From contig NZ_SEBR01000004.1 of the NCBI RefSeq assembly GCF_004295795.1, positions 62,001 through 126,000 of the forward strand: a DNA stretch of 64,000 nucleotides, in the 5' to 3' direction. Positions 1-64,000 of the stretch are shown here, piece after piece. Under the pieces are notes generated by a model that was given only the letters and a program-made list of their open reading frames with translations, had not been told where the DNA came from and did not search any database. The DNA is from Flavobacterium sp. GTDB taxonomy: Bacteria; Bacteroidota; Bacteroidia; Flavobacteriales; Flavobacteriaceae. The first letter of the stretch is position 1, and each line of letters starts with the position of its first letter. The position numbers and the translations under genes are program-made.

Positions 1-715
1 CTTCGAGTCCGTGTATCGTATTTTTCTCGTGAAAGCCCGGAATTTTGGACGCCTTTTGGTAAATGTCGTCGAATCCGTCGAACACGAAAAAACTCACGTA
101 AAGTCCCAGCATCAAAAAAAAGCAGAGTTTCAAGGCCGATTCGAGCGCGACTACGGCCACGATTCCTTTTCGTTTCTCGGTCGCATCCACGTAACGCGTT
201 CCATAGAACATCGAAAACAGCGCCAAAACCAAGGCTACGTATGTCGAAGTGTCGAGGAAAATGTTCGGATTTGCGTTTTTTGGCGTCATCACGTAAAATG
301 TCTCCGAAATCGCCTTGAGCTGCAATCCTACATAAGGCAAAATCGCCAGGATCGAGATCAAGGTCACTGCGGCTCCGAGAAACCGGCTGTTGGAATAGCG
401 CAGGGAAATGAAATCGGCGATCGACGAAATCTTGTTCACTCTCGAAATCCGGATGATTTTGCGCAAAATGAACATCCAGGCCGGAAAAGCCACGACCGGC
501 CCGAGATAAGTCGGAATATAGTTCAAACCGCTTTTGGCCGCCGTTCCGATGCTTCCGTAATACGTCCATGCCGTGCAGTAAACCGCAAGAGAAAGCGTAT
601 AAACATAGGGGTTGTTCACCCATTTCGAATTCGCTTTCTTTTCGGCCCATTGCGCTGCGAGAAACAGCAAACCCAAATAAGCGACGAGAATCAGCAGCAG
701 TACAAAACTATTCAT
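1..715 (-). CDS. Sodium:solute symporter family protein, N-terminal part (truncated at window edge; possibly a symporter-sensor kinase)
   Basis: Reverse-strand reading from the ATG at 713-715 gives MNSFVLLLILVAYLGLLFLAAQWAEKKANSKWVNNPYVYTLSLAVYCTAWTYYGSIGTAAKSGLNYIPTYLGP..., typical SSS N-terminus; the + strand ORF 11-727 is its shadow. Confidence 0.75.
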   Translation of the reverse strand, partial: MNSFVLLLILVAYLGLLFLAAQWAEKKANSKWVNNPYVYTLSLAVYCTAWTYYGSIGTAAKSGLNYIPTYLGPVVAFPAWMFILRKIIRISRVNKISSIADFISLRYSNSRFLGAAVTLISILAILPYVGLQLKAISETFYVMTPKNANPNIFLDTSTYVALVLALFSMFYGTRYVDATEKRKGIVAVVALESALKLCFFLMLGLYVSFFVFDGFDDIYQKASKIPGFHEKNTIHGLE

Positions 716-902
716 CGAAACGTTTGAAAATCAACAATGAAGCGATGGCCGAAAAAAGCCAGATCGAGAAAAAATACACGTAAATCACAGGGAATCCGAA
801 AAATGCCCCGGAGGAATTGAAAAGCAACACCAACGGCAGGTTGAAAGCCAAAAGCAGCAGCAGACTTAGCAGTAATAGTTTTTGGATGTGGCGCTTCTTC
901 AT
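708..902 (-). CDS. Small two-helix membrane protein, possible small partner of the SSS symporter
   Basis: 64 aa, hydrophobic; 3' end overlaps the symporter start by 8 bp. Confidence 0.55.
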   Translation of the reverse strand: MKKRHIQKLLLLSLLLLLAFNLPLVLLFNSSGAFFGFPVIYVYFFSIWLFSAIASLLIFKRFDE

Positions 903-1055
903 AATTGATAATTAATAATTATTAATTATTAATTAAAAGTGTAATATCGGATAAAACGATAGTGAACAATCGGCTTCGGAGCGATTGAGCTTTCGAACAC
1001 CAACTATTCACTATCAAGCAATTATTAATTACTAATTATTAATTATTAATTGAAA

Positions 1056-1271
1056 TCATTCCTTGTATTCGTCAGTCAGCGCATAGTAGCCGAAAGTGGC
1101 CAAACCAAAGCAGACGAGTGGCAACAAGATAAAGAAAATAATGATGCCGAAAACCAGGTCGTCCTGTTTTCCCGAAGACAGTTTGCCTCCGAAAATATCG
1201 ATGCAATAATAGGCTGTGGCCGCCGCGAGTAAGATCCAAACGATCCCGAATATTTTTTTGATTGCGTTCAT
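1056..1271 (-). CDS. Small membrane protein
   Basis: Internal Met of ORF 1056-1334: MNAIKKIFGIVWILLAAATAYYCIDIFGGKLSSGKQDDLVFGIIIFFILLPLVCFGLATFGYYALTDEYKE; two predicted TM segments. Confidence 0.55.
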   Translation of the reverse strand: MNAIKKIFGIVWILLAAATAYYCIDIFGGKLSSGKQDDLVFGIIIFFILLPLVCFGLATFGYYALTDEYKE

Positions 1272-1281
1272 GATTTGAATT

Positions 1282-2826
1282 TTAGTCGTGTGACGTATTG
1301 TTTTTTCTGTTGAGATAAATGAGCCCGATGACAAGCGAAACCGACGCGATCACGATCGGATACCACAAACCTTCGAGATAGAATTCAGGGTCGCCGTTGT
1401 CTTTGGCCGTTGTTACGAAATACGTGGAAACCGCGGGTAAAAGTCCGCCGAAAATCCCGTTTCCGATGTGGTAAGGAAGCGACATCGACGTGTATCTGAT
1501 CTTGACCGGGAACATTTCGACGAGGAAAGCCGCGATCGGTCCGTAAACCATCGTCACGAAAACGACCTGTATGAACACGAGAAATACAAGAAACCACTTG
1601 TCGCCACTCGGGATCGTCTTGGTAATCTTGGTGTCGACCTTGTCTTTTCCTTTGTCGTCGACAATTCTTTTTCCGCCTTCGAGATGGAATGTCTTGACTT
1701 CCTCGAAAGTCGTGCCGTCGGTATAAGCTTTCGTGGTCGTGTAGATCGAATCAGATTTCGTAGCGTCGATTTCCTTTACGGATGCAACCAGATTCGTGCT
1801 TCCGGCCACCTCGATTTTCTTGGTCGTATCGGTGGTTTCGTACATCGATTTGTAGATCGGACGGTACAGGACGACAGCCAGGAACATTCCGCCAAGGATG
1901 ATGACCTTGCGCCCGATCTTGTCCGAAAGCCATCCGAAAATCACGAAAAACGGCGTGGCGAGCAACAGCGAAATTCCCAACAGCGAATCCACTTGCGTCG
2001 AATCGATTCCCTGGACGGTTTTCATGAAATTCATCGCATAAAATTGGCCCGTGTACCAAACGACGCCTTGTCCCATCGTGGCTCCGAAAAGCGCCAGCAG
2101 CACGAATTTGAGGTTGTATTTGTTCCCGAAACTTTCCTTGAGCGGATTCGTCGATGTTTTTCCCTCGGCTTTTGCTTTGGCGAAAATCGGCGATTCGTGC
2201 ATGTTCTTGCGGATGATGTACGAGACGAAAACCATGAAGATCGAGATCCAGAACGGCACTCTCCAACCCCATTCGTCGAATTCCTCTTTTGACAGGATGG
2301 CTTTCGTGGCCAGGATGACGATAAGCGAAACGAAAAGTCCTACCGTCGCGGTGGTTTGTATCCAGGATGTCCAATAGCCTTTTTGGTTGGCCGGAGCGTG
2401 TTCGGCCACATAAGTCGCCGCGCCTCCGTATTCACCTCCTAGCGCCAAACCTTGCAGCAGGCGCAGCACGAGAACCAGCAATGGCGCCAGGAATCCGATG
2501 GTTTCGTAACCCGGGATACATCCGATAAGGAAAGTCGCCCCGCCCATGAGCAAAAGCGTGACCATGAAGGTGTATTTGCGTCCGATCAAATCGCCAAGAC
2601 GCCCGAAGAACAAAGCTCCGAAAGGCCTTACCACAAATCCTGCGGCAAAAGTCGCAAGCGTCGAGAGAAAAGCCGCCGTCGGGTTGTCCGAAGGGAAAAA
2701 TTTGGTCGAAATGACCACGGCAAGACTTCCGAAAATATAGAAATCGTACCATTCGATAAGCGTTCCCACCGATGAGGCGGTAATGACTTTCCAAATTCCT
2801 TTGGTTGAAGTAGCACTCATATTCAA
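1282..2826 (-). CDS. MFS transporter, metabolite:H+ symporter (MHS)-like
   Basis: 514 aa; GTLIEWYDFYIFG, RPFGALFFGRLGDLIGRKYTF and LGGEYGGAATYVAEHAP motifs of MHS transporters. Confidence 0.9.
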   Translation of the reverse strand: MNMSATSTKGIWKVITASSVGTLIEWYDFYIFGSLAVVISTKFFPSDNPTAAFLSTLATFAAGFVVRPFGALFFGRLGDLIGRKYTFMVTLLLMGGATFLIGCIPGYETIGFLAPLLVLVLRLLQGLALGGEYGGAATYVAEHAPANQKGYWTSWIQTTATVGLFVSLIVILATKAILSKEEFDEWGWRVPFWISIFMVFVSYIIRKNMHESPIFAKAKAEGKTSTNPLKESFGNKYNLKFVLLALFGATMGQGVVWYTGQFYAMNFMKTVQGIDSTQVDSLLGISLLLATPFFVIFGWLSDKIGRKVIILGGMFLAVVLYRPIYKSMYETTDTTKKIEVAGSTNLVASVKEIDATKSDSIYTTTKAYTDGTTFEEVKTFHLEGGKRIVDDKGKDKVDTKITKTIPSGDKWFLVFLVFIQVVFVTMVYGPIAAFLVEMFPVKIRYTSMSLPYHIGNGIFGGLLPAVSTYFVTTAKDNGDPEFYLEGLWYPIVIASVSLVIGLIYLNRKNNTSHD

Positions 2827-2871
2827 TTATTAATTGTTAATTATTAATTATTAATTCGATTGGGAAAGGTA

Positions 2872-4245
2872 TTAAAGATATATCTGCAATTGTACAACAA
2901 AATCGCCTTTCAACTGACTGTCGTTCAAAGAACTGTAAACCGGGCGCGCCGAATACTGGGTCGTGATCTTGGCGTGGTGGCCGTCTATGAAAAAGTTCGC
3001 GCCCACGTCATATTGGTTGCTGGCTTTCTCAAGCGCTTCGAAATTTTTGTGCGTGTAGGCCGCAAACGGTTGGATTCTCACTTTCGGTTTTTCATTTTTG
3101 TTTGGAAGCAGGAATCCCGCCTGGGCGTAAAGGATGTTTCCGGTTCCGATCATCGGTTGCAGATTTCCCGGACCGGTGATGTTCGTTCCCGTAAATGTCG
3201 GATCGAGCGAACCCACGTTCATGATCCCGATGTTTCTCAGATAATTCGGCCCAAAGTCGTAGCTGAAAAATCCGCCGTAAGCCGTGATTGCCATCTTGTT
3301 CTCCTTTTTTCCGACAGGCAGATCGAGAAAAACATCTCCGGCAAACAACTTGATGTCGTGTTTGCGCAAGTCGCTGTTCACCGATGTTCTTGTTCCGTCC
3401 GGCGCTGTGTAAAATCCCGCTCCGAGGTTGAAGACTTTTTTGGTTCCCAGATACGATCCCACTTTGTAAGGAAGTAAATTCGATTCGATATCGAAAAACT
3501 GCCATTCTAGATAGCCGGCTTTGGACCATTTCGTGTTTCCGTTGTTGTCGACGGCGACCGCCGCGCCTTCCGAAGTTACGTTTGTCGGGGCGAGATTCGT
3601 GGCATAAGGCTTATTGTAGCTCAAACGGTATTCGAGACGCCCGAATTTCCCTTTCGCGAAAAGTCCCATCTGACGCGCAAATTGGTCGGAATTGTCGATT
3701 AACGGCCAAGAGAAAATAGGCGAATCGATTGTCAGGAAGTTGAGTGTGGATGCCATCGTCATACGCGACAAACCCATGTAGTAGTGCAATCCGCCTCCGA
3801 GCGTAAGGCTGAAATCCTTGGCTTCGCCGGGCAAGATCACCGCATATTCGTTCCAGGCGTCGTGAAAGAAAAGACCCGGTTTCTTGCCTTGTCCGTAGCC
3901 GCCGGTTCCGGTTGTTCCGGCCGCGCCGCCGTTGGTAAAAGTCTGGTTGTTTATCCCGATGTGCGTCAGGATCATGTAGCGTTTCGACAATTGGGCGTGA
4001 AGCAAAAGCCTGAGCCGTCGGTTTCCGATGTCTTCGCTCGTCGAAGCGCCTTCGCCGTTGATGTTCGTTCCGGGATTCATTTCGGTCGACCTGAGCCAGA
4101 CTTGGTTCCAGGCAAGCACGCGAAGATATTTTGACCCGTCTTCGTTCAGGTTGAACTTAAGTCCGCTTCCGTAATCTGGCGAACCTTGCGAATAGGCCGT
4201 CAGTCCAAGCGAAAACAGCAGCAATGTGGCAATGCGTTTTTTCAT
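2872..4245 (-). CDS. Outer-membrane porin-like protein
   Basis: 457 aa with signal peptide, beta-rich pattern, C-terminal aromatic residues typical of OMPs. Confidence 0.65.
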   Translation of the reverse strand: MKKRIATLLLFSLGLTAYSQGSPDYGSGLKFNLNEDGSKYLRVLAWNQVWLRSTEMNPGTNINGEGASTSEDIGNRRLRLLLHAQLSKRYMILTHIGINNQTFTNGGAAGTTGTGGYGQGKKPGLFFHDAWNEYAVILPGEAKDFSLTLGGGLHYYMGLSRMTMASTLNFLTIDSPIFSWPLIDNSDQFARQMGLFAKGKFGRLEYRLSYNKPYATNLAPTNVTSEGAAVAVDNNGNTKWSKAGYLEWQFFDIESNLLPYKVGSYLGTKKVFNLGAGFYTAPDGTRTSVNSDLRKHDIKLFAGDVFLDLPVGKKENKMAITAYGGFFSYDFGPNYLRNIGIMNVGSLDPTFTGTNITGPGNLQPMIGTGNILYAQAGFLLPNKNEKPKVRIQPFAAYTHKNFEALEKASNQYDVGANFFIDGHHAKITTQYSARPVYSSLNDSQLKGDFVVQLQIYL

Positions 4246-4351
4246 AAGAACAGAATTTTTAGATGGTTTGGTTGGATGATCTTACCGCCAAATTCTGTTT
4301 TTGTGCTTCAGAAAAAAATTGTGCTATATCTTTTTGTAAACCTTATATAGT

Positions 4352-4771
4352 TCAGTCCTTGAACCGCTCCCATTTTATGAGCATGAACTTGTCGCCAAGT
4401 TCCGTGATGATCATGCCTGCGCCCGAAAGATGCGATTTGTCCTTGAGGAATTCGATGAGTTCGGAATGGTTGTAGATCTTGTAAGTAGGATGATAATCGG
4501 AATGCGATGGCTTCTTGACCTTGAATTCTTTGACCCAATTGCTTACCGTCACGTGAGAAACACCGATAATCCTTTCTATCTCGCGGTAACTGATGCCTTC
4601 GAGATACAATTGCAAAGCTTTGGTGACGTAGTAGTTGTCGATCTTTTTCCCAAGCTTGTTCACGGTGAAATAATACTTGCACTTTTTGCACAAATACCGC
4701 TGTCTGTCGTTGATCACACCGCTTTTTACGACTTGCTCGTTCTGGCATTTGGGGCAGGCGAAAGCGTCCAT
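4352..4771 (-). CDS. Stand-alone IS1/InsA-type N-terminal zinc-ribbon + HTH protein (putative regulator)
   Basis: MDAFACPKCQNEQVVKSGVINDRQRYLCKKCKYYF (CxxC...CxxC) followed by HTH YREIERIIGVSHVTVSNWVKEF; no transposase catalytic domain follows. Confidence 0.7.
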   Translation of the reverse strand: MDAFACPKCQNEQVVKSGVINDRQRYLCKKCKYYFTVNKLGKKIDNYYVTKALQLYLEGISYREIERIIGVSHVTVSNWVKEFKVKKPSHSDYHPTYKIYNHSELIEFLKDKSHLSGAGMIITELGDKFMLIKWERFKD

Positions 4772-4909
4772 ATATATAAATTTTGCATAAATATAGCAAA
4801 TTAGCAAAAATGAAAAAATCGATTGTGTAAAAAAGTTGCTGTTATTTAACCGGATATAAAATTTTACGTCAGATTTTTTGCCGTTTGGATAAAATTTATA
4901 ACAAAGTAA

Positions 4910-4926
4910 CGGACGATAGGCGTCCG
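4910..4926. promoter_or_regulatory. Perfect interrupted palindrome CGGACG-ATAGG-CGTCCG, candidate operator
   Basis: 6-bp arms, 5-bp spacer, in the divergent intergenic region between the InsA-like gene and the aromatic operon. Confidence 0.4.
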
Positions 4927-4989
4927 AAATTCCTCCGCCAAATATACATCGCAAGCCAAAAATCCTTTAATTTGTGAAAACGACACACC

Positions 4990-5595
4990 ATGCAATTTGA
5001 CCCGGAGACGCTCGAGCATTCGGCCGTTTACAAACTATTGACCGGAGCCGTGATCCCGCGCCCGATCGGATGGATTTCCACCACAAGCCCAGAAGGAATA
5101 AACAACCTCGCCCCTTTCTCGTTTTTCAATGTCGTCGGCGAAGATCCGCCTCATATCATGTTTTCTACCGGAAGAACTGGCGATCGCAACAAAGACACTT
5201 TGAACAACGTTTTGGCGACGAAACAGTTCGTGGTCAATATGGTAACCGAGGCGACCGTCGAGAAAATGAACCTCACGGCGTCTTTGGTGCCGCACGACAT
5301 AGACGAATTCGACCTCGCCGGACTGACGGCACTTCCTTCGGCTTTGGTCAAACCGCCAAGAGTCGGCGAAAGCCCGATTCATTTCGAATGCGAACTCGCG
5401 CATCATTTCGAACTTGAAAACCACAAATATGGAGGCGCGGTAATGGTCGTCGGCCGTGTCGTGATGATGCATTTCGACGACGACGTCCTGTTGGACAATT
5501 ATAAAGTCAATTTGGAAACTTACCAGCCAATAGCAAGACTTGCGGGCGCGAACTATGCCAAACTTGGCGAAATCTTTACCGTAAAACGACCATGA
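4990..5595 (+). CDS. Flavin reductase family protein
   Basis: 201 aa; RPIGWISTTSPEGINNLAPFSFFNVVGEDPPHIMFS motif of the flavin reductase/flavoredoxin family. Confidence 0.85.
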   Translation: MQFDPETLEHSAVYKLLTGAVIPRPIGWISTTSPEGINNLAPFSFFNVVGEDPPHIMFSTGRTGDRNKDTLNNVLATKQFVVNMVTEATVEKMNLTASLVPHDIDEFDLAGLTALPSALVKPPRVGESPIHFECELAHHFELENHKYGGAVMVVGRVVMMHFDDDVLLDNYKVNLETYQPIARLAGANYAKLGEIFTVKRP

Positions 5596-7898
5596 AAATT
5601 TCCGTAATCGGCGGCGGCCCGGGCGGCCTGTATTTCTCGATCCTTTTAAAGAAGGCGCTTCCAGAGACGCAAATCGACATTTACGAACGCAATAAGGCGG
5701 ACGATGCTTTCGGCTTCGGAGTCGTTTTTTCAGACGAAACGCTGAGCGAATTCCTTTCGCGCGATCCAAAATCATACGACCTGATACGAAACAGTTTCGC
5801 GTACTGGGACGAACTCGACGTGGCCAGAGACGGGGAAATCGCGAGAATCACGGGAAACGGATTTTGCGGCTGTTCGCGAAAAACCTTGCTCCAACTTTTG
5901 CAGCAAAGATGTCGTGAAGAAGGCGTGAACTTGCATTTCGAGGCCAATGTATCCGATTTGTCGCAATTTTCAGATTCGGATTATATCGTCGCCTCAGACG
6001 GAATCAACAGCCAAATCCGCGAGAAATTCGCTTCGGAATTCGGAACCAAGATCAAGTTACAGCGCAACAAATTCGTGTGGCTCGGCTCGACCAAACCGCT
6101 CGACGCATTCACGTATTTTTTCCGCACGACGACTTTCGGCACATTCGTCGCCCACACTTACCAATACGAACAGGGAAAAAGCACCTGGATTTTCGAGTGC
6201 ACGCCCGAAACGTGGGAAAAAGCAGGTTTTGCGACCGAAAACGAATCGGACACGATTTCCAGATTGACTGAAATTTTCGCTGAAGAACTAGACGGCCACG
6301 AGCTGATCTCGAACCGTTCGCACTGGCGCCAATTCCCGACGATCTCCAACGAGAAATGGCATCACGACAACATCGTTTTGTTAGGTGACGCGAAAGCGAC
6401 CGCGCACTATTCCATCGGTTCGGGTACGAAACTCGCCATGGAATGCGCCATCGGTCTGGCCGATTCCATCATCAAATTCAGGTCTGACAAACCAAAAGCG
6501 TTCGAGCATTACGAACTTTTGAGGAGAAACCGAGTCGGGCAAATCCAGCACGCGGCCGGCGTTTCCCTCGATTGGTTCGAAAATATGGACCGACACGTGC
6601 AGCACGATTTTTACCAGTTCGCTTTCGGTGTGATGACGCGCGCCAAAAAAGTGACTTTCGAGAATCTGCAATTGCGCGATCCGTCGTTTACGCAAAAGGT
6701 TTTGACCGAATTCAATTGTGCGATCGGCAATTTCAAGGTCAACGTTCCCGCGGCTTTCACGAGGTTCGATTTGCGTGGGATGCGACTCAGGAATCGAATC
6801 GTGATGGCGGCAATGAGTCAATATTCAGCAGAAAACGGCCTGGTTTCCGATTGGCATCTGGTACATTACGGTGCTCGCGCTACCGGAGGCGTCGGATTGA
6901 TAATCGCTGAAATTACAGCTGTTTCGGAAGAAGGTAGAATCACTTTAGGTGACGCCGGAATTTACAATGAAGAACAGACAGTTGCGTGGAAAAAAGTGGT
7001 TGACTTCGTGCATCGGAATTCCAAATCGAAAATAGGAATACAACTCGGTCACGGCGGACGGAAAGGTTCTTGCCAGTTGCCGCAAAACGGACAATACACT
7101 TTGCCGCTCGAGAAAAACGGTTGGGAAATCATCTCGGCCTCGCCTATTCCGTTCAGCGATAAAATGCCGACGCCAAGAGAAATGACGCTTTCGGACATGC
7201 ACAAAGTCACGGCAGAATTCGTCAATGCCACCATAAACGCAGACGCCGCAGGTTTTGACATGATAGAATTCCAGGCACACCACGGATTTTTGATCGCTTC
7301 GTTTTTGTCGCCTCTGACCAATATCCGAGAGGACGAATTTGGCGGAAGCATTGAAAACAGGCTGCGTTTCCCGATTCAGGTTTTTACGGCCATGCGCGAG
7401 GTTTTCAACCAAGACAAACCGATGTCTGTGCGCATAACGGCAAGCGATTGGGCTGAAAATGGCATTACGGACGATGAAGTTTTGGCAATCGCTCGGGCTT
7501 TCAAGGCCGCCGGCGCAGACATCATCGACGTTTCATCGGGAAATACCGTTCCGCACCAAAAACCCGAAGTTGGCAGAATGTGGATGACGCCTTTTTCGGA
7601 TGCGATCCGCAACAGCGTTCACATCCCGACGATTACTGTCGGACAAGTCCAGGATGTCGACCAGATAAATACGATTTTGCTGAACGGACGCGCCGATTTG
7701 GTAGCGCTCGGAAAACCGCTTTTGCTCGATCCGAATTTTGTTCGCAACGCACAGGCTTACGAGCAATTCCAACCAGACGATATCCCGAACCAATACATTC
7801 AGGCCGCGAGTTCGCTTTTCAGTTTTAAAAAATCCGAGCGGCGCGAAAAAGAAGGCATGAAAAAGGCTTTGAAACCCGATTCGCACAAACGCAAATAA
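5592..7898 (+). CDS. Fused FAD-dependent monooxygenase + NADH:flavin oxidoreductase (OYE); salicylyl-CoA 5-hydroxylase / 2-aminobenzoyl-CoA monooxygenase-reductase type
   Basis: 768 aa; N-term GGGPGGLYFSILLKK FAD motif and GDAKATAHYSIGSGTKLAME; C-term OYE domain RLRNRIVMAAMSQYSAENGLVSDWHLVHYGARATGGVGLIIAE. Confidence 0.85.
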   Translation: MKISVIGGGPGGLYFSILLKKALPETQIDIYERNKADDAFGFGVVFSDETLSEFLSRDPKSYDLIRNSFAYWDELDVARDGEIARITGNGFCGCSRKTLLQLLQQRCREEGVNLHFEANVSDLSQFSDSDYIVASDGINSQIREKFASEFGTKIKLQRNKFVWLGSTKPLDAFTYFFRTTTFGTFVAHTYQYEQGKSTWIFECTPETWEKAGFATENESDTISRLTEIFAEELDGHELISNRSHWRQFPTISNEKWHHDNIVLLGDAKATAHYSIGSGTKLAMECAIGLADSIIKFRSDKPKAFEHYELLRRNRVGQIQHAAGVSLDWFENMDRHVQHDFYQFAFGVMTRAKKVTFENLQLRDPSFTQKVLTEFNCAIGNFKVNVPAAFTRFDLRGMRLRNRIVMAAMSQYSAENGLVSDWHLVHYGARATGGVGLIIAEITAVSEEGRITLGDAGIYNEEQTVAWKKVVDFVHRNSKSKIGIQLGHGGRKGSCQLPQNGQYTLPLEKNGWEIISASPIPFSDKMPTPREMTLSDMHKVTAEFVNATINADAAGFDMIEFQAHHGFLIASFLSPLTNIREDEFGGSIENRLRFPIQVFTAMREVFNQDKPMSVRITASDWAENGITDDEVLAIARAFKAAGADIIDVSSGNTVPHQKPEVGRMWMTPFSDAIRNSVHIPTITVGQVQDVDQINTILLNGRADLVALGKPLLLDPNFVRNAQAYEQFQPDDIPNQYIQAASSLFSFKKSERREKEGMKKALKPDSHKRK

Positions 7899-7946
7899 GT
7901 TCAGGCCGCGAATTGATTTGTAACCTTTGGTTTTCGAGATTTTTTT

Positions 7947-8475
7947 AACCGCGAATTCACGAATTTCATCTGACAACCGCACATAAATTCGCGAATTAGC
8001 GGTTAAAATAAAAAGGTAATGCGTTTTGATTCGTGAATTGCTTGCGTCAGTTCGCGTTGCTCGGGTCGTAACTGAAAAGAAATTTCAATCGATTTAGAGA
8101 CGCCAAAGCACAAGAGCAAATGCGGAAGTCTGAAGTTCAAAATCGATCAACCGCGAATTCGCGAATTTCATCTGACAACCGCACATAAATTCGCGAATTC
8201 GCGGTTAAAATAAAAAGGTAATGCGTCTTGATTCGTGAATTGCTTGCGTCAGTTCGCGTTGCTCGGGTCGTAACTGAAAATAAATTTCAATCGATTTAGA
8301 GACACCAACGCACAAGAGCAAATGCGGAAGTCTGAGGTTCAAAATTGATCAACCGCGAATTCGCGAATTTCATCTGACAACCGCATCTAAATTCGCGAAT
8401 TCGCGGTTAAAATAAAAAGGTAATGCGTCTTGATTCGTGAATTGCTTGCGTCAGTTCGCGTTGCTCGGGTCGTGG
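7947..8475. repeat. 202-bp tandem direct repeat (about 2.6 copies), each with an inverted repeat
   Basis: accgcgaattc repeat boundary at 7948, 8150 and 8352 (period 202); AACCGCGAATTCGCGAATTT ... AAATTCGCGAATTCGCGGTT arms. Confidence 0.9.
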
Positions 8476-8565
8476 CTCAAAAAACAAATATCAAAAATGT
8501 GGATAGCGGCGAAAATCAACAAAATCCGCGTTCCAAAAAACTGAAAATCCGAAAATAAAAAAGAG

Positions 8566-10170
8566 ATGTCCTACCAAGATAAGTTCGCCCAAAACCATCT
8601 TCCGCCAAAAGATATGATGCCGGAAATCAATCTCGACAATCCGGATTTTCAGTTTCCCGAAAACCTGAATTGCGTCGATTATCTGCTCGATCGCCACGTC
8701 CGGGAAGGAAATTCGGACAGAATCGCGATCAGGACTTTCGAAGGAAATTGGACGTTCGGCGAACTGTTCGAAAAAGCCAACCAAATCGCGCACGTGCTCA
8801 CGGACGACCTGGGATTCACGACGGGAAATCGCGTGCTGATCAGATCGGCGAACAACCCGATGTTCGTGGCTTGTTGGTTCGGAATCCTCAAAGCCGGCGG
8901 AATCGTCGTGGCAACAATGCCGCTTCTGCGCGAGAAAGAACTCACGATCATGTGCGACAGCGCCGAGATTTCGCACGCGTTCTGCGACAAAAAGTTGCTG
9001 GATGAGATGAAAACGGTAAAATCGACGTTCCTCAAATTCGTTTGCCCTTTCGATGGATCGGAAACCAAGGACTCGCAACTGGAACGCCTGATGGAAACCA
9101 AGCCCAGGACGTTCGACAATTTCAGGGCCAAATCTGACGATATCTCGATTATCGGATTCACTTCGGGCACGACCGGAAAGCCCAAAATGACGGCGCATTT
9201 TCACCGCGACATTCTGTTGGTTTGCGAAGCTTTCCCCAACTATTCGCTCAATCCGACGCCGGACGATATTTTCACGGGAAGTCCGCCGCTCGGCTTTACT
9301 TTCGGGCTTGGCGGAATGGTGTTGTTCCCGTTTTACTTTGGATCGTCGACATTCCTGATCGAAAAACCAAGTCCGGAAATGTTGCTCAAGGCCATTTCGG
9401 AACACAAAGTCACGATCGTTTTCACGGCTCCGACGGCTTATCGCGTGCTCACGCCATTGGTCAGGGATTTCGACATTTCGTCTTTGCGCAAATGCGTGTC
9501 GGCCGGAGAAACTTTGCCTTTGAAGGTCTGGAAAGATTGGCACGAAGCGACGAATCTCAAGATTATCGACGGCATCGGCTCGACGGAGATGCTTCACATT
9601 TTCATTTCGTCAACCGAAGAAAACATGAAACCCGGAGCAACCGGATTGGCAGTTCGCGGATACGAGGCCAAAATCGTCGATCACCTCGGAAACGATTTGC
9701 CCGAAGGTCAGGCCGGACGCCTCGCCGTTCGCGGAATCACGGGCTGTAAATACCTGAACGCGCCCGACAAACAGCGCGAGTATGTGGAAAACGGCTGGAA
9801 CATTACGGGCGATGTTTTCAAACAGGACGAAGACGGTTACTTCTGGTTCGTGGCGCGCGGTGACGACATGATCATCTCGTCCGGCTACAATATTTCGGCC
9901 ATCGAGGTGGAAAGCGTCCTGCTTATGCATCCCGAAATCGCCGAATGCGCCGTGACATCGACTCCCGACGAAGAACGCGGCATGTTGGTTTGCGCGCATA
10001 TCGTGCTGAGCGACAAATCGCAAGCCAATTCCGAGAAGGCCAAAGCGATACAGGAATGGTTCAAATTGGCCGCCGCGCCTTATAAATACCCGAGAATCGT
10101 TAACTTTATAGACCAGCTTCCGAAGACGGAAACGGGCAAAATCCAACGATTCAAACTCAAGCAGCAATGA
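8566..10170 (+). CDS. AMP-dependent aryl-CoA ligase (benzoate/2-aminobenzoate-CoA ligase type)
   Basis: 534 aa; GFTSGTTGKPKMTAH AMP-binding signature, ARGDDMIISSGYNISAIEVE, terminal PKTETGKIQRFKL. Confidence 0.85.
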   Translation: MSYQDKFAQNHLPPKDMMPEINLDNPDFQFPENLNCVDYLLDRHVREGNSDRIAIRTFEGNWTFGELFEKANQIAHVLTDDLGFTTGNRVLIRSANNPMFVACWFGILKAGGIVVATMPLLREKELTIMCDSAEISHAFCDKKLLDEMKTVKSTFLKFVCPFDGSETKDSQLERLMETKPRTFDNFRAKSDDISIIGFTSGTTGKPKMTAHFHRDILLVCEAFPNYSLNPTPDDIFTGSPPLGFTFGLGGMVLFPFYFGSSTFLIEKPSPEMLLKAISEHKVTIVFTAPTAYRVLTPLVRDFDISSLRKCVSAGETLPLKVWKDWHEATNLKIIDGIGSTEMLHIFISSTEENMKPGATGLAVRGYEAKIVDHLGNDLPEGQAGRLAVRGITGCKYLNAPDKQREYVENGWNITGDVFKQDEDGYFWFVARGDDMIISSGYNISAIEVESVLLMHPEIAECAVTSTPDEERGMLVCAHIVLSDKSQANSEKAKAIQEWFKLAAAPYKYPRIVNFIDQLPKTETGKIQRFKLKQQ

Positions 10171-11750
10171 GAAAAGTTTTCCTCGTTTTTTCAATCACGG
10201 CCTTGACCCTGACGGCAATTCTGGCGTTCATCAACTGGAAATTCGCGTTTCTCTTGGTGTTTTTCGTGCCTTTGATCGCCATGGGATTGTTCGACATGTA
10301 TCAATCGAGACACGCGATTCGCCACAATTTTCCTTTGGTGGGACGACTTCGCTATCTGTTGGAATCCATCGGGCCTGAAATTCGGCAGTATTTTGTGGAA
10401 ACCGATATCGACGGACGCCCGTTTGATCGTTTGCAGCGCGGTTTGGTTTACGCCAGAAGCAAAAAAGAGCTCGACACAAAGCCTTTCGGAACGCAATTGA
10501 ACGTGTATGACGAAGGTTACCAATGGATCAATCACAGTATAAAAGCCATCGCTTTCGCGGACATTGACGAGAATCCGAAAGTGCAGATTGGTTCGTCACA
10601 GTGTTCTAAACCTTATATGGCGAGCCTTTTCAACATTTCGGCCATGAGTTACGGATCGTTGAGCAAAAACGCGATCGTGGCTTTGAATCAAGGCGCGGCC
10701 CAAGGCGGATTCTATCACAACACTGGCGAAGGCGGACTTTCGCCGTATCATCTCGAAAACGGCGGAGACGTGGTCTGGAACATTGGGACGGGCTATTTCA
10801 GTTGTCGCGACCAATATGGCAATTTCTCTCCGGAACATTTCGCCGACCGCGCCCAAAAAGACAGCGTGAAAATGATAGAGATCAAGTTCTCCCAAGGCGC
10901 GAAACCCGGACACGGCGGGATTCTGCCGAAAGAAAAAGTTACGGACGAAATTGCGGCGATCCGACTGGTCAACAAAGGAAACGACATCATTTCGCCACCC
11001 AAACATTCCGCATTCAAAACGCCTTTGGAACTCATGGATTTCCTTAAGACGTTGCGCCATTTGTCTGGTGGGAAACCTGTTGGGATGAAGATTTGCGTCG
11101 GAAATAAATCGGAGTTCATTGCTATTTGCAAGGCGATGGTCGAAACGCAGACGTACTTTGATTTTATCACGGTCGACGGTGGCGAAGGCGGAACCGGAGC
11201 GGCTCCGATCGAATATTCGGATCACGTTGGGATGCCTTTGCGCGACGCCTTGGCCTTTGTGTACGATTGCCTCAACGGATTCGGGATCAAGGATCAGATC
11301 AAGATTGTGGCGAGCGGGAAAATCATCAGTGGATTCGACATTATCCGCGCGCTTTCGATGGGCGCCGACGTTTGCAATTCGGCGCGCGGAATGATGTTCG
11401 CCCTGGGTTGCATCCAGGCTTTGCAATGCCACGCCAATACTTGCCCGACAGGAGTTGCCACACAAGATCCGAAACTCGTGAGCGGACTTGATCCGGCCTT
11501 GAAGAGCGTCCGGGTCTTCAGGTACCACCACGAAACCGTGAAATCTGCTATGGAATTGATGGCTTCGGCCGGAATCGACCATCCCGACAGCGTGGGACGC
11601 GACGTGGTGAGCATGAGGATCGACAAAACGAATATCAGGACGTTCGCGGAACTTTTTCCCGAGCTCAAACCTGGCTGTCTGTTGCAGCCGGAAACCGTTC
11701 CCGACAAATTTTTCTACGACTGGAAAAAGGCTTCGAGCGCGACTTTTTAG
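10167..11750 (+). CDS. FMN-binding glutamate synthase (GltB2-like) family protein with N-terminal membrane segment(s)
   Basis: 527 aa; GEGGLSPYHLENGGDVVWNIGTGYF, VDGGEGGTGAAP, CHANTCPTGVATQDP motifs; hydrophobic N-terminus; ATGA overlap with the ligase. Confidence 0.85.
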   Translation: MRKVFLVFSITALTLTAILAFINWKFAFLLVFFVPLIAMGLFDMYQSRHAIRHNFPLVGRLRYLLESIGPEIRQYFVETDIDGRPFDRLQRGLVYARSKKELDTKPFGTQLNVYDEGYQWINHSIKAIAFADIDENPKVQIGSSQCSKPYMASLFNISAMSYGSLSKNAIVALNQGAAQGGFYHNTGEGGLSPYHLENGGDVVWNIGTGYFSCRDQYGNFSPEHFADRAQKDSVKMIEIKFSQGAKPGHGGILPKEKVTDEIAAIRLVNKGNDIISPPKHSAFKTPLELMDFLKTLRHLSGGKPVGMKICVGNKSEFIAICKAMVETQTYFDFITVDGGEGGTGAAPIEYSDHVGMPLRDALAFVYDCLNGFGIKDQIKIVASGKIISGFDIIRALSMGADVCNSARGMMFALGCIQALQCHANTCPTGVATQDPKLVSGLDPALKSVRVFRYHHETVKSAMELMASAGIDHPDSVGRDVVSMRIDKTNIRTFAELFPELKPGCLLQPETVPDKFFYDWKKASSATF

Positions 11751-11775
11751 ACGAATGTTGAACTGAAAAACCAAA

Positions 11776-11922
11776 CCGCAGCCCGGATGTCGCGGCTAGC
11801 TTTTGCGCTCCAACGCGTATTTTTTGCCGACGCGGGCTGGCTTTTTGAAAAAAAGACCCGGCCGCTAGTTGCAAAAAAACGCGGTGGCGTGTAAAACTAA
11901 TAGCGAACAGCCGGATTTGCTG
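11776..11922. repeat. Dispersed quasi-palindromic intergenic element, copy R4 (divergent)
   Basis: Ends AGCCCGGATGTCGCGGCTAGCTTTTG and AACTAATAGCGAACAGCCGGATT match ends of the copies at 16903, 31926 and 39503. Confidence 0.5.
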
Positions 11923-11935
11923 CCCAAACGATACC

Positions 11936-12361
11936 ATGAAAAAATTCGAAAAACACGAAACGATCCGCTTCAAGCATGTTGATTTTGCCGGAATCGTTTT
12001 TTATCCGAGATTTCTCGAAATGCTGAACGATTTGGTAGAAGATTGGTTTGGAGAGGAACTTGACAGGCCGTTTTCCAAAATACACCAAACCAATGGAATT
12101 CCTACCGTTGACTTAAAGGTTCAGTTTAGGAAACCTGCGAGGATTGGCGATGTTTTGGCCAAATCGCTTTGGGTTGCGAATCTGGGCGGCGCTTCGGTGA
12201 CTTGCGGTTTCGATTTTAGACATATCGACGGCAGTATTTGTCTCGAGGGCGAAGTGACTTTGGTGAACGTCGGGCTTGACAAAGCGGCCGATCAAATCAA
12301 GGCCGTTCCTTTTTCGGACGACACAAAATCAAAAATTTCCCAATTCCAAATCACAGCATGA
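11936..12361 (+). CDS. 4HBT-type acyl-CoA thioesterase
   Basis: 141 aa; RFKHVDFAGIVFYPRFLEMLNDLVEDWF hot-dog thioesterase motif. Confidence 0.85.
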   Translation: MKKFEKHETIRFKHVDFAGIVFYPRFLEMLNDLVEDWFGEELDRPFSKIHQTNGIPTVDLKVQFRKPARIGDVLAKSLWVANLGGASVTCGFDFRHIDGSICLEGEVTLVNVGLDKAADQIKAVPFSDDTKSKISQFQITA

Positions 12362-13329
12362 TGGACTTCAAAAAATTCAAAGCCGCGACCGTACAGACTT
12401 CTCCGGTTTTTTTGGACGTGGAAAAAACGGTCGAAAAAACAATTTCGATCATTGCCGAAGCTGCGTCGAACGGAGCAAAACTGATTGCTTTTCCCGAGGT
12501 TTTCATCGCGGGTTATCCGTATTGGAATTGGATCATGACGCCGATTCAAGGTAGTTCGTGGTATGAGAAACTGTACAGGAATTCGGTCGATGTTTTTGGT
12601 GCCGACATGCAAAGGATTTATGATGCCGCCAGGGAATTCGACATTCACGTGGTGATCGGGATCAACGAGCGCGGTGAAAGTTATGGGGAGATCTACAACA
12701 CGAATCTTATTATCGACAACCTTGGAAATCTTATCGGGAAACACAGAAAACTCGTGCCGACTTGGGCCGAAAAACTCACTTGGACTTCGGGTGACGGTTC
12801 GTCCCTGAAAGTTTACGATACCGAAGTCGGGCCGCTTGGAACTTTGGCTTGTGGCGAAAACACGAATACTTTGGCCCGATTCACTTTGCTTTCTCAGGGC
12901 GAATTGGTGCATATCGCCAACTATATTTCGCTTCCGGTCGCTCCGCCAGATTACGATATGGCCGAGGCGATCAAGATTCGGGCGGCGGCGCATTCGTTCG
13001 AAGGAAAATTGTTCACGATCGTTTCCTGCTCGACGATTTCCCCGGAAATTATTGAGGCAATGGCGGTCGATGTTCCTGAGGCGAGGGAACTTTTGACTCG
13101 CAAAAACTCGGCTTTTTCGGGATTTATCGGGCCGAACGGTGCTGTAATCGGCGAACCGTTGATTGATTTGGAAGGCATCGCTTATGCCGAAATCGACTTG
13201 GCCAAGTGTATCCAACCGAAACAGATGCACGATATTTTGGGGCATTACAATCGCTTTGATATTTTCGATTTGCGCGTGAATGTGGCTAAGACCAAAAAGA
13301 TAACTTTTTTGGATGGTTTTAACAATTAG
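12358..13329 (+). CDS. Nitrilase-branch carbon-nitrogen hydrolase
   Basis: 323 aa; Glu (FPEVF), Lys (KHRKLVPT) and Cys (LACGENTN) catalytic triad context. Confidence 0.85.
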   Translation: MMDFKKFKAATVQTSPVFLDVEKTVEKTISIIAEAASNGAKLIAFPEVFIAGYPYWNWIMTPIQGSSWYEKLYRNSVDVFGADMQRIYDAAREFDIHVVIGINERGESYGEIYNTNLIIDNLGNLIGKHRKLVPTWAEKLTWTSGDGSSLKVYDTEVGPLGTLACGENTNTLARFTLLSQGELVHIANYISLPVAPPDYDMAEAIKIRAAAHSFEGKLFTIVSCSTISPEIIEAMAVDVPEARELLTRKNSAFSGFIGPNGAVIGEPLIDLEGIAYAEIDLAKCIQPKQMHDILGHYNRFDIFDLRVNVAKTKKITFLDGFNN

Positions 13330-13378
13330 TGTAGATTTTCTGTAATTGGGTTTGGGAATTTCTGGATAGTTTTGGGTA

Positions 13379-13428
13379 CACCCTGTCAGGGTTATAAACC
13401 CTGTCACTGTTTTAAACGGTGACAGGTC
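13379..13428. repeat. REPIN-like palindromic repeat, copy A
   Basis: CACCCTGTCAGGGTTATAAACCCTGTCACTGTTTTAAACGGTGACAGGTC; immediately 5' of the RAYT-like ORF. Confidence 0.8.
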
Positions 13429-13448
13429 TAATCTAAAACATATACGCC

Positions 13449-14048
13449 ATGACGAAAAATCCAAAGCCGTTAGAATTCAATCAAGTCTATTACATAATGG
13501 CATCAGCCCTCGAAGAGCACTCGCTTTTTATTGAAGACTTAAACTATCCGTATTTTCTGAAGTCCGTCAAAAAATACGTCGAGCCAATCGCAGACGTTCT
13601 TGCATTTTGTCTGCTTCCTAATGAAATTTACATGATCGTAGCGATCAACGGGAAAGATTCCTTAATTTTCCTCGATGAACTCCAGAATGTTCCCGATCGG
13701 ATCAAACTGTATCCGTCCAGGCAATTTTCTAACCTTTTTAATTCTTATTCTCAGGCCACTGGAAAACGTTACGCAAGAACTGGGGGTCTTTTCAAGCGCC
13801 CGTTTTACAGGAAAATGATTTTGACTGCTGGCCAGTTGCAGCGTTGTATCATGCGAATACATCGGCTTCCCGTCGATTGCGGATATGAAACTGATTGGAA
13901 AAACTATAAGTGGAATTCGGCACAGACGTTTCAATCAGATGAATTTTCGGGCCTAAAAAAATGTATTGATGAAGACTTGGTCAACAGCTTTTCGGAATTT
14001 CTGATTTTGCGGGAAAAATATAAGCCTTCCGGTGTTCCTGTTTTCTGA
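13449..14048 (+). CDS. RAYT-like (REP-associated tyrosine transposase/Y1-type) protein with degenerate catalytic residues
   Basis: 199 aa; family landmarks (FCLLPN.., PSRQFSNLFNSYSQATGKRYARTGGLFKRPFYRKMI, RIHRLPVDCGY..KNYKWNS) but NHVH-type motif reads NEIY and the Tyr of YIHxNPV reads R. Confidence 0.7.
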   Translation: MTKNPKPLEFNQVYYIMASALEEHSLFIEDLNYPYFLKSVKKYVEPIADVLAFCLLPNEIYMIVAINGKDSLIFLDELQNVPDRIKLYPSRQFSNLFNSYSQATGKRYARTGGLFKRPFYRKMILTAGQLQRCIMRIHRLPVDCGYETDWKNYKWNSAQTFQSDEFSGLKKCIDEDLVNSFSEFLILREKYKPSGVPVF

Positions 14049-14068
14049 TATTTGTTAGGTAATTATAC

Positions 14069-14119
14069 CACCCTGTCAGGGTTATAAACCCTGTCACCTT
14101 TTTAAACAGTGACAGGGTG
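14069..14119. repeat. REPIN-like palindromic repeat, copy B
   Basis: CACCCTGTCAGGGTTATAAACCCTGTCACCTTTTTAAACAGTGACAGGGTG; 51 nt identical to the reverse complement of copy C. Confidence 0.85.
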
Positions 14120-14409
14120 TTTTTTGAAGGGTTTTCTGTTCCGCTATCGAAACTCAAAATCCAACAATCCAAAATGATAAGAACCAGAACAGCACCAGCA
14201 TCCGATAACAAAATCAAACCCTCCGGACAATTTTCAAAACAATTCATCCGCCAAGTCCCAACACGTTCGCTGAAATTCAATACTTTGGAAAGCCAAAGAT
14301 GCCAACAAAGAAACTTTGCCAATCTCCGGATGCAATTCTTTGTTACAAAAAAATAATCACGTCGAGATCGGCAAATCTCGAAGTTTAACTCATATAACAA
14401 AATGCGAAG

Positions 14410-15717
14410 ATGAGCCAATCAGACAACAAACTCAAGAAAGTATTGGGACTAGGTTTTGGGATTGCGATCTTCGTCGGAGGAACGATTGGCGTGGGAATCC
14501 TGCGCACACCTGGGGAAATCGCGGCCTATCTCGACAACGAGTGGCTTATCGTTTGCTGCTGGCTCGTCGGCGGGATTTACATTTTACTTGGATGCGGCGC
14601 CTATGCCGAATTGGCCACGTCAATCCCGAAAGCCGGCGGCTCGTACAACTACATCAAGCGCGCCTTCGGTGATTACGCCGGATTCATTTCGGGTTGGTTC
14701 GACTACATCACCAACGCGATCGCGCCAGCTTTTTTCTGCATCGTAATCTCGGAGTATCTCGCGATATTGTTTCCGCAAATCCAGAATCTAACAACGGTCA
14801 TCGCTGTTTCTTTCCTTGTCGGATTCACGGTTTTGCACGCAAGCGGCGTCAAGAGCGGAAGTGTCGTACAGCAAATCACGAGCGTGATAAAAGTGCTGTT
14901 TTTCGTCGGATTGATCGCAGCCTGTTTTATGTATTCGGGCATCGAAGTAAAACCGATCGCCATCGACAAAAAGGTGATGTCGGCCGGAATCGTCGTCGGA
15001 TTCATTAAATCGCTTCAGATGGTTTTGGGCGCGTACGACGGTTGGTACGCCATCTGTTTTTTTGCCGAGGAAGACGAAAATCCAAACAAGAACATTCCAA
15101 GGTCGCTTTACACCGGAGCCATTATCGTGATCGCGATTTATGCGTTGATCAACATGGCGTTCCTACAGGTGCTGCCCGCGTCCGACATGGCGAATTCACC
15201 CTTGGCGGCATCCGAAGTCGCGAAAACGGTTTTTGGGGCGAAAGGTTCGGCGATCGTAACGGTAATCGCAATTTTTTCGATCGTTGGAATATTGAATGCT
15301 TATCTGATGATTCCGCCGAGGATTTTGTACGGATTGGCGCGCGACAGCTTCTTCATTCCGTCGGCGACGAAAGTAAATTCGGGCGGCACTCCGATCGTGG
15401 CTTTGCTGTGTTCATCGGCTTTTACGTTCGGGTTGATACTTGTCGGATCGTTTAAAGTGTTGTTCGCACTGGCTACGTTTATGTCCGTCATTGTCTGGGG
15501 TTTGGCCTACGCGTCGCTGATAAAACTCAGGATTTCCGAACCCGAACTCGAACGTCCGTTCAAATCGTGGGCTTATCCGTTTTCGGCTATACTTCTTGTC
15601 GTGGTTTCTTTAGCGCTTATGATCGGATTCGCCGTTAACGACCTTGTAAGTCTTGGCGTGATCGCCGCAATCGCGCTCCTTTCCTACCCGATTTTCAGAA
15701 TGCTAAAACGTAGCTGA
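14410..15717 (+). CDS. APC family amino acid/organic cation permease
   Basis: 435 aa; GIAIFVGGTIGVGILRTPGEIAAYL and multiple TM segments. Confidence 0.9.
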   Translation: MSQSDNKLKKVLGLGFGIAIFVGGTIGVGILRTPGEIAAYLDNEWLIVCCWLVGGIYILLGCGAYAELATSIPKAGGSYNYIKRAFGDYAGFISGWFDYITNAIAPAFFCIVISEYLAILFPQIQNLTTVIAVSFLVGFTVLHASGVKSGSVVQQITSVIKVLFFVGLIAACFMYSGIEVKPIAIDKKVMSAGIVVGFIKSLQMVLGAYDGWYAICFFAEEDENPNKNIPRSLYTGAIIVIAIYALINMAFLQVLPASDMANSPLAASEVAKTVFGAKGSAIVTVIAIFSIVGILNAYLMIPPRILYGLARDSFFIPSATKVNSGGTPIVALLCSSAFTFGLILVGSFKVLFALATFMSVIVWGLAYASLIKLRISEPELERPFKSWAYPFSAILLVVVSLALMIGFAVNDLVSLGVIAAIALLSYPIFRMLKRS

Positions 15718-15742
15718 CTTATTTTTGAACCCAAGAAAACGA

Positions 15743-15773
15743 TTGCGTAATCGCGCCCTAAATCGTAAGTTTG
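15743..15773 (+). promoter_or_regulatory. Putative flavobacterial promoter TTG-N20-TAAGTTTG
   Basis: TTG 15743-15745 and TAAGTTTG 15766-15773, matching the TTG-N17-23-TAnnTTTG consensus, 16 bp upstream of the dioxygenase ATG. Confidence 0.65.
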
Positions 15774-15789
15774 GGAACAAACCGATTTT

Positions 15790-16896
15790 ATGGAAGCAAA
15801 ACAGTCCGACGACGTATTGGGTCGCGCGCGAGTCCAGGACACGCCAGAGCTCGAAGCCTATTACAAAGAACTCGAAACCCTTGGCGCGGGCGCACTTTGG
15901 ACGGTCGCCAACGACATCGAACCTTGGGAACCGCGATCTTCGTCTGTTCCGATGTTGTGGAAATATGAGAATTTACGCGAGCTTGTGCTGAGATCCGCTG
16001 ATTTGGTTACACCTGAAAAAGCGGGCAGACGCGTGGTTTATCTCGTAAACGAAAAACGAAAAGATGTTTCGGCCGCCGTCGGATGGCTCTACACCGGAAT
16101 CCAGGTCACGCGCCCGGGCGAAAGTACATCGGCGCATCGGCATAAAGCATCCGCATTAAGGTTTATAATGGAAGGAAACGGCGGTTATACTGTCGTGGAT
16201 GGAAATAAAGTCACATTCGAAGTCAATGATTTCGTAATTACGCCAAATTCGGCCTGGCACGAACACGGATGCGACGAAAACGGCCAAACCTGCATCTGGC
16301 AAGACGGACTCGACATTCCTTTGGTGAACGCGCTCGAAGCCAACGACTATGCGGTCTTTGACGGGAAACAACCTTTGAGAACAGAGACGAATTTTCTGCC
16401 GATTTCCTATTCCGGAGCCGGATTGCTTCCTACAAACCACGATTGGCAAAAACCGTATTCGCCACTTTTCAAATACGCGTGGAAAGACGTTTACCCGACC
16501 TTGATCGAAGTGTCCAAAGTCACGCAAGATTGTCCGTTCGACGGCATCATCATGCAATATTCCAACCCATTGACAGGCGGGCACGTCATGCAAACCATGG
16601 GAGCGTCAATGCAACTTTTACGTCCAAAATTTAAAGGAAAAGCGCACAAACACACGGGTTCGTTCGTCTATCAATGTGCAAAAGGACAAGGCTACACGAT
16701 TGTAAACGGACAGCGTTTCGACTGGAAAGAACGCGATATTTTCTGCGTTCCGAGTTGGGCTTGGCACGAACACGTGAATTTGTCGGAAACCGACGATGCA
16801 TGTTTGTTTTCGTTTAACGATTTGCCTGTAATTGAAGGACTTGGACTTTATCAAACAAAAGATTACGACCAAAATAACGGGTTTCAGCAAGTTTGA
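15790..16896 (+). CDS. Gentisate 1,2-dioxygenase (bicupin)
   Basis: 368 aa; two cupin repeats (HRHKASALRFIMEGNGGYTVVDG..AWHEHG and HKHTGSFVYQCAKGQGYTIVNG..AWHEHV). Confidence 0.88.
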   Translation: MEAKQSDDVLGRARVQDTPELEAYYKELETLGAGALWTVANDIEPWEPRSSSVPMLWKYENLRELVLRSADLVTPEKAGRRVVYLVNEKRKDVSAAVGWLYTGIQVTRPGESTSAHRHKASALRFIMEGNGGYTVVDGNKVTFEVNDFVITPNSAWHEHGCDENGQTCIWQDGLDIPLVNALEANDYAVFDGKQPLRTETNFLPISYSGAGLLPTNHDWQKPYSPLFKYAWKDVYPTLIEVSKVTQDCPFDGIIMQYSNPLTGGHVMQTMGASMQLLRPKFKGKAHKHTGSFVYQCAKGQGYTIVNGQRFDWKERDIFCVPSWAWHEHVNLSETDDACLFSFNDLPVIEGLGLYQTKDYDQNNGFQQV

Positions 16897-16902
16897 TTTT
16901 AG

Positions 16903-17053
16903 AAGCGGAAACCCGCTACCCGCTGCTAGCTTTCTTGAAACCGCCAATTTTTGTAAGTCTTGGCAAGAGCTTCCGCTGGTCGCTTTGCCAATCCAACAAA
17001 AAAAAGGCGTTTTCTGCAAAAGGCTATCCGCTTGTATCGGGGCTAGGCAATCT
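16903..17053. repeat. Dispersed quasi-palindromic intergenic element, copy R3
   Basis: CCGCTGCTAGCTTTCTTG ... AAGAGCTTCCGCTGGTCGCT ... CTGCAAAAGGCTATCCGCTTGTATCGGGGCTAG. Confidence 0.7.
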
Positions 17054-17134
17054 GTTCAACATCCAATATTCAACATTCGTTGTTCAACATTCCAAAACCA
17101 AACCTCTACTGATATCGAGTCATAAAAAGCAACC

Positions 17135-17503
17135 ATGTTAAACAGTAAAGAAATCAGTTTAGTCGAGAAAGAATTGCTCGAAGCCATGAAATCCAGCGAC
17201 GTCGAAAAGCTCGACCATTTGTTGCATGATGACCTGATTTTCCTGCTTCCGAACGGGCAAACGACGAACAAAAAATCCGATATGGAAGCGCATCGGTCAA
17301 AATTAATGATTATCGAAAAAGCAACATTTGAGCAAGGAGAAATCTCGATCATAGACGATTGCGCGGTGTCGAAAGTAAAGCTGATCGCTTGGGGGAAAAT
17401 GTCCGGACAACCCTTGTCAGGTGAATTCCATTATATAAGGGTTTGGAAAGTTTTTGGTGGCCAACTCAAAGTTATCGGCGGAAGTTGTGTGCAAAGTAAA
17501 TAA
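17135..17503 (+). CDS. NTF2-like/DUF4440-type small protein
   Basis: 122 aa; LLEAMKSSDVEKLDHLLHDDLIFLLPNGQTTNKKSDMEAHRS SnoaL/NTF2-like pattern. Confidence 0.7.
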   Translation: MLNSKEISLVEKELLEAMKSSDVEKLDHLLHDDLIFLLPNGQTTNKKSDMEAHRSKLMIIEKATFEQGEISIIDDCAVSKVKLIAWGKMSGQPLSGEFHYIRVWKVFGGQLKVIGGSCVQSK

Positions 17504-17639
17504 TAAGTGCAAAAAAATCGAAGCAACTTAATGTCCTTACTGCACTTAATGGTTTTTTTTAAATAGTTTCACAAGAACCAAAAGCGAGGCGCCTTATTGT
17601 TTTACAGACCTTTGAAGTTTATATTTACTGATTAGGACA

Positions 17640-17834
17640 ACGAATTATGAAAACGAACAACGAACAACGAAAAACGAATAACGAACAACGAATAACGAAC
17701 AACGAATAACGAACAACGAACAGTGAATCACGAATAACGAACAACGAACAGTGAATCACGAATAACGAATAACGAACAACTAACAACGAATAACGAACAA
17801 CTAACAACGAATAACGAATAACGAACAACGAATT
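17640..17834. repeat. AACGAA(CA/TA) short-period degenerate tandem repeat
   Basis: Visible run of aacgaacaacgaataacg units ending in AACGAATTTTGAA. Confidence 0.9.
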
Positions 17835-18749
17835 TTGAAATTAGCTACCTACACAATCCAAAACTCCGAACCAAAAATCGGAATCGCGCGCGAAGGCGTA
17901 CTACTTGACCTGGAAACACTAGGATTCAAGCACAATACGACGTTTCCGAAAACCATGCTCGAACTTATCGATTCAGGTCAAGACGAACTCAGGCGCATAG
18001 CCACAAAAATCAAGGAATCGAGCGAGAACGTGATCGCCTCGAGTTCTGTGCCGATGAGCGAAGTCACCCTACTCGCGCCCATCCCAAAGCCAAGAAAGAA
18101 CATCATAGGAATCGGGTTGAATTACACCGAACACGTGGCCGAAAGCGCCAGAACGCTAGACACTGACAAGGCACTTCCGCAAAAACCCGTCATCTTTTCC
18201 AAACCGCCAACGGCTGTAACGGGCACGAATACGGAGATCGTCCACAACGAAAAACTCACCCAACAACTCGATTGGGAAGTTGAGCTGGCTGTAGTGATCG
18301 GTAAAAAAGGCAAATACGTTTCCAAGGAAAATGCGATGGATTATGTCTTCGGATACACGGTAATCAACGACATTTCGGCACGCGATTGCCGACGCGCCGG
18401 CCAATGGATCGTATCCAAAGGACAGGACACTTTCGCGCCACTCGGACCGTTTTTGGTCACGAAGGACGAGATCGAGGATCCGCACAACCTCAATTTGTCG
18501 CTTACCGTGAACGGCGTCGAAAAACAGCGTTCGAACACGAAATTCCTGTTGTTCCGAATTCCGGATCTGATCGAGGATTTGAGCGAAGTCTTCACGCTTG
18601 AACCCGGCGATATCATCGCAACCGGAACTCCCTCGGGCGTTGGTGCCGGGCGCGATCCACAGGAATGGATGTGGGACGGAGACGTCGTCGAGGCTACTGT
18701 CGAGAAGATCGGAACGCTCAAAAACACCGTCAAAAAACTCGAAAGATGA
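17835..18749 (+). CDS. Fumarylacetoacetate hydrolase family protein (maleylpyruvate/fumarylpyruvate hydrolase candidate)
   Basis: 304 aa; IGIGLNYTEHVAES, GYTVINDISARD, GTPSGVGAGRDP motifs; TTG start. Confidence 0.88.
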   Translation: MKLATYTIQNSEPKIGIAREGVLLDLETLGFKHNTTFPKTMLELIDSGQDELRRIATKIKESSENVIASSSVPMSEVTLLAPIPKPRKNIIGIGLNYTEHVAESARTLDTDKALPQKPVIFSKPPTAVTGTNTEIVHNEKLTQQLDWEVELAVVIGKKGKYVSKENAMDYVFGYTVINDISARDCRRAGQWIVSKGQDTFAPLGPFLVTKDEIEDPHNLNLSLTVNGVEKQRSNTKFLLFRIPDLIEDLSEVFTLEPGDIIATGTPSGVGAGRDPQEWMWDGDVVEATVEKIGTLKNTVKKLER

Positions 18750-18925
18750 ACAACAAGACTGTCTTACTCTTTTTGATCGTTTTGAATCTATTGGTTTTGC
18801 TGGGACAATTGCTGCCGGAACTTGCGCCGCCGTTTGGTCGCGCGGTCAACATCATTTTCTTGGTCTGCAGTTTCCTTTTCTTTGCCTCTGCGTTGTCCAA
18901 TCTCAAAAAAGGCGACAGAAACTGA
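18746..18925 (+). CDS. Small two-helix membrane protein
   Basis: MNNKTVLLFLIVLNLLVLLGQLLPELAPPFGRAVNIIFLVCSFLFFASALSNLKKGDRN; ATGA overlap with the FAH gene. Confidence 0.5.
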   Translation: MNNKTVLLFLIVLNLLVLLGQLLPELAPPFGRAVNIIFLVCSFLFFASALSNLKKGDRN

Positions 18926-19002
18926 ATTTTCCCCAAAGTCAAATTCCGTGGCGAAATCGTCCAAATCTTGATTGATCGATACCGAATACAAAAAACAATC
19001 CA

Positions 19003-19752
19003 ATGAAAAAATACAGAATCGGCCAGATCGTGCCATCGTCAAACGTGACGATGGAAACCGAAATCCCGGCAATTTTCCGCTCGCGCGAAACCATTTTGCC
19101 CGAAAAGTTCACGTTTCATTCGAGCCGGATGCGCATGAAAAAGGTCACGAAGGAAGAACTCGAAGCCATGGACGCGATGAGTTTGAAATGTGCGATGGAA
19201 CTTTCGGATGCCCACGTCGACGTGATGGGTTACGCCTGTCTGGTGGCGATCATGAGCATGGGGCGCGGTTACCATTGCGTATCCGAAGTGAATTTGCACC
19301 AGGAAACGATCGCTAACGGTTTCCCGACTCCGATCGTGACGAGTGCCGGCGCACTTATAAACGGACTCAAGGTTTTGGGCGCAAAAAAAGTCGCGATAAT
19401 CACACCTTATATGCGTCCGTTGACTGATATGGTCGTCGACTACATCACGCATCAAGGCTTTGAAGTCGTCGATTCGGTTGCTTTGGAAATTCCCGACAAT
19501 CTCGAGGTCGCGGCGCAAGATCCGATGAATCTGCTGGAAATCTACAAAAGACTTGATCTCACTGGCGTGGATGTTTTAGTAGCTTCGGCCTGCGTCCAGA
19601 TGCCTTCTTTGGAAGCGATCGACCTGCTGGAAAAAGAAATCGGCATTCCGGTGACCTCCGCTGCGGTTTGTACCACTTATGAAATGATGAAAAAACTTGG
19701 GATCGAAGCCAAATCGGCCATCGGCGGAAGCCTGCTAAATGGGGATTACTAA
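19003..19752 (+). CDS. Maleate cis-trans isomerase family (Asp/Glu racemase superfamily)
   Basis: 249 aa; two Cys motifs DVMGYACLVAIMSMG and VASACVQMPSLEAI. Confidence 0.82.
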   Translation: MKKYRIGQIVPSSNVTMETEIPAIFRSRETILPEKFTFHSSRMRMKKVTKEELEAMDAMSLKCAMELSDAHVDVMGYACLVAIMSMGRGYHCVSEVNLHQETIANGFPTPIVTSAGALINGLKVLGAKKVAIITPYMRPLTDMVVDYITHQGFEVVDSVALEIPDNLEVAAQDPMNLLEIYKRLDLTGVDVLVASACVQMPSLEAIDLLEKEIGIPVTSAAVCTTYEMMKKLGIEAKSAIGGSLLNGDY

Positions 19753-19761
19753 AAAAATGAT

Positions 19762-19793
19762 AATTCTGTAAGCCGATGTGAGAATTCTGTAAG
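19762..19793 (+). promoter_or_regulatory. Two direct repeats AATTCTGTAAG with 21-bp period, candidate activator site
   Basis: AATTCTGTAAG at 19762-19772 and 19783-19793, just upstream of TTG (19796) and CAATTTTG (19815-19822). Confidence 0.5.
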
Positions 19794-19850
19794 ACTTGGC
19801 TAAAACGTTTTCGGCAATTTTGTGAAACAACAACACTAAAACGCTCTACT

Positions 19851-20021
19851 ATGGAAACGAATACTTCTTTCGACATCAATTACAATGCAAACGAGGACTT
19901 TGACAACATCATCCGAATCAACAACCACGATGAGGACAACGACGAACAGGACTACGACCTCGATTACGATCCGAATGAGATGTATTTCGCTCTGTTGAAC
20001 GATAACGACAACAATTACTAA
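19851..20021 (+). CDS. Small very acidic Asn/Asp-rich protein
   Basis: 56 aa, METNTSFDINYNANEDFDNIIRINNHDEDNDEQDYDLDYDPNEMYFALLNDNDNNY; own promoter-like element and downstream terminator; not in supplied ORF track. Confidence 0.55.
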   Translation: METNTSFDINYNANEDFDNIIRINNHDEDNDEQDYDLDYDPNEMYFALLNDNDNNY

Positions 20022-20037
20022 AAAGCAACAACGCGAA

Positions 20038-20069
20038 AAAAGTCGATCTGAAAAGGTCGGCTTTTTTTG
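20038..20069 (+). terminator. Intrinsic terminator
   Basis: AAAGTCGATCTGAAAAGGTCGGCTTTTTTT hairpin + T run. Confidence 0.7.
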
Positions 20070-20173
20070 TGGCCTTTCGCCAAAGTGAAATGGTGAAACG
20101 TTTGAGGGAAAATCCATAACGCCTACCTTATCCTGAGATGTTAATTTTATCAGACAACTAAAAACCACACATT

Positions 20174-20416
20174 ATGGCAACTGTAAACAAAGGCGGTCAA
20201 GCACGCCACGACGGACAGAAAAACTACGATCATTCCAATCAGAGAAATTCGGACAACATCCGTAATGCGACGCGAAAGCACGACTACAAAGAGCACGAGG
20301 AAACGTTGACCAATGACGAAAACTACGATGCGAAAGGCCGATTGACGGTCGATGGCGAATTCGACGACAAGAAGCAGAACGTCGATCCGCACGCGAACGA
20401 CCACGGCATGGAGTAA
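20174..20416 (+). CDS. Small hydrophilic, probably disordered protein
   Basis: 80 aa, charged/Asn-rich, MATVNKGGQARHDGQKNYDHSNQRNSDNIRNATRKHDYKEHEETLTNDENYDAKGRLTVDGE... Confidence 0.6.
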   Translation: MATVNKGGQARHDGQKNYDHSNQRNSDNIRNATRKHDYKEHEETLTNDENYDAKGRLTVDGEFDDKKQNVDPHANDHGME

Positions 20417-20457
20417 CTCCGAGACTTACTGACTAACTAACCAATAAATAAAACACC

Positions 20458-20574
20458 ATGAACGGATTTTTCAAGACCATCATCGCCGGATTCACGGCCA
20501 AAAAACTAGGAGGCGGCTGCTTCGGCATGATCATCGTATTTATAATCGTGTATTGGCTTTTGGGCAAATTCTGA
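20458..20574 (+). CDS. Very small single-TM protein
   Basis: 38 aa, MNGFFKTIIAGFTAKKLGGGCFGMIIVFIIVYWLLGKF; gly hinge plus one TM helix; below the ORF-track size cutoff. Confidence 0.45.
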   Translation: MNGFFKTIIAGFTAKKLGGGCFGMIIVFIIVYWLLGKF

Positions 20575-20600
20575 TGGCTTCGTACCAAAAAACAACAACT

Positions 20601-20762
20601 ATGGAAAAGCGAAATGACCACAAACACGATTCGGAACTGGATTCTGACGTGAACACGGAAGGTTTTACAAAGCCGAAAGGCGAATCACAGACGATTCAGG
20701 AAGATCCAAAGACAGATCCGAACGACACCGACAAACCTTCTTTCGAGAAAAGCGACAACTAA
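20601..20762 (+). CDS. Small disordered acidic protein
   Basis: MEKRNDHKHDSELDSDVNTEGFTKPKGESQTIQEDPKTDPNDTDKPSFEKSDN. Confidence 0.5.
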   Translation: MEKRNDHKHDSELDSDVNTEGFTKPKGESQTIQEDPKTDPNDTDKPSFEKSDN

Positions 20763-20774
20763 AACCCGAAAGCC

Positions 20775-21059
20775 ATGAAACCTGAAGAAGATAAAAATCG
20801 CAAAATCGACGATCCGGAATTGAACCAGGACGCGTCGACTTACAACAAAGATGAGAGTTTTGAGGAAACCGACGATTTCCACAAATACGACGACACCGAA
20901 CAAAGCAACGTCGAACCCAACGACGCGATCTCGAAAAGCAATGAGGCGATGAACGCCAATTCGAAAAACCACGTTCCTACTTTCACGCGTTCTTATGACA
21001 AGAATGCTTCGGACGAAGTGGATAAGGCCGGGAAGTTTGACGGAGACATCGCTGTTTGA
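20775..21059 (+). CDS. Small disordered acidic protein
   Basis: 94 aa, MKPEEDKNRKIDDPELNQDASTYNKDESFEETDDFHKYDDTEQSNVEPNDA... Confidence 0.6.
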   Translation: MKPEEDKNRKIDDPELNQDASTYNKDESFEETDDFHKYDDTEQSNVEPNDAISKSNEAMNANSKNHVPTFTRSYDKNASDEVDKAGKFDGDIAV

Positions 21060-21123
21060 CATACGAATAAATGGTAGACGCTTTCCGCATCTGACGAAAT
21101 CAATAACCAAAATAGAAATCACG

Positions 21124-21156
21124 AAAAAACCCCGGGATAGTACCTCGGGGTTTTTT
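21124..21156. terminator. Intrinsic terminator (probably bidirectional)
   Basis: AAAAAACCCCGGGATAGTACCTCGGGGTTTTTT. Confidence 0.8.
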
Positions 21157-21223
21157 ATTTGATTTGAGTGCCGGAGTGATAGAGATTGCCGGATCTAATG
21201 CTGCGGAAATCTTGTCGGTTGCA

Positions 21224-21296
21224 AAACTGCAACTTCCACTGCTACTGCTACCGCTACTGCTACTGCCACTGCCACTTCCACTTCCACTGCCACTAA
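21224..21296. repeat. ACTGCT/ACTGCC hexanucleotide short tandem repeat
   Basis: actgcaacttccactgctactgctaccgctactgctactgccactgcc..., ends 3 bp before the stop of the minus-strand GH130 gene. Confidence 0.85.
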
Positions 21297-21298
21297 AC

Positions 21299-22762
21299 TC
21301 ACCCGCCTTTAACCAAACGATCCAAAAGCAAATTGAGGTTAACGGTCGCGAAACCAGAGCTGTGATCGCTCAATCCGTATGGAATTATCAGATCGCCGTT
21401 GTGTACGATCGATCCGCAGGAATACACCACATTCGGAACATAACCTTCGCGTTCGTCAGGATTCGGCATGATCAACGGTTCTTTGAGACGGCCGATTTCC
21501 TTTTCCGGATTGTTGATATCGAGCAACGACGCTCCGATGCAATAACGGCGCATTGGGCCGACAGCGTGTGTGATCACGAGCCAGCCGTGTGGCGTTTCTA
21601 TCGGCGATCCGCAATTTCCTATCTGTACCAATTCCCAGGTATATTCAGGCGATTGGATTTTAACCGGATCGTCCCAGATGTTGATATTGTCGGAGTACAT
21701 CAGATAATTGTTCCAACCGTCGATTCTGGACAGCATCGCGAATTTCCCGTTGATTTTTCTTGGAAACAACGCAAGATTCTTGTTTTTGGCGCCTTCGCCG
21801 TTCAAGGGCGAGGTCTTGAAATCGTAGAAATCCGTGGTCTGCAACAATTTCGGCATGATGTGCGCTCCGTCGTAAGCCGTGTAAGTCGCATAATAGATCG
21901 ATTGTCCGTTTTCCTTTACGAACCTTACGAAACGCGCGTCCTCGATTCCCTTGCTTTCAAAGTCCGAAATCGGGAAAATGACGCGGTCGCTGATGTCGGT
22001 ATCTCTTGAGAAACTGATTTTTCGGTACGAATCGGACAACGCCAAAATCTGCTTGTACTGTGCGATTCTCTCGTCATTGTCGGTTTTTTCGCGTGCCGAC
22101 AGAATGATTTTCTTGAGACTTTCGTAGTCGAATCGGTCTTCAAGTTTGGCGTCGACTTCGGCCAAAAACTCCGGATCGATCTCCGCTTCCTCGCCTTTTT
22201 TCAGGAAAAGCTTTTTCTGGTAGATCGTCTGGTGCATTTTCTCGGCTTCATCTATATAATTTCCGGCCGGAATGATCTGGATGTTGTTGTGTCTGTCGAT
22301 CATCGCCCGACGAAAAACCACCGAGGAAATATGGCCTTCACCAACTGCCCGAAAACTGATAAGCAAGCGCTGTTGGCCTTCTTCCAGATGACTTTGGTCA
22401 GGGTCGATGATGATAGACGGATTGAAAAATGCCGCAGACTCTATCGAATACTCGTGCGTGAAATACGATCCGATAAGGTATTTCTGATAATCGCTCAACT
22501 GACTGTAGTCGTAGCCCGCTTTTTCGATATAGGGCTTGACTTTCTCGCAGTGTTTCGAAAGCTTTTTGGTGATGTTCCTGTGGCGTTTCGAAAAATCCTG
22601 CAAAAGCGGCAAAATCACCGCGCTTACGGTTTCGGCATTCAGGGCGAGGATTTTCTTGAGCAGCGAAACCGCCCGTTCTTCTCCGTTAAAAAAATAGCGC
22701 GCGATCACGCGTCTCGGGTCAGGGTAGACTTTGACGTCTTTTCTTTCTACCGAAATTCTCAT
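21299..22762 (-). CDS. GH130-family glycosidase/phosphorylase
   Basis: 487 aa; FNPSIIIDPDQ, GIEDARFVRF, YDGAHIMPKLLQTTDFYDF, YGLSDHSSGFATV patterns of GH130. Confidence 0.8.
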   Translation of the reverse strand: MRISVERKDVKVYPDPRRVIARYFFNGEERAVSLLKKILALNAETVSAVILPLLQDFSKRHRNITKKLSKHCEKVKPYIEKAGYDYSQLSDYQKYLIGSYFTHEYSIESAAFFNPSIIIDPDQSHLEEGQQRLLISFRAVGEGHISSVVFRRAMIDRHNNIQIIPAGNYIDEAEKMHQTIYQKKLFLKKGEEAEIDPEFLAEVDAKLEDRFDYESLKKIILSAREKTDNDERIAQYKQILALSDSYRKISFSRDTDISDRVIFPISDFESKGIEDARFVRFVKENGQSIYYATYTAYDGAHIMPKLLQTTDFYDFKTSPLNGEGAKNKNLALFPRKINGKFAMLSRIDGWNNYLMYSDNINIWDDPVKIQSPEYTWELVQIGNCGSPIETPHGWLVITHAVGPMRRYCIGASLLDINNPEKEIGRLKEPLIMPNPDEREGYVPNVVYSCGSIVHNGDLIIPYGLSDHSSGFATVNLNLLLDRLVKGG

Positions 22763-23129
22763 AGTCGTGGTTTAGAGGTTTACCCTAAGTTACGGCTTTT
22801 GGGTTTGCAAAGTGTGAAAGGAGTGCTAAAGTGGCCGATTATTCAGGTAAGGCCGATGCGTCAGGATTTTGTTTTGGGCGCGTCGCCGGCCGTTCTTTTG
22901 TTGCACTTTCAGTGTAAGACCTTGTATCTGTTTCGATTGAAGCCAAATAAGCCGGCGTCGGGCTAAAGGCACTCGCTTTTTGAAAGCTGCCCGCATTCAA
23001 AAGAGCTCAGACAAAGCCTTTATCCCTAGCGCAACCCAGATTTCCAATTCGCGAATCATCGGAATAATAGCTTCGAAATTCATTTTGGCTTTATCGGTTC
23101 GGGCATTTCAGCAATTCCGATCCAGAAAT

Positions 23130-24281
23130 TTATAGTTTGGAAAGCCGTCTCAATCGGTTGGCGGCTTCCAACAATGTCTCGTCCTTTTTCGCGAAACAGA
23201 TCCGGATCAATTTATCGTCGTGCAAATCGGAATAAAGTCGGGAAACCGGAATGGCTGCGACGCCGAATTCCTTTATCAGCCTTACGCAAAAATCGAAATC
23301 GTTCTCATCGGAAACATCCGAGTAATCGAAAAGCAGGAAGTAACCGCCTTCGCACTTCAAGGGCTTGAGTTCGGTGTCGCCCAAGGCTTCGAGGAACAAA
23401 TCGCGTTTGCGCCCGAAAAACTTGGAAAGCTCCAAATGACTTTCGGACTTTTCCATGTACTTCGCGATAGCTTTCTGAAACGGATGGCTCGTGCAATATG
23501 TGACGTTTTGGTGTACTTTGCGCAATTCGTTCGTCAGCATTTCCGGAGCGATGCAATAGCCGACTTTCCAGCCCGTGACGTGATACGTTTTCCCGAACGA
23601 AAAAGCCGAAAAAGTGCGTTCGCGCAATTCGGGAAACTGCAACGGACTGACGTGTTTCCGTCCGTCGAAAGTCATGTATTCGTAGACTTCGTCGCACAGC
23701 AGCACGATGTTCGTGTCTTTCGTGATTGCGATCAAAGCTTGCATGTCGGCTTCGGAGAAAACCGTTCCAGTCGGATTGTTCGGTGTGCAAACACAAATCA
23801 TTTTCGTCTTGTCCGATACCAATTTCCTGACCTCGTTCCAATCCACTGAAAAATCGGGTGCTTTCATCTTGTAAACGACAGCTTTTCCTCCCCCGATCTC
23901 AATCGCCGGACGGTAACAATCGTAGCAAGGTTCGATCAGGATCACTTCGTCTCCGGGCCAAACCGTCGCGGAAATCGCAGCAAATATCAGTTCGGTCGCT
24001 CCTGTTCCTATCGTGATTTCGGTTTCCCAATCCAGATGTAGATCGTAACGCAAATTCATTTTGTTGGCAATCTGTTGCCGAAGTACCGGCAAACCTGGCA
24101 TCGGCGCGTATTGGTTCGTATTTTCCTTCAAGGCTTCATCGACCAATTTTACCAATTCGACATCGGGATCGAAATCGGGAAAACCTTGGGAAAGATTGAC
24201 GGCATTGTGTTCGTTGGCAAGTGCCGTCATGTGTGAAAAGATGTGTCGGCCGAGATTCGGGAGTTTGGACTGGAGTTGCAT
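23130..24281 (-). CDS. PLP-dependent aminotransferase (methionine aminotransferase-like)
   Basis: 383 aa; NLSQGFPDF, TPNNPTGTVFSEAD, SFGKTYHVTGWKVGY motifs. Confidence 0.88.
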   Translation of the reverse strand: MQLQSKLPNLGRHIFSHMTALANEHNAVNLSQGFPDFDPDVELVKLVDEALKENTNQYAPMPGLPVLRQQIANKMNLRYDLHLDWETEITIGTGATELIFAAISATVWPGDEVILIEPCYDCYRPAIEIGGGKAVVYKMKAPDFSVDWNEVRKLVSDKTKMICVCTPNNPTGTVFSEADMQALIAITKDTNIVLLCDEVYEYMTFDGRKHVSPLQFPELRERTFSAFSFGKTYHVTGWKVGYCIAPEMLTNELRKVHQNVTYCTSHPFQKAIAKYMEKSESHLELSKFFGRKRDLFLEALGDTELKPLKCEGGYFLLFDYSDVSDENDFDFCVRLIKEFGVAAIPVSRLYSDLHDDKLIRICFAKKDETLLEAANRLRRLSKL

Positions 24282-24424
24282 TCTGGATTCTTTTCTGCAA
24301 TTTCAATCTTTTTAGCCAAGGATTTAGGGAACGATCGAATTTTTTCCGGTGTCACTACCGTAAATTCCGTGTTGGTCAATGCGTTTTTTGGCAGACCAAA
24401 AATCCAGAAAACAAAAATAAAAAT

Positions 24425-24475
24425 CACCCTGTCACTGTTTAAAAAGGTGACAGGGTTTATAACCCTGACAGGGTG
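24425..24475. repeat. REPIN-like palindromic repeat, copy C (solo, inverted)
   Basis: Reverse complement is identical over 51 nt to copy B at 14069-14119. Confidence 0.85.
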
Positions 24476-24545
24476 TCGTCATTTGTAAGAAAATAACGTC
24501 AATAAAATCAAGCTGAAATTCCGTGAAAGGCTCACTTCTCGCGAC

Positions 24546-24576
24546 AAAAAAAAGCCGCAGAAAAAATCCGCGGCAA
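24546..24576 (-). terminator. Intrinsic terminator for the E1 gene
   Basis: Reverse strand GCCGCGGATTTTTTCTGCGGCTTTTTTTT. Confidence 0.7.
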
Positions 24577-24621
24577 TTATATGGAGTTTATTTGTTGCGA
24601 CAATTTTCGGTAATCCAAAAG

Positions 24622-26652
24622 TCAATAAGCAACCAAATCCTTCAGAGCTTCCTCAAATCGGCCGCGCGACAGATATTGGTCTTCCAAAGCTTTCGTAAAA
24701 GGAATCGGCGTATCCAAACTTGCCACTCGACGCACCGGACCGTCCAGATATTCGAAGCATTCTTCGGTGATCATCGCGGCAATATCGCTCGCAATCCCGC
24801 CAAACATGCTGTCTTCCTGTAAAATGATGACCTTGTTGGTTTTTTTGATCGACTTGTAAATCGTGTCTTTATCCAAAGGTTGGAGCGTTCTCAAATCGAT
24901 AAGATCGGCTGAGATTTCAGGATTCTTGTCAAGCGTCTCAAGCGCCCAATGCACGGCGGCTCCAAAAGTCACGATCGTTACGTCCTGACCTTGTCTCAAA
25001 ACCGCGGCCTGTCCGAGTGGCAAAGTGTAATAATCCGTCGGGACATCCTGATACACACTTCTGTACAAAAGCTTGTGCTCGAAGAACATGACAGGATTCG
25101 GATCGTTGATCGAAGCGTTCAAAAGTCCTTTCGCATCATAAGGAAACGCCGGATAAACAACCTTCAGGCCAGGCGTTTTCGTAAACCAGGCTTCGTTCGT
25201 CTGTGAATGGAATGGACCGGCCTGTGTTCCGCCGCCACAAGGCATCCGCACCACGACATCGGCATTTTCGCCCCATCGGTAATGCACTTTTGCGAGGTAA
25301 TTCACGATTGGGTTGAAACCCGTCGACACGAAATCGGCGAACTGCATTTCCACGATCGACTTGTATCCGTTTATCGAAAGTCCCATTCCCGCCGAAACGA
25401 CGGCACTTTCGCAAATCGGTGTGTTTTTTATGCGGTCTTTCCCGAAAAGGTCTACAAATCCATCGGTAATCTTGAACGCACCGCCATATTCGGCAATGTC
25501 CTGGCCCATGATCACGAGGTTTTCGTGTTTCTCGAACGACTGTCTTAAACTTTGGGAAATAGCGTCGACGAACCTGATATTTTCCGTCTCGGCGGATGGC
25601 TTCACGTCCTCGAACTCATAAGGAGCGTAAACATCGCCCATTTCTTCTTCGTAAGTCGCCTTGATTTCGGCTTCGGTGTTGGCGATCAGCAAATTTTCGT
25701 CGATTTCCTTTTTGATCTCGTCTCTCCATTGTTCGTCCTTGTCGGCGCGAAGGATGTTTTGCTTCAACAGGTAACGGCGGAAGTTGTCGACCGGATCTTT
25801 TTCGGCCCACAAATCCATCAATTCCTGAGGAACGTATTTGGTGCCACTCGCCTCTTCGTGCCCGCGCATGCGGAAAGTCTTGAACTCGATCAAAACCGGA
25901 CGCGGGTTGACGCGCATCGATTCGACTATTTCTGAAAGCTCGTTATAGATTTCAAGGATGTTGTTCCCGTCGAGAATGTGCGCTTCCATTCCGTAACCGA
26001 CGCCTTTATCCGCGAGGTTTTCGCAGCGATATTGCTCGTTTGTGGGAGTCGAAAGTCCGTAGCCGTTGTTCTCTATAATAAATAGGACAGGCAAATCCCA
26101 AACTGCGGCAATGTTCAGCGCCTCGTGGAAATCACCTTCGGATGTTGCGCCTTCGCCGGTAAAAACCGCCGTGACGTTTCCGTTTTTCTTGAGTTTGTTG
26201 GCCAATGCTATCCCGTCAGCCACGCCCAATTGCGGGCCGAGGTGCGAAATCATCCCGATGATCTTGTATTCCTGCGTCCCGAAGTGGAACGATCTGTCGC
26301 GGCCTTTGGTAAATCCCGATGCTTTTCCCTGCCATTGCGAAAACAACCTATATAAAGGAATGTCGCGTCCTGTGAAAACGCCAAGGTTGCGGTGCATCGG
26401 CAAAATGTATTCGTCTTTGCCGAGAACGGCCGTGATTCCGCACGATATCGCCTCTTGCCCGATTCCTGAAAACCACTTCGAAACCTTTCCCTGACGGATC
26501 AGGATAAGCATTTTCTCCTCGATAAGACGAGGTTTGAGCAAACGTTTGTAAAGGTCGAGCAGTTGGTCGTCTGTAAGATTGCGGCGTTCGAAATTCATCG
26601 GTTTTATGTCTGTTTTTGTAAAAACTCTGTCAAAAGTATGAAAATTTACCAC
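24622..26652 (-). CDS. Thiamine-dependent 2-oxoacid dehydrogenase E1, alpha/beta fused (branched-chain type)
   Basis: 676 aa; TPP motif GEGATSEGDFHEALNIAAVWDLPVLFIIENN plus transketolase-like beta domain; start may be the internal Met of MNFERRNLTDDQ. Confidence 0.88.
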   Translation of the reverse strand: MVNFHTFDRVFTKTDIKPMNFERRNLTDDQLLDLYKRLLKPRLIEEKMLILIRQGKVSKWFSGIGQEAISCGITAVLGKDEYILPMHRNLGVFTGRDIPLYRLFSQWQGKASGFTKGRDRSFHFGTQEYKIIGMISHLGPQLGVADGIALANKLKKNGNVTAVFTGEGATSEGDFHEALNIAAVWDLPVLFIIENNGYGLSTPTNEQYRCENLADKGVGYGMEAHILDGNNILEIYNELSEIVESMRVNPRPVLIEFKTFRMRGHEEASGTKYVPQELMDLWAEKDPVDNFRRYLLKQNILRADKDEQWRDEIKKEIDENLLIANTEAEIKATYEEEMGDVYAPYEFEDVKPSAETENIRFVDAISQSLRQSFEKHENLVIMGQDIAEYGGAFKITDGFVDLFGKDRIKNTPICESAVVSAGMGLSINGYKSIVEMQFADFVSTGFNPIVNYLAKVHYRWGENADVVVRMPCGGGTQAGPFHSQTNEAWFTKTPGLKVVYPAFPYDAKGLLNASINDPNPVMFFEHKLLYRSVYQDVPTDYYTLPLGQAAVLRQGQDVTIVTFGAAVHWALETLDKNPEISADLIDLRTLQPLDKDTIYKSIKKTNKVIILQEDSMFGGIASDIAAMITEECFEYLDGPVRRVASLDTPIPFTKALEDQYLSRGRFEEALKDLVAY

Positions 26653-26779
26653 TTTCGTAGGTTTGGATTGCGGATTTTTCGATGTTGATAAATTTAAATC
26701 CGACGAGCGTCAATATTTGTCTATTTTTGTGAAACCAGGCCTTTAGCGAGGTTTGGGTTATCAACAAAATTGTAAACCT

Positions 26780-27733
26780 ATGCAGAACATTCCAAGTGTG
26801 GATTTACGTGATTTCCTTTCGGATGACCCGAAACGTAAACAAAAGTTTGTAAATGAAATCGGAAAAGCCTACGAAGACATCGGATTTGTAGCACTAAAAG
26901 GTCATTTTCTGGATGACAAACTCGTGGAGGAATTGTATTCGGAAGTACGCAACTTCTTCAATCTTCCCGTGGCAACCAAAAAAGAGTATGAAATTCCGGG
27001 AATCGGTGGCCAGCGCGGCTACGTTTCTTTCGGGAAAGAACACGCTAAAGGACGCTCTGCGGGCGATTTGAAAGAATTTTGGCACTTTGGGCAGTACGTT
27101 CAGGACAATCCGGCGCTTGAAGCCGAATATCCGGCGAATGTCGAGGTGAAAGAACTTCCACAGTTCAACACAGTCGGAAAAGAAGCCTACCAAATGCTGG
27201 AGAAAACCGGGATTTACGTGCTTCGCGCCTTGGCCATATATCTGGGATTGGACGAATTCTACTTCGACAATTACATCAGGAACGGAAACAGCATCCTGCG
27301 CCCGATCCATTATCCGCCAATCACGGATGAACCCGCTGACGGAGCCGTGCGCGCCGCAGCTCACGGGGACATCAACCTGATCACGCTGCTCATGGGCGCA
27401 CAGGGAAAAGGACTTCAGGTGCAAAACCACGAAGGCGAGTGGATTGACGCGATCGCCGAACCGGACGAATTGGTCATAAACGTGGGCGATATGTTGTCGC
27501 GTCACACCAACAATAAACTCAAGTCGACGATTCACCAAGTGGTCAATCCGCCGCGTGAATTGTGGGGAACTTCGCGTTTCTCGATCCCGTTTTTCATGCA
27601 TCCGATAAGCGAAATGAAACTCGACGTGCTCGAACACACAATCGACGAAAATCATCCGAAACAATACGACGACATTACAGCTGGTGAATTTTTGCACGAG
27701 CGGCTTGTGGAACTCGGGTTGATCAAGAAATAA
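26780..27733 (+). CDS. 2OG-Fe(II)/isopenicillin N synthase-like dioxygenase
   Basis: MQNIPSVDLRDFLSDD...; AAHGDINLITLL, RHTNNKLKSTIHQV and RFSIPFF motifs. Confidence 0.85.
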   Translation: MQNIPSVDLRDFLSDDPKRKQKFVNEIGKAYEDIGFVALKGHFLDDKLVEELYSEVRNFFNLPVATKKEYEIPGIGGQRGYVSFGKEHAKGRSAGDLKEFWHFGQYVQDNPALEAEYPANVEVKELPQFNTVGKEAYQMLEKTGIYVLRALAIYLGLDEFYFDNYIRNGNSILRPIHYPPITDEPADGAVRAAAHGDINLITLLMGAQGKGLQVQNHEGEWIDAIAEPDELVINVGDMLSRHTNNKLKSTIHQVVNPPRELWGTSRFSIPFFMHPISEMKLDVLEHTIDENHPKQYDDITAGEFLHERLVELGLIKK

Positions 27734-27753
27734 ATTTTATAATTTTACGGATG

Positions 27754-27785
27754 AAGGCATTGGGGTTTCCTGATGCCTTTTTATT
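27754..27785 (+). terminator. Intrinsic terminator
   Basis: AAGGCAT-TGGGGTTTCCTG-ATGCCTTTTTATTT. Confidence 0.65.
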
Positions 27786-27863
27786 TGGGAGCACAGATTG
27801 AAAGGATGAGATAGAGCTTGCGAGCATATTATCCGATAAATACGTGTTCCAAAAACGCAAATC

Positions 27864-28214
27864 ATGCCAAAGAAACTAACATCCCTAAACGACCTCGGCG
27901 GATTCGTGTTCTCCACGAACAAAGAATTCGAATTCGACAGCAGCGAATCCTCAGGTGAAACGCCCGAACCTGGAAAACAAAGGCTCGAAGCCCATCTTGA
28001 CAAGAAAAACCGGGGCGGAAAAGTTGCCACGGTCATCCTCGGTTTTCAGGGAAGCGACGACGATCTCAAAACATTGGGGAAAATGCTCAAGACCAAATGC
28101 GGCGTCGGCGGATCGGCCAAGGACGGCGAAATCATCATCCAGGGCAACTTTCGCGACAAGGTCATGGAGATTTTGAAGGCGGAAGGTTATGTTGTGAAAC
28201 GGGTTGGTGGATGA
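27864..28214 (+). CDS. SUI1/eIF1-like (YciH) translation initiation factor family
   Basis: 116 aa; KRLEAHLDKKNRGGKVATVILGFQG..LKTKCGVGGSAKDGEIIIQGNFRDKV. Confidence 0.88.
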   Translation: MPKKLTSLNDLGGFVFSTNKEFEFDSSESSGETPEPGKQRLEAHLDKKNRGGKVATVILGFQGSDDDLKTLGKMLKTKCGVGGSAKDGEIIIQGNFRDKVMEILKAEGYVVKRVGG

Positions 28215-28330
28215 AATTCCAAATCCCAAATTTCAATCCCGATGGCTATCGGGACAAATCCCAAAATGGAAATTCCAAATTCCAAATCCCAAATCCCAAT
28301 TCCGTAGTTATCGGGACAAATTTCAAATCC
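28214..28330. repeat. CCAAATTCC/CCAAATCCC short-period repeat with CCCGATnnnTATCGGGA hairpin
   Basis: Visible repeats of aaattccaaatcccaaat and cccgatggctatcggga. Confidence 0.8.
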
Positions 28331-28352
28331 TGACCTTCGACAATGACAAATT

Positions 28353-29225
28353 ATGATCCGACAATCTGAACTTATACTGAATCCGGACGGAAGTGTTTAC
28401 CACTTGAACCTGCGCCCGGAGCACATTGCGCCCGACATTATTTTTGTGGGCGACCAGAATCGCGTGGAGAAAATCACGCAATTTTTCGAAACCATCGAAT
28501 TTTCGACGCAAAAACGCGAATTCAAAACCCAAACGGGAAGCTACAAGGGCAAAAGAATTTCGGTAATGTCAACCGGAATCGGACCTGACAACATCGATAT
28601 CGTGCTGAACGAACTCGACGCTTTGGTCAATATCGATCTTGAAACGCGCCTGCCCAAAAAAGGATTGACTTCGTTGAACATCATCAGGATCGGGACTTCG
28701 GGGTCGCTCCAGGCCGATATTCCAACCGATAGTTTCGTGCTTTCGAAATTCGGGCTTGGTTTGGACAACATGCTCCGCTCCTATCAGATCGACGAGGTTT
28801 CGGACAAAGATCTCGAGGAAGCTTTCGTAAAACACACGAATTGGGATGCGAAAAAAGGCCGTCCTTACGTGACGCGCTGCTCGGAAAAACTCGAGGCAAT
28901 GGTCGAAAGCGAGCACATGTTCAAAGGAATTACTGCGACCGCCGGAGGTTTCTATGCGCCGCAAGGGCGTGTTTTGCGACTGGCTTTGCAGGATTCGGAA
29001 CTCAATTCGAAAATGGACAATTTCGAGTTTGAAGGAGCAAAAATCACGAATCTCGAGATGGAAACCGCAGCAATTTACGGACTGTCGGCTTTGCTTGGTC
29101 ACAATGCCTTGTCGCTGAACGCCATCATCGCAAACCGCGCCAACGGAACTTTCAGCGCCGATCCTTACAAAGCCGTGGACGAACTCATCAAGTACACTCT
29201 GGACAAAATCGCAGCTGCCAAATGA
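28353..29225 (+). CDS. Nucleoside phosphorylase (uridine phosphorylase-like)
   Basis: 290 aa; VMSTGIGPDNIDIVLNEL, IIRIGTSGSLQ, NLEMETAAIYGLSALLGH motifs. Confidence 0.88.
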   Translation: MIRQSELILNPDGSVYHLNLRPEHIAPDIIFVGDQNRVEKITQFFETIEFSTQKREFKTQTGSYKGKRISVMSTGIGPDNIDIVLNELDALVNIDLETRLPKKGLTSLNIIRIGTSGSLQADIPTDSFVLSKFGLGLDNMLRSYQIDEVSDKDLEEAFVKHTNWDAKKGRPYVTRCSEKLEAMVESEHMFKGITATAGGFYAPQGRVLRLALQDSELNSKMDNFEFEGAKITNLEMETAAIYGLSALLGHNALSLNAIIANRANGTFSADPYKAVDELIKYTLDKIAAAK

Positions 29226-29674
29226 TGGAAAAGATTACCGTCAGTATCGAATCGCTTTTGAAACAAGGCACAGCCGTTTTCATGCATGCTTCGGAAGAGG
29301 AACTTTCTCTCAAAGCTTCGGCCGACAAATGGTCGAAACGCGAGATTTTGGGACATCTGATCGATTCGGCGGTGCACAATCTGGTCAGGTTCACCGAATG
29401 TCGTTATCAAGCGCAACCTTACAAGCACCGAATTTACGATCAGAACGAATTGGTAACAATCAACGACTATCAAAATCAGGAAACCGAAGATTTGTTGGTT
29501 TTATGGTTATCTTTAAACAAAAGGATCGCGGCTTTGATCGCAATTGTTTCCGAAAAGGATTTACAGATTCCGATTGTGTTTTCAGATGGAACGATTCAGG
29601 ATTTGCGTTTTTTGATGACCGATTACGCCGATCATCTGGAACATCATATCAGGTCATTGGAACGTTCGCGTTAG
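29222..29674 (+). CDS. DinB family protein
   Basis: 150 aa; ADKWSKREILGHLIDSAVHNLVRF..DYADHLEHHIRSL. Confidence 0.8.
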   Translation: MMEKITVSIESLLKQGTAVFMHASEEELSLKASADKWSKREILGHLIDSAVHNLVRFTECRYQAQPYKHRIYDQNELVTINDYQNQETEDLLVLWLSLNKRIAALIAIVSEKDLQIPIVFSDGTIQDLRFLMTDYADHLEHHIRSLERSR

Positions 29675-29678
29675 GGAT

Positions 29679-29838
29679 AGCAGTAGCAGTAGCAGTAGCA
29701 GTAGCAGTAGCAGTAGCAGTAGCAGTAGCAGTAGCAGTAGCAGTAGCAGTAGCAGTAGCAGTAGCAGTAGCAGTAGCAGTCGCAGTCGCAGTAGTAGCAG
29801 TTGCAGTTGCAGTAGTAGCAGTAGTAGCAGTAGCAGTA
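29679..29838. repeat. AGCAGT hexanucleotide tandem repeat (about 17 near-perfect units then degenerate)
   Basis: Perfect run 29679-29780 followed by CGCAGT/TGCAGT variants. Confidence 0.97.
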
Positions 29839-29980
29839 ATGGTAGCAGTTTCGAAGCTTACCTGAAATCAATAAAGTAGGGCGACCATTATCAAATAGCA
29901 AGAAAGATTTGGTAAACTTGCGACGGAAGCGCGTCATTTTCGCGACGACCGGAAAATTACAGTCACAATTGCGGCTCAAC

Positions 29981-30013
29981 ACTGCCACTGCCGCTGCCAC
30001 TGCAACTGCAACT
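29981..30013. repeat. Inverted partner of the AGCAGT repeat
   Basis: ACTGCCACTGCCGCTGCCACTGCAACTGCAACT, 24 bp before the next ATG. Confidence 0.85.
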
Positions 30014-30037
30014 TCTAATAACAATTTAAATAGAAAC

Positions 30038-30883
30038 ATGAACCTAAAAATATCCGGCGTTCCGGAACATTTCAATCTCCCATGGCATTTGTGCCTCGAA
30101 AACGGTTATTTCCAAAAAGCCGGACTCGAAGTCTCGTGGACGGATGTTCCGGAAGGCACGGGAAAACTTTGCCAGATGTTGCGCGAGGGCGAAACCGATG
30201 TGGCCGTGATCCTGACCGAGGGAATCATCAAGGACATTTTGGCGGGAAATCCGTCGAAGATCGTACAGATTTACGTGCAATCGCCTTTGATTTGGGGTGT
30301 TCACGTGGCCGCGAATTCTAAATTCGAATCGATTCCAGATCTTGAAAACAAGGTCGCGGCGATTTCGAGAAACGGGTCGGGTTCCCAACTCATGGCTTAC
30401 GTGAATGCCGACAATCAGGGTTGGTCGAAGGCGAATTTGAGGTTCGAGACCGTGCACACGATCGACGGAGCGGTCGAAGCGCTGACAAAAGGTTCGGCCG
30501 ATTATTTTATGTGGGAAAGGTTCATGACCAAACCGCTGGTCGACAAAGGGATTTTCCGTCGCATAGACGATTGCCCGACGCCTTGGCCTTGCTTTGTGAT
30601 CGCGGTTCGCAGCGAGATTCTCGAGAACAATTCGGAAATCATCGAAACCTTGCTTTCTGTAATCAACCAAAAAACATCGGCTTTCAAACAAATTCCCGAT
30701 ATAGACGTCCTGCTCTCTCGGCGTTACCACCAAAAACAGGAAGATATCCAACAATGGCTGGCGCTCACGCAATGGTCGCAAGCGAACTTTTCTGAACCTG
30801 TGTTAAACAAAATTCAAAATCAATTGGCCGATTTAGGCATTATTGCCAAAAAGGGTACTTTTGCCGATATCGTGCACGGATAA
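30038..30883 (+). CDS. Periplasmic-binding-protein-like (NMT1/THI5-like) protein without signal peptide
   Basis: MNLKISGVPEHFNLPWHLCLENGYFQKAGLEVSWTDVPEGTGKLCQMLREGETDVAVILTEG... Confidence 0.78.
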   Translation: MNLKISGVPEHFNLPWHLCLENGYFQKAGLEVSWTDVPEGTGKLCQMLREGETDVAVILTEGIIKDILAGNPSKIVQIYVQSPLIWGVHVAANSKFESIPDLENKVAAISRNGSGSQLMAYVNADNQGWSKANLRFETVHTIDGAVEALTKGSADYFMWERFMTKPLVDKGIFRRIDDCPTPWPCFVIAVRSEILENNSEIIETLLSVINQKTSAFKQIPDIDVLLSRRYHQKQEDIQQWLALTQWSQANFSEPVLNKIQNQLADLGIIAKKGTFADIVHG

Positions 30884-30901
30884 TTCCGGGCGAAACGTCC
30901 C

Positions 30902-31834
30902 ATGGTCAAACTCAGCGAAATTCCATTCCGCAAAATCCGCGACAAGCTTACTGTAAAGAAGCCTTGGGACAGCATCATTATTTTTGTGCTGAATGTGCTA
31001 ATCGCCGTTCCGGTTTTTATCGTGTGCCACCGGTATACGATCGATCCGGGTTGGCCGATCCATCTCGATAGAATCCTCATGTTCATTGGAATTTTGGTGG
31101 CTTTCCAGCTGATTTTGAGATTGCTCCGAAAGATTATCATTTTCGCGATTTTCCTGTATCTGGTATTTCTCGCCTGGGGAACGCTTTTTGGCCAATACGG
31201 GTTCGACGACGTTTACGAAGATTACCGTTACATGGTTTATGCGATGGACGACAGCCCGAATCCGCAGGATCTCATCATGTCGCGACTGCTTCCGTTTCCC
31301 AACAAATCAAAGATTATCAAAGCCGTTCAGTTCGACAATCCCCGCGTGCGCAATTTTTCGGTGGCCGCGACGACCAAATATTTCCGCGACACCAAAGGTT
31401 ATGGCGATTATCGCACGTTGATCCAGTGTTTTGCCGTGTTCAAGGAAATCAACGGCCGATGGAATTATGTGAGCGACCCGAAAGGCCGCGAGTACATCGC
31501 ATCAGCTTCGGAATCAGTGCGTTTGCTATCAGGCGATTGCGACGACCACTCGATCCTGATGGCGGCTTGCGTGAAATCGATTGGAGGAACGCCGCGTCTG
31601 ATACACACCGGAGGACACATTTATCCCGAAATACTCATCGGAAACAAAAACGATCTGGAAACGATCAACTACTTGATAAAGAAGGTTTTGTTTGTCAAGG
31701 AAGCCAAGGACAAGACGATCCATTACCACATAGACGAGCGTGGACAAGTTTGGCTGAATCTCGATTATACGGCCAAATATCCCGGCGGACCTTTTATGCA
31801 TGAGGAGATTTTGGGCGCTTTGACTTTGGAGTAG
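30902..31834 (+). CDS. Transglutaminase-like domain membrane protein
   Basis: 310 aa; N-terminal TM segments; LLSGDCDDHSILMAACVKSIGGTPRLIHTGGHIYPE. Confidence 0.75.
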   Translation: MVKLSEIPFRKIRDKLTVKKPWDSIIIFVLNVLIAVPVFIVCHRYTIDPGWPIHLDRILMFIGILVAFQLILRLLRKIIIFAIFLYLVFLAWGTLFGQYGFDDVYEDYRYMVYAMDDSPNPQDLIMSRLLPFPNKSKIIKAVQFDNPRVRNFSVAATTKYFRDTKGYGDYRTLIQCFAVFKEINGRWNYVSDPKGREYIASASESVRLLSGDCDDHSILMAACVKSIGGTPRLIHTGGHIYPEILIGNKNDLETINYLIKKVLFVKEAKDKTIHYHIDERGQVWLNLDYTAKYPGGPFMHEEILGALTLE

Positions 31835-31880
31835 CGAAGTTTTTAACTTCGCGATTCGTGTGGCCGAGTCTGTGACTCGG
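31834..31880. other. Two consecutive tight hairpins
   Basis: GCGAAGTT-TTT-AACTTCGC (31834-31852) and CCGAGTC-TGT-GACTCGG (31864-31880). Confidence 0.8.
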
Positions 31881-31925
31881 AAAATTCATGCCTTAAGATA
31901 TTCGCGAAATTTAATTGGAAGCAAA

Positions 31926-32072
31926 ATCCGGCTATCCGCTACTAGCTTTTTTGAAAAAGACAGGTTTTCCAAGGGTTGCAACGAGCTTCCTTCGGTCGCT
32001 GTCGAACCCGGGAAAACCAAGGTCTTTTCCTGCAAAAGGCTAGCCGCTGCTATCCGGGCTAGTCGCGGTAAC
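31926..32072. repeat. Dispersed quasi-palindromic intergenic element, copy R1
   Basis: CCGGCTATCCGCTACTAGCTTTTTTG ... GAGCTTCCTTCGGTCGCT ... CAAAAGGCTAGCCGCTGCTATCCGGGCTAG. Confidence 0.75.
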
Positions 32073-32147
32073 GACTCAGTCACTTTTCATTCAGGCACTT
32101 TCGCACGCACGCACTTTTTTCCTTACCTTCGCCCCAAATCCAAGCTC

Positions 32148-32729
32148 ATGAAAAAGCTCCTGATCGCCTGCCTGCTAGTTTCGGGAATGGCGTTTGCCCA
32201 AGAAGCCGAGAACGAAAACAAAGCTCCGGTAGCCTCCAAAAAGAACGAATTCCGCGTTGACGTGCTTTCGCTCATCGCCTACGGAAAAGCCAATATTTCC
32301 TACGAACGTTTCGGACAGGGAAAATGGTCATACGGACTGACCGGGAGTTTTACGGTCGGCGACAAATTCGAGAAAGATTTTGACGAAGGGTTTCGCAGCA
32401 CGCTTCCCAAATATGAGGTGATTCCTTACATCAGGTACAAAATGTCCAACAGCGACGCGCATTATTATTTCATCGAAGGATTCATTTCGGCCAACGGCGG
32501 AGATTTCCGTGAGATCGAAAGAGTCGTTGACGGCACGAACGCCTACTACAAAATCTCCAAAGAAGGTTATTTTTCAGTAGCTCCGGGCGCAAGTATCGGA
32601 TACAAAGTCTATTTCGCGGACAGAGTCGCTCTTGAGTTCCTTGTCGGCGCCGGTTTCAACATACTGGATTCCGACAAAAGTCCAGATGTAATCTCGCGCA
32701 TCGGCCTAAACCTCGGTTACAGATTCTAA
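32148..32729 (+). CDS. Outer-membrane protein, probable small beta-barrel
   Basis: MKKLLIACLLVSGMAFAQEAENENK signal peptide; terminal GLNLGYRF. Confidence 0.7.
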   Translation: MKKLLIACLLVSGMAFAQEAENENKAPVASKKNEFRVDVLSLIAYGKANISYERFGQGKWSYGLTGSFTVGDKFEKDFDEGFRSTLPKYEVIPYIRYKMSNSDAHYYFIEGFISANGGDFREIERVVDGTNAYYKISKEGYFSVAPGASIGYKVYFADRVALEFLVGAGFNILDSDKSPDVISRIGLNLGYRF

Positions 32730-32742
32730 AAAATTGCATCCC

Positions 32743-33366
32743 ATGAAATCAATGATCAATATCATCAGTTCACTACGCTCGAGTAAAAAGTTTACTTATA
32801 TCGCACTCGCATTTTCGTCATTGTTCATGGCCTCGTGCGACGACGAAGACGGATTTTACAACGAAAAATACGCCAACACGGGCGAGCTCGTCACGATAGA
32901 CATCCAACCAACTTACGCGGTCGGGGATTTTCTGTACGTCGACGCTGATTTCGGACGATACCAGTCGGAAGAAGGTTTTCCACAGTTGCTTGACATTTAT
33001 GAAACTACGAGCGGCGCTCCCGGATTCGTTTTTACCTATTTGATGGAGAAAGAATCTTCTCCCGGCATTTGGACACCTGTTTCGACAACCTTGCAGCAAC
33101 TTCAGGTGAATTCGGGAACGGCCCAGGCCGGAAATTTTGTTTTGGGAACGGCTCTTTACAACGCTTCGGACGAGACTTACGAATACAATGTCGGTTATCC
33201 TTTGACTTCAGCTGGAAACTACAGACTGAGTTTTGGCGTGAACAGCGATTCGGCCAACAAGATCGAATTGCGTTCCAAGACACAAGGCAATAAACTGTTC
33301 CTGAACCTGATCTCGAGTACGACGCAATTGACCGGAGGCGGTTTTTACACGTTTACCGTCAACTGA
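32743..33366 (+). CDS. Lipoprotein, unknown function
   Basis: Hydrophobic leader with lipobox-like SLFMASCDDED; ORF track start 32734. Confidence 0.65.
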   Translation: MKSMINIISSLRSSKKFTYIALAFSSLFMASCDDEDGFYNEKYANTGELVTIDIQPTYAVGDFLYVDADFGRYQSEEGFPQLLDIYETTSGAPGFVFTYLMEKESSPGIWTPVSTTLQQLQVNSGTAQAGNFVLGTALYNASDETYEYNVGYPLTSAGNYRLSFGVNSDSANKIELRSKTQGNKLFLNLISSTTQLTGGGFYTFTVN

Positions 33367-33367
33367 T

Positions 33368-34036
33368 TCACCATTCGATTTCAGGCAATCCTTTTGATTT
33401 CAGGTAAGCGTTCGCCTGGCTAAAATGCCTGTTTCCAAACCACTTTCCCTGATTTGCGCTCATTGGCGAAGGATGTCCCGATTTCAAGACCAAATGTTTC
33501 GAAGCATCGATGTTTTTGCCTTTTTGCTGGGCATAACTTCCCCAAAGCAGGAAAACGACATTTTCTTTAACGTCGGAAACGCGCTGGATTACGGCATCGG
33601 TAAAAGTTTCCCAACCGTTTTTTTGATGGCTTCCGGGTTCGGCCTGCCTGACTGTCAACGTTGCATTCAAAAGCAAAACGCCTTGGTCTGCCCAACGTTC
33701 CAGATTTCCGTTTAAAGGATAAGGTTTCCCCAAGTCGCTCTGGATTTCCTTGAAGATATTGACCAACGAAGGCGGAATCTTGATGTTGTCGGCGACAGAG
33801 AAACAAAGTCCGTTGGCCTGACCGAAGCCGTGATAGGGATCTTGTCCGATAACGACGACTTTCACCTTGTCGAACGGACATCGATCAAAAGCAGCGAAAA
33901 TCTGCGGTCCGGGAGGAAAACAGACTTTTCCGTGTCTGGAATCGTATTCGGAAGCAACAAATTCCCTTAGTTTGGCGAAGTAAGGTTTTTCGAATTCCTC
34001 ATGGAGTTCCTTTTGCCAACTTTCGTCTAATTTCAT
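33368..34036 (-). CDS. ung: Uracil-DNA glycosylase
   Basis: 222 aa; VVVIGQDPYHGFGQANGLCFSV and SGHPSPMSANQGKWFGNRHFSQAN motifs. Confidence 0.95.
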   Translation of the reverse strand: MKLDESWQKELHEEFEKPYFAKLREFVASEYDSRHGKVCFPPGPQIFAAFDRCPFDKVKVVVIGQDPYHGFGQANGLCFSVADNIKIPPSLVNIFKEIQSDLGKPYPLNGNLERWADQGVLLLNATLTVRQAEPGSHQKNGWETFTDAVIQRVSDVKENVVFLLWGSYAQQKGKNIDASKHLVLKSGHPSPMSANQGKWFGNRHFSQANAYLKSKGLPEIEW

Positions 34037-34136
34037 TTTTTCAGGATTTTATCCCAAATATACAATCGGACATTCGTCTGAAACCAATCCACGACAGCCA
34101 ATTTTTAGGTAAATTTGTACACGTTTAAAAAATAGC

Positions 34137-36302
34137 ATGATCATCCAAGACAGAACGCTGCAAGACTTGCAGTTTCCCACCATATTAGAGACGATTTCCG
34201 AAGCCTGTGTCACCGATTTGGGCAAAGAAAAAGCACTCGCCATAAAACCGTTCCGCGACAAGGAAATCCTTATGGACGCGCTTTCGCAGACCTCGGAGTA
34301 TGTTTCCTCTTTCCAGAACAACAATGCCTTGCCCAACCACGGCTTTGAGCAGATCACCAACGAGATCAAGTTTTTGGCCATCGAGGACAGTTTTCTCGAC
34401 GCTTCGGCATTTCGCAAAATCGCCACTGTTTCCGAGACTTCGAATACCTTGATCCAATTCCTCAAGAAGTTCGACGATTATTATCCGAAGCTTTACAAAC
34501 GCGCTCAGGAAGTCATTTTTACAAAAGATATCATTTCCAAAATCGATGCTATCGTAGACAAATACGGAGAAATAAAGGACGATGCGTCGTTCGAGCTTTC
34601 GGGAATCCGAAGCCAGATGAACGTGATCCGAGCCAAAGTCAACCAAAGTTTCGGTCAGGCCTTGACGCACTACAATTCGCTTGGTTATCTGGACGACATA
34701 CGCGAAAGCATTGTGGAAAACCGACGTGTCCTGGCCGTTTTGGCCATGTATCGCCGGAAAGTCAAAGGTTCGATTTTGGGAAGTTCGAAAACGGGAAGCA
34801 TCGCCTTCATCGAGCCCGAAGCGACTTTGAAATTTTCGCGCGAACTCTCGAATCTCGAATACGAGGAAAAGCGTGAGATCGAAAAAATTCTCAGGAAATT
34901 GTCGGGCGACATCCGTCCTTTCGTGGAAACTTTGGGGCAATATCAAGCGTTTTTGTCAGATGTGGATGTGGTTCACGCCAAGGCCAGATATGCACAAAGG
35001 ATCAATGGTCTGCTCCCGAAGATTTCCGAGGAAAGACGCTTGTTTTTCCGCGAAGCCTTCCATCCTATTTTGTATCTGACAAACAAACGAAAAGGCGAAA
35101 AGACGTATCCGCAAACTTTTGACTTTACGCACGAAAGCAGAATTATCGTGATTTCTGGTCCGAACGCCGGCGGAAAAACGATCTCGCTGAAAACCGTCGG
35201 ATTGTTGCAGCTGATGTTGCAAAGCGGCATGTTGATTCCGGTGCACGAACGCAGCGAAACGTTTTTGTTTGACCGGATCATGACTGATATCGGAGACAAT
35301 CAATCTATTGAAAACCATTTGAGTACGTATAGTTACCGACTCAAAAACATGAACTACTTTCTCAAGAAGTGCAACAGCAAAACCATGTTCCTCATCGATG
35401 AATTCGGAACGGGTTCAGATCCTGAACTTGGAGGCGCGCTGGCCGAAGTTTTCCTCGAAGAATTCTACCACCGCGAAGCCTTCGGAATCATCACGACGCA
35501 CTATTCCAACCTCAAAATGCTGGCCAACGAAATGCCGCACATGACCAACGCAAACATGCTTTTCGACGAAAAATCGCTCGAGCCGATGTACAAATTGGTT
35601 TTGGGTCAGGCCGGAAGTTCGTTCACGTTCGAGGTCGCCCAGAAAAACGGCATTCCATACGGATTGATAAACCGCGCCAAAAAGAAGATCGAGGGCGGCA
35701 AAGTGCGCTTCGACAAGACGATCGCCAACTTGCAGAAAGAGCGTTCGAAGCTCGAGAAAACGTCCGAAAACCTCAAGCACGAAGAAACAAAGGCGCGTGA
35801 GGAAAGCGTGAAGCTCGAGGACATGAATTCGCGCATCAGGCAAAAACTCGAAAGCTATCAGGAATTATATGACAGCAACCAAAAAGTTATCTATCTAGGA
35901 CAGAAAGTCGACGACATGGCCGACAAATATTTCAACAATAAAGACAAGAAACACCTTATCGGCGAGTTCTTGAAAATGGTCGAAATCGAGAATTCGAAGC
36001 GCAAGAAACTGCATCCGAAAGAGAAAAAAGTCGAGGAACAAAAGAAAAAGGAAGTCATCGAGGAAGTGAAGGTCGTCGTTGAGGAAATCCGCGAGGAGAA
36101 AAAGGAGAAGAAGAAAAAGGAAGCCGCGGCTCCAAAACCGAAAGTGACACTTAAAATCGGCGATCGCGTGAGAATGGTCGATGGAAAAGCCATTGGAAGC
36201 ATCGACGCGATAGAGAAAAACAAAGCAACGGTAAACTACGGACTTTTCACCTCGAAAGTAAGCCTTGACGAACTCGAATTCGTCGAAGCCAAAAAGAAAT
36301 AA
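34137..36302 (+). CDS. mutS2: MutS2-family ATPase (no visible Smr domain)
   Basis: 721 aa; Walker A GPNAGGKTISLKTVGLLQ, DEFGTGSDPELGGALAEV; C-terminus ends in a KOW/SH3-like segment. Confidence 0.9.
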   Translation: MIIQDRTLQDLQFPTILETISEACVTDLGKEKALAIKPFRDKEILMDALSQTSEYVSSFQNNNALPNHGFEQITNEIKFLAIEDSFLDASAFRKIATVSETSNTLIQFLKKFDDYYPKLYKRAQEVIFTKDIISKIDAIVDKYGEIKDDASFELSGIRSQMNVIRAKVNQSFGQALTHYNSLGYLDDIRESIVENRRVLAVLAMYRRKVKGSILGSSKTGSIAFIEPEATLKFSRELSNLEYEEKREIEKILRKLSGDIRPFVETLGQYQAFLSDVDVVHAKARYAQRINGLLPKISEERRLFFREAFHPILYLTNKRKGEKTYPQTFDFTHESRIIVISGPNAGGKTISLKTVGLLQLMLQSGMLIPVHERSETFLFDRIMTDIGDNQSIENHLSTYSYRLKNMNYFLKKCNSKTMFLIDEFGTGSDPELGGALAEVFLEEFYHREAFGIITTHYSNLKMLANEMPHMTNANMLFDEKSLEPMYKLVLGQAGSSFTFEVAQKNGIPYGLINRAKKKIEGGKVRFDKTIANLQKERSKLEKTSENLKHEETKAREESVKLEDMNSRIRQKLESYQELYDSNQKVIYLGQKVDDMADKYFNNKDKKHLIGEFLKMVEIENSKRKKLHPKEKKVEEQKKKEVIEEVKVVVEEIREEKKEKKKKEAAAPKPKVTLKIGDRVRMVDGKAIGSIDAIEKNKATVNYGLFTSKVSLDELEFVEAKKK

Positions 36303-36348
36303 ATCGATGTTAAAGGAACGTCTGCATGCGCCTTTTCGGGCTACTTTT

Positions 36349-36408
36349 GCACTCAGGCACTCAGGCACTCAGGCACTCAGGCACTCAGGCACTCAGGCAC
36401 TCAGGCAC
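36349..36408. repeat. ACTCAGGC octanucleotide tandem repeat
   Basis: cactcaggcactcaggcactcaggc... about 7 units between mutS2 stop and next ATG. Confidence 0.95.
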
Positions 36409-36415
36409 ATAAAAA

Positions 36416-36838
36416 ATGAAAATCTCCGAACTCCCAAAAGGCAAGAAAATAATCCTGTTCGACGGCGTCTGCAACCTTTGCGACAATTTCGTGCAATTTA
36501 TCATCAAGCGCGACAAAAAGGACGTTTTTCGTTTTGTGGCACTGCAGTCGGAGCTTGGGGAACGAGTTTTACAACACATCGGCATCGACCGGAAACACAT
36601 CGATTCCATGGTTTTGTATGAACCCGGAGTGGCTTATTTTTACAAGTCGGATGCAGCGCTCGAGATTACCAAGAATCTCGGCGGATTTTGGAATCTTGCC
36701 ACGGGCTTCAAGATTCTTCCGGGCTTTCTGAGAAATCCCGCTTACGATTTTGTGGCCAAAAACCGGTATAAATGGTACGGACAAAAAGAAAGTTGCATGA
36801 TTCCGACGCCGGAACTCAAAGCTAAATTTTTGGAATAA
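36416..36838 (+). CDS. DCC-family thiol-disulfide oxidoreductase (DUF393)
   Basis: 140 aa; IILFDGVCNLCDNFVQFIIKRD. Confidence 0.88.
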   Translation: MKISELPKGKKIILFDGVCNLCDNFVQFIIKRDKKDVFRFVALQSELGERVLQHIGIDRKHIDSMVLYEPGVAYFYKSDAALEITKNLGGFWNLATGFKILPGFLRNPAYDFVAKNRYKWYGQKESCMIPTPELKAKFLE

Positions 36839-36840
36839 AA

Positions 36841-36869
36841 AAAGGCCGGAATTCAAGTCCGGCCTTTTT
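36841..36869. terminator. Bidirectional intrinsic terminator
   Basis: AAAGGCCGGAATTCAAGTCCGGCCTTTTT between convergent genes. Confidence 0.85.
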
Positions 36870-36885
36870 GTTTATTCTGTAGCGA

Positions 36886-37935
36886 TCAGTGTTTGATGAC
36901 TTTTTTTGTGACGCGTCCCGAATCGCCTTCGACGGTCATGAAATAAACGCCGGAAGTCAATCCGGAAACATCGATTTGCGCCTGGTCTTCCAAACCGACT
37001 TTCTGGTTTCTCACAGTGCGTCCGTTGATATCGGCAATGCTTACACTTTCTATATTTCCGACAGTTGAAATGTTTACGACGTTATCGGCCGGATTCGGAT
37101 AAAAGCTAAACGCCGCCACAGTAGGATTGTCCACGCGAAGCAGCGGTCCGTCAGCAGCCAGGGCGCGCAAGCTCACGTTGTCGAACTGCGCTGTCGCAGC
37201 AACTGTATTGGCTTGTCCCGATGTAGAAATCGCGTTGGCAAGAAGGTTCAAAGTCGACAAATCTGTTCCCGTGCTCGCGCCCATTATCGAAGGAGCCGTA
37301 ACCATCGTTCCGGAAAGTTCCTTGAATTTGAGTTCGCCCGTGGTTTTGTTGTAGCTGAAACCGACAGTGTACCACGTATTCTGCGCCAAAGTTACGGCCG
37401 TGAATGTAGTTCCGGTAAGACCTAGCGTGAACGAATAGTTTCCGACTGCGCCACCGCCTGCAGTGTTGTCATAGTAACCAAGGCCACGCAATTCGCGGGT
37501 TGCGGCTATGTAAGTTAGTCCGGCGAGCATTCTGGTAAGGTCGGTGTTGTAAAGGATTACGCGGAACGAATTCGCGCTCGTCGTCGCAGCGCCTGTGTAA
37601 AAATCGAATTGTACTTGCGCCACGTCGTTTCCGGCAGTTCGCGTTCCCCAAATCGCGGAAACGTCTTTGTACATGCGGCGTGTGTTCACGGCTGTATTCG
37701 AGCCCGTGAGTTGGATCACGTTTCCGTAAGTTCCGCCGGCGTTCACGACCTGAAAGTCTGAATTTGCACCTGCGGTCACTGTTGTGAGCCATCCGCCTTG
37801 TCCGGGAGTTGCGCCTGTGATGTCTGTTCCGACGTTTCCTACGGTATAGGCAGTCGCATCGTCAGACAGCAATGTTTGAGCTTGGCCTAAAGCCGCAGTC
37901 AACAACGCAAAAGATAAGAGTAGAGATTTTTTCAT
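36886..37935 (-). CDS. Secreted protein with T9SS type A C-terminal sorting domain
   Basis: Signal peptide MKKSLLLSFALLTAALGQAQ; C-term FYPNPADNVVNIS...VYFMTVEGDSGRVTKKVIKH. Confidence 0.85.
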   Translation of the reverse strand: MKKSLLLSFALLTAALGQAQTLLSDDATAYTVGNVGTDITGATPGQGGWLTTVTAGANSDFQVVNAGGTYGNVIQLTGSNTAVNTRRMYKDVSAIWGTRTAGNDVAQVQFDFYTGAATTSANSFRVILYNTDLTRMLAGLTYIAATRELRGLGYYDNTAGGGAVGNYSFTLGLTGTTFTAVTLAQNTWYTVGFSYNKTTGELKFKELSGTMVTAPSIMGASTGTDLSTLNLLANAISTSGQANTVAATAQFDNVSLRALAADGPLLRVDNPTVAAFSFYPNPADNVVNISTVGNIESVSIADINGRTVRNQKVGLEDQAQIDVSGLTSGVYFMTVEGDSGRVTKKVIKH

Positions 37936-38033
37936 ATATTCTATTTTAGGATTGATTGCGACTAAATTAGCGAATAATACAATCGAAAAACAAAATATTT
38001 TTACCGCAGAATTGTTAAAATGCGAAGAATATT

Positions 38034-39311
38034 TTATTCGGTGGCTTTGCCCGATTCCCATTTGCCTACAACCGATGTTGCCAACGCATTTCCAAGTACA
38101 TTCGTGGCGCTTCGGAACATGTCACAGAAGTGATCGATAGGCAAGATCAAAGCGATGCCGATCTCGGGAATCTTGAACATGCCGCAAGTTGCCGCAACAA
38201 CGACAAGACTTGCACGCGGAACGCCGGCGATTCCTTTGCTGGTAAGCATCAAGACCAAAAGCATCGTCATTTGCGTTCCAAAGTCGAGGTCGATCCCGTA
38301 GACCTGTGCTATGAAAATACTGGCAAAAGTCATGTACATCATGCTTCCGTCGAGATTGAACGAATAGCCAAGTGGCAACATGAAAGACACGACTTTGTTC
38401 TTGACGCCGAATCGCTCGAGTTCTTCGGTGAGTTTTGGAAAAACGGCCTCGCTGCTGGTCGTACTGAACGCGATTACAAGTGGACTCACGATTCTCTTGA
38501 GCAAAACGGACATGGATTTTCCCAAAAAGATATAGCCGACAATAAGCAAAACGGCCCAAAGCGAGCCAATTCCGACCAGGAATGAACCAAAAAACTTGGC
38601 ATAGGTGATGATGAGTTCGACGGCATTTTGAGTGGCGAAAACCGCCGTAAGCGCACCAAAAACTCCTATTGGCGCAAACTTCATCACGTAATTCACCATT
38701 TTTAGGATAATGTGCGACGTCTTGTCGAGCGCTTTGACGACAGGTTCGGAAACGGCCGGCATCGAGGCTGCTGCGAGTCCGAAGAAAATCGAGAAAATCA
38801 CGATCTGCAGGATTTCGTTGGTGGCCATCGCCTCGAAGACGCTTTTCGGGATAATGTGCTCGACGAAGTTCTGGGCCGAGAAATTCTGGGTTTTCGCAGC
38901 TACATCCTGGGCGGCGGCCACGTCGATGTCTCCCAGTTCGATTCCTTTTCCGGGCGCGAGCAAATTGACGAAAAATGCACCGATGAGCAACGAGATGAAA
39001 GACGCCGTGAAAAACCAAAGCAACGCGCGTCCGCCTACTCTGCCGACTGTCTTGAGATCGCCGAGTTTCGCGATGCCTACGACCAAAGTCGTGAATACCA
39101 AAGGCGCAATGATCATTTGCACCAAACGGATGAAAATCGTGGCGAGCAGCTTGATGTAATTGCTGAATTCCTTTGCCGATTCGGCACTTGCCGTTTCGTG
39201 AATGGCGACTCCAAGGGCGGCACCGAGAATCATCGAAATCAGGATTTGGCCGGTGAGGCTTTTGAGGAAAGGGATCTTTTGGTCGTTGTGGGTCATTACT
39301 TCGTTATTCAA
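38034..39311 (-). CDS. Dicarboxylate/amino acid:cation symporter (DAACS)
   Basis: 425 aa; AFSTTSSEAVFPKLTEELERFGV, SFNLDGSMMYMTFASIFIAQ; start may be the second Met (MTHNDQK). Confidence 0.93.
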   Translation of the reverse strand: MNNEVMTHNDQKIPFLKSLTGQILISMILGAALGVAIHETASAESAKEFSNYIKLLATIFIRLVQMIIAPLVFTTLVVGIAKLGDLKTVGRVGGRALLWFFTASFISLLIGAFFVNLLAPGKGIELGDIDVAAAQDVAAKTQNFSAQNFVEHIIPKSVFEAMATNEILQIVIFSIFFGLAAASMPAVSEPVVKALDKTSHIILKMVNYVMKFAPIGVFGALTAVFATQNAVELIITYAKFFGSFLVGIGSLWAVLLIVGYIFLGKSMSVLLKRIVSPLVIAFSTTSSEAVFPKLTEELERFGVKNKVVSFMLPLGYSFNLDGSMMYMTFASIFIAQVYGIDLDFGTQMTMLLVLMLTSKGIAGVPRASLVVVAATCGMFKIPEIGIALILPIDHFCDMFRSATNVLGNALATSVVGKWESGKATE

Positions 39312-39359
39312 AATTCGTTATTCATTATTCATCATTCATTTATTCGTTGTTCAAAATTA
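39301..39359. repeat. AACGAA-type short repeat, left arm (inverted)
   Basis: tcgttattcaaaattcgttattcattattcatcattcatttattcgttgttcaaaatt. Confidence 0.85.
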
Positions 39360-39371
39360 ACTTTCTACCAG

Positions 39372-39404
39372 CAAATTAAATTTCTTCATTGTTTTTTATC
39401 CAAA
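39372..39404 (-). promoter_or_regulatory. Putative promoter TTTG-N21-TTAATTTG for the DAACS symporter
   Basis: On the reverse strand TTTGGATAAAAAACAATGAAGAAATTTAATTTG. Confidence 0.55.
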
Positions 39405-39429
39405 TGACCACAGACACCGAAGTTTTCGA

Positions 39430-39502
39430 CCAACGAATGTTTATTGACGAACAACGATTGTCGAACAACGAATAACGATCAACGAATTTTGAATGTTGAA
39501 CG
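39430..39502. repeat. AACGAA-type short repeat, right arm
   Basis: caacgaatg...gacgaacaacgattgtcgaacaacgaataacgatcaacgaattttgaatg. Confidence 0.85.
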
Positions 39503-39647
39503 ATTGCCTAGCCCGGATTCAAGCGGTTAGCCTTTTGACGGGAAACCGTAGTTTTTGCGCTGTTGCGGAAGCGACCGAAGGAAGCTCTTCGCGACGGCTG
39601 CAAAACAAGGTTTACCTAGAAAGCTAAACGCGGGCAGCCGGATTAAG
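39503..39647. repeat. Dispersed quasi-palindromic intergenic element, copy R2 (reverse orientation)
   Basis: CCTAGCCCGGATTCAAGCGGTTAGCCTTTTG ... AGCGACCGAAGGAAGCTC ... AAAGCTAAACGCGGGCAGCCGGATT. Confidence 0.75.
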
Positions 39648-40712
39648 CTACTTATTATAGGTCTTGTTTATCAGATGGAAATCGGCAAGCACAATTGCCG
39701 CCATGGCTTCGACGATTGGCACGGCGCGTGGCACAACACACGGATCGTGGCGGCCTTTGCCTTGCATTTCGACGATATTTCCTTTGTTGTCGAGCGCTTC
39801 CTGTTTCTGGATTATGGTAGCCACGGGCTTGAAGGCGACACGGAAATAAATGTCCATGCCGTTCGAGATTCCGCCCTGAATTCCGCCCGAAAGGTTCGAT
39901 TTGGTCGTTCCATCCTCGTTGTAAAGGTCGTTGTGTTCGCTGCCTTTCATCTTGGCGCCGCAAAATCCGCTTCCGTACTCGAAACCTTTGACGGCGTTGA
40001 TCGAAAGCATGGCCTTGCCGAGTTCGGCGTGCAGTTTGTCGAAAACGGGCTCTCCCAAACCTATCGGAACGTTTTGGATCACGCAAGTCACCGTGCCACC
40101 GACAGAATCGCCTTGCTTGCGGATTTCACGTATGTAGGCCTCCATTTTTTCGGCTGTCGCGGCATCCGGACAACGCACGTCATTCGACTCGATCTTCGTG
40201 AAATCTAGCGCCTGATAAGGCTTGTCGATGAAAATATCTCCTACGGACGAAGTAAAAGCGCTGATTTTGATGTCCTTGAGATATTGTTTGGCGATCGCTC
40301 CGGCCACCACTCTTGACGCCGTCTCGCGTGCCGAACTTCTTCCGCCGCCGCGGTAATCGCGAATTCCGTACTTTTTCTCGTACACGTAATCGGCGTGGCT
40401 TGGACGATATTGGTCTTTGATGTGTGAATAGTCGTGCGACTTCTGGTCGGTGTTCGGGATAATGAAACCGATTGGCGTTCCCGTGGTCTTCCCTTCGAAG
40501 ATTCCCGAGAGGAATTGCACTTCGTCGGCCTCTTTCCTTTGGGTCACGATTGCCGATTGTCCCGGTTTTCGCCTGTCCATTTCGTGTTGGATCGCCGAAA
40601 GATCGAGTTCGATTCCGGGCGGGCAACCGTCGATTATTCCGCCAAGGGCTTCGCCGTGCGATTCCCCGAATGTGGTAAGTCTGAAAAGTGTTCCGAATGA
40701 ATTTCCTGCCAT
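39648..40712 (-). CDS. aroC: Chorismate synthase
   Basis: 354 aa; [50 protein letters not shown]-type motif. Confidence 0.96.
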
Positions 40713-40727
40713 TTGGTAAAAATAGTA

Positions 40728-40945
40728 AAAGTGCCTGAGTGAAGCGTGCCTGAGTGCCGGAGAAAACCGAAAGACGTCGAACTAAGCGAATGAAATCCGA
40801 TAAGGATCAGATCAGTCAATTGATATACAGCGAGTTGAAAAATACAGTCGATTTCCCGATTTCAGGAAAGGTTGCGTCAATTCGGGTCGGATCTAATCGG
40901 TACGACGAACTCAGGCACTCAGGCACTCAGGCACTCAGGCACTCA
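40728..40945. repeat. Spacer bounded by inverted ACTCAGGC-type repeats
   Basis: Left agtgcctgagtgaagcgtgcctgagtgcc; right aactcaggcactcaggcactcaggcactcaggcactca. Confidence 0.85.
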
Positions 40946-41016
40946 AACAAATTTCTTAACTCCTGATTCAGTTTCACTTAACACGCAAAACGTTTATTTG
41001 CGAAACGTCCTTCCAA

Positions 41017-41883
41017 ATGAAAAAGAGAAAAGTTGAGCTCGTCGTCCTTTCGGACATCCACCTTGGCACTTACGGTTGCCACGCAAAGGAATTGCTGCAT
41101 TATCTGAATTCCATAAAGCCAAAAACGCTGGTGCTGAACGGCGATATCATCGACATCTGGCAATTCCGCAAGTCGTATTTCCCGAAATCGCACCTGAAAG
41201 TCATCCGAAAGATAATCGATTTTACTTCCAAAGGCACGCAAGTCTATTATTTGACAGGCAATCACGACGAAATGCTGCGAAAGTTCAGCGGGACGAATTT
41301 TGGCAATTTCAAGCTTGACGACAAACTGGTGTTGAACCTTGACGGAAAAAACGCTTGGATTTTTCACGGGGACGTTTTCGACGCCTCGGTGCAACACTCC
41401 AAATGGATCGCAAAACTCGGCGGTTGGGGTTACGATTACTTGATTTTGGTCAACCGATTCGTGAACTGGTGTCTGCATAAATTTGGAAAAGAGCCTTATT
41501 CTTTCTCCAAGAAAATAAAGGGAAGCGTCAAAAAAGCCGTCAAATTCATCTCTGATTTCGAAAATACCGCCACCGAACTCGCGACGGAAAAAGGCTACGA
41601 TTACGTGATTTGCGGACACATTCACGAACCCAAGATCGTCGAGGTCGAAAACCGCCACGGAAAGACGACTTACCTGAATTCGGGCGATTGGATCGAGAAC
41701 CTTACCGCTTTGGAATACAATAAGAAACGCTGGAAGATGTATCGATATTCGGAACAAAAACCTACCGTGGACGAAGACCTTTTCGAGATGGAAGATTTGC
41801 TGTCGAACGCAGATTTGACGTCCTTGCTGTTTTCCCAAAAACCCGTGATTTCGCGAGCAATAAAAGCGTTCAATAAATGTTAA
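41017..41883 (+). CDS. Metallophosphoesterase, UDP-2,3-diacylglucosamine diphosphatase-like
   Basis: 288 aa; VLSDIHLGTYGCHAKELLHYL, LNGDIIDIWQF, YLTGNHDEMLRKF, CGHIHEPKI. Confidence 0.82.
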   Translation: MKKRKVELVVLSDIHLGTYGCHAKELLHYLNSIKPKTLVLNGDIIDIWQFRKSYFPKSHLKVIRKIIDFTSKGTQVYYLTGNHDEMLRKFSGTNFGNFKLDDKLVLNLDGKNAWIFHGDVFDASVQHSKWIAKLGGWGYDYLILVNRFVNWCLHKFGKEPYSFSKKIKGSVKKAVKFISDFENTATELATEKGYDYVICGHIHEPKIVEVENRHGKTTYLNSGDWIENLTALEYNKKRWKMYRYSEQKPTVDEDLFEMEDLLSNADLTSLLFSQKPVISRAIKAFNKC

Positions 41884-41954
41884 AGTATTGGTAACCGCCT
41901 TTTCTTCCCGTTCGTCAAATGTTAAATTTGGGTATAACCTAAAATGACACAACA

Positions 41955-42473
41955 ATGACGAAATTGTTTATTTGCGCGGCTTTCGCGATCGCATCGGCTT
42001 TTTCTGCCGAGGCACAGACGGTTCGGGACAACGCCATCGGAATCCGATTGAGCGCCGGTGATGGAATTGGTGCCGATGTTTCTTATCAAAGACGCGTATT
42101 TTCCAAAAACCGACTTGAGTTCGACCTTGGCCTTCGCGACCAGGACCATTACGACCAAGTGAAATTCATGGCCGGATTCCATTGGATCATCCCAATCGAG
42201 CAAGGCTTCAATTTTTACGCCGGACCGGCAATCGGGGCCGGACGTTGGGAAACCAATCACTGGAATGACGTTCCCGGGGATTACCGCGACGACGGCGGAT
42301 TCGGTGTGATTGCAGGCGTTGCCGGACTGGAATACGTGTTCCCGAACATTCCTTTGCAACTTTCGTTTGACATCCGTCCAGAGGCGCATTTTGGAGACAG
42401 ACGCGATGATTTCGACCGCGATTATCATGCCTTGGTTCCGGATGTTGGTTTGGCGGCAAGATTTACTTTTTAA
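41955..42473 (+). CDS. Small outer-membrane beta-barrel-like protein
   Basis: 172 aa, signal peptide MTKLFICAAFAIASAFSAEAQ, C-terminal aromatic LAARFTF. Confidence 0.65.
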   Translation: MTKLFICAAFAIASAFSAEAQTVRDNAIGIRLSAGDGIGADVSYQRRVFSKNRLEFDLGLRDQDHYDQVKFMAGFHWIIPIEQGFNFYAGPAIGAGRWETNHWNDVPGDYRDDGGFGVIAGVAGLEYVFPNIPLQLSFDIRPEAHFGDRRDDFDRDYHALVPDVGLAARFTF

Positions 42474-42690
42474 ATCCCAATATTCAAATTCCAATATTCA
42501 AATTCCAAATTCCAATTGGTTTCATAATTTCCTTTTGGCTTTCGATCGACAATTTTATGCTGCACGCGGAAAATTGGTATAAATAAAAAAGCGAACCTGT
42601 TTACTCGGGTTCGCTTTTTTGCTTTCATGTAAAAATTCCACTGGCTGTTTCAGAGACAATTGGAATTTGGGATTTGAAATTTAGATTTTA
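42474..42690. repeat. Convergent intergenic spacer bounded by inverted CCAAATTCC-type repeats with central terminator
   Basis: Left aaatcccaatattcaaattccaatattcaaattccaaattccaattgg; right acaattggaatttgggatttgaaattta. Confidence 0.75.
42585..42620. terminator. Bidirectional intrinsic terminator
   Basis: AAAAAAGCGAACCTGTTTACTCGGGTTCGCTTTTTT. Confidence 0.9.
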
Positions 42691-43116
42691 TCACTTGATT
42701 TCAATCGGCTTCTTCGAATTGATCTTCACGATTGCATAAGGATAAGTGATGACCTGCATGTTCATGGAATCGGCCGGAGGCGAAGTTTCTTTGACGTAAA
42801 CGATGATTTTGTCGGGCGTCTCCTCTACTTTTTCGACCGTAATCGAATGGCCGCCCGTATTTTTTTCGCCCATGTTAAGCACGATGAAATTGGCGCTCGT
42901 AAGATCACTTGCCGATATTTTCTTGCGAAGTTTCTCGTCGGCCTGAAGCATCCGGATTTCCTGCTCGGTCGAAAGGATTTCGAAAAAATGGATGTTTCCG
43001 CCACCGTCAGACTGAGAAGTCAGCACTTCGTAAAGCGGTTTTTCGCCCGACACGCTTTTGGTCGAGCTACAGGCAGACAGGATTAGGATCAGCGAAAGCG
43101 CGGCAATTTTTCTCAT
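42691..43116 (-). CDS. PrcB-like lipoprotein
   Basis: 141 aa; lipobox ILSACSST; FIVLNMGEKNTGGHSITVEKVEETPDKIIVYVKETSP. Confidence 0.75.
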   Translation of the reverse strand: MRKIAALSLILILSACSSTKSVSGEKPLYEVLTSQSDGGGNIHFFEILSTEQEIRMLQADEKLRKKISASDLTSANFIVLNMGEKNTGGHSITVEKVEETPDKIIVYVKETSPPADSMNMQVITYPYAIVKINSKKPIEIK

Positions 43117-44246
43117 ACTTTGATTTGTAAGGCTTCTTCGTATAACGCTTCGTAAAGCGGTAATATTTTCTTGATGTCGAATTGTTTGGCAACCTTAAGC
43201 GCGTTTTCACGGAATTTTTGCAAGGTCGCATCGTCCTTGAGGATTTTCACGGCGTTTTGTGCCATCTCGTCTATGTCGCCTACTTCGCTCAAATAACCTG
43301 AAACACCATCGAAGTTCACTTCGGGCAAACCGCCAGAATTCGTCGAGACGACGGGAATTCCCCAAACCATCGCTTCGAGCGCGGCCAATCCGAAGCTTTC
43401 TGTTTCAGATGGCAGCAGGAACAGATCGGTATAACTCAAGATCTGGTCAATCTCGTTGCTGTTTCCGAAGAAAATCACACGGTCGGTAATTCCAAGTTTC
43501 TGGCACAATTTCTCGGCCTTGGCACGTTCTGGTCCGTCGCCGACCATCATGAGTTTGGCCGGAATCTGTTCCTGTATCTTTGCAAAAATCCTGATTATGT
43601 CCGGGATTCTCTTGATTTTTCGGAAGTTGGAAATGTGCGTCACGATGCGCTCGCTCTTGTCGGCCATGACCGAACGGCGGCAACGGATACTTGGATCGGA
43701 CGTGTTTTTGTCCAGTTCGATAAAATTCGGGATCACGTGGATTTCCTTTCGGATGTCGAAATGCCTGTAAGTATCGTCCTTCAAACTTTGTGAAACCGAA
43801 GTTACGATGTCAGACTTGTTGATGCTGAAAGCCACGGCGGGTTTGTAAAACGGATGGCTTCCGACAAGCGTGATGTCGGTGCCGTGCAAAGTCGTCACGA
43901 TCGGCACGTAAATGCCTTCGTCCTTCAACATCTGCTTGGCCATGTAAGCGGCATAAGCGTGGGGAATCGCATAATGTACGTGCAAAAGTTCGATTCCGTA
44001 GAGTTTCACCATATCGACGAGTTTGCTCGAAAGCGCCAATTCGTAAGGCTGATAATGGAAAAGCGGATATTCGGGAACGTTGACCTCGTGATAGTGCACA
44101 TTCGGGCTCAATTGCGAAAGGCGAACGGGTTGGCTGTAAGTGATGAAGTGTATTTCGTGTCCTCGTCTGGCAAGTTCGAGCCCCAATTCGGTCGCTACGA
44201 CGCCAGAACCACCGAAAGTCGGATAACAGACGATTGCTATTTTCAT
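43113..44246 (-). CDS. bshA: N-acetyl-alpha-D-glucosaminyl L-malate synthase (bacillithiol biosynthesis glycosyltransferase)
   Basis: [36 protein letters not shown]...[27 protein letters not shown], diagnostic BshA pattern. Confidence 0.93.
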
Positions 44247-44432
44247 GGTAGTTGCATTGTGTGGCAAAGGTACGAAACTGGCTTGCAATATCGGTTTTGC
44301 CGTCAAGCGGATTTTGGGAGGTTGGCGAAAGTCAGATTTGGACAATTTTCATGTTTCGCTCGCGGCCGATGCGTTTGTAAAATCACAAAAAAAATCCGGC
44401 GCGAACCGGATTGTGTAAAGATCGATCTGCAT

Positions 44433-44927
44433 TCACATGTTTTTGAACTTACCGCGGACGTATCCGCCCAATAATTTGATGTTCTGCGAATTGTCGTGCA
44501 CAAATACATCATCGAGAAAGAAGTGGAATTTGCCGTTGCCAAGATCGTTCACGATTACCGAACCTTGCGTCCCGTCATAAGCCGTCGTTCCTTCGATTAG
44601 TAGCACAGAGACAGTCCGGTCGCCCAAATCGTGCAGATCGTATGTACCGGAAACCGTTTGCTGAGAAATCGGATAAGTTACGGTCAACTGCAAGGTCAAA
44701 CCTTTCTCGGCATCGTGAACCGTAAAAAACCGCATGTTCGATGCGTTTTCGGAACCTTGCGTAAAAGACGTGATTGCCGGACCGTCGTGATCGGAATCGG
44801 GAACGTTCGGCACAAAAGCAAGATTGCCAACCGAGATAGATGATTCGACCGAAGATCTATCGGTTTCATCGTCAGAAGCACAGCCAAAAGCGATCGGCAA
44901 AAGGAATAAGTAGAGCATTTTTTTCAT
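44433..44927 (-). CDS. Lipoprotein, unknown
   Basis: 164 aa; lipobox LPIAFGCASDD. Confidence 0.6.
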   Translation of the reverse strand: MKKMLYLFLLPIAFGCASDDETDRSSVESSISVGNLAFVPNVPDSDHDGPAITSFTQGSENASNMRFFTVHDAEKGLTLQLTVTYPISQQTVSGTYDLHDLGDRTVSVLLIEGTTAYDGTQGSVIVNDLGNGKFHFFLDDVFVHDNSQNIKLLGGYVRGKFKNM

Positions 44928-44986
44928 GATTTGTTGTTTAAGGATAATCGCGCAACAACAAATGCCATGCCACCGAAAACGATTTC

Positions 44987-45011
44987 AAAAAAAAGCCGAC
45001 TCGAGGTCGGC
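44987..45011 (-). terminator. Intrinsic terminator
   Basis: Reverse strand GCCGACCTCGAGTCGGCTTTTTTTT. Confidence 0.7.
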
Positions 45012-45019
45012 ATTGCTTG

Positions 45020-45547
45020 TCAATTGGTTTGTCCGTTCCCGGTTCGGTAATCGAACGGAATGACCTCGAAATTGCCTTTTACTTTTCCTTTGAGTGATCT
45101 GGCGAAGCCTTGGTTGACCAAAGTCGCATCTTCCGAAAAGCGAAGTTCATATTCGCCATTGTCAAGTCTCGTGACTGTAACGCTTCCAGCGCCAGATTGA
45201 CTCTGCGATTTGTGATCGTAAACGTTGGCTCTCGGAATCGTTCCGGGCGTAAATTGGTAAGTGCCTTCGAGAGACGTCTGTCCCAAAGGTTGCACGATTG
45301 TTATGGACATTCCCACGGGACGCGAACAAGGCGCGCCGCTGCAAGGAACAGGTTCGACCAAGTAAAAATAAGTCGTTTTGGCATCGGCATCAGAAAGCGG
45401 AAAATCGCTCGCATCGCTCATTAACAAATGTTCATAAGTGTATTTTTGACCGTCGACTTTGACCGAGGATTGATTATCGTCAGCACTGTCGTCAGAAGAA
45501 CACGAAAGCGCAAAAATCGCGGCAGCAAGCATCCAAAACTTTTTCAT
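45020..45547 (-). CDS. Lipoprotein, unknown; weakly similar to the neighbour at 44433
   Basis: 175 aa; lipobox FALSCSSDD. Confidence 0.6.
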   Translation of the reverse strand: MKKFWMLAAAIFALSCSSDDSADDNQSSVKVDGQKYTYEHLLMSDASDFPLSDADAKTTYFYLVEPVPCSGAPCSRPVGMSITIVQPLGQTSLEGTYQFTPGTIPRANVYDHKSQSQSGAGSVTVTRLDNGEYELRFSEDATLVNQGFARSLKGKVKGNFEVIPFDYRTGNGQTN

Positions 45548-45585
45548 AAATCACATTTTGGGAGCAATTTAAAAAAAATGCCAAA

Positions 45586-48489
45586 TCATTTGTGGATTAT
45601 CGCGTCCTGAATCGCCTTTTGCATATCCTCGCGTATGTTTTCCTTAGAAAGCGTGTTTGTCGTGCTGTCCGGGAAAGTTCGGTTCGACAGGAAAATGAAG
45701 ATGGTTTCCGTTTCCGGATCGGCCCACGCCATCGTTCCCGTGAATCCTGTGTGTCCGAAACTCTTCATGGAAACACAATTGCAGGTTGGCCCGGCTTGCC
45801 CAGGAAGTTGTGGTTTGTCAAATCCGATGCCTCGTCTGTTGCCTTCCTTGAGAAAATACGTGCTGTTGAAATCGTCGAAAGTCTTGGCACTGAAAAATTG
45901 GTGTCCGGCATAATGGCCTTTCCACAAGTACATCTGCATGATCTTGGCCACGTCTGTCGCGTTTGAGAAAATTCCGGCATGACCTGCAACTCCGCCTTCC
46001 ATCGCGGCTTCCATATCGTGCACGTAACCTTGGATTATCTGGTAGCGGAAATATTTGTCGTCCTCGGTTGGCGCGATCACGGCCTTGTCGAACCGTCTCA
46101 AAGGATTGTAGAGTGTGTGATCCATTCCCAAAGGTTTGTAGATATTGGCCTGGCTCAGGATATCCAGCGTCGTTTTGGTCGCTTTCTCGAGATAATCCTT
46201 CATGATGATGAACGCAAAATCGCTGTATTTGTACTCGCGTTTCGAAAGTAGTTTACTGTTGGCGATGAACTTCATTATCGAATCGTGATAGTCGTTCCTG
46301 ATGTACAGATTTTCGGCTACCTGTTTCGAGAAATTCTGGTCGTAAACCTTACTGTAGTAACGCGCGTCCGGCTGTTTTAGGCTATCGAGCGTTTTTTTGT
46401 AGAAAGGTTCCCAGGCCTGAAGTCTGGCGTAATGTGAAAGCAGTTCTTTTATCCTGATGTTTTTCTTGTCGGAATCCTCGAAAACCGGCAAAAGATCGCC
46501 CAATTTGCTCTCGAGCGTGATTTTGCCTTTGTCGTATTGTTGCATCACATTTGGCAAAGTCGACACGATTTTGGTCAGTGAAGCGATGTCGTACAAATCG
46601 GAATTGGTGACTTTCGCGACCGCATCATAAGTTTGGTATCCGAAAGATCTCTGATAGACGATCTTTCCCTTTCTGGCGACCAAAACCTGCATGCCCGGCG
46701 TCATTTTACCGTTGATGGCTTTGTAGGCCAACATATCGATATTCGACAATTTGGCCGAACTCATCCCGACATTTTCCGGAGCGGTGTAACCCAAAACGTC
46801 AGTTGTTTTCGTTGTCAGTCCGTCGCCTACTTTGAAATTCGCGCCAATGGAAACCGGAAGTTTTCCCTTCGAGGAAATCGCCCCGAAAACCAATTCGGCA
46901 GAAACGATCTGGGCCACATCGCTGTTCTGGTAAGACACGATAACGCCTTTGAACCTGGACATGTCGGTGATTGGCAAGAGCGAATACGGCTTGGCGAAAA
47001 CGTCGAGAATCACTTTGTTGTACTTGGCGATCGAATCGAGTTTGGCGCGTTCCTCGGGTTTGAAATCGTGGTTTTTCCAGGCGCCGTCACTTTTGTGGAA
47101 TCCGACGATGACTGTTGTGTAATCCTTGAGTTTGGCTTGCATCAAGTGGATGCTGTCGTCGGCGATTTCGGTGACTTCGGTGTATTGTTTGAGCGTGGAA
47201 ACGAACTGGCGGTTGCTGTCGTCTCCCAATTTTACGTAGGCGATTTTTTCGGCAGCCAAATCAGTGATGGGCAGAACCTCACCCTCGTTCTTCAAGACCG
47301 TGACTGCGTCCTCGTAAAGGCTGTATTGCAAAGCCGTGTCCTCTTTCGGGTTCACGCCTTCAAACACGTTTTTCATATCGATGGGCAGATAGATGTCTAA
47401 ACCGACCTTGTATTTGTAACGCAGGATTTTCTTTACGGATTTCTCCAGACGTTGCTCCGTCAACAAACTATCTTGCATGGCGACACAGATCTTGTCGAGC
47501 GCCTTCGGAACATTTTCGGGAAAAAGCAAGATGTCGTTTCCGGCCAAAAAAGCCTCGAGGTCGATATCTCCGGGTTGTTTGAAATTGGCCGCGCCTTTCA
47601 TATTAAGTGCATCGGTAAAAATCAGTCCGTTGAAACCCATTTGATGCTGCAGTAATTCCGTGACGACGGGATAGGAAATCGACGACGGATAATTTGGTCG
47701 TGTTTCCAAAGCCGGAACATTCAAATGCGCCACCATGACCGATGCCAATCCTTCGGAAAACAAGCGCTTGTACGGATACAATTCGACATCGTCAATTCGT
47801 TCTTTCGAAAAATTGACCATCGGAAGGCTGTAATGCGAATCGGTTTCGGTGTCGCCGTGACCCGGAAAGTGTTTTCCCGTGGCCAAAACGCCTTGCCGCT
47901 GGATGCCTTTCATCAACGCCGATGCTCTGTCGGTCACTTTTAGTTTGTCCTCGCCGAAAGATCGCGTACCGATAATCGGGTTTTTGGGATTCGTATTGAT
48001 GTCGAGGACGGGAGCGAAATTGAAGTGCACTCCTACTCTTTTTGCCTGTCTTCCGTAAGCTTCACCTACTTTTTCGATCAGACTCAAATCCTGAACCGCG
48101 CCCAAAGTCATATTCCACGGAAAACGCATCACCGAGTCGAGTCGCATCGCCAATCCCCATTCGGCATCGATTCCCACGAACAACGGGATTTTCGATTCTT
48201 TCTGGAATCGGTTCGTAAGTTTGGCTTGTCGGCCCGGACCGCCCTGAAAAAAAATCACGCCTCCGATGTGCTGGTTTTTGATGAGCCGCGAAACCGAGTT
48301 GAAGTGAGCCGTATCTTTATTGGAATAAGCGGCGACCATGAACAATTGCCCGATTTTCTCGTCTATCGTCATGTTTTTGTAGAGACTGTCTACCCAAACG
48401 TCCTCTTTTTGCCTAAGTATCGGACTTTTGGCAAATTGGGCAGACGCCAGTTGAAAACAAGCTAAGAGGACGAAAATCGATATGCGCAT
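45586..48489 (-). CDS. GH3 (beta-N-acetylglucosaminidase-like) fused to a serine beta-lactamase-type hydrolase
   Basis: 967 aa; KHFPGHGDTETDSHYSLPMV (GH3/NagZ) and C-terminal DIASLTKIVSTLP (SxxK). Confidence 0.88.
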   Translation of the reverse strand: MRISIFVLLACFQLASAQFAKSPILRQKEDVWVDSLYKNMTIDEKIGQLFMVAAYSNKDTAHFNSVSRLIKNQHIGGVIFFQGGPGRQAKLTNRFQKESKIPLFVGIDAEWGLAMRLDSVMRFPWNMTLGAVQDLSLIEKVGEAYGRQAKRVGVHFNFAPVLDINTNPKNPIIGTRSFGEDKLKVTDRASALMKGIQRQGVLATGKHFPGHGDTETDSHYSLPMVNFSKERIDDVELYPYKRLFSEGLASVMVAHLNVPALETRPNYPSSISYPVVTELLQHQMGFNGLIFTDALNMKGAANFKQPGDIDLEAFLAGNDILLFPENVPKALDKICVAMQDSLLTEQRLEKSVKKILRYKYKVGLDIYLPIDMKNVFEGVNPKEDTALQYSLYEDAVTVLKNEGEVLPITDLAAEKIAYVKLGDDSNRQFVSTLKQYTEVTEIADDSIHLMQAKLKDYTTVIVGFHKSDGAWKNHDFKPEERAKLDSIAKYNKVILDVFAKPYSLLPITDMSRFKGVIVSYQNSDVAQIVSAELVFGAISSKGKLPVSIGANFKVGDGLTTKTTDVLGYTAPENVGMSSAKLSNIDMLAYKAINGKMTPGMQVLVARKGKIVYQRSFGYQTYDAVAKVTNSDLYDIASLTKIVSTLPNVMQQYDKGKITLESKLGDLLPVFEDSDKKNIRIKELLSHYARLQAWEPFYKKTLDSLKQPDARYYSKVYDQNFSKQVAENLYIRNDYHDSIMKFIANSKLLSKREYKYSDFAFIIMKDYLEKATKTTLDILSQANIYKPLGMDHTLYNPLRRFDKAVIAPTEDDKYFRYQIIQGYVHDMEAAMEGGVAGHAGIFSNATDVAKIMQMYLWKGHYAGHQFFSAKTFDDFNSTYFLKEGNRRGIGFDKPQLPGQAGPTCNCVSMKSFGHTGFTGTMAWADPETETIFIFLSNRTFPDSTTNTLSKENIREDMQKAIQDAIIHK

Positions 48490-48498
48490 GATTCGGGT

Positions 48499-48981
48499 TT
48501 AAAAAAAGCGGCTGTGCCAGCTCTCGTTTGCGGGAACTTCCCAAAATTCGTTCCATTCTCCAACCGTGTTCACCAAATTGTTGAAAACGATCGTATTTCC
48601 GGTAACGGCTTTGTCTTTGGCCATTTTTTTGAAATCGAGAAGCGACTTGTGGGCAATGAATTCGCCATTTCTGTAAGTCACATTCATTTTGTCGAGCAAA
48701 TCGACGTTGAATTTTTTCTCAAGGCTTTGGATAAAATGCACCGAAGCGTCGATCGAGCAACCCGAAGCCGAATGCGCGTCCTGATTGACCGCGAGTATGA
48801 TAAATCTATTGTATTTGGTCAGGAACGAGGCTTCTAAGCCGGTTCCGTGAGCCGCCCAGTTTTCTACGAATAGCGCAAGGTCTTTCTCGATTTCAGAAAT
48901 TTCCTCGTCGGATAGCTTGCGGTTGGATTGGTAGATCCAAATCCTGGAATCTTCGGGCAATGTGTCGAATGGTACGTACAT
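48499..48981 (-). CDS. Conserved uncharacterised protein
   Basis: 160 aa; MYVPFDTLPEDSRIWIYQSNRKLSDEE..; no Walker A/B motif. Confidence 0.6.
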   Translation of the reverse strand: MYVPFDTLPEDSRIWIYQSNRKLSDEEISEIEKDLALFVENWAAHGTGLEASFLTKYNRFIILAVNQDAHSASGCSIDASVHFIQSLEKKFNVDLLDKMNVTYRNGEFIAHKSLLDFKKMAKDKAVTGNTIVFNNLVNTVGEWNEFWEVPANESWHSRFF

Positions 48982-48991
48982 AAGTTGCGGG

Positions 48992-49582
48992 TTATTTGGT
49001 CAAACCGGCTATGACTTTATAATATCGGAATTCTTTCATTTTTGGGTCGTACAATTCGACCTCGCTGTAAGTGACGGTAATCTTGTCGCCTTTTTTAACT
49101 TTTCCTTCTGTAAACATCGTCGCAGACGCGAAATAATTAAGCAGAATCATGGTATGAGCGCGTCCGTTGTCGTCCTTGACAGAAATTGTCACGAACTGTT
49201 CGGTCTTGACCTCAAGCACTTTTCCGGTCAAACTGTGCGTCGTCGCGGCAGCTGCGCCACTCGAATCGTCTTCTTCTACCAAGGCCATCAGTACGTCGGG
49301 ACAAAAATCCATCATTTTTAATCCGATCTCCGCGCCCAAGGTTTCGAAACCGCCGCTCTGGTCGTCAAGCGAAAATTGTTTGTCCTTCGGAAATTCCGAC
49401 TTGTGGTTCGTGTAAGCCTTTATCATGCAGATCCCAAGTTGCGTATCGGTGATCTGGGTCGCGCCCGATTTCTTGAGATCGTTGACGCAATTGCAGGTTT
49501 CTGTGGCCGTTTTTTGGTAAACATCCTGGGCATTCGCAAAAAATCCGAAGGCCAGTAAAAGGATTGGAAGGGTATTTTTCAT
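48992..49582 (-). CDS. Secreted protein, unknown
   Basis: 196 aa, signal peptide MKNTLPILLLAFGFFANAQ. Confidence 0.6.
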   Translation of the reverse strand: MKNTLPILLLAFGFFANAQDVYQKTATETCNCVNDLKKSGATQITDTQLGICMIKAYTNHKSEFPKDKQFSLDDQSGGFETLGAEIGLKMMDFCPDVLMALVEEDDSSGAAAATTHSLTGKVLEVKTEQFVTISVKDDNGRAHTMILLNYFASATMFTEGKVKKGDKITVTYSEVELYDPKMKEFRYYKVIAGLTK

Positions 49583-49583
49583 G

Positions 49584-50375
49584 TCAGAGTTCGCTCGCGC
49601 TGGCGATAAGTTCGGCTACGTCCATCACCTTGACTTCGCCTTCTTTTTCCTTGTTTTTGACACCGTCGGTGAGCATGGTGTTGCAGAACGGGCAAGCCGC
49701 CGCGATGATTTTGGGTTCTTCGGACAAAGCTTCTTCGGCCCTTTCGATATTGATCTCCTTGTTTCCGGGTTCGGCATCCTTGAACATTTGGGCGCCGCCG
49801 GCTCCGCAACACAATCCGTTTGCACGGGAGCGTTTCATTTCAACGAGTTCGGCGTCCAATTTCCGGATGAGTTCGCGTGGCGCTTCGTAAATGTTGTTCG
49901 CGCGCCCAAGATAGCAAGGATCGTGGAATACGATTTTCTTGCCCTTGAAAGATCCGCCTTCGATCGAAAGTCTTCCGTCGTCGAGCAAAGATTTGAGGAA
50001 TTGCGTGTGGTGCACGACTTCGTACTTTCCGCCCAAACCTGGATATTCGTTCTTGATCGTGTTGAAACAATGTGGGCAAGCCGTTACGATCTTCTTGACC
50101 TCGTAAGCGTTTAGGACCTCGATGTTCATCATGGCCTGCATCTGGAACAGAAACTCATTGCCAGCGCGCTTGGCCGGATCGCCTGTGCAGCTTTCCTCCT
50201 GTCCTAAAACGGCAAAATCAACGCCCGCTTTGTTGAGCAAGCGCACGAAGGCTTTGGTGATTTTCTTGGCGCGATCGTCGAAACTTCCGGAGCATCCAAC
50301 CCAGAACAAGACTTCGGGTGATTTTCCTTCGGCCATGAAATCGGCCATTGTCGGGACTTTGAGTTCTTCAGACAT
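49584..50375 (-). CDS. (Fe-S)-binding protein with cysteine-rich (CCG) domains
   Basis: 263 aa; VLFWVGCSGSFDDRAKK, VTACPHCFNTIKNEYP, GLCCGAGGAQMF. Confidence 0.88.
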   Translation of the reverse strand: MSEELKVPTMADFMAEGKSPEVLFWVGCSGSFDDRAKKITKAFVRLLNKAGVDFAVLGQEESCTGDPAKRAGNEFLFQMQAMMNIEVLNAYEVKKIVTACPHCFNTIKNEYPGLGGKYEVVHHTQFLKSLLDDGRLSIEGGSFKGKKIVFHDPCYLGRANNIYEAPRELIRKLDAELVEMKRSRANGLCCGAGGAQMFKDAEPGNKEINIERAEEALSEEPKIIAAACPFCNTMLTDGVKNKEKEGEVKVMDVAELIASASEL

Positions 50376-50383
50376 TATTTAGT

Positions 50384-50516
50384 GCTTAAGTGCCGAAGTA
50401 GAAGAGTGCCTGAGCCGTATACCGAAAAAATAGGTAAATTCTCCACTTTTACTTCAATGTTTATTATCGATTCTTTTATTACTTAAGACACTCAAGCACT
50501 TGGGCACTTGAGCGTT
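50384..50516. repeat. Spacer with degenerate inverted GCACTTAAG/CACTCAGG-type repeats
   Basis: Left agtgcttaagtgccgaag..agtgcctgag; right cactcaagcacttgggcacttgagc. Confidence 0.6.
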
Positions 50517-50961
50517 ACTCGTGTTTTCCGTCGTCAAAAACCTGTATCGTGACTTCTTTCTCGATCAGATCGGTGAACTTTCCGCGATAGCGCGTAGCCT
50601 TCACCAAATGGTTGTCGATCCAGTGGTAATTTCCACCTCTCGGTTTGCCGAACACGATTCCGTGGTGTTTGAAGCCGTGCTTGTTCAGCCATTCCTCGGT
50701 TACCGGACGGTGCGCCTCGGTTCTCGAGGTAAAGAAAAAGATCACGTGACCTTCGTCGTACCATTTGTTGAGCGTGTCCAAAGCGTCCGGATACAATTCG
50801 GCCGTGGCCATTCTCTCCGGTTCTTCGTTCGGGATGTCGTCGCAGATCGTTCCGTCTATGTCGATCAGGTAATTCTTGATGTCGGCCGGCAATACCGGGC
50901 TGATGTGTTTTCCGTTCTCTGTCGCGGGTTGGAGGTTATCCTCGATGTCTTCCGTTTTCAT
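50515..50961 (-). CDS. HAD-like phosphatase
   Basis: 148 aa; YLIDIDGTICDDIPNEEPERM, FFFTSRTEAHRPVTEEWL. Confidence 0.75.
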   Translation of the reverse strand: MKTEDIEDNLQPATENGKHISPVLPADIKNYLIDIDGTICDDIPNEEPERMATAELYPDALDTLNKWYDEGHVIFFFTSRTEAHRPVTEEWLNKHGFKHHGIVFGKPRGGNYHWIDNHLVKATRYRGKFTDLIEKEVTIQVFDDGKHE

Positions 50962-51043
50962 TTGTTTGTCTTTAATAAATCTGATTTTTAGAATTGATCA
51001 AAAACACCCTTAACCTCACTTTATAAAGATGATTTTAGCTTTT

Positions 51044-51137
51044 AGATATTAGTCGTGAGTTATGAGTCGGAAACTCAACTTGTAAACCTGTTGGCCTTTA
51101 CCTCATACCTCATACCTCATACCTCATAACTCATAAC
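51044..51137. repeat. CTCATAC heptanucleotide repeat and inverted GAGTTATGAG partner
   Basis: gtgagttatgagtc ... cctcatacctcatacctcatacctcataactcataact. Confidence 0.85.
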
Positions 51138-52471
51138 TAGTTCTCGTTTTTCCAGTTCAACCGATCCTGTTGGTTATAAGGCCAAGGCGCGCCATTGTTC
51201 TCGACGTTGGTCATCATCGCATTCAACGACTGCGGAGCGGCGCTTTGTTCCATGACCAGAAATCTTCTCATATCCATGATGATAGAAAGCGGACTGATAT
51301 TCACCGGACATTCTTCCACGCAAGCGTTGCAGGTCGTGCACGCCCAAAGTTCTTCGGGCGTGATGTAATCGTTAAGCAACGTTTTGTTATCAGGGACGAA
51401 TGTGCCTTTGTTCGCGTCGATGTTTTTTCCGACTTCTTCCAAACGGTCGCGCGTGTCCATCATGATCTTGCGCGGCGAAAGCTTTTTGCCCGTGATGTTC
51501 GCCGGACAGGCAGAAGTGCATCGGCCGCATTCGGTACACGTGTAAGCATTGAGCAATTGCACCCAATTCAGGTCCTGGACGTCTTGTGCGCCGAATTTTT
51601 CCGGAACGGCATTTGGGTCGGCGTTGGCTGGAGTCGCGAAAGGATCGGCATTCGGATCCATCATCAGCTTGACTTCGGCCGTAACCGAATCGAGGTTGTT
51701 AAATTTTCCCTTCGGATTCAAATCGGCGTAATAGGTATTCGGAAAAGCCAAAAGAATGTGCAAGTGCTTGGAAAAATACAGGTAATTCAGGAAAAACAAA
51801 ATCCCGACGATGTGCAACCACCAAAAAGTGCGTTCCAAAACCCAGACTTTCTCGGCCGACATTCCGTTAAAAATCGGCGAAAGCCAGCTGCTTATTGGGA
51901 AAGCGCCTTGCCCTGATTCGTAATGTCCGAAAGAACGCAGCTGCAAATTGTAGTCTGAGGCGTTCATCAACAGGAAAAGCGACATCAGGATCACTTCCAT
52001 ATACAAAATGTAATTCGCGTCGCTTTTTGGCCAACCTTTCAGATCGGAATGGATAAAACGCTTGACTTTGATGACGTTTCTCCTGGCCAGGAAAGCGATT
52101 ACACCAACGAGCACCAAAACGGCCAGCACCTCGAAAAATCCGATGAGGAAACTGTAAAATCCGCCAAGGAAAGACAAGACGCGGTGTGTACCGAATAATC
52201 CGTCAATAACGATTTCGAGTACTTCAATGTTGATGATCACGAATCCGACGTAAACAAAAATGTGCAGAATGCCCGAAATGGGGCGTTTCACCATCTTTTT
52301 TTGGCCCAAAGCGATCATCGCCATATTCGTCCAGCGTTCGCCGGGATTGTCTGATCGATCGATGTCACGCCCGAGTTTGATGTTGCGCACCAATTTTTTG
52401 ACGTTGATCGCAAAATATCCGCCGGCCAATGCCAGAATTACGGCAAAGAGTATATTGTCGAGGTAACTCAT
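51137..52471 (-). CDS. 4Fe-4S dicluster membrane protein (Fe-S oxidoreductase)
   Basis: 444 aa; TM segments; CTECGRCTSACPANITGKKLSPRKIMM and CTTCNACVEECPVNISPLSII. Confidence 0.88.
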   Translation of the reverse strand: MSYLDNILFAVILALAGGYFAINVKKLVRNIKLGRDIDRSDNPGERWTNMAMIALGQKKMVKRPISGILHIFVYVGFVIINIEVLEIVIDGLFGTHRVLSFLGGFYSFLIGFFEVLAVLVLVGVIAFLARRNVIKVKRFIHSDLKGWPKSDANYILYMEVILMSLFLLMNASDYNLQLRSFGHYESGQGAFPISSWLSPIFNGMSAEKVWVLERTFWWLHIVGILFFLNYLYFSKHLHILLAFPNTYYADLNPKGKFNNLDSVTAEVKLMMDPNADPFATPANADPNAVPEKFGAQDVQDLNWVQLLNAYTCTECGRCTSACPANITGKKLSPRKIMMDTRDRLEEVGKNIDANKGTFVPDNKTLLNDYITPEELWACTTCNACVEECPVNISPLSIIMDMRRFLVMEQSAAPQSLNAMMTNVENNGAPWPYNQQDRLNWKNEN

Positions 52472-52477
52472 TGCGTG

Positions 52478-53437
52478 CTAGTTTTGAGGAGTTGGCTCTG
52501 TCGGAGCGACGTACGGCTTGTTTTTCTTTCCGAAAAGCGACACGTTCACGTAACGCGTCGGGTTGAGTCTCACGTCCTGAAGCAACAGTTCAAGCTCTTT
52601 TGAAGTCTTGGCCAGATTGTTGTAAAGCGCTTCGTCCTTGACGAGTTTGCCCATCGTGCCTTGTCCGGAATCGATCGTCAGCATCAAATTGTCGACCTTG
52701 GCAAGCGTTCCTTTTAGGCTTTCGACGGCTTTGTCGAGTTCGGCTTTTTCGAGTTTGTTCGAGATTTTGCTGAAATCGCTTGAAACCTTGTCGAAATTGG
52801 CCACGACGTTATCGATTTTACCCTTGTTGTTGTCAAGGATTCCGTTCAGACTGTTCGACGCTTTGTGGAATTGCGTCATCGTCGCATTGAGTTCGGCGAT
52901 CGTCCCTTTCAGGTTTTCCTGACTTTTCTTGTCGAGAATATTGTTCACGCTTGTGATCGTAACCGACAAATCGCCCAAGACCTTTTCGAGTTTCTGTTGC
53001 AGCGGTTCGAGTTTTTCACCAAGTAAAGCCGTGAGCCCGGGAACGTTAGCGCCTCTTAGCGTATCGCCCGATTTGGCCTCTTGCGTATCCTGAAGATTCG
53101 GGACGATCTGAAGTTGTTTGCCCGCGATCACGCCAGGTTCGTAAATGTTCACGACGCTCGATTTTGCGATTGGGAAATCCTCGTTGGTAATGCGCATTTC
53201 CACTAGCAATTTACCCGATTTGTTGTTCAGCGAGATCTTTTTTATGTGTCCGACGATAAATCCGTTTATGGTGATCGGTGCCGATGCAGGCAATCCCTCG
53301 ACGTTGTCGTATTCTACAAAAAATGTCTTGTCGCTGGTAAGGATGTCGTTCCCTTTAAGGAAACTGTATCCCCAAATAAACAATAAAATTGATGCGATAA
53401 CCAGAATGGCGGTCTTGATTTCCCTTGTAATTTTCAA
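52478..53437 (-). CDS. MlaD/MCE-family protein
   Basis: 319 aa; single N-terminal TM then FVEYDNVEGLPASAPITINGFIVGHIKKISL MCE pattern. Confidence 0.88.
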   Translation of the reverse strand: MKITREIKTAILVIASILLFIWGYSFLKGNDILTSDKTFFVEYDNVEGLPASAPITINGFIVGHIKKISLNNKSGKLLVEMRITNEDFPIAKSSVVNIYEPGVIAGKQLQIVPNLQDTQEAKSGDTLRGANVPGLTALLGEKLEPLQQKLEKVLGDLSVTITSVNNILDKKSQENLKGTIAELNATMTQFHKASNSLNGILDNNKGKIDNVVANFDKVSSDFSKISNKLEKAELDKAVESLKGTLAKVDNLMLTIDSGQGTMGKLVKDEALYNNLAKTSKELELLLQDVRLNPTRYVNVSLFGKKNKPYVAPTEPTPQN

Positions 53438-53487
53438 AGCTTTGCTGTTTTGAACAAAAGTAAGACAATTATCCGAAAAGACTTTGC

Positions 53488-54651
53488 CTAATTTTTAAGG
53501 GCTTCGTCCAAACTTATCTGTTGGCCGTTGCGGAAAGCTACGACGTAAGCCGATGGGAAGCCTTTTGTCTTAGCCTCAGACAGTTTCTGTCTGGCCATTT
53601 GGTAATCTGAAGTTTCGCCGTAGTAGTATTTGTATTTGGCGCCCGAAGACATCATGGAAACGCCGCTCAATCCTTTGAAGTTGCTTGGCGTCGTGGGAAG
53701 TTTCGTTCCGCTGGCGGAGATTTGCACTTTGAATACGACTCCGGCCGATGTCGTAGTCTCTGGAACAACGGGTTCGATGGCACGCGTCGGGGTTTGCACA
53801 GGCGCTGGAGTTGGCGTATCGGCAACCGGAGTTTCCTGGATTCGCTGCGACGGACGTTCGTCTGCAGGTTCGAAATTGCCGCTTCCGAAGTATTCTTTCT
53901 TGTATCCGATTATGGCGTTGGCGATCGCTTTCGCCATTTCCTGCTGGCCTTCGTCAGAATCTAGGTAAGCGCCGTCCTTGGCGTTCGAGATGAATCCCAT
54001 TTCGATCAAAACGCGCGGCATGTAGGCTTTGTGCAATACCATATAAGGTGCTTGTTTCACGCCTCTGCTCTTTTTGCCCAGTGCTTTTACGAATCCATCC
54101 TGGATTTTGGCCGCAAGTGAGATGCTGTTGTCGAGGAATTCTTCCTGCATGAGCTCGATTCCTATCATGCTTTCAGGATTGTGCGGATCGAATCCTTCGT
54201 ATTTCTGCTTGTAATCTTTCTCCATCGTAATCACGGAGTTCTCGTTCTTGGCCGCCTCGAGGTTCGATTTGACTTTCGTCATACCCATCACGTAGGTTTC
54301 GGTTCCGTCTGCTGCCGAATTCTTGTTGGCGTTGCAGTGGATCGACACGAAAATTTGGGAATCTGCCCTGTTTGCGATGTTGGCGCGCTCGATGAGTTCG
54401 ATGAAAACATCGGATTTTCTGGTATAGACGACATCGAATCCCGGCGTGCTTTCAAGAATTTTGCCCACTTTCTGCACCACGCCAAGCGCTATGTTTTTTT
54501 CAATGTGACCGTTGTACATCGCCCCGAAATCCTTTCCTCCGTGACCCGCGTCGAGCGTGACGCGGAATTTTTGATTCTGTGCGAAAACACTTATAGTAGA
54601 AAACAGCAAAGCCAGCGAAACGACCGCTTTGAGCTTGTTGGAAATTCCCAT
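53488..54651 (-). CDS. N-acetylmuramoyl-L-alanine amidase with C-terminal SPOR-like region
   Basis: MGISNKLKAVVSLALLFSTISVFAQ signal; VTLDAGHGGKDFGAMYNGHIEKNIALGV, FVSIHCNANK, RVLIEMGFISN. Confidence 0.9.
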   Translation of the reverse strand: MGISNKLKAVVSLALLFSTISVFAQNQKFRVTLDAGHGGKDFGAMYNGHIEKNIALGVVQKVGKILESTPGFDVVYTRKSDVFIELIERANIANRADSQIFVSIHCNANKNSAADGTETYVMGMTKVKSNLEAAKNENSVITMEKDYKQKYEGFDPHNPESMIGIELMQEEFLDNSISLAAKIQDGFVKALGKKSRGVKQAPYMVLHKAYMPRVLIEMGFISNAKDGAYLDSDEGQQEMAKAIANAIIGYKKEYFGSGNFEPADERPSQRIQETPVADTPTPAPVQTPTRAIEPVVPETTTSAGVVFKVQISASGTKLPTTPSNFKGLSGVSMMSSGAKYKYYYGETSDYQMARQKLSEAKTKGFPSAYVVAFRNGQQISLDEALKN

Positions 54652-54782
54652 AAATCCAAAAGTTAATTTTAATGAAATGCGCGAGGCTAAAGTCATTATT
54701 TATTTATTTTTGACGGAAAATTATATGTAAGTTTGGCGCTTCAAATTCAGCCATAATTTTCACAAAAGTAGCATTAATAGCG

Positions 54783-57461
54783 TTGCGGGCAAACTTATTC
54801 CATATCGTTTTATCAGCAATCTTGCTAACAGTCGGAGCTTCAAAATCCTCCTGCCAGGAACTCGGAAAAAACAAGGCAAATATCCCGCCATTAATCCAGT
54901 CTCCCGTAAAACCGGCCGATTCTTCCATTGCTAACGCACAAGACAGCTCAAAAATTGCCGCCGTCGTCAAGACCAAAGATTCGGTCAAGCCGAAAAAACC
55001 TTTGCTCGAAGCCCAAATTAGGAGAAAAGCCAAAGATTACGAGCGTTTCAACCAAAAGACGAGTCAACTTACTTTATATAACGAGGCGGAAGTCTATTAC
55101 CAGGACATCGAACTCAAAGCCGGAATCATCACGCTCGATTACGGAAAGGACGAAATCTACGCCGGACGTATCAAGGATTCTACAGGCAATTTCACGCAAC
55201 GCCCGTATTTCAAGCAAGGTAGTAATGTTGTCGAACCTGATTCCATCCGCTTCAATACCAAGACCAAAAAGGCTTTGATCTGGAATTCAAGAACCGAACA
55301 AAGCGAATTCCGAATCAAGGGCGAAATCGTCAAAAGGGAAAACGATTCCACCTATTTCATCAAAGGCGTGCGGTTTACGACTTCGAAAGACGTTGACAAT
55401 CCGGAATATTATTTTTATACGAAGAAAGCCAAATTCGTACCCGGAAAGAAAGTCGTCGTTGGCGGGACGAATATGGTGATTGCCGATGTTCCGACGCCGA
55501 TCTATCTGCCATTCGCATTTTTCCCGATGACCGACAAATCGCAATCGGGAATCCTGATTCCGTCTTACGGAGAAAGCAACAACCGAGGATTTTTCCTTCA
55601 GAATCTGGGCTACTATTTTGCCTTGTCGGATAATTACGACCTTGCCGTGACAGGCGATTACTACACCAACGGAAGTTATGCCATGCGATTCGAGTCACAC
55701 TACGCCTGGCGTTACCAATTCAGCGGAAATTTCAACGTGAGGTTCGAGAATCTCATCAACGGCGAAAGAGGTTATCCGGATTATGCCAAACAGCGCATCT
55801 ACAACATCCAGTGGTCGCACACGCAAGACGCCAAAGCCAGCGTGAATTCGCGTTTTACGGCATCGGTCAACCTTGGTAGTAGCCAGTATTTCCAGCGTTC
55901 GATCAATCAGGTGAATGTGGGATCGTCGTTGAACAACACCTTGAGTTCGTCGATTTCCTATTCCAAGACTTTCGAGACCGTTCCACAGGTAAATTTGTCG
56001 GTTACCGCGAGCCATCAGCAAAATACGCAGACGCAATCGATAAGCATGACCTTGCCGACTTTGCAGGTGAATGTCGACCGTATTTTTCCTTTCGCCCCGG
56101 CAAACGGCTCCAAAAAAGGGCTTATCAAGAACTTGAACTTCCAATATAGTTTGAGAGGCGAAAACCGCTATCAGACAACAGATTCGCTTTTCTTCAAGTC
56201 GGAAATGTTCAAGGACGCCAGAACAGGTTTCCAGCATTCCATCCCGATTGCCACCAACTTCAAGATATTCAAATATTTCAGTGCCTCGACGTCTTTCAAC
56301 TACAACGAGGTCTGGTATTTCAAGACGATCAAAAAGGAATACGACGAAACCAGGGCGAAAGACACGATAATCGACGTCAACGGTTTCGACGCGTTCAGGA
56401 CTTACAACTACGGAGCGTCCTTAGGAACGACTATCTACGGAACTTACGGATTCGGTGAGAACAGCAAGATACAGGCGATCCGTCACGTGATGCGTCCATC
56501 GGTTTCTTACAGTTATACGCCAAGTTTTGATCAATATTACGACAGTTACGTGAGCCGCGCCACGGCCGAAACGATCGTAAAGGAATACACCAGATTCGAG
56601 AACGGTATTTTCGGTTCGCCCGGCAGAAACATTTCAAACAGTCTTGGTTTCACGCTCAGCAACACTTTCGAGGCCAAAGTCCGCGACAGCGATACCACCA
56701 AAGTCGAAGCCAAGAAAGTCATGCTGCTCAACAACTTCAATCTTTCGACTTCTTACAACATGGCCGCCGATTCCCTTAAATGGGCGCCGTTGCGAATTAC
56801 CGGAGGAACGACTTTGTTCGAGAAAATGAACGTGAACTTCGGGGCGACGTTGAATCCTTACGCTTTGGACAACGCCGGCCGAACCATCAACAAATTCAAC
56901 ATCGACAATGGCGGAAGCCTTTTCCGTTTTACTCAGGCTAATCTTACGATCGGTTATTCCCTTTCGAGTGCCGACGGTCAGGACGCCAAAAAGAAGAGCG
57001 AAAATTCCCAAAGTGTCAAGAACGGCGGACGCGACGACGATTTGTTCGGAACCAACCGCGACATGAGCGACCCAAGGCAGAACGACGATGAAGACGACGA
57101 AGAATCGAAGGTGATCAAGGACTTGTTCAAGCTCGATATTCCGTGGGACATGACCCTGGCCTATTCCCTGACCTATTCGAACAACAGGCGCGAAAACGAC
57201 ATTACCGGAAATTCGCTTATGGTTTCGGCCAATACCGACATCACGCCAATGTGGAAAGTGGGCGTTTCCACAGGTTACGACTTCGTGCAACAAGGCTTCA
57301 CGTTTACACAATTGCGTTTTTCGCGCGATTTGCTGAGCTGGAAAATGGATTTTTCGTGGGTTCCTTTCGGAACGCAGAGCTACTGGAATTTCTTTATCGG
57401 AATCAAGTCGAGCATTTTGCAGGACGTGAAGTATGACAAGCGTAGTTTGCCGAACCGATAG
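54783..57461 (+). CDS. LptD/OstA-like outer-membrane LPS assembly protein
   Basis: 892 aa; YYQDIELKAGIITLDYGKDEIYA OstA-like and PTPIYLPFAFFPMTDKSQSGILIPSYGESNNRGFFLQNLGYYFALSDNYDL LptD pattern; non-ATG start. Confidence 0.82.
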   Translation: MRANLFHIVLSAILLTVGASKSSCQELGKNKANIPPLIQSPVKPADSSIANAQDSSKIAAVVKTKDSVKPKKPLLEAQIRRKAKDYERFNQKTSQLTLYNEAEVYYQDIELKAGIITLDYGKDEIYAGRIKDSTGNFTQRPYFKQGSNVVEPDSIRFNTKTKKALIWNSRTEQSEFRIKGEIVKRENDSTYFIKGVRFTTSKDVDNPEYYFYTKKAKFVPGKKVVVGGTNMVIADVPTPIYLPFAFFPMTDKSQSGILIPSYGESNNRGFFLQNLGYYFALSDNYDLAVTGDYYTNGSYAMRFESHYAWRYQFSGNFNVRFENLINGERGYPDYAKQRIYNIQWSHTQDAKASVNSRFTASVNLGSSQYFQRSINQVNVGSSLNNTLSSSISYSKTFETVPQVNLSVTASHQQNTQTQSISMTLPTLQVNVDRIFPFAPANGSKKGLIKNLNFQYSLRGENRYQTTDSLFFKSEMFKDARTGFQHSIPIATNFKIFKYFSASTSFNYNEVWYFKTIKKEYDETRAKDTIIDVNGFDAFRTYNYGASLGTTIYGTYGFGENSKIQAIRHVMRPSVSYSYTPSFDQYYDSYVSRATAETIVKEYTRFENGIFGSPGRNISNSLGFTLSNTFEAKVRDSDTTKVEAKKVMLLNNFNLSTSYNMAADSLKWAPLRITGGTTLFEKMNVNFGATLNPYALDNAGRTINKFNIDNGGSLFRFTQANLTIGYSLSSADGQDAKKKSENSQSVKNGGRDDDLFGTNRDMSDPRQNDDEDDEESKVIKDLFKLDIPWDMTLAYSLTYSNNRRENDITGNSLMVSANTDITPMWKVGVSTGYDFVQQGFTFTQLRFSRDLLSWKMDFSWVPFGTQSYWNFFIGIKSSILQDVKYDKRSLPNR

Positions 57462-57468
57462 TAGAGCG

Positions 57469-57494
57469 CATTAGCAGTAGCAGTAGCAGTTGAC
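57469..57494. repeat. Short AGCAGT repeat remnant
   Basis: attagcagtagcagtagcagttg, a few bp after the LptD-like stop. Confidence 0.8.
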
Positions 57495-57666
57495 CACGCT
57501 CACACCTATTCGAAGCATAGAACTTTGCGCGATTGGTGCAAGAAAGTAGAAGTGAATGACCAAAGATTTGTTGATTAGTGGCTAAAAATGAGCCTTGCAA
57601 AAGTCTTTTGTCTGTTAGTCCATTATCTATTAGTCTATTCTCTATTAGTCTTAACTCTAAAATTAT

Positions 57667-58047
57667 ATGAAGAAAGTAATTTATACCGATGCGGCTCCAG
57701 CGCCAATCGGACCGTATTCCCAAGCAGTACAATTCGGTGACACAATTTACACGTCCGGACAGATCGCGATCGATCCGGCTAGCGGGGAATTGGTTTTGGG
57801 CGATGTCGAGGCCGAAACCAAGCAAGTCATGGAAAACCTCAAAGCCGTTTTGGAAGCCGCCGACATGACTTTCGAACACGTCGTCAAAACCACGATCTTT
57901 ATTATGGACATGAACGATTTTACAAAAATCAACGGCATTTACGGAAGCTATCTCGACGAGAAAACTGCTCCGGCCCGCGAAACCGTACAGGTCGCAGGTT
58001 TACCCAAAGGCGTCACGGTAGAGATTTCGATGATTGCCAGACGATGA
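57667..58047 (+). CDS. RidA family protein
   Basis: 126 aa; APAPIGPYSQAVQFGDTIYTSGQIAIDPASGEL...ARETVQVAGLPKGVTVEISMIARR. Confidence 0.93.
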   Translation: MKKVIYTDAAPAPIGPYSQAVQFGDTIYTSGQIAIDPASGELVLGDVEAETKQVMENLKAVLEAADMTFEHVVKTTIFIMDMNDFTKINGIYGSYLDEKTAPARETVQVAGLPKGVTVEISMIARR

Positions 58048-58917
58048 TCTTTTAACAAAAAGTACAGATTTTCTGTAATCGACTTATTTGCGGAAATGCT
58101 ATCTTTTCACAGGGAAGGGGTTGGTGCTTATCCCTACAAAATTTTTGATTCGGACCATTAATGAAATGCAGAAAATTTTTCCACAAACTTGCGAAACTGA
58201 AAACCGCTCCGGCCCGCGAAACCGTACAGGTTGCAGGTTTACCCAAAGGCGTTACGGTAGAGATTTCGATGATTGCCAGACGCTGATTTTTTAACAAAAA
58301 GTACAGATTTTCTGTAATCGACTTATTTGCGGAAATGCTATCTTTTCACAGGGAAGGGGTTGGTGCTTTTCCCTACAAAATTTTTGATTCGTACCACTAA
58401 TGAAATGCGTAAAATTTTTCCACAAACTTGCGAAACCGAGAACCGCTCCGGCCCACGAAACCGTACAGGTCGCCGGTTTACCCAAAGGCGTCACGGTAGA
58501 GATTTCGATGATTGCCAGACGATGATCTTTTAACAAAAAGTACAGATTTTCTGTAATCGACTTGTTTGCGGAAATGCTATCTTTTCAAAGGGAAGGGGTT
58601 GGTGCTTATCCCTACGAAATTTTTGATTCGGACCACTAATGAAATGCGGAAAATTTTTCCACAAACTTGCGAAACTGAAAACCCACCGTCGCGCGAAACC
58701 GTACAGGTCGCAGGTTTACCCAAAGGCGTTACGTAGAGATTTCGATGATTGCCAGACGATGATCTTTTAACAAAAAGTACAGATTTTCTGGAATTGACTT
58801 GTTTGCGGAAATGCTATCTTTTCACAGGGAAGGGGTTGGTGCTTATCCCTACGAAATTTTTGATTCGGACCACTAATGAAATGCGGAAAATTTTTCCACA
58901 AACTTGCGAAACCGAAA
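57964..58917. repeat. 239-bp tandem repeat, about 4 copies, first copy includes the 3' end of ridA
   Basis: gctccggcccgcgaaaccgtacaggt at 57967, 58206 and 58445, degenerate at about 58686. Confidence 0.93.
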
Positions 58918-59117
58918 TTCGCAGAAAGTGAAACTATCGCGGCAACTCTTTTTTATTTACGATTAGTTAAAAATTCAGGTGGTCATACATTTCGAACTCA
59001 GGCACTCAACTCGCAAAAAAAAAGAAAACGATACGGCAGCGAGTGGTTTTGTTTTCAGGCATTTCGGACGCTGGCTCTCAAAACATTCTGAATCGGTAGC
59101 TTAACTCGCAAAACCAT

Positions 59118-59149
59118 AAAAAAACCATCCGGCAGCGAATGGTTTTTTT
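59118..59149. terminator. Intrinsic terminator
   Basis: AAAAAAACCATCCGGCAGCGAATGGTTTTTTT; a degenerate relative lies at 59009-59060. Confidence 0.7.
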
Positions 59150-59200
59150 ATTTTCGATAAGTAAAGCTCTCAGGCACTGAGGCACCTCGAACTCAGGCGC

Positions 59201-60049
59201 TCAATTCAACGAATGATAGGCAATCAAGCCATCGATCGGGCGACGCAAAACGTTTCCGATCTTGATGTTGTGCTTCTCGAGAACCTCTTTCAATTCCTCT
59301 CTCAAATAGAAAGCGATCGATCCGATAAAGTGAACAGGAACGGTCTTGTGTTCGTCGTACTGTTTGATATAAAGCTCGACGAAATCCTCCATCGCGGCAT
59401 AAATCAATTTCTTGCAGAAAGCGTCGTCTTTGTGTTGGATCAGAAATTTGGCGAAAGTGGCCAGATAAGCATTCGGATTAGGCTCTTTGTAAAGATTGTG
59501 CTTGATCACGTCCGGTTCAAGATCGTGTGCTTTTTCGAATGCGGTCGCTAGATTCTGCGGCATTTTTCCAAAGTAGTAAGCGCGGATCAACTCGCGTCCG
59601 AAGCGGTTTCCACTGCAATCGTCCATCGCGATGTAGCCAAGTGACTGCACTTTTTGGTGCAATTCCTTTCCGTCGAAATAACTGCAATTCGAACCCGTAC
59701 CCAAGATGCAGACAACCGCTTTCTCGTTTTTTGGCGTGGTGGCGTAAACGGCGGCATAAGTGTCTTCGTTTACCGAAATGTTGGCATTCGGGAAATAATC
59801 CTTGAAGATCGCGGCGAGAAAACTTCTCATGCGCTCGGTTCCGCAACCTGCTCCGTAAAAATACAGATGCGTCACGCTTTTCTTGTTGTGGGAAATGTCG
59901 AAGCGATCGTCAAGGCGCGCTATGACCTCGTCCTTTGCGAGTACTTCGGGATTCACCCCAAGCGATTGTGTGGTAAACAAAACCTTTCCGGCATCATCAA
60001 TTGCGATCCAGTCGGCTTTGGTCGATCCACTGTCTACTAATAATTTCAT
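59201..60049 (-). CDS. N-acetylglucosamine kinase-like (BadF/BadG/BcrA/BcrD ATPase family)
   Basis: 282 aa; LLVDSGSTKADWIAID, CILGTGSNCSYFDG. Confidence 0.85.
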   Translation of the reverse strand: MKLLVDSGSTKADWIAIDDAGKVLFTTQSLGVNPEVLAKDEVIARLDDRFDISHNKKSVTHLYFYGAGCGTERMRSFLAAIFKDYFPNANISVNEDTYAAVYATTPKNEKAVVCILGTGSNCSYFDGKELHQKVQSLGYIAMDDCSGNRFGRELIRAYYFGKMPQNLATAFEKAHDLEPDVIKHNLYKEPNPNAYLATFAKFLIQHKDDAFCKKLIYAAMEDFVELYIKQYDEHKTVPVHFIGSIAFYLREELKEVLEKHNIKIGNVLRRPIDGLIAYHSLN

Positions 60050-60195
60050 TGGGTCAATGGTTGGTTTTTTCCGGATGTGCTTCTATGGAAGTTTCGGCCG
60101 GCAGTTTGGTTTGTTTGTTATAATGCACAGGTTCAGGATGTTTCCGGAATTGGTTTCGCAGACAATTCCGACCAAAATCTGCTGTATAAAAAGAC

Positions 60196-60226
60196 AAAAA
60201 TCCCGCCTGTTTCCAAACGGGATTTC
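60196..60226 (-). terminator. Intrinsic terminator for gap
   Basis: Reverse strand AAATCCCGTTTGGAAACAGGCGGGATTTTTG. Confidence 0.7.
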
Positions 60227-60236
60227 TGTAAGTAAT

Positions 60237-61262
<1,026 letters not shown>

Positions 61263-61288
61263 TTAATATAGAGTTTGTGCAAAAAAAT

Positions 61289-61333
61289 AAGGTTCGGAAA
61301 TCAGGTCGTGCAACCGGATTCTGAACCTTTTTG
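61289..61333 (-). terminator. Intrinsic terminator for pfkA
   Basis: AAGGTTCGGAAATC..CCGGATTCTGAACCTTTTT hairpin. Confidence 0.6.
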
Positions 61334-62320
61334 TTATGTTGACATGATGTCGGCTACTTTGAGAAGCTCGCGGTCAATTTCGGAATGGCCTTTGATGGCT
61401 TGCTCGATCGGCGTAAGCGTGATCTTGTCTCCCAAAATTCCCACCATATAATTCGATTTTCCTTCGATGAGCGATTCCACGGCTTTCACGCCCAAGCGGC
61501 TTGCGAGTACGCGATCGAAACACGTAGGTGCGCCTCCGCGTTGCATGTGGCCCAAAACCGATACGCGAACATCATACTCCGGAAGATTTTCCTCCACGTA
61601 ATCCTTCAATTCGAAAACGTTCTTGCCGATGCTGTCGCCTTCCGCAATCACGACGATGCTCGACGATTTGCCAGAAGCCTTGCTTTTCTTCAAAGATTCC
61701 AGCAAGCGCTCCAACCCGAGGTTTTCCTCAGGAATCAGGATTTCTTCGGCGCCCGCGCCAATTCCGGCGTTCAAGGCGATGTGCCCGGCATCGCGCCCCA
61801 TGACTTCCACGAAAAAAAGCCTGTTGTGCGAAGATGCAGTATCGCGAATTTTATCGATGACCTCGACTACCGTATTAAGGGCAGTGTCGTATCCTAAAGT
61901 GAAACTTGTTCCGTAAATGTCATTGTCTATCGTGCCGGGAATTCCCATGATCGGGATGTTGAATTCGGAGTGGAAAACTTCGGCTCCCGTAAAACTTCCG
62001 TCGCCGCCTATCACCACAAGTGAATCGATTCCGGCCTTTTCGATATTCGCGAAAGCTTTTTTGCGGCCTTCCGGCGTCATGAATTCTCTGGAACGAGCCG
62101 ATTTGAGGATGGTTCCGCCTTTATTGACGATGTTGTTCACCGAACGCGGTCCCATTTCCTTGAAGTCGCCTTCTATCATGCCTTGGTAGCCGCGATAGAT
62201 GCCGACACATTCAATAGCGTGGTAAGCGCAGGTACGCACCACAGAGCGGATTGCTGCGTTCATTCCCGGTGAATCTCCACCAGAAGTCAACACGCCAATC
62301 CGTTTTATTGTTTTTGACAT
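61334..62320 (-). CDS. pfkA: 6-phosphofructokinase
   Basis: 328 aa; GVLTSGGDSPGMNAAIRSVVR, VIGGDGSFTGA, GTIDNDIYGTSFTLGYDTALN. Confidence 0.97.
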   Translation of the reverse strand: MSKTIKRIGVLTSGGDSPGMNAAIRSVVRTCAYHAIECVGIYRGYQGMIEGDFKEMGPRSVNNIVNKGGTILKSARSREFMTPEGRKKAFANIEKAGIDSLVVIGGDGSFTGAEVFHSEFNIPIMGIPGTIDNDIYGTSFTLGYDTALNTVVEVIDKIRDTASSHNRLFFVEVMGRDAGHIALNAGIGAGAEEILIPEENLGLERLLESLKKSKASGKSSSIVVIAEGDSIGKNVFELKDYVEENLPEYDVRVSVLGHMQRGGAPTCFDRVLASRLGVKAVESLIEGKSNYMVGILGDKITLTPIEQAIKGHSEIDRELLKVADIMST

Positions 62321-62465
62321 TTATTATGGTATTAAAATGTAAACTTAGCAAATATGAGCTATTTCTCGGGCACCATTATTACTACTTTAGCATTTTAAGC
62401 ATTTTCAAACGTTTTCGTTGATAAGTTTTCGAAAAGGCCGAATTTATCAGACGTTTCGCTCAGAA

Positions 62466-64000
62466 TCACATGCCGTCTTCGGGCGAAGGAACAGCCTGCG
62501 AATTCGGTTTTGGAGCCGTAGCAGGTTTCTTTTTCTTCTTTTCGGTTGGCGCGGTGAAGTGCATGCCTTCCTGGATATACGAATCCGGAACTTCCGAATC
62601 GGCTTTGTCTACGTCGATCTTCGTATTGAAAAGCTTTCTGATGAGCTCGCGGAAAGTATCGAAATCGACCTCATAAGTAATACCGACGCCTTGCGTATAC
62701 CCGATTCCTTGTCCTATATAATTGATGTCGTTCTCGCGATTGAACACGCGCAGGTTCATCGTCCCGTCTTCGTTGACGCGATATTGCACCTCGACATCGC
62801 CAACGATCGCCGATTCGTTCACGCCGCCAACCGGAACGCCCACTTTTCCGTTTATCGAAATCCGGTCTGAAACCTGGGTGGAAATGTTCACGCCCACTCG
62901 CCCATCGGCTTCCGTTCCCGGACGTCTGTCTGCCGCGACGAAATCAAGTCCTACCTTGATATTGCTGTCCGGATCCTGGAAAATGTCGCCGATCAATCCG
63001 CTTGCGGTCTCGAAAAGGTTTCCGGCGAAATCAGACTCGTTCACGCCTTCCGGACTCAGGAAAGTTCCAGACGATAGCAAGTACAAAGCCTGCGTCTGTC
63101 TCGTGTCCTTATCGTCGAGTTTATATTGGATCTCAGATTTGAGAACCGAACTCACTGTTGGGAAATTGATGTTGAAATCAGGTTCCGGACTCGCAAGGTT
63201 TCCGCGCACGCCAATGACGACTTCCACCGGAACTTTTCGGTTCACCGATGGATTGTCGAGCAGGATCGCAGGATTCGCCGTCGTCTTGTAAACCGCTTCG
63301 AGGTTCAGGACCGCGCGCATCGGATCGCCTTCCCAAGTGATCGATCCGCCTTTCTTGAGCGAGAATTTCTTGTCGATAAGTCCGCCGTATTTGAAATTAT
63401 ATGTTCCTTCGTAAGCCTGGAAATCGCCCCACATGTTGAATTTCCCGAGCGTGTTTATCTTGAACAGCAGTGATCCAAAGCCTTTTCCCTTGATGCCGTG
63501 GCCGGTATTTCGGTCGATGATGACTTCCACTTCGGCATCCGGCGTGATGTCGAAATCGAATTCCAGCTCGAGTCCGTTGTAATTCCTGGTTTGTTCGGCG
63601 ATACCTTTCTCGAGATTGTATTTTTCCTTCGGACTCAAAAAGTGGATGTAACTTCTCGATCCCGTGGATTCGGCGTTGTTTATAGGAACTTTTATCGACG
63701 TGCCTTGCATCGACTTGGCATCGACCTTGATGAACAACCCGGTTGTCGGACCCGAAATCGAGGCCGTTCCGTTGATGAAAGCCGTTCCGTAATAAGCCGC
63801 GTCCTCGCTGTCTTTCGTATCAAGTGCAAGCAATCTGTCGGTCTGGATGTTCAGGTCAAGCGCCCATTCGGAGAACTTTTTGTGCTCGATCTTGCCTTCG
63901 AGCGTTCCCATCGTCTTGAATTTCGTATCGGTGATTTGCGTATTCCTGATGATGAATTGGCTTTCGGTCACATCGACTACGGAATGTCTGTCCATCTCAT
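62466..64000 (-). CDS. Translocation/assembly module TamB-like protein, C-terminal part (open at window end)
   Basis: ORF extends to the window edge; long beta-rich protein ending with TamB-like domain (YEGTYNFKYGGLIDKKFSLKKGGSITWEGDPMRAVLNLEAVY). Confidence 0.8.
   Translation of the reverse strand, partial: EMDRHSVVDVTESQFIIRNTQITDTKFKTMGTLEGKIEHKKFSEWALDLNIQTDRLLALDTKDSEDAAYYGTAFINGTASISGPTTGLFIKVDAKSMQGTSIKVPINNAESTGSRSYIHFLSPKEKYNLEKGIAEQTRNYNGLELEFDFDITPDAEVEVIIDRNTGHGIKGKGFGSLLFKINTLGKFNMWGDFQAYEGTYNFKYGGLIDKKFSLKKGGSITWEGDPMRAVLNLEAVYKTTANPAILLDNPSVNRKVPVEVVIGVRGNLASPEPDFNINFPTVSSVLKSEIQYKLDDKDTRQTQALYLLSSGTFLSPEGVNESDFAGNLFETASGLIGDIFQDPDSNIKVGLDFVAADRRPGTEADGRVGVNISTQVSDRISINGKVGVPVGGVNESAIVGDVEVQYRVNEDGTMNLRVFNRENDINYIGQGIGYTQGVGITYEVDFDTFRELIRKLFNTKIDVDKADSEVPDSYIQEGMHFTAPTEKKKKKPATAPKPNSQAVPSPEDGM

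Follow-up and report, generated by a model that had tools for sequence, protein, structure and literature searches.

Which aromatic acid does this Flavobacterium gene cluster degrade, and which of its genes belong to the pathway? The cluster lies in a window of 64,000 nucleotides (the whole stretch of DNA that was analysed), and the initial annotation had left the substrate open between salicylate and anthranilate. Based on gene content, conservation and comparison with known enzymes, the core operon probably degrades anthranilate by a hybrid route of CoA activation and ring cleavage. Reviews have described the enzyme for the anthranilate "gentisate pathway" via 5-hydroxyanthranilate as "unreported" and stated that the functional gene "has not yet been revealed" (PMC4539516; PMC6221969). 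The cluster provides concrete candidate genes for this 5-hydroxyanthranilate branch in a culturable genus.

Gene content and the conserved core

Every gene named in the initial annotation was found intact on the + strand at its position (Table 1), and the genome, described there as flavobacterium-like, was assigned to Flavobacterium by the named matches and the relatives of the same genus. Not listed there were three tandem repeats of 202 bp each in the gap between HYD and LIG. Overlaps of 4 bases were observed for FRED/HYD, LIG/GLTB and THIO/NIT. Promoter and terminator scans of the locus gave nothing in excess of shuffled sequence. The upstream IS1/InsA-like regulator, porin and MFS genes were rejected as operon members: they lie close to acs-like genes (by inspection) and were undetected in the upstream region of at least about half of the other operon copies, and relatives of the regulator were present in genomes without the operon.

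Table 1. Features of the cluster (positions are those of the window)
Feature	Position	Strand	Evidence or remark
FRED, flavin reductase-like protein	4990-5595	+	PF01613, Pfam 1.9e-25; core gene
HYD, FAD monooxygenase fused to OYE domain	5592-7898	+	FAD_binding_3 + Oxidored_FMN; 2-aminobenzoyl-CoA 5-monooxygenase type
HYD Gln561 codon (CAG)	7272-7274	+	position of the conserved OYE substrate-binding His (TOYE His172)
LIG, aryl-CoA ligase, probably anthranilate-CoA ligase	8566-10170	+	best PDB match 4wv3
GLTB, GltB-like FMN protein	10167-11750	+	PF01645 5.7e-88; lineage-variable cargo
THIO, 4HBT-type thioesterase	11936-12361	+	PF13279 9.3e-10; predicted 5-hydroxyanthranilate release
NIT, CN-hydrolase with CGENTN motif	12358-13329	+	PF00795 1.2e-39; would act as an amidase on maleamate or maleamylpyruvate
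RAYT-like gene	13449-14048		flanked by NIT and APC; absent from the initial annotation
APC, amino acid permease	14410-15717	+	PF13520 3e-52; lineage-variable, possible importer
GDO, bicupin ring-cleaving dioxygenase	15790-16896	+	closest PDB 3bu7; predicted 5-hydroxyanthranilate 1,2-dioxygenase
NTF2-like DUF4440 protein	17135-17503	+	PF14534 7.9e-20; lineage-variable cargo
FAH, acylpyruvate hydrolase	17835-18749	+	PF01557 1.2e-72; predicted release of pyruvate and maleamate (or maleate)
MI, maleate cis-trans isomerase (maleate to fumarate)	19003-19752	+	4fq7 match, whole length

The conserved unit, present in about 80 Flavobacterium loci, is a core of eight genes (FRED, HYD, LIG, THIO, NIT, GDO, FAH and MI). 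LIG, THIO and NIT were each within reach in all 55 Flavobacterium loci with a full downstream flank, and GDO, FAH and MI in 50, 49 and 44 of these, respectively, edge effects accounting for some of the losses; FRED was found in 62 of the 62 Flavobacterium loci with an upstream flank. At the thresholds used, GLTB was found in 17, APC in 4, NTF2 in 2 and RAYT in none of the 55 loci, and because these four genes are sparse, they are lineage cargo rather than members of a conserved 12-gene unit. Joint conservation of the gene set, which the initial annotation had named as a check, was thus observed for the eight-gene core, whereas the GltB-like, APC and NTF2 genes that it had listed in the island fall outside the conserved set.

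Of 60 relatives, 16 had both HYD and GDO and the others had neither. Across 396 Bacteroidota, the distributions of NIT and GDO coincided, each being found in one and the same set of 6 genomes; HYD was found in these 6 and in one more without a GDO or NIT match, whose HYD keeps the OYE His. THIO relatives (31-43%) adjoin all four GDO-linked HYDs outside Flavobacterium, and FRED relatives (35-40%) adjoin the CN-hydrolase in clusters of Novosphingobium, Aminobacter and Tistrella. FRED is a core gene of uncertain role in the pathway.

The ligase and the fused hydroxylase

The best PDB match of LIG was the anthranilate-CoA ligase 4wv3 (292 bits), with a benzoate-CoA ligase behind it (231 bits), and LIG was 47-51% identical to the ligases of seven HYD operons elsewhere, including that of Arthrobacter Rue61a. 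In Rue61a, relatives of the ligase and HYD genes are used for anthranilate; the ligase was shown to be active on anthranilate, and hydroxyanthraniloyl-CoA was presumed from its formula. Anthranilate is favoured over salicylate because of the match to 4wv3, the Rue61a genes, and a conserved CN-hydrolase that would have a role only with a ring amine, since a 2-amino substrate would give an amide and salicylate would need no such enzyme. Anthranilate is a breakdown product of tryptophan and indole. The distribution of kynureninase, tryptophan dioxygenase and 3-HAO among the relatives was uninformative as a substrate test; these genes were nearly universal in the genus, with the operon present or absent, so the anthranilate supply is not specifically linked to the operon. 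In Caballeronia, HYD-GDO-FAH-NIT-MI adjoin IorAB and a cyclase-family protein; IorAB is part of auxin loci, and iad loci end in anthranilate.

The likeness of HYD to 2-aminobenzoyl-CoA monooxygenase/reductase (PRK08255 / NF006101), pointed out in the initial annotation, holds for the fusion of FAD monooxygenase and OYE domains, but the score against NF006101 (970.6 bits) was under the curated cut-off (1078) and the intact OYE reductase site HxxHxY is not kept, the window copy being QxxHxF. Gln was found at the OYE His position in 80 of 80 Flavobacterium loci and in the four GDO-linked HYDs elsewhere, and His was kept in all 10 HYDs without a GDO-clade neighbour. According to the tree, the change from His to Gln occurred in three separate HYD lineages, all GDO-linked; its supported branches require three label changes. 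The substitution is predicted to impair ring reduction by the OYE domain, so that the product would stay aromatic, and it offers a residue switch that can be tested in a flavoenzyme with two functions.

Ring cleavage and the CN-hydrolase module

The closest PDB entry to GDO was 3bu7 of Ruegeria (Silicibacter) pomeroyi (522 bits). GDO keeps the 3-His iron site and the substrate-binding residues (SDO R83, Q108, R127, H162 and D174); its score against TIGR02272 (gentisate 1,2-dioxygenase) was 293.9 bits, under the curated cut-off of 442.1, and its clade (55-64% identity) is apart from classical gtdA (<=40%). The active-site residues were tried as a test of NH2 versus OH at C2 and set aside, because they are the same as those of gentisate dioxygenases and the two substituents are therefore not separable by sequence. 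FAH matched the maleylpyruvate hydrolase 6jvv and its relatives, and MI matched the maleate isomerase 4fq7 (317 bits) with both candidate Cys residues (79 and 197) aligned.

The Glu-Lys-Cys triad of NIT is present (E47, K131 and C165), and the triad together with CGENTN was found in 70 of 70 Flavobacterium copies and in all module orthologues. NIT-GDO-FAH-MI also occurs in Ruegeria, Shinella, Sulfitobacter, Sagittula, Leisingera, Caballeronia and Embleya, a recurrence that spans Pseudomonadota and Actinomycetota; the Ruegeria and Shinella modules are without an adjoining HYD. In Novosphingobium, Aminobacter and Tistrella, the same GDO clade was accompanied by a different CN-hydrolase subfamily (31-34%), and because one clade pairs with two subfamilies, C-N hydrolysis is the constant. 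A Cupriavidus locus had HYD-GDO-FAH with no CN-hydrolase nearby and transposase genes just downstream. The two classical gentisate clusters examined had the maiA isomerase and neither NIT nor MI, and no NIT was found among phage records. The initial annotation had given the nitrilase gene no pathway step, although "indolic nitriles" were among the substrates that it suggested for growth tests; the gene is now placed as the putative pathway amidase.

Proposed route, alternatives and known systems

From these results we infer the following substrates and reactions. LIG would convert anthranilate to anthraniloyl-CoA, the FAD domain of HYD would hydroxylate C5 while the impaired OYE domain would leave the ring aromatic, and THIO would release the thioester as free 5-hydroxyanthranilate. 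GDO would then cleave the C1-C2 bond to give maleamylpyruvate, the new carboxyl emerging as a carboxamide because C2 bears NH2, not OH. FAH would produce pyruvate and maleamate, NIT would hydrolyse the amide of maleamate to maleate and ammonia (alternatively, NIT would act before FAH), and MI would convert maleate to fumarate. As a counterpoint to this route, the nitrogen might leave as ammonia during ring cleavage without an enzyme. Gene content and conservation support the earlier outline (acid, aryl-CoA, 5-hydroxylation, thioester release, 1,2-cleavage, maleate, fumarate); the free gentisate and maleylpyruvate proposed there are probably 5-hydroxyanthranilate and maleamylpyruvate. On balance, we lean towards a complete anthranilate pathway with direct cleavage of 5-hydroxyanthranilate to maleamylpyruvate, an obligatory nitrilase-superfamily amidase, parallel loss of the OYE reductase in three HYD lineages, and a module across three phyla, hidden by the labels "salicylyl-CoA hydroxylase", "cupin" and "nitrilase"; the cluster is a reason to correct such misleading labels. 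The proposed pathway variant is new, and its enzyme families are already known.

A salicylate route of the Streptomyces Sdg type, from salicylyl-CoA through 5-hydroxylation, gentisate, maleylpyruvate and maleate to fumarate with an incidental CN-hydrolase, would agree with the gentisate-dioxygenase residues, all kept in GDO, and with the best NCBIfam match of HYD, which is named salicylyl-CoA 5-hydroxylase, though under the cut-off. It is unlikely, however, given that a CN-hydrolase of either subfamily stands beside the GDO clade in nearly all loci examined (with the exception of Cupriavidus L125) and is missing from the two classical gentisate clusters, that the ligase looks anthranilate-type, and that salicylate does not support growth of Rue61a, nor of Alcaligenes QD168 despite an sdgC-annotated gene. 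The same route with a substituted anthranilate or another ortho-amino acid (e.g., hydroxy- or N-substituted) is quite unlikely, because the sequences most similar to LIG belong to enzymes whose names refer to anthranilate without substituents, although the HYD-less modules may suggest 5-hydroxyindoles as another entry.

NIT stays with GDO-FAH-MI also in loci that lack HYD and LIG of the operon type, which argues against a true nitrilase that would open the pathway by converting an aryl or indolic nitrile to the acid activated by LIG. Such a role is very unlikely, even though the best family matches of NIT are nitrilases (Nit6803 family and PDB nitrilases) and the Glu-Lys-Cys residues are present. 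The score against TIGR04048 (227.5 bits) was under the curated cut-off (502.6), and the nitrilase Cys-Trp-Glu motif is absent: the catalytic Cys is followed by Gly in NIT and all orthologues (CGE), by Trp in two of three reference nitrilases and by Ala in the third (CAE), so that the feature is not strict.

The proposed anthranilate route was compared with known systems. The 2-aminobenzoyl-CoA pathway of Azoarcus evansii likewise has a CoA ligase and a fused FAD monooxygenase/OYE enzyme, but the OYE domain of that enzyme type reduces the ring after hydroxylation, whereas HYD has Gln for the OYE His; its end is beta-oxidation-like, whereas the operon core is without SDR, enoyl-CoA hydratase, acyl-CoA dehydrogenase and RidA and has in their place NIT, MI and a GDO for ring cleavage. 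The gentisate pathway (gtdA, maiA and FAH) shares the FAH hydrolase and a 1,2-dioxygenase of the bicupin type, whose catalytic residues are identical; the operon differs by the separate GDO clade, a maleate isomerase for maiA and a CN-hydrolase in the core. The Sdg salicylate pathway of Streptomyces WA46, compared by description rather than by sequence, shares CoA activation, 5-hydroxylation and gentisate-type cleavage, while the CN-hydrolase, the maleate isomerase and a ligase that is probably anthranilate-type distinguish the operon. The lower nicotinate pathway (maleamate amidohydrolase and the maleate isomerase NicE) resembles the predicted steps from maleamate through maleate to fumarate, but the operon amidase would be a nitrilase-superfamily protein and the carbon skeleton would come from anthranilate. 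In Nocardia opaca, anthranilate was converted through 5-hydroxyanthranilate to gentisate (Cain 1968, as cited in PMC4539516, where the citing passage gives no genes); 5-hydroxyanthranilate would be common to both routes, whereas the operon would hydroxylate the CoA-bound substrate and cleave the ring directly, bypassing gentisate. The iad/iac auxin-degradation locus contains IorAB, a Rieske dioxygenase and a MarR regulator, none of which is in the core gene order of the operon, and IorAB and MarR adjoin the NIT-GDO-FAH-MI module only in Pseudomonadota.

Gene content and layout of the operon

The initial annotation had listed the genes described here as a flavin reductase-like gene (FRED), an FAD monooxygenase/OYE fusion (HYD), an aryl-CoA ligase (LIG), a GltB-like FMN protein (GLTB), a 4HBT thioesterase (THIO), a CN-hydrolase (NIT), an amino acid permease (APC), a bicupin ring-cleaving dioxygenase (GDO), an NTF2-like DUF4440 protein (NTF2), an acylpyruvate hydrolase (FAH) and a maleate cis-trans isomerase (MI), and every one of these genes was found in the window, intact and on the + strand. 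Overlaps of 4 bases were observed in three gene pairs (FRED/HYD, LIG/GLTB and THIO/NIT). The gene order FRED-HYD-LIG-THIO-NIT-GDO-FAH-MI was common to about 80 Flavobacterium-type loci (including a few records labelled as other organisms), among which GLTB, APC, NTF2 and the RAYT-like gene were only occasional. Other operon copies carried different, unrelated genes between the core genes; by inspection, those in L042, L063 and L099, for example, were alpha/beta hydrolase-, methyltransferase- and DinB-like.

Flavobacterium was the genus of the named matches and of the relatives sampled within the genus of the window. HYD and GDO were found in the identical 16 of 60 relatives, for which the odds are 1 in 1.5e14 if the genomes are assumed independent, which they are not. 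NIT and GDO were found in the identical 6 of the 396 Bacteroidota genomes searched, and HYD in these six and in one further genome (G397), where GDO and NIT were searched for and neither was found.

The 202-bp repeat unit had 91 matches across the genome, mostly partial, and the CAGGGTTATAAACCCTGTCA palindrome had 28 exact copies. The RAYT-like gene, labelled by inspection and lacking a Pfam match, is together with the two palindromes that flank it a REP/RAYT-type element within the operon.

Upstream of 62 other copies, an IS1/InsA-like protein was detected in 33, a porin in 12 and an MFS transporter in 28. Given this partial detection, the relatives of the IS1/InsA-like regulator in genomes without the aromatic operon, and two acs-like genes farther upstream (named from their translated starts by inspection, with no family search), these three genes were excluded from the operon unit.

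Coordinates of features in and near the operon and its relatives
Feature	Sequence	Position	Strand	Remarks
InsA/IS1-type protein	window	4352-4954	-	small; zinc ribbon and HTH; porin and MFS genes adjoin
Tandem repeat, three 202-bp copies	window	7947-8552		HYD-LIG gap; unit carries palindrome AACCGCGAATTCGCGAATTT
RAYT-like gene with flanking palindromes	window	13387-14096		between NIT and APC; two identical CAGGGTTATAAACCCTGTCA palindromes
Array of 7/14-bp repeats	window	17624-17839		NTF2-FAH gap; AACGAAT/AACGAAC
Cyclase-family protein (PF04199)	L119 (Caballeronia)	11701-12480		adjoins the module

Substrate and predicted chemistry

Gentisate dioxygenases open the ring between C1, which bears the carboxyl group, and C2, which bears the hydroxyl group, and C2 is converted to a carboxylate. 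With an amino group at C2, the GDO reaction would instead yield a carboxamide, so that a C-N hydrolase would be required ahead of the maleate isomerase, whereas salicylate, with no amine at C2, would need none. The NIT motif is CGENTN, as against CWEH (two) and CAEH (one) in reference nitrilases. In Caballeronia and Shinella (L123) the genes run GDO-FAH-NIT-MI, which suggests that the NIT step comes after FAH. Anthranilate is the probable substrate: the best match of LIG was the anthranilate-CoA ligase 4wv3, and LIG shared 47-51% identity with ligases encoded in seven HYD operons elsewhere. GDO residues, compared by sequence, did not discriminate between the candidate substrates, and kynureninase, tryptophan dioxygenase and 3-HAO were near-universal in the genus and hence uninformative.

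In Arthrobacter Rue61a, the expressed plasmid ligase produced anthraniloyl-CoA, presumed hydroxyanthraniloyl-CoA was observed in cells grown with anthranilate, and there was no growth on salicylate; from gene order, we infer that ARUE_RS22905 of the Rue61a locus is the assayed ARUE_113p00220. Alcaligenes aquatilis QD168, with an sdgC-annotated gene, likewise grew on anthranilate and not on salicylate, but other anthranilate genes are present in it. All reactions of the pathway are predicted. No description of the gene set was found in the literature searched, of which coverage was partial, and an earlier account of the route may exist.

The OYE residue of HYD

His172 and His175 of the thermophilic OYE (TOYE; numbering of the aligned PDB chain) line the substrate site. 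The HYD position equivalent to His172 is Gln561, and Gln was found there in 80/80 Flavobacterium loci and in four GDO-clade-adjacent HYDs elsewhere (L119, L125, L126 and L127). His was found in all ten HYDs without a GDO-clade neighbour within the available stretch, including L114 (cut off close to the record end) and L113 (unannotated); six of the ten were accompanied by genes annotated as SDR, enoyl-CoA hydratase and acyl-CoA dehydrogenase. In the unrooted maximum-likelihood tree, the GDO-linked HYDs formed three separate groups, and supported branches forced at least three label changes. Parallel change and a single gain followed by losses both fit this tree.

The ring-cleavage module in other taxa

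The closest non-Flavobacterium relatives of NIT (60-68% identity) lie in a plasmid-borne four-gene module with GDO, FAH and MI, carried by Ruegeria, Shinella, Sulfitobacter, Sagittula, Leisingera, Caballeronia and Embleya, and thus also present in Pseudomonadota and Actinomycetota. HYD followed by a GDO of the same clade was found in Caballeronia SBC1 and Cupriavidus taiwanensis; in the latter, NIT and MI were not found near HYD-GDO, and transposase genes come next. In Novosphingobium, the neighbours of the GDO-clade gene are HYD, THIO, FRED and a CN-hydrolase of another type, 34% identical to NIT, and Aminobacter and Tistrella have GDO, FAH, FRED and a CN-hydrolase of that non-NIT type (31%); MI was undetected in these four loci. 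The two classical gtdA clusters examined contain maiA and FAH but neither a CN-hydrolase nor a maleate isomerase, and the dioxygenase they encode shares no more than 40% identity with GDO.

IorA and IorB are auxin-locus genes (Conway et al.), and the end product of the iad route is anthranilate. Five modules (L115-L118 and L120) lack HYD, and those of L115-L118 are adjoined by IorAB, thioesterase and MarR genes; the substrates of the five might be 5-hydroxyindoles, e.g., 5-hydroxyindoleacetate. The cyclase-family protein of L119 is possibly an isatin hydrolase supplying isatinate to IorAB.
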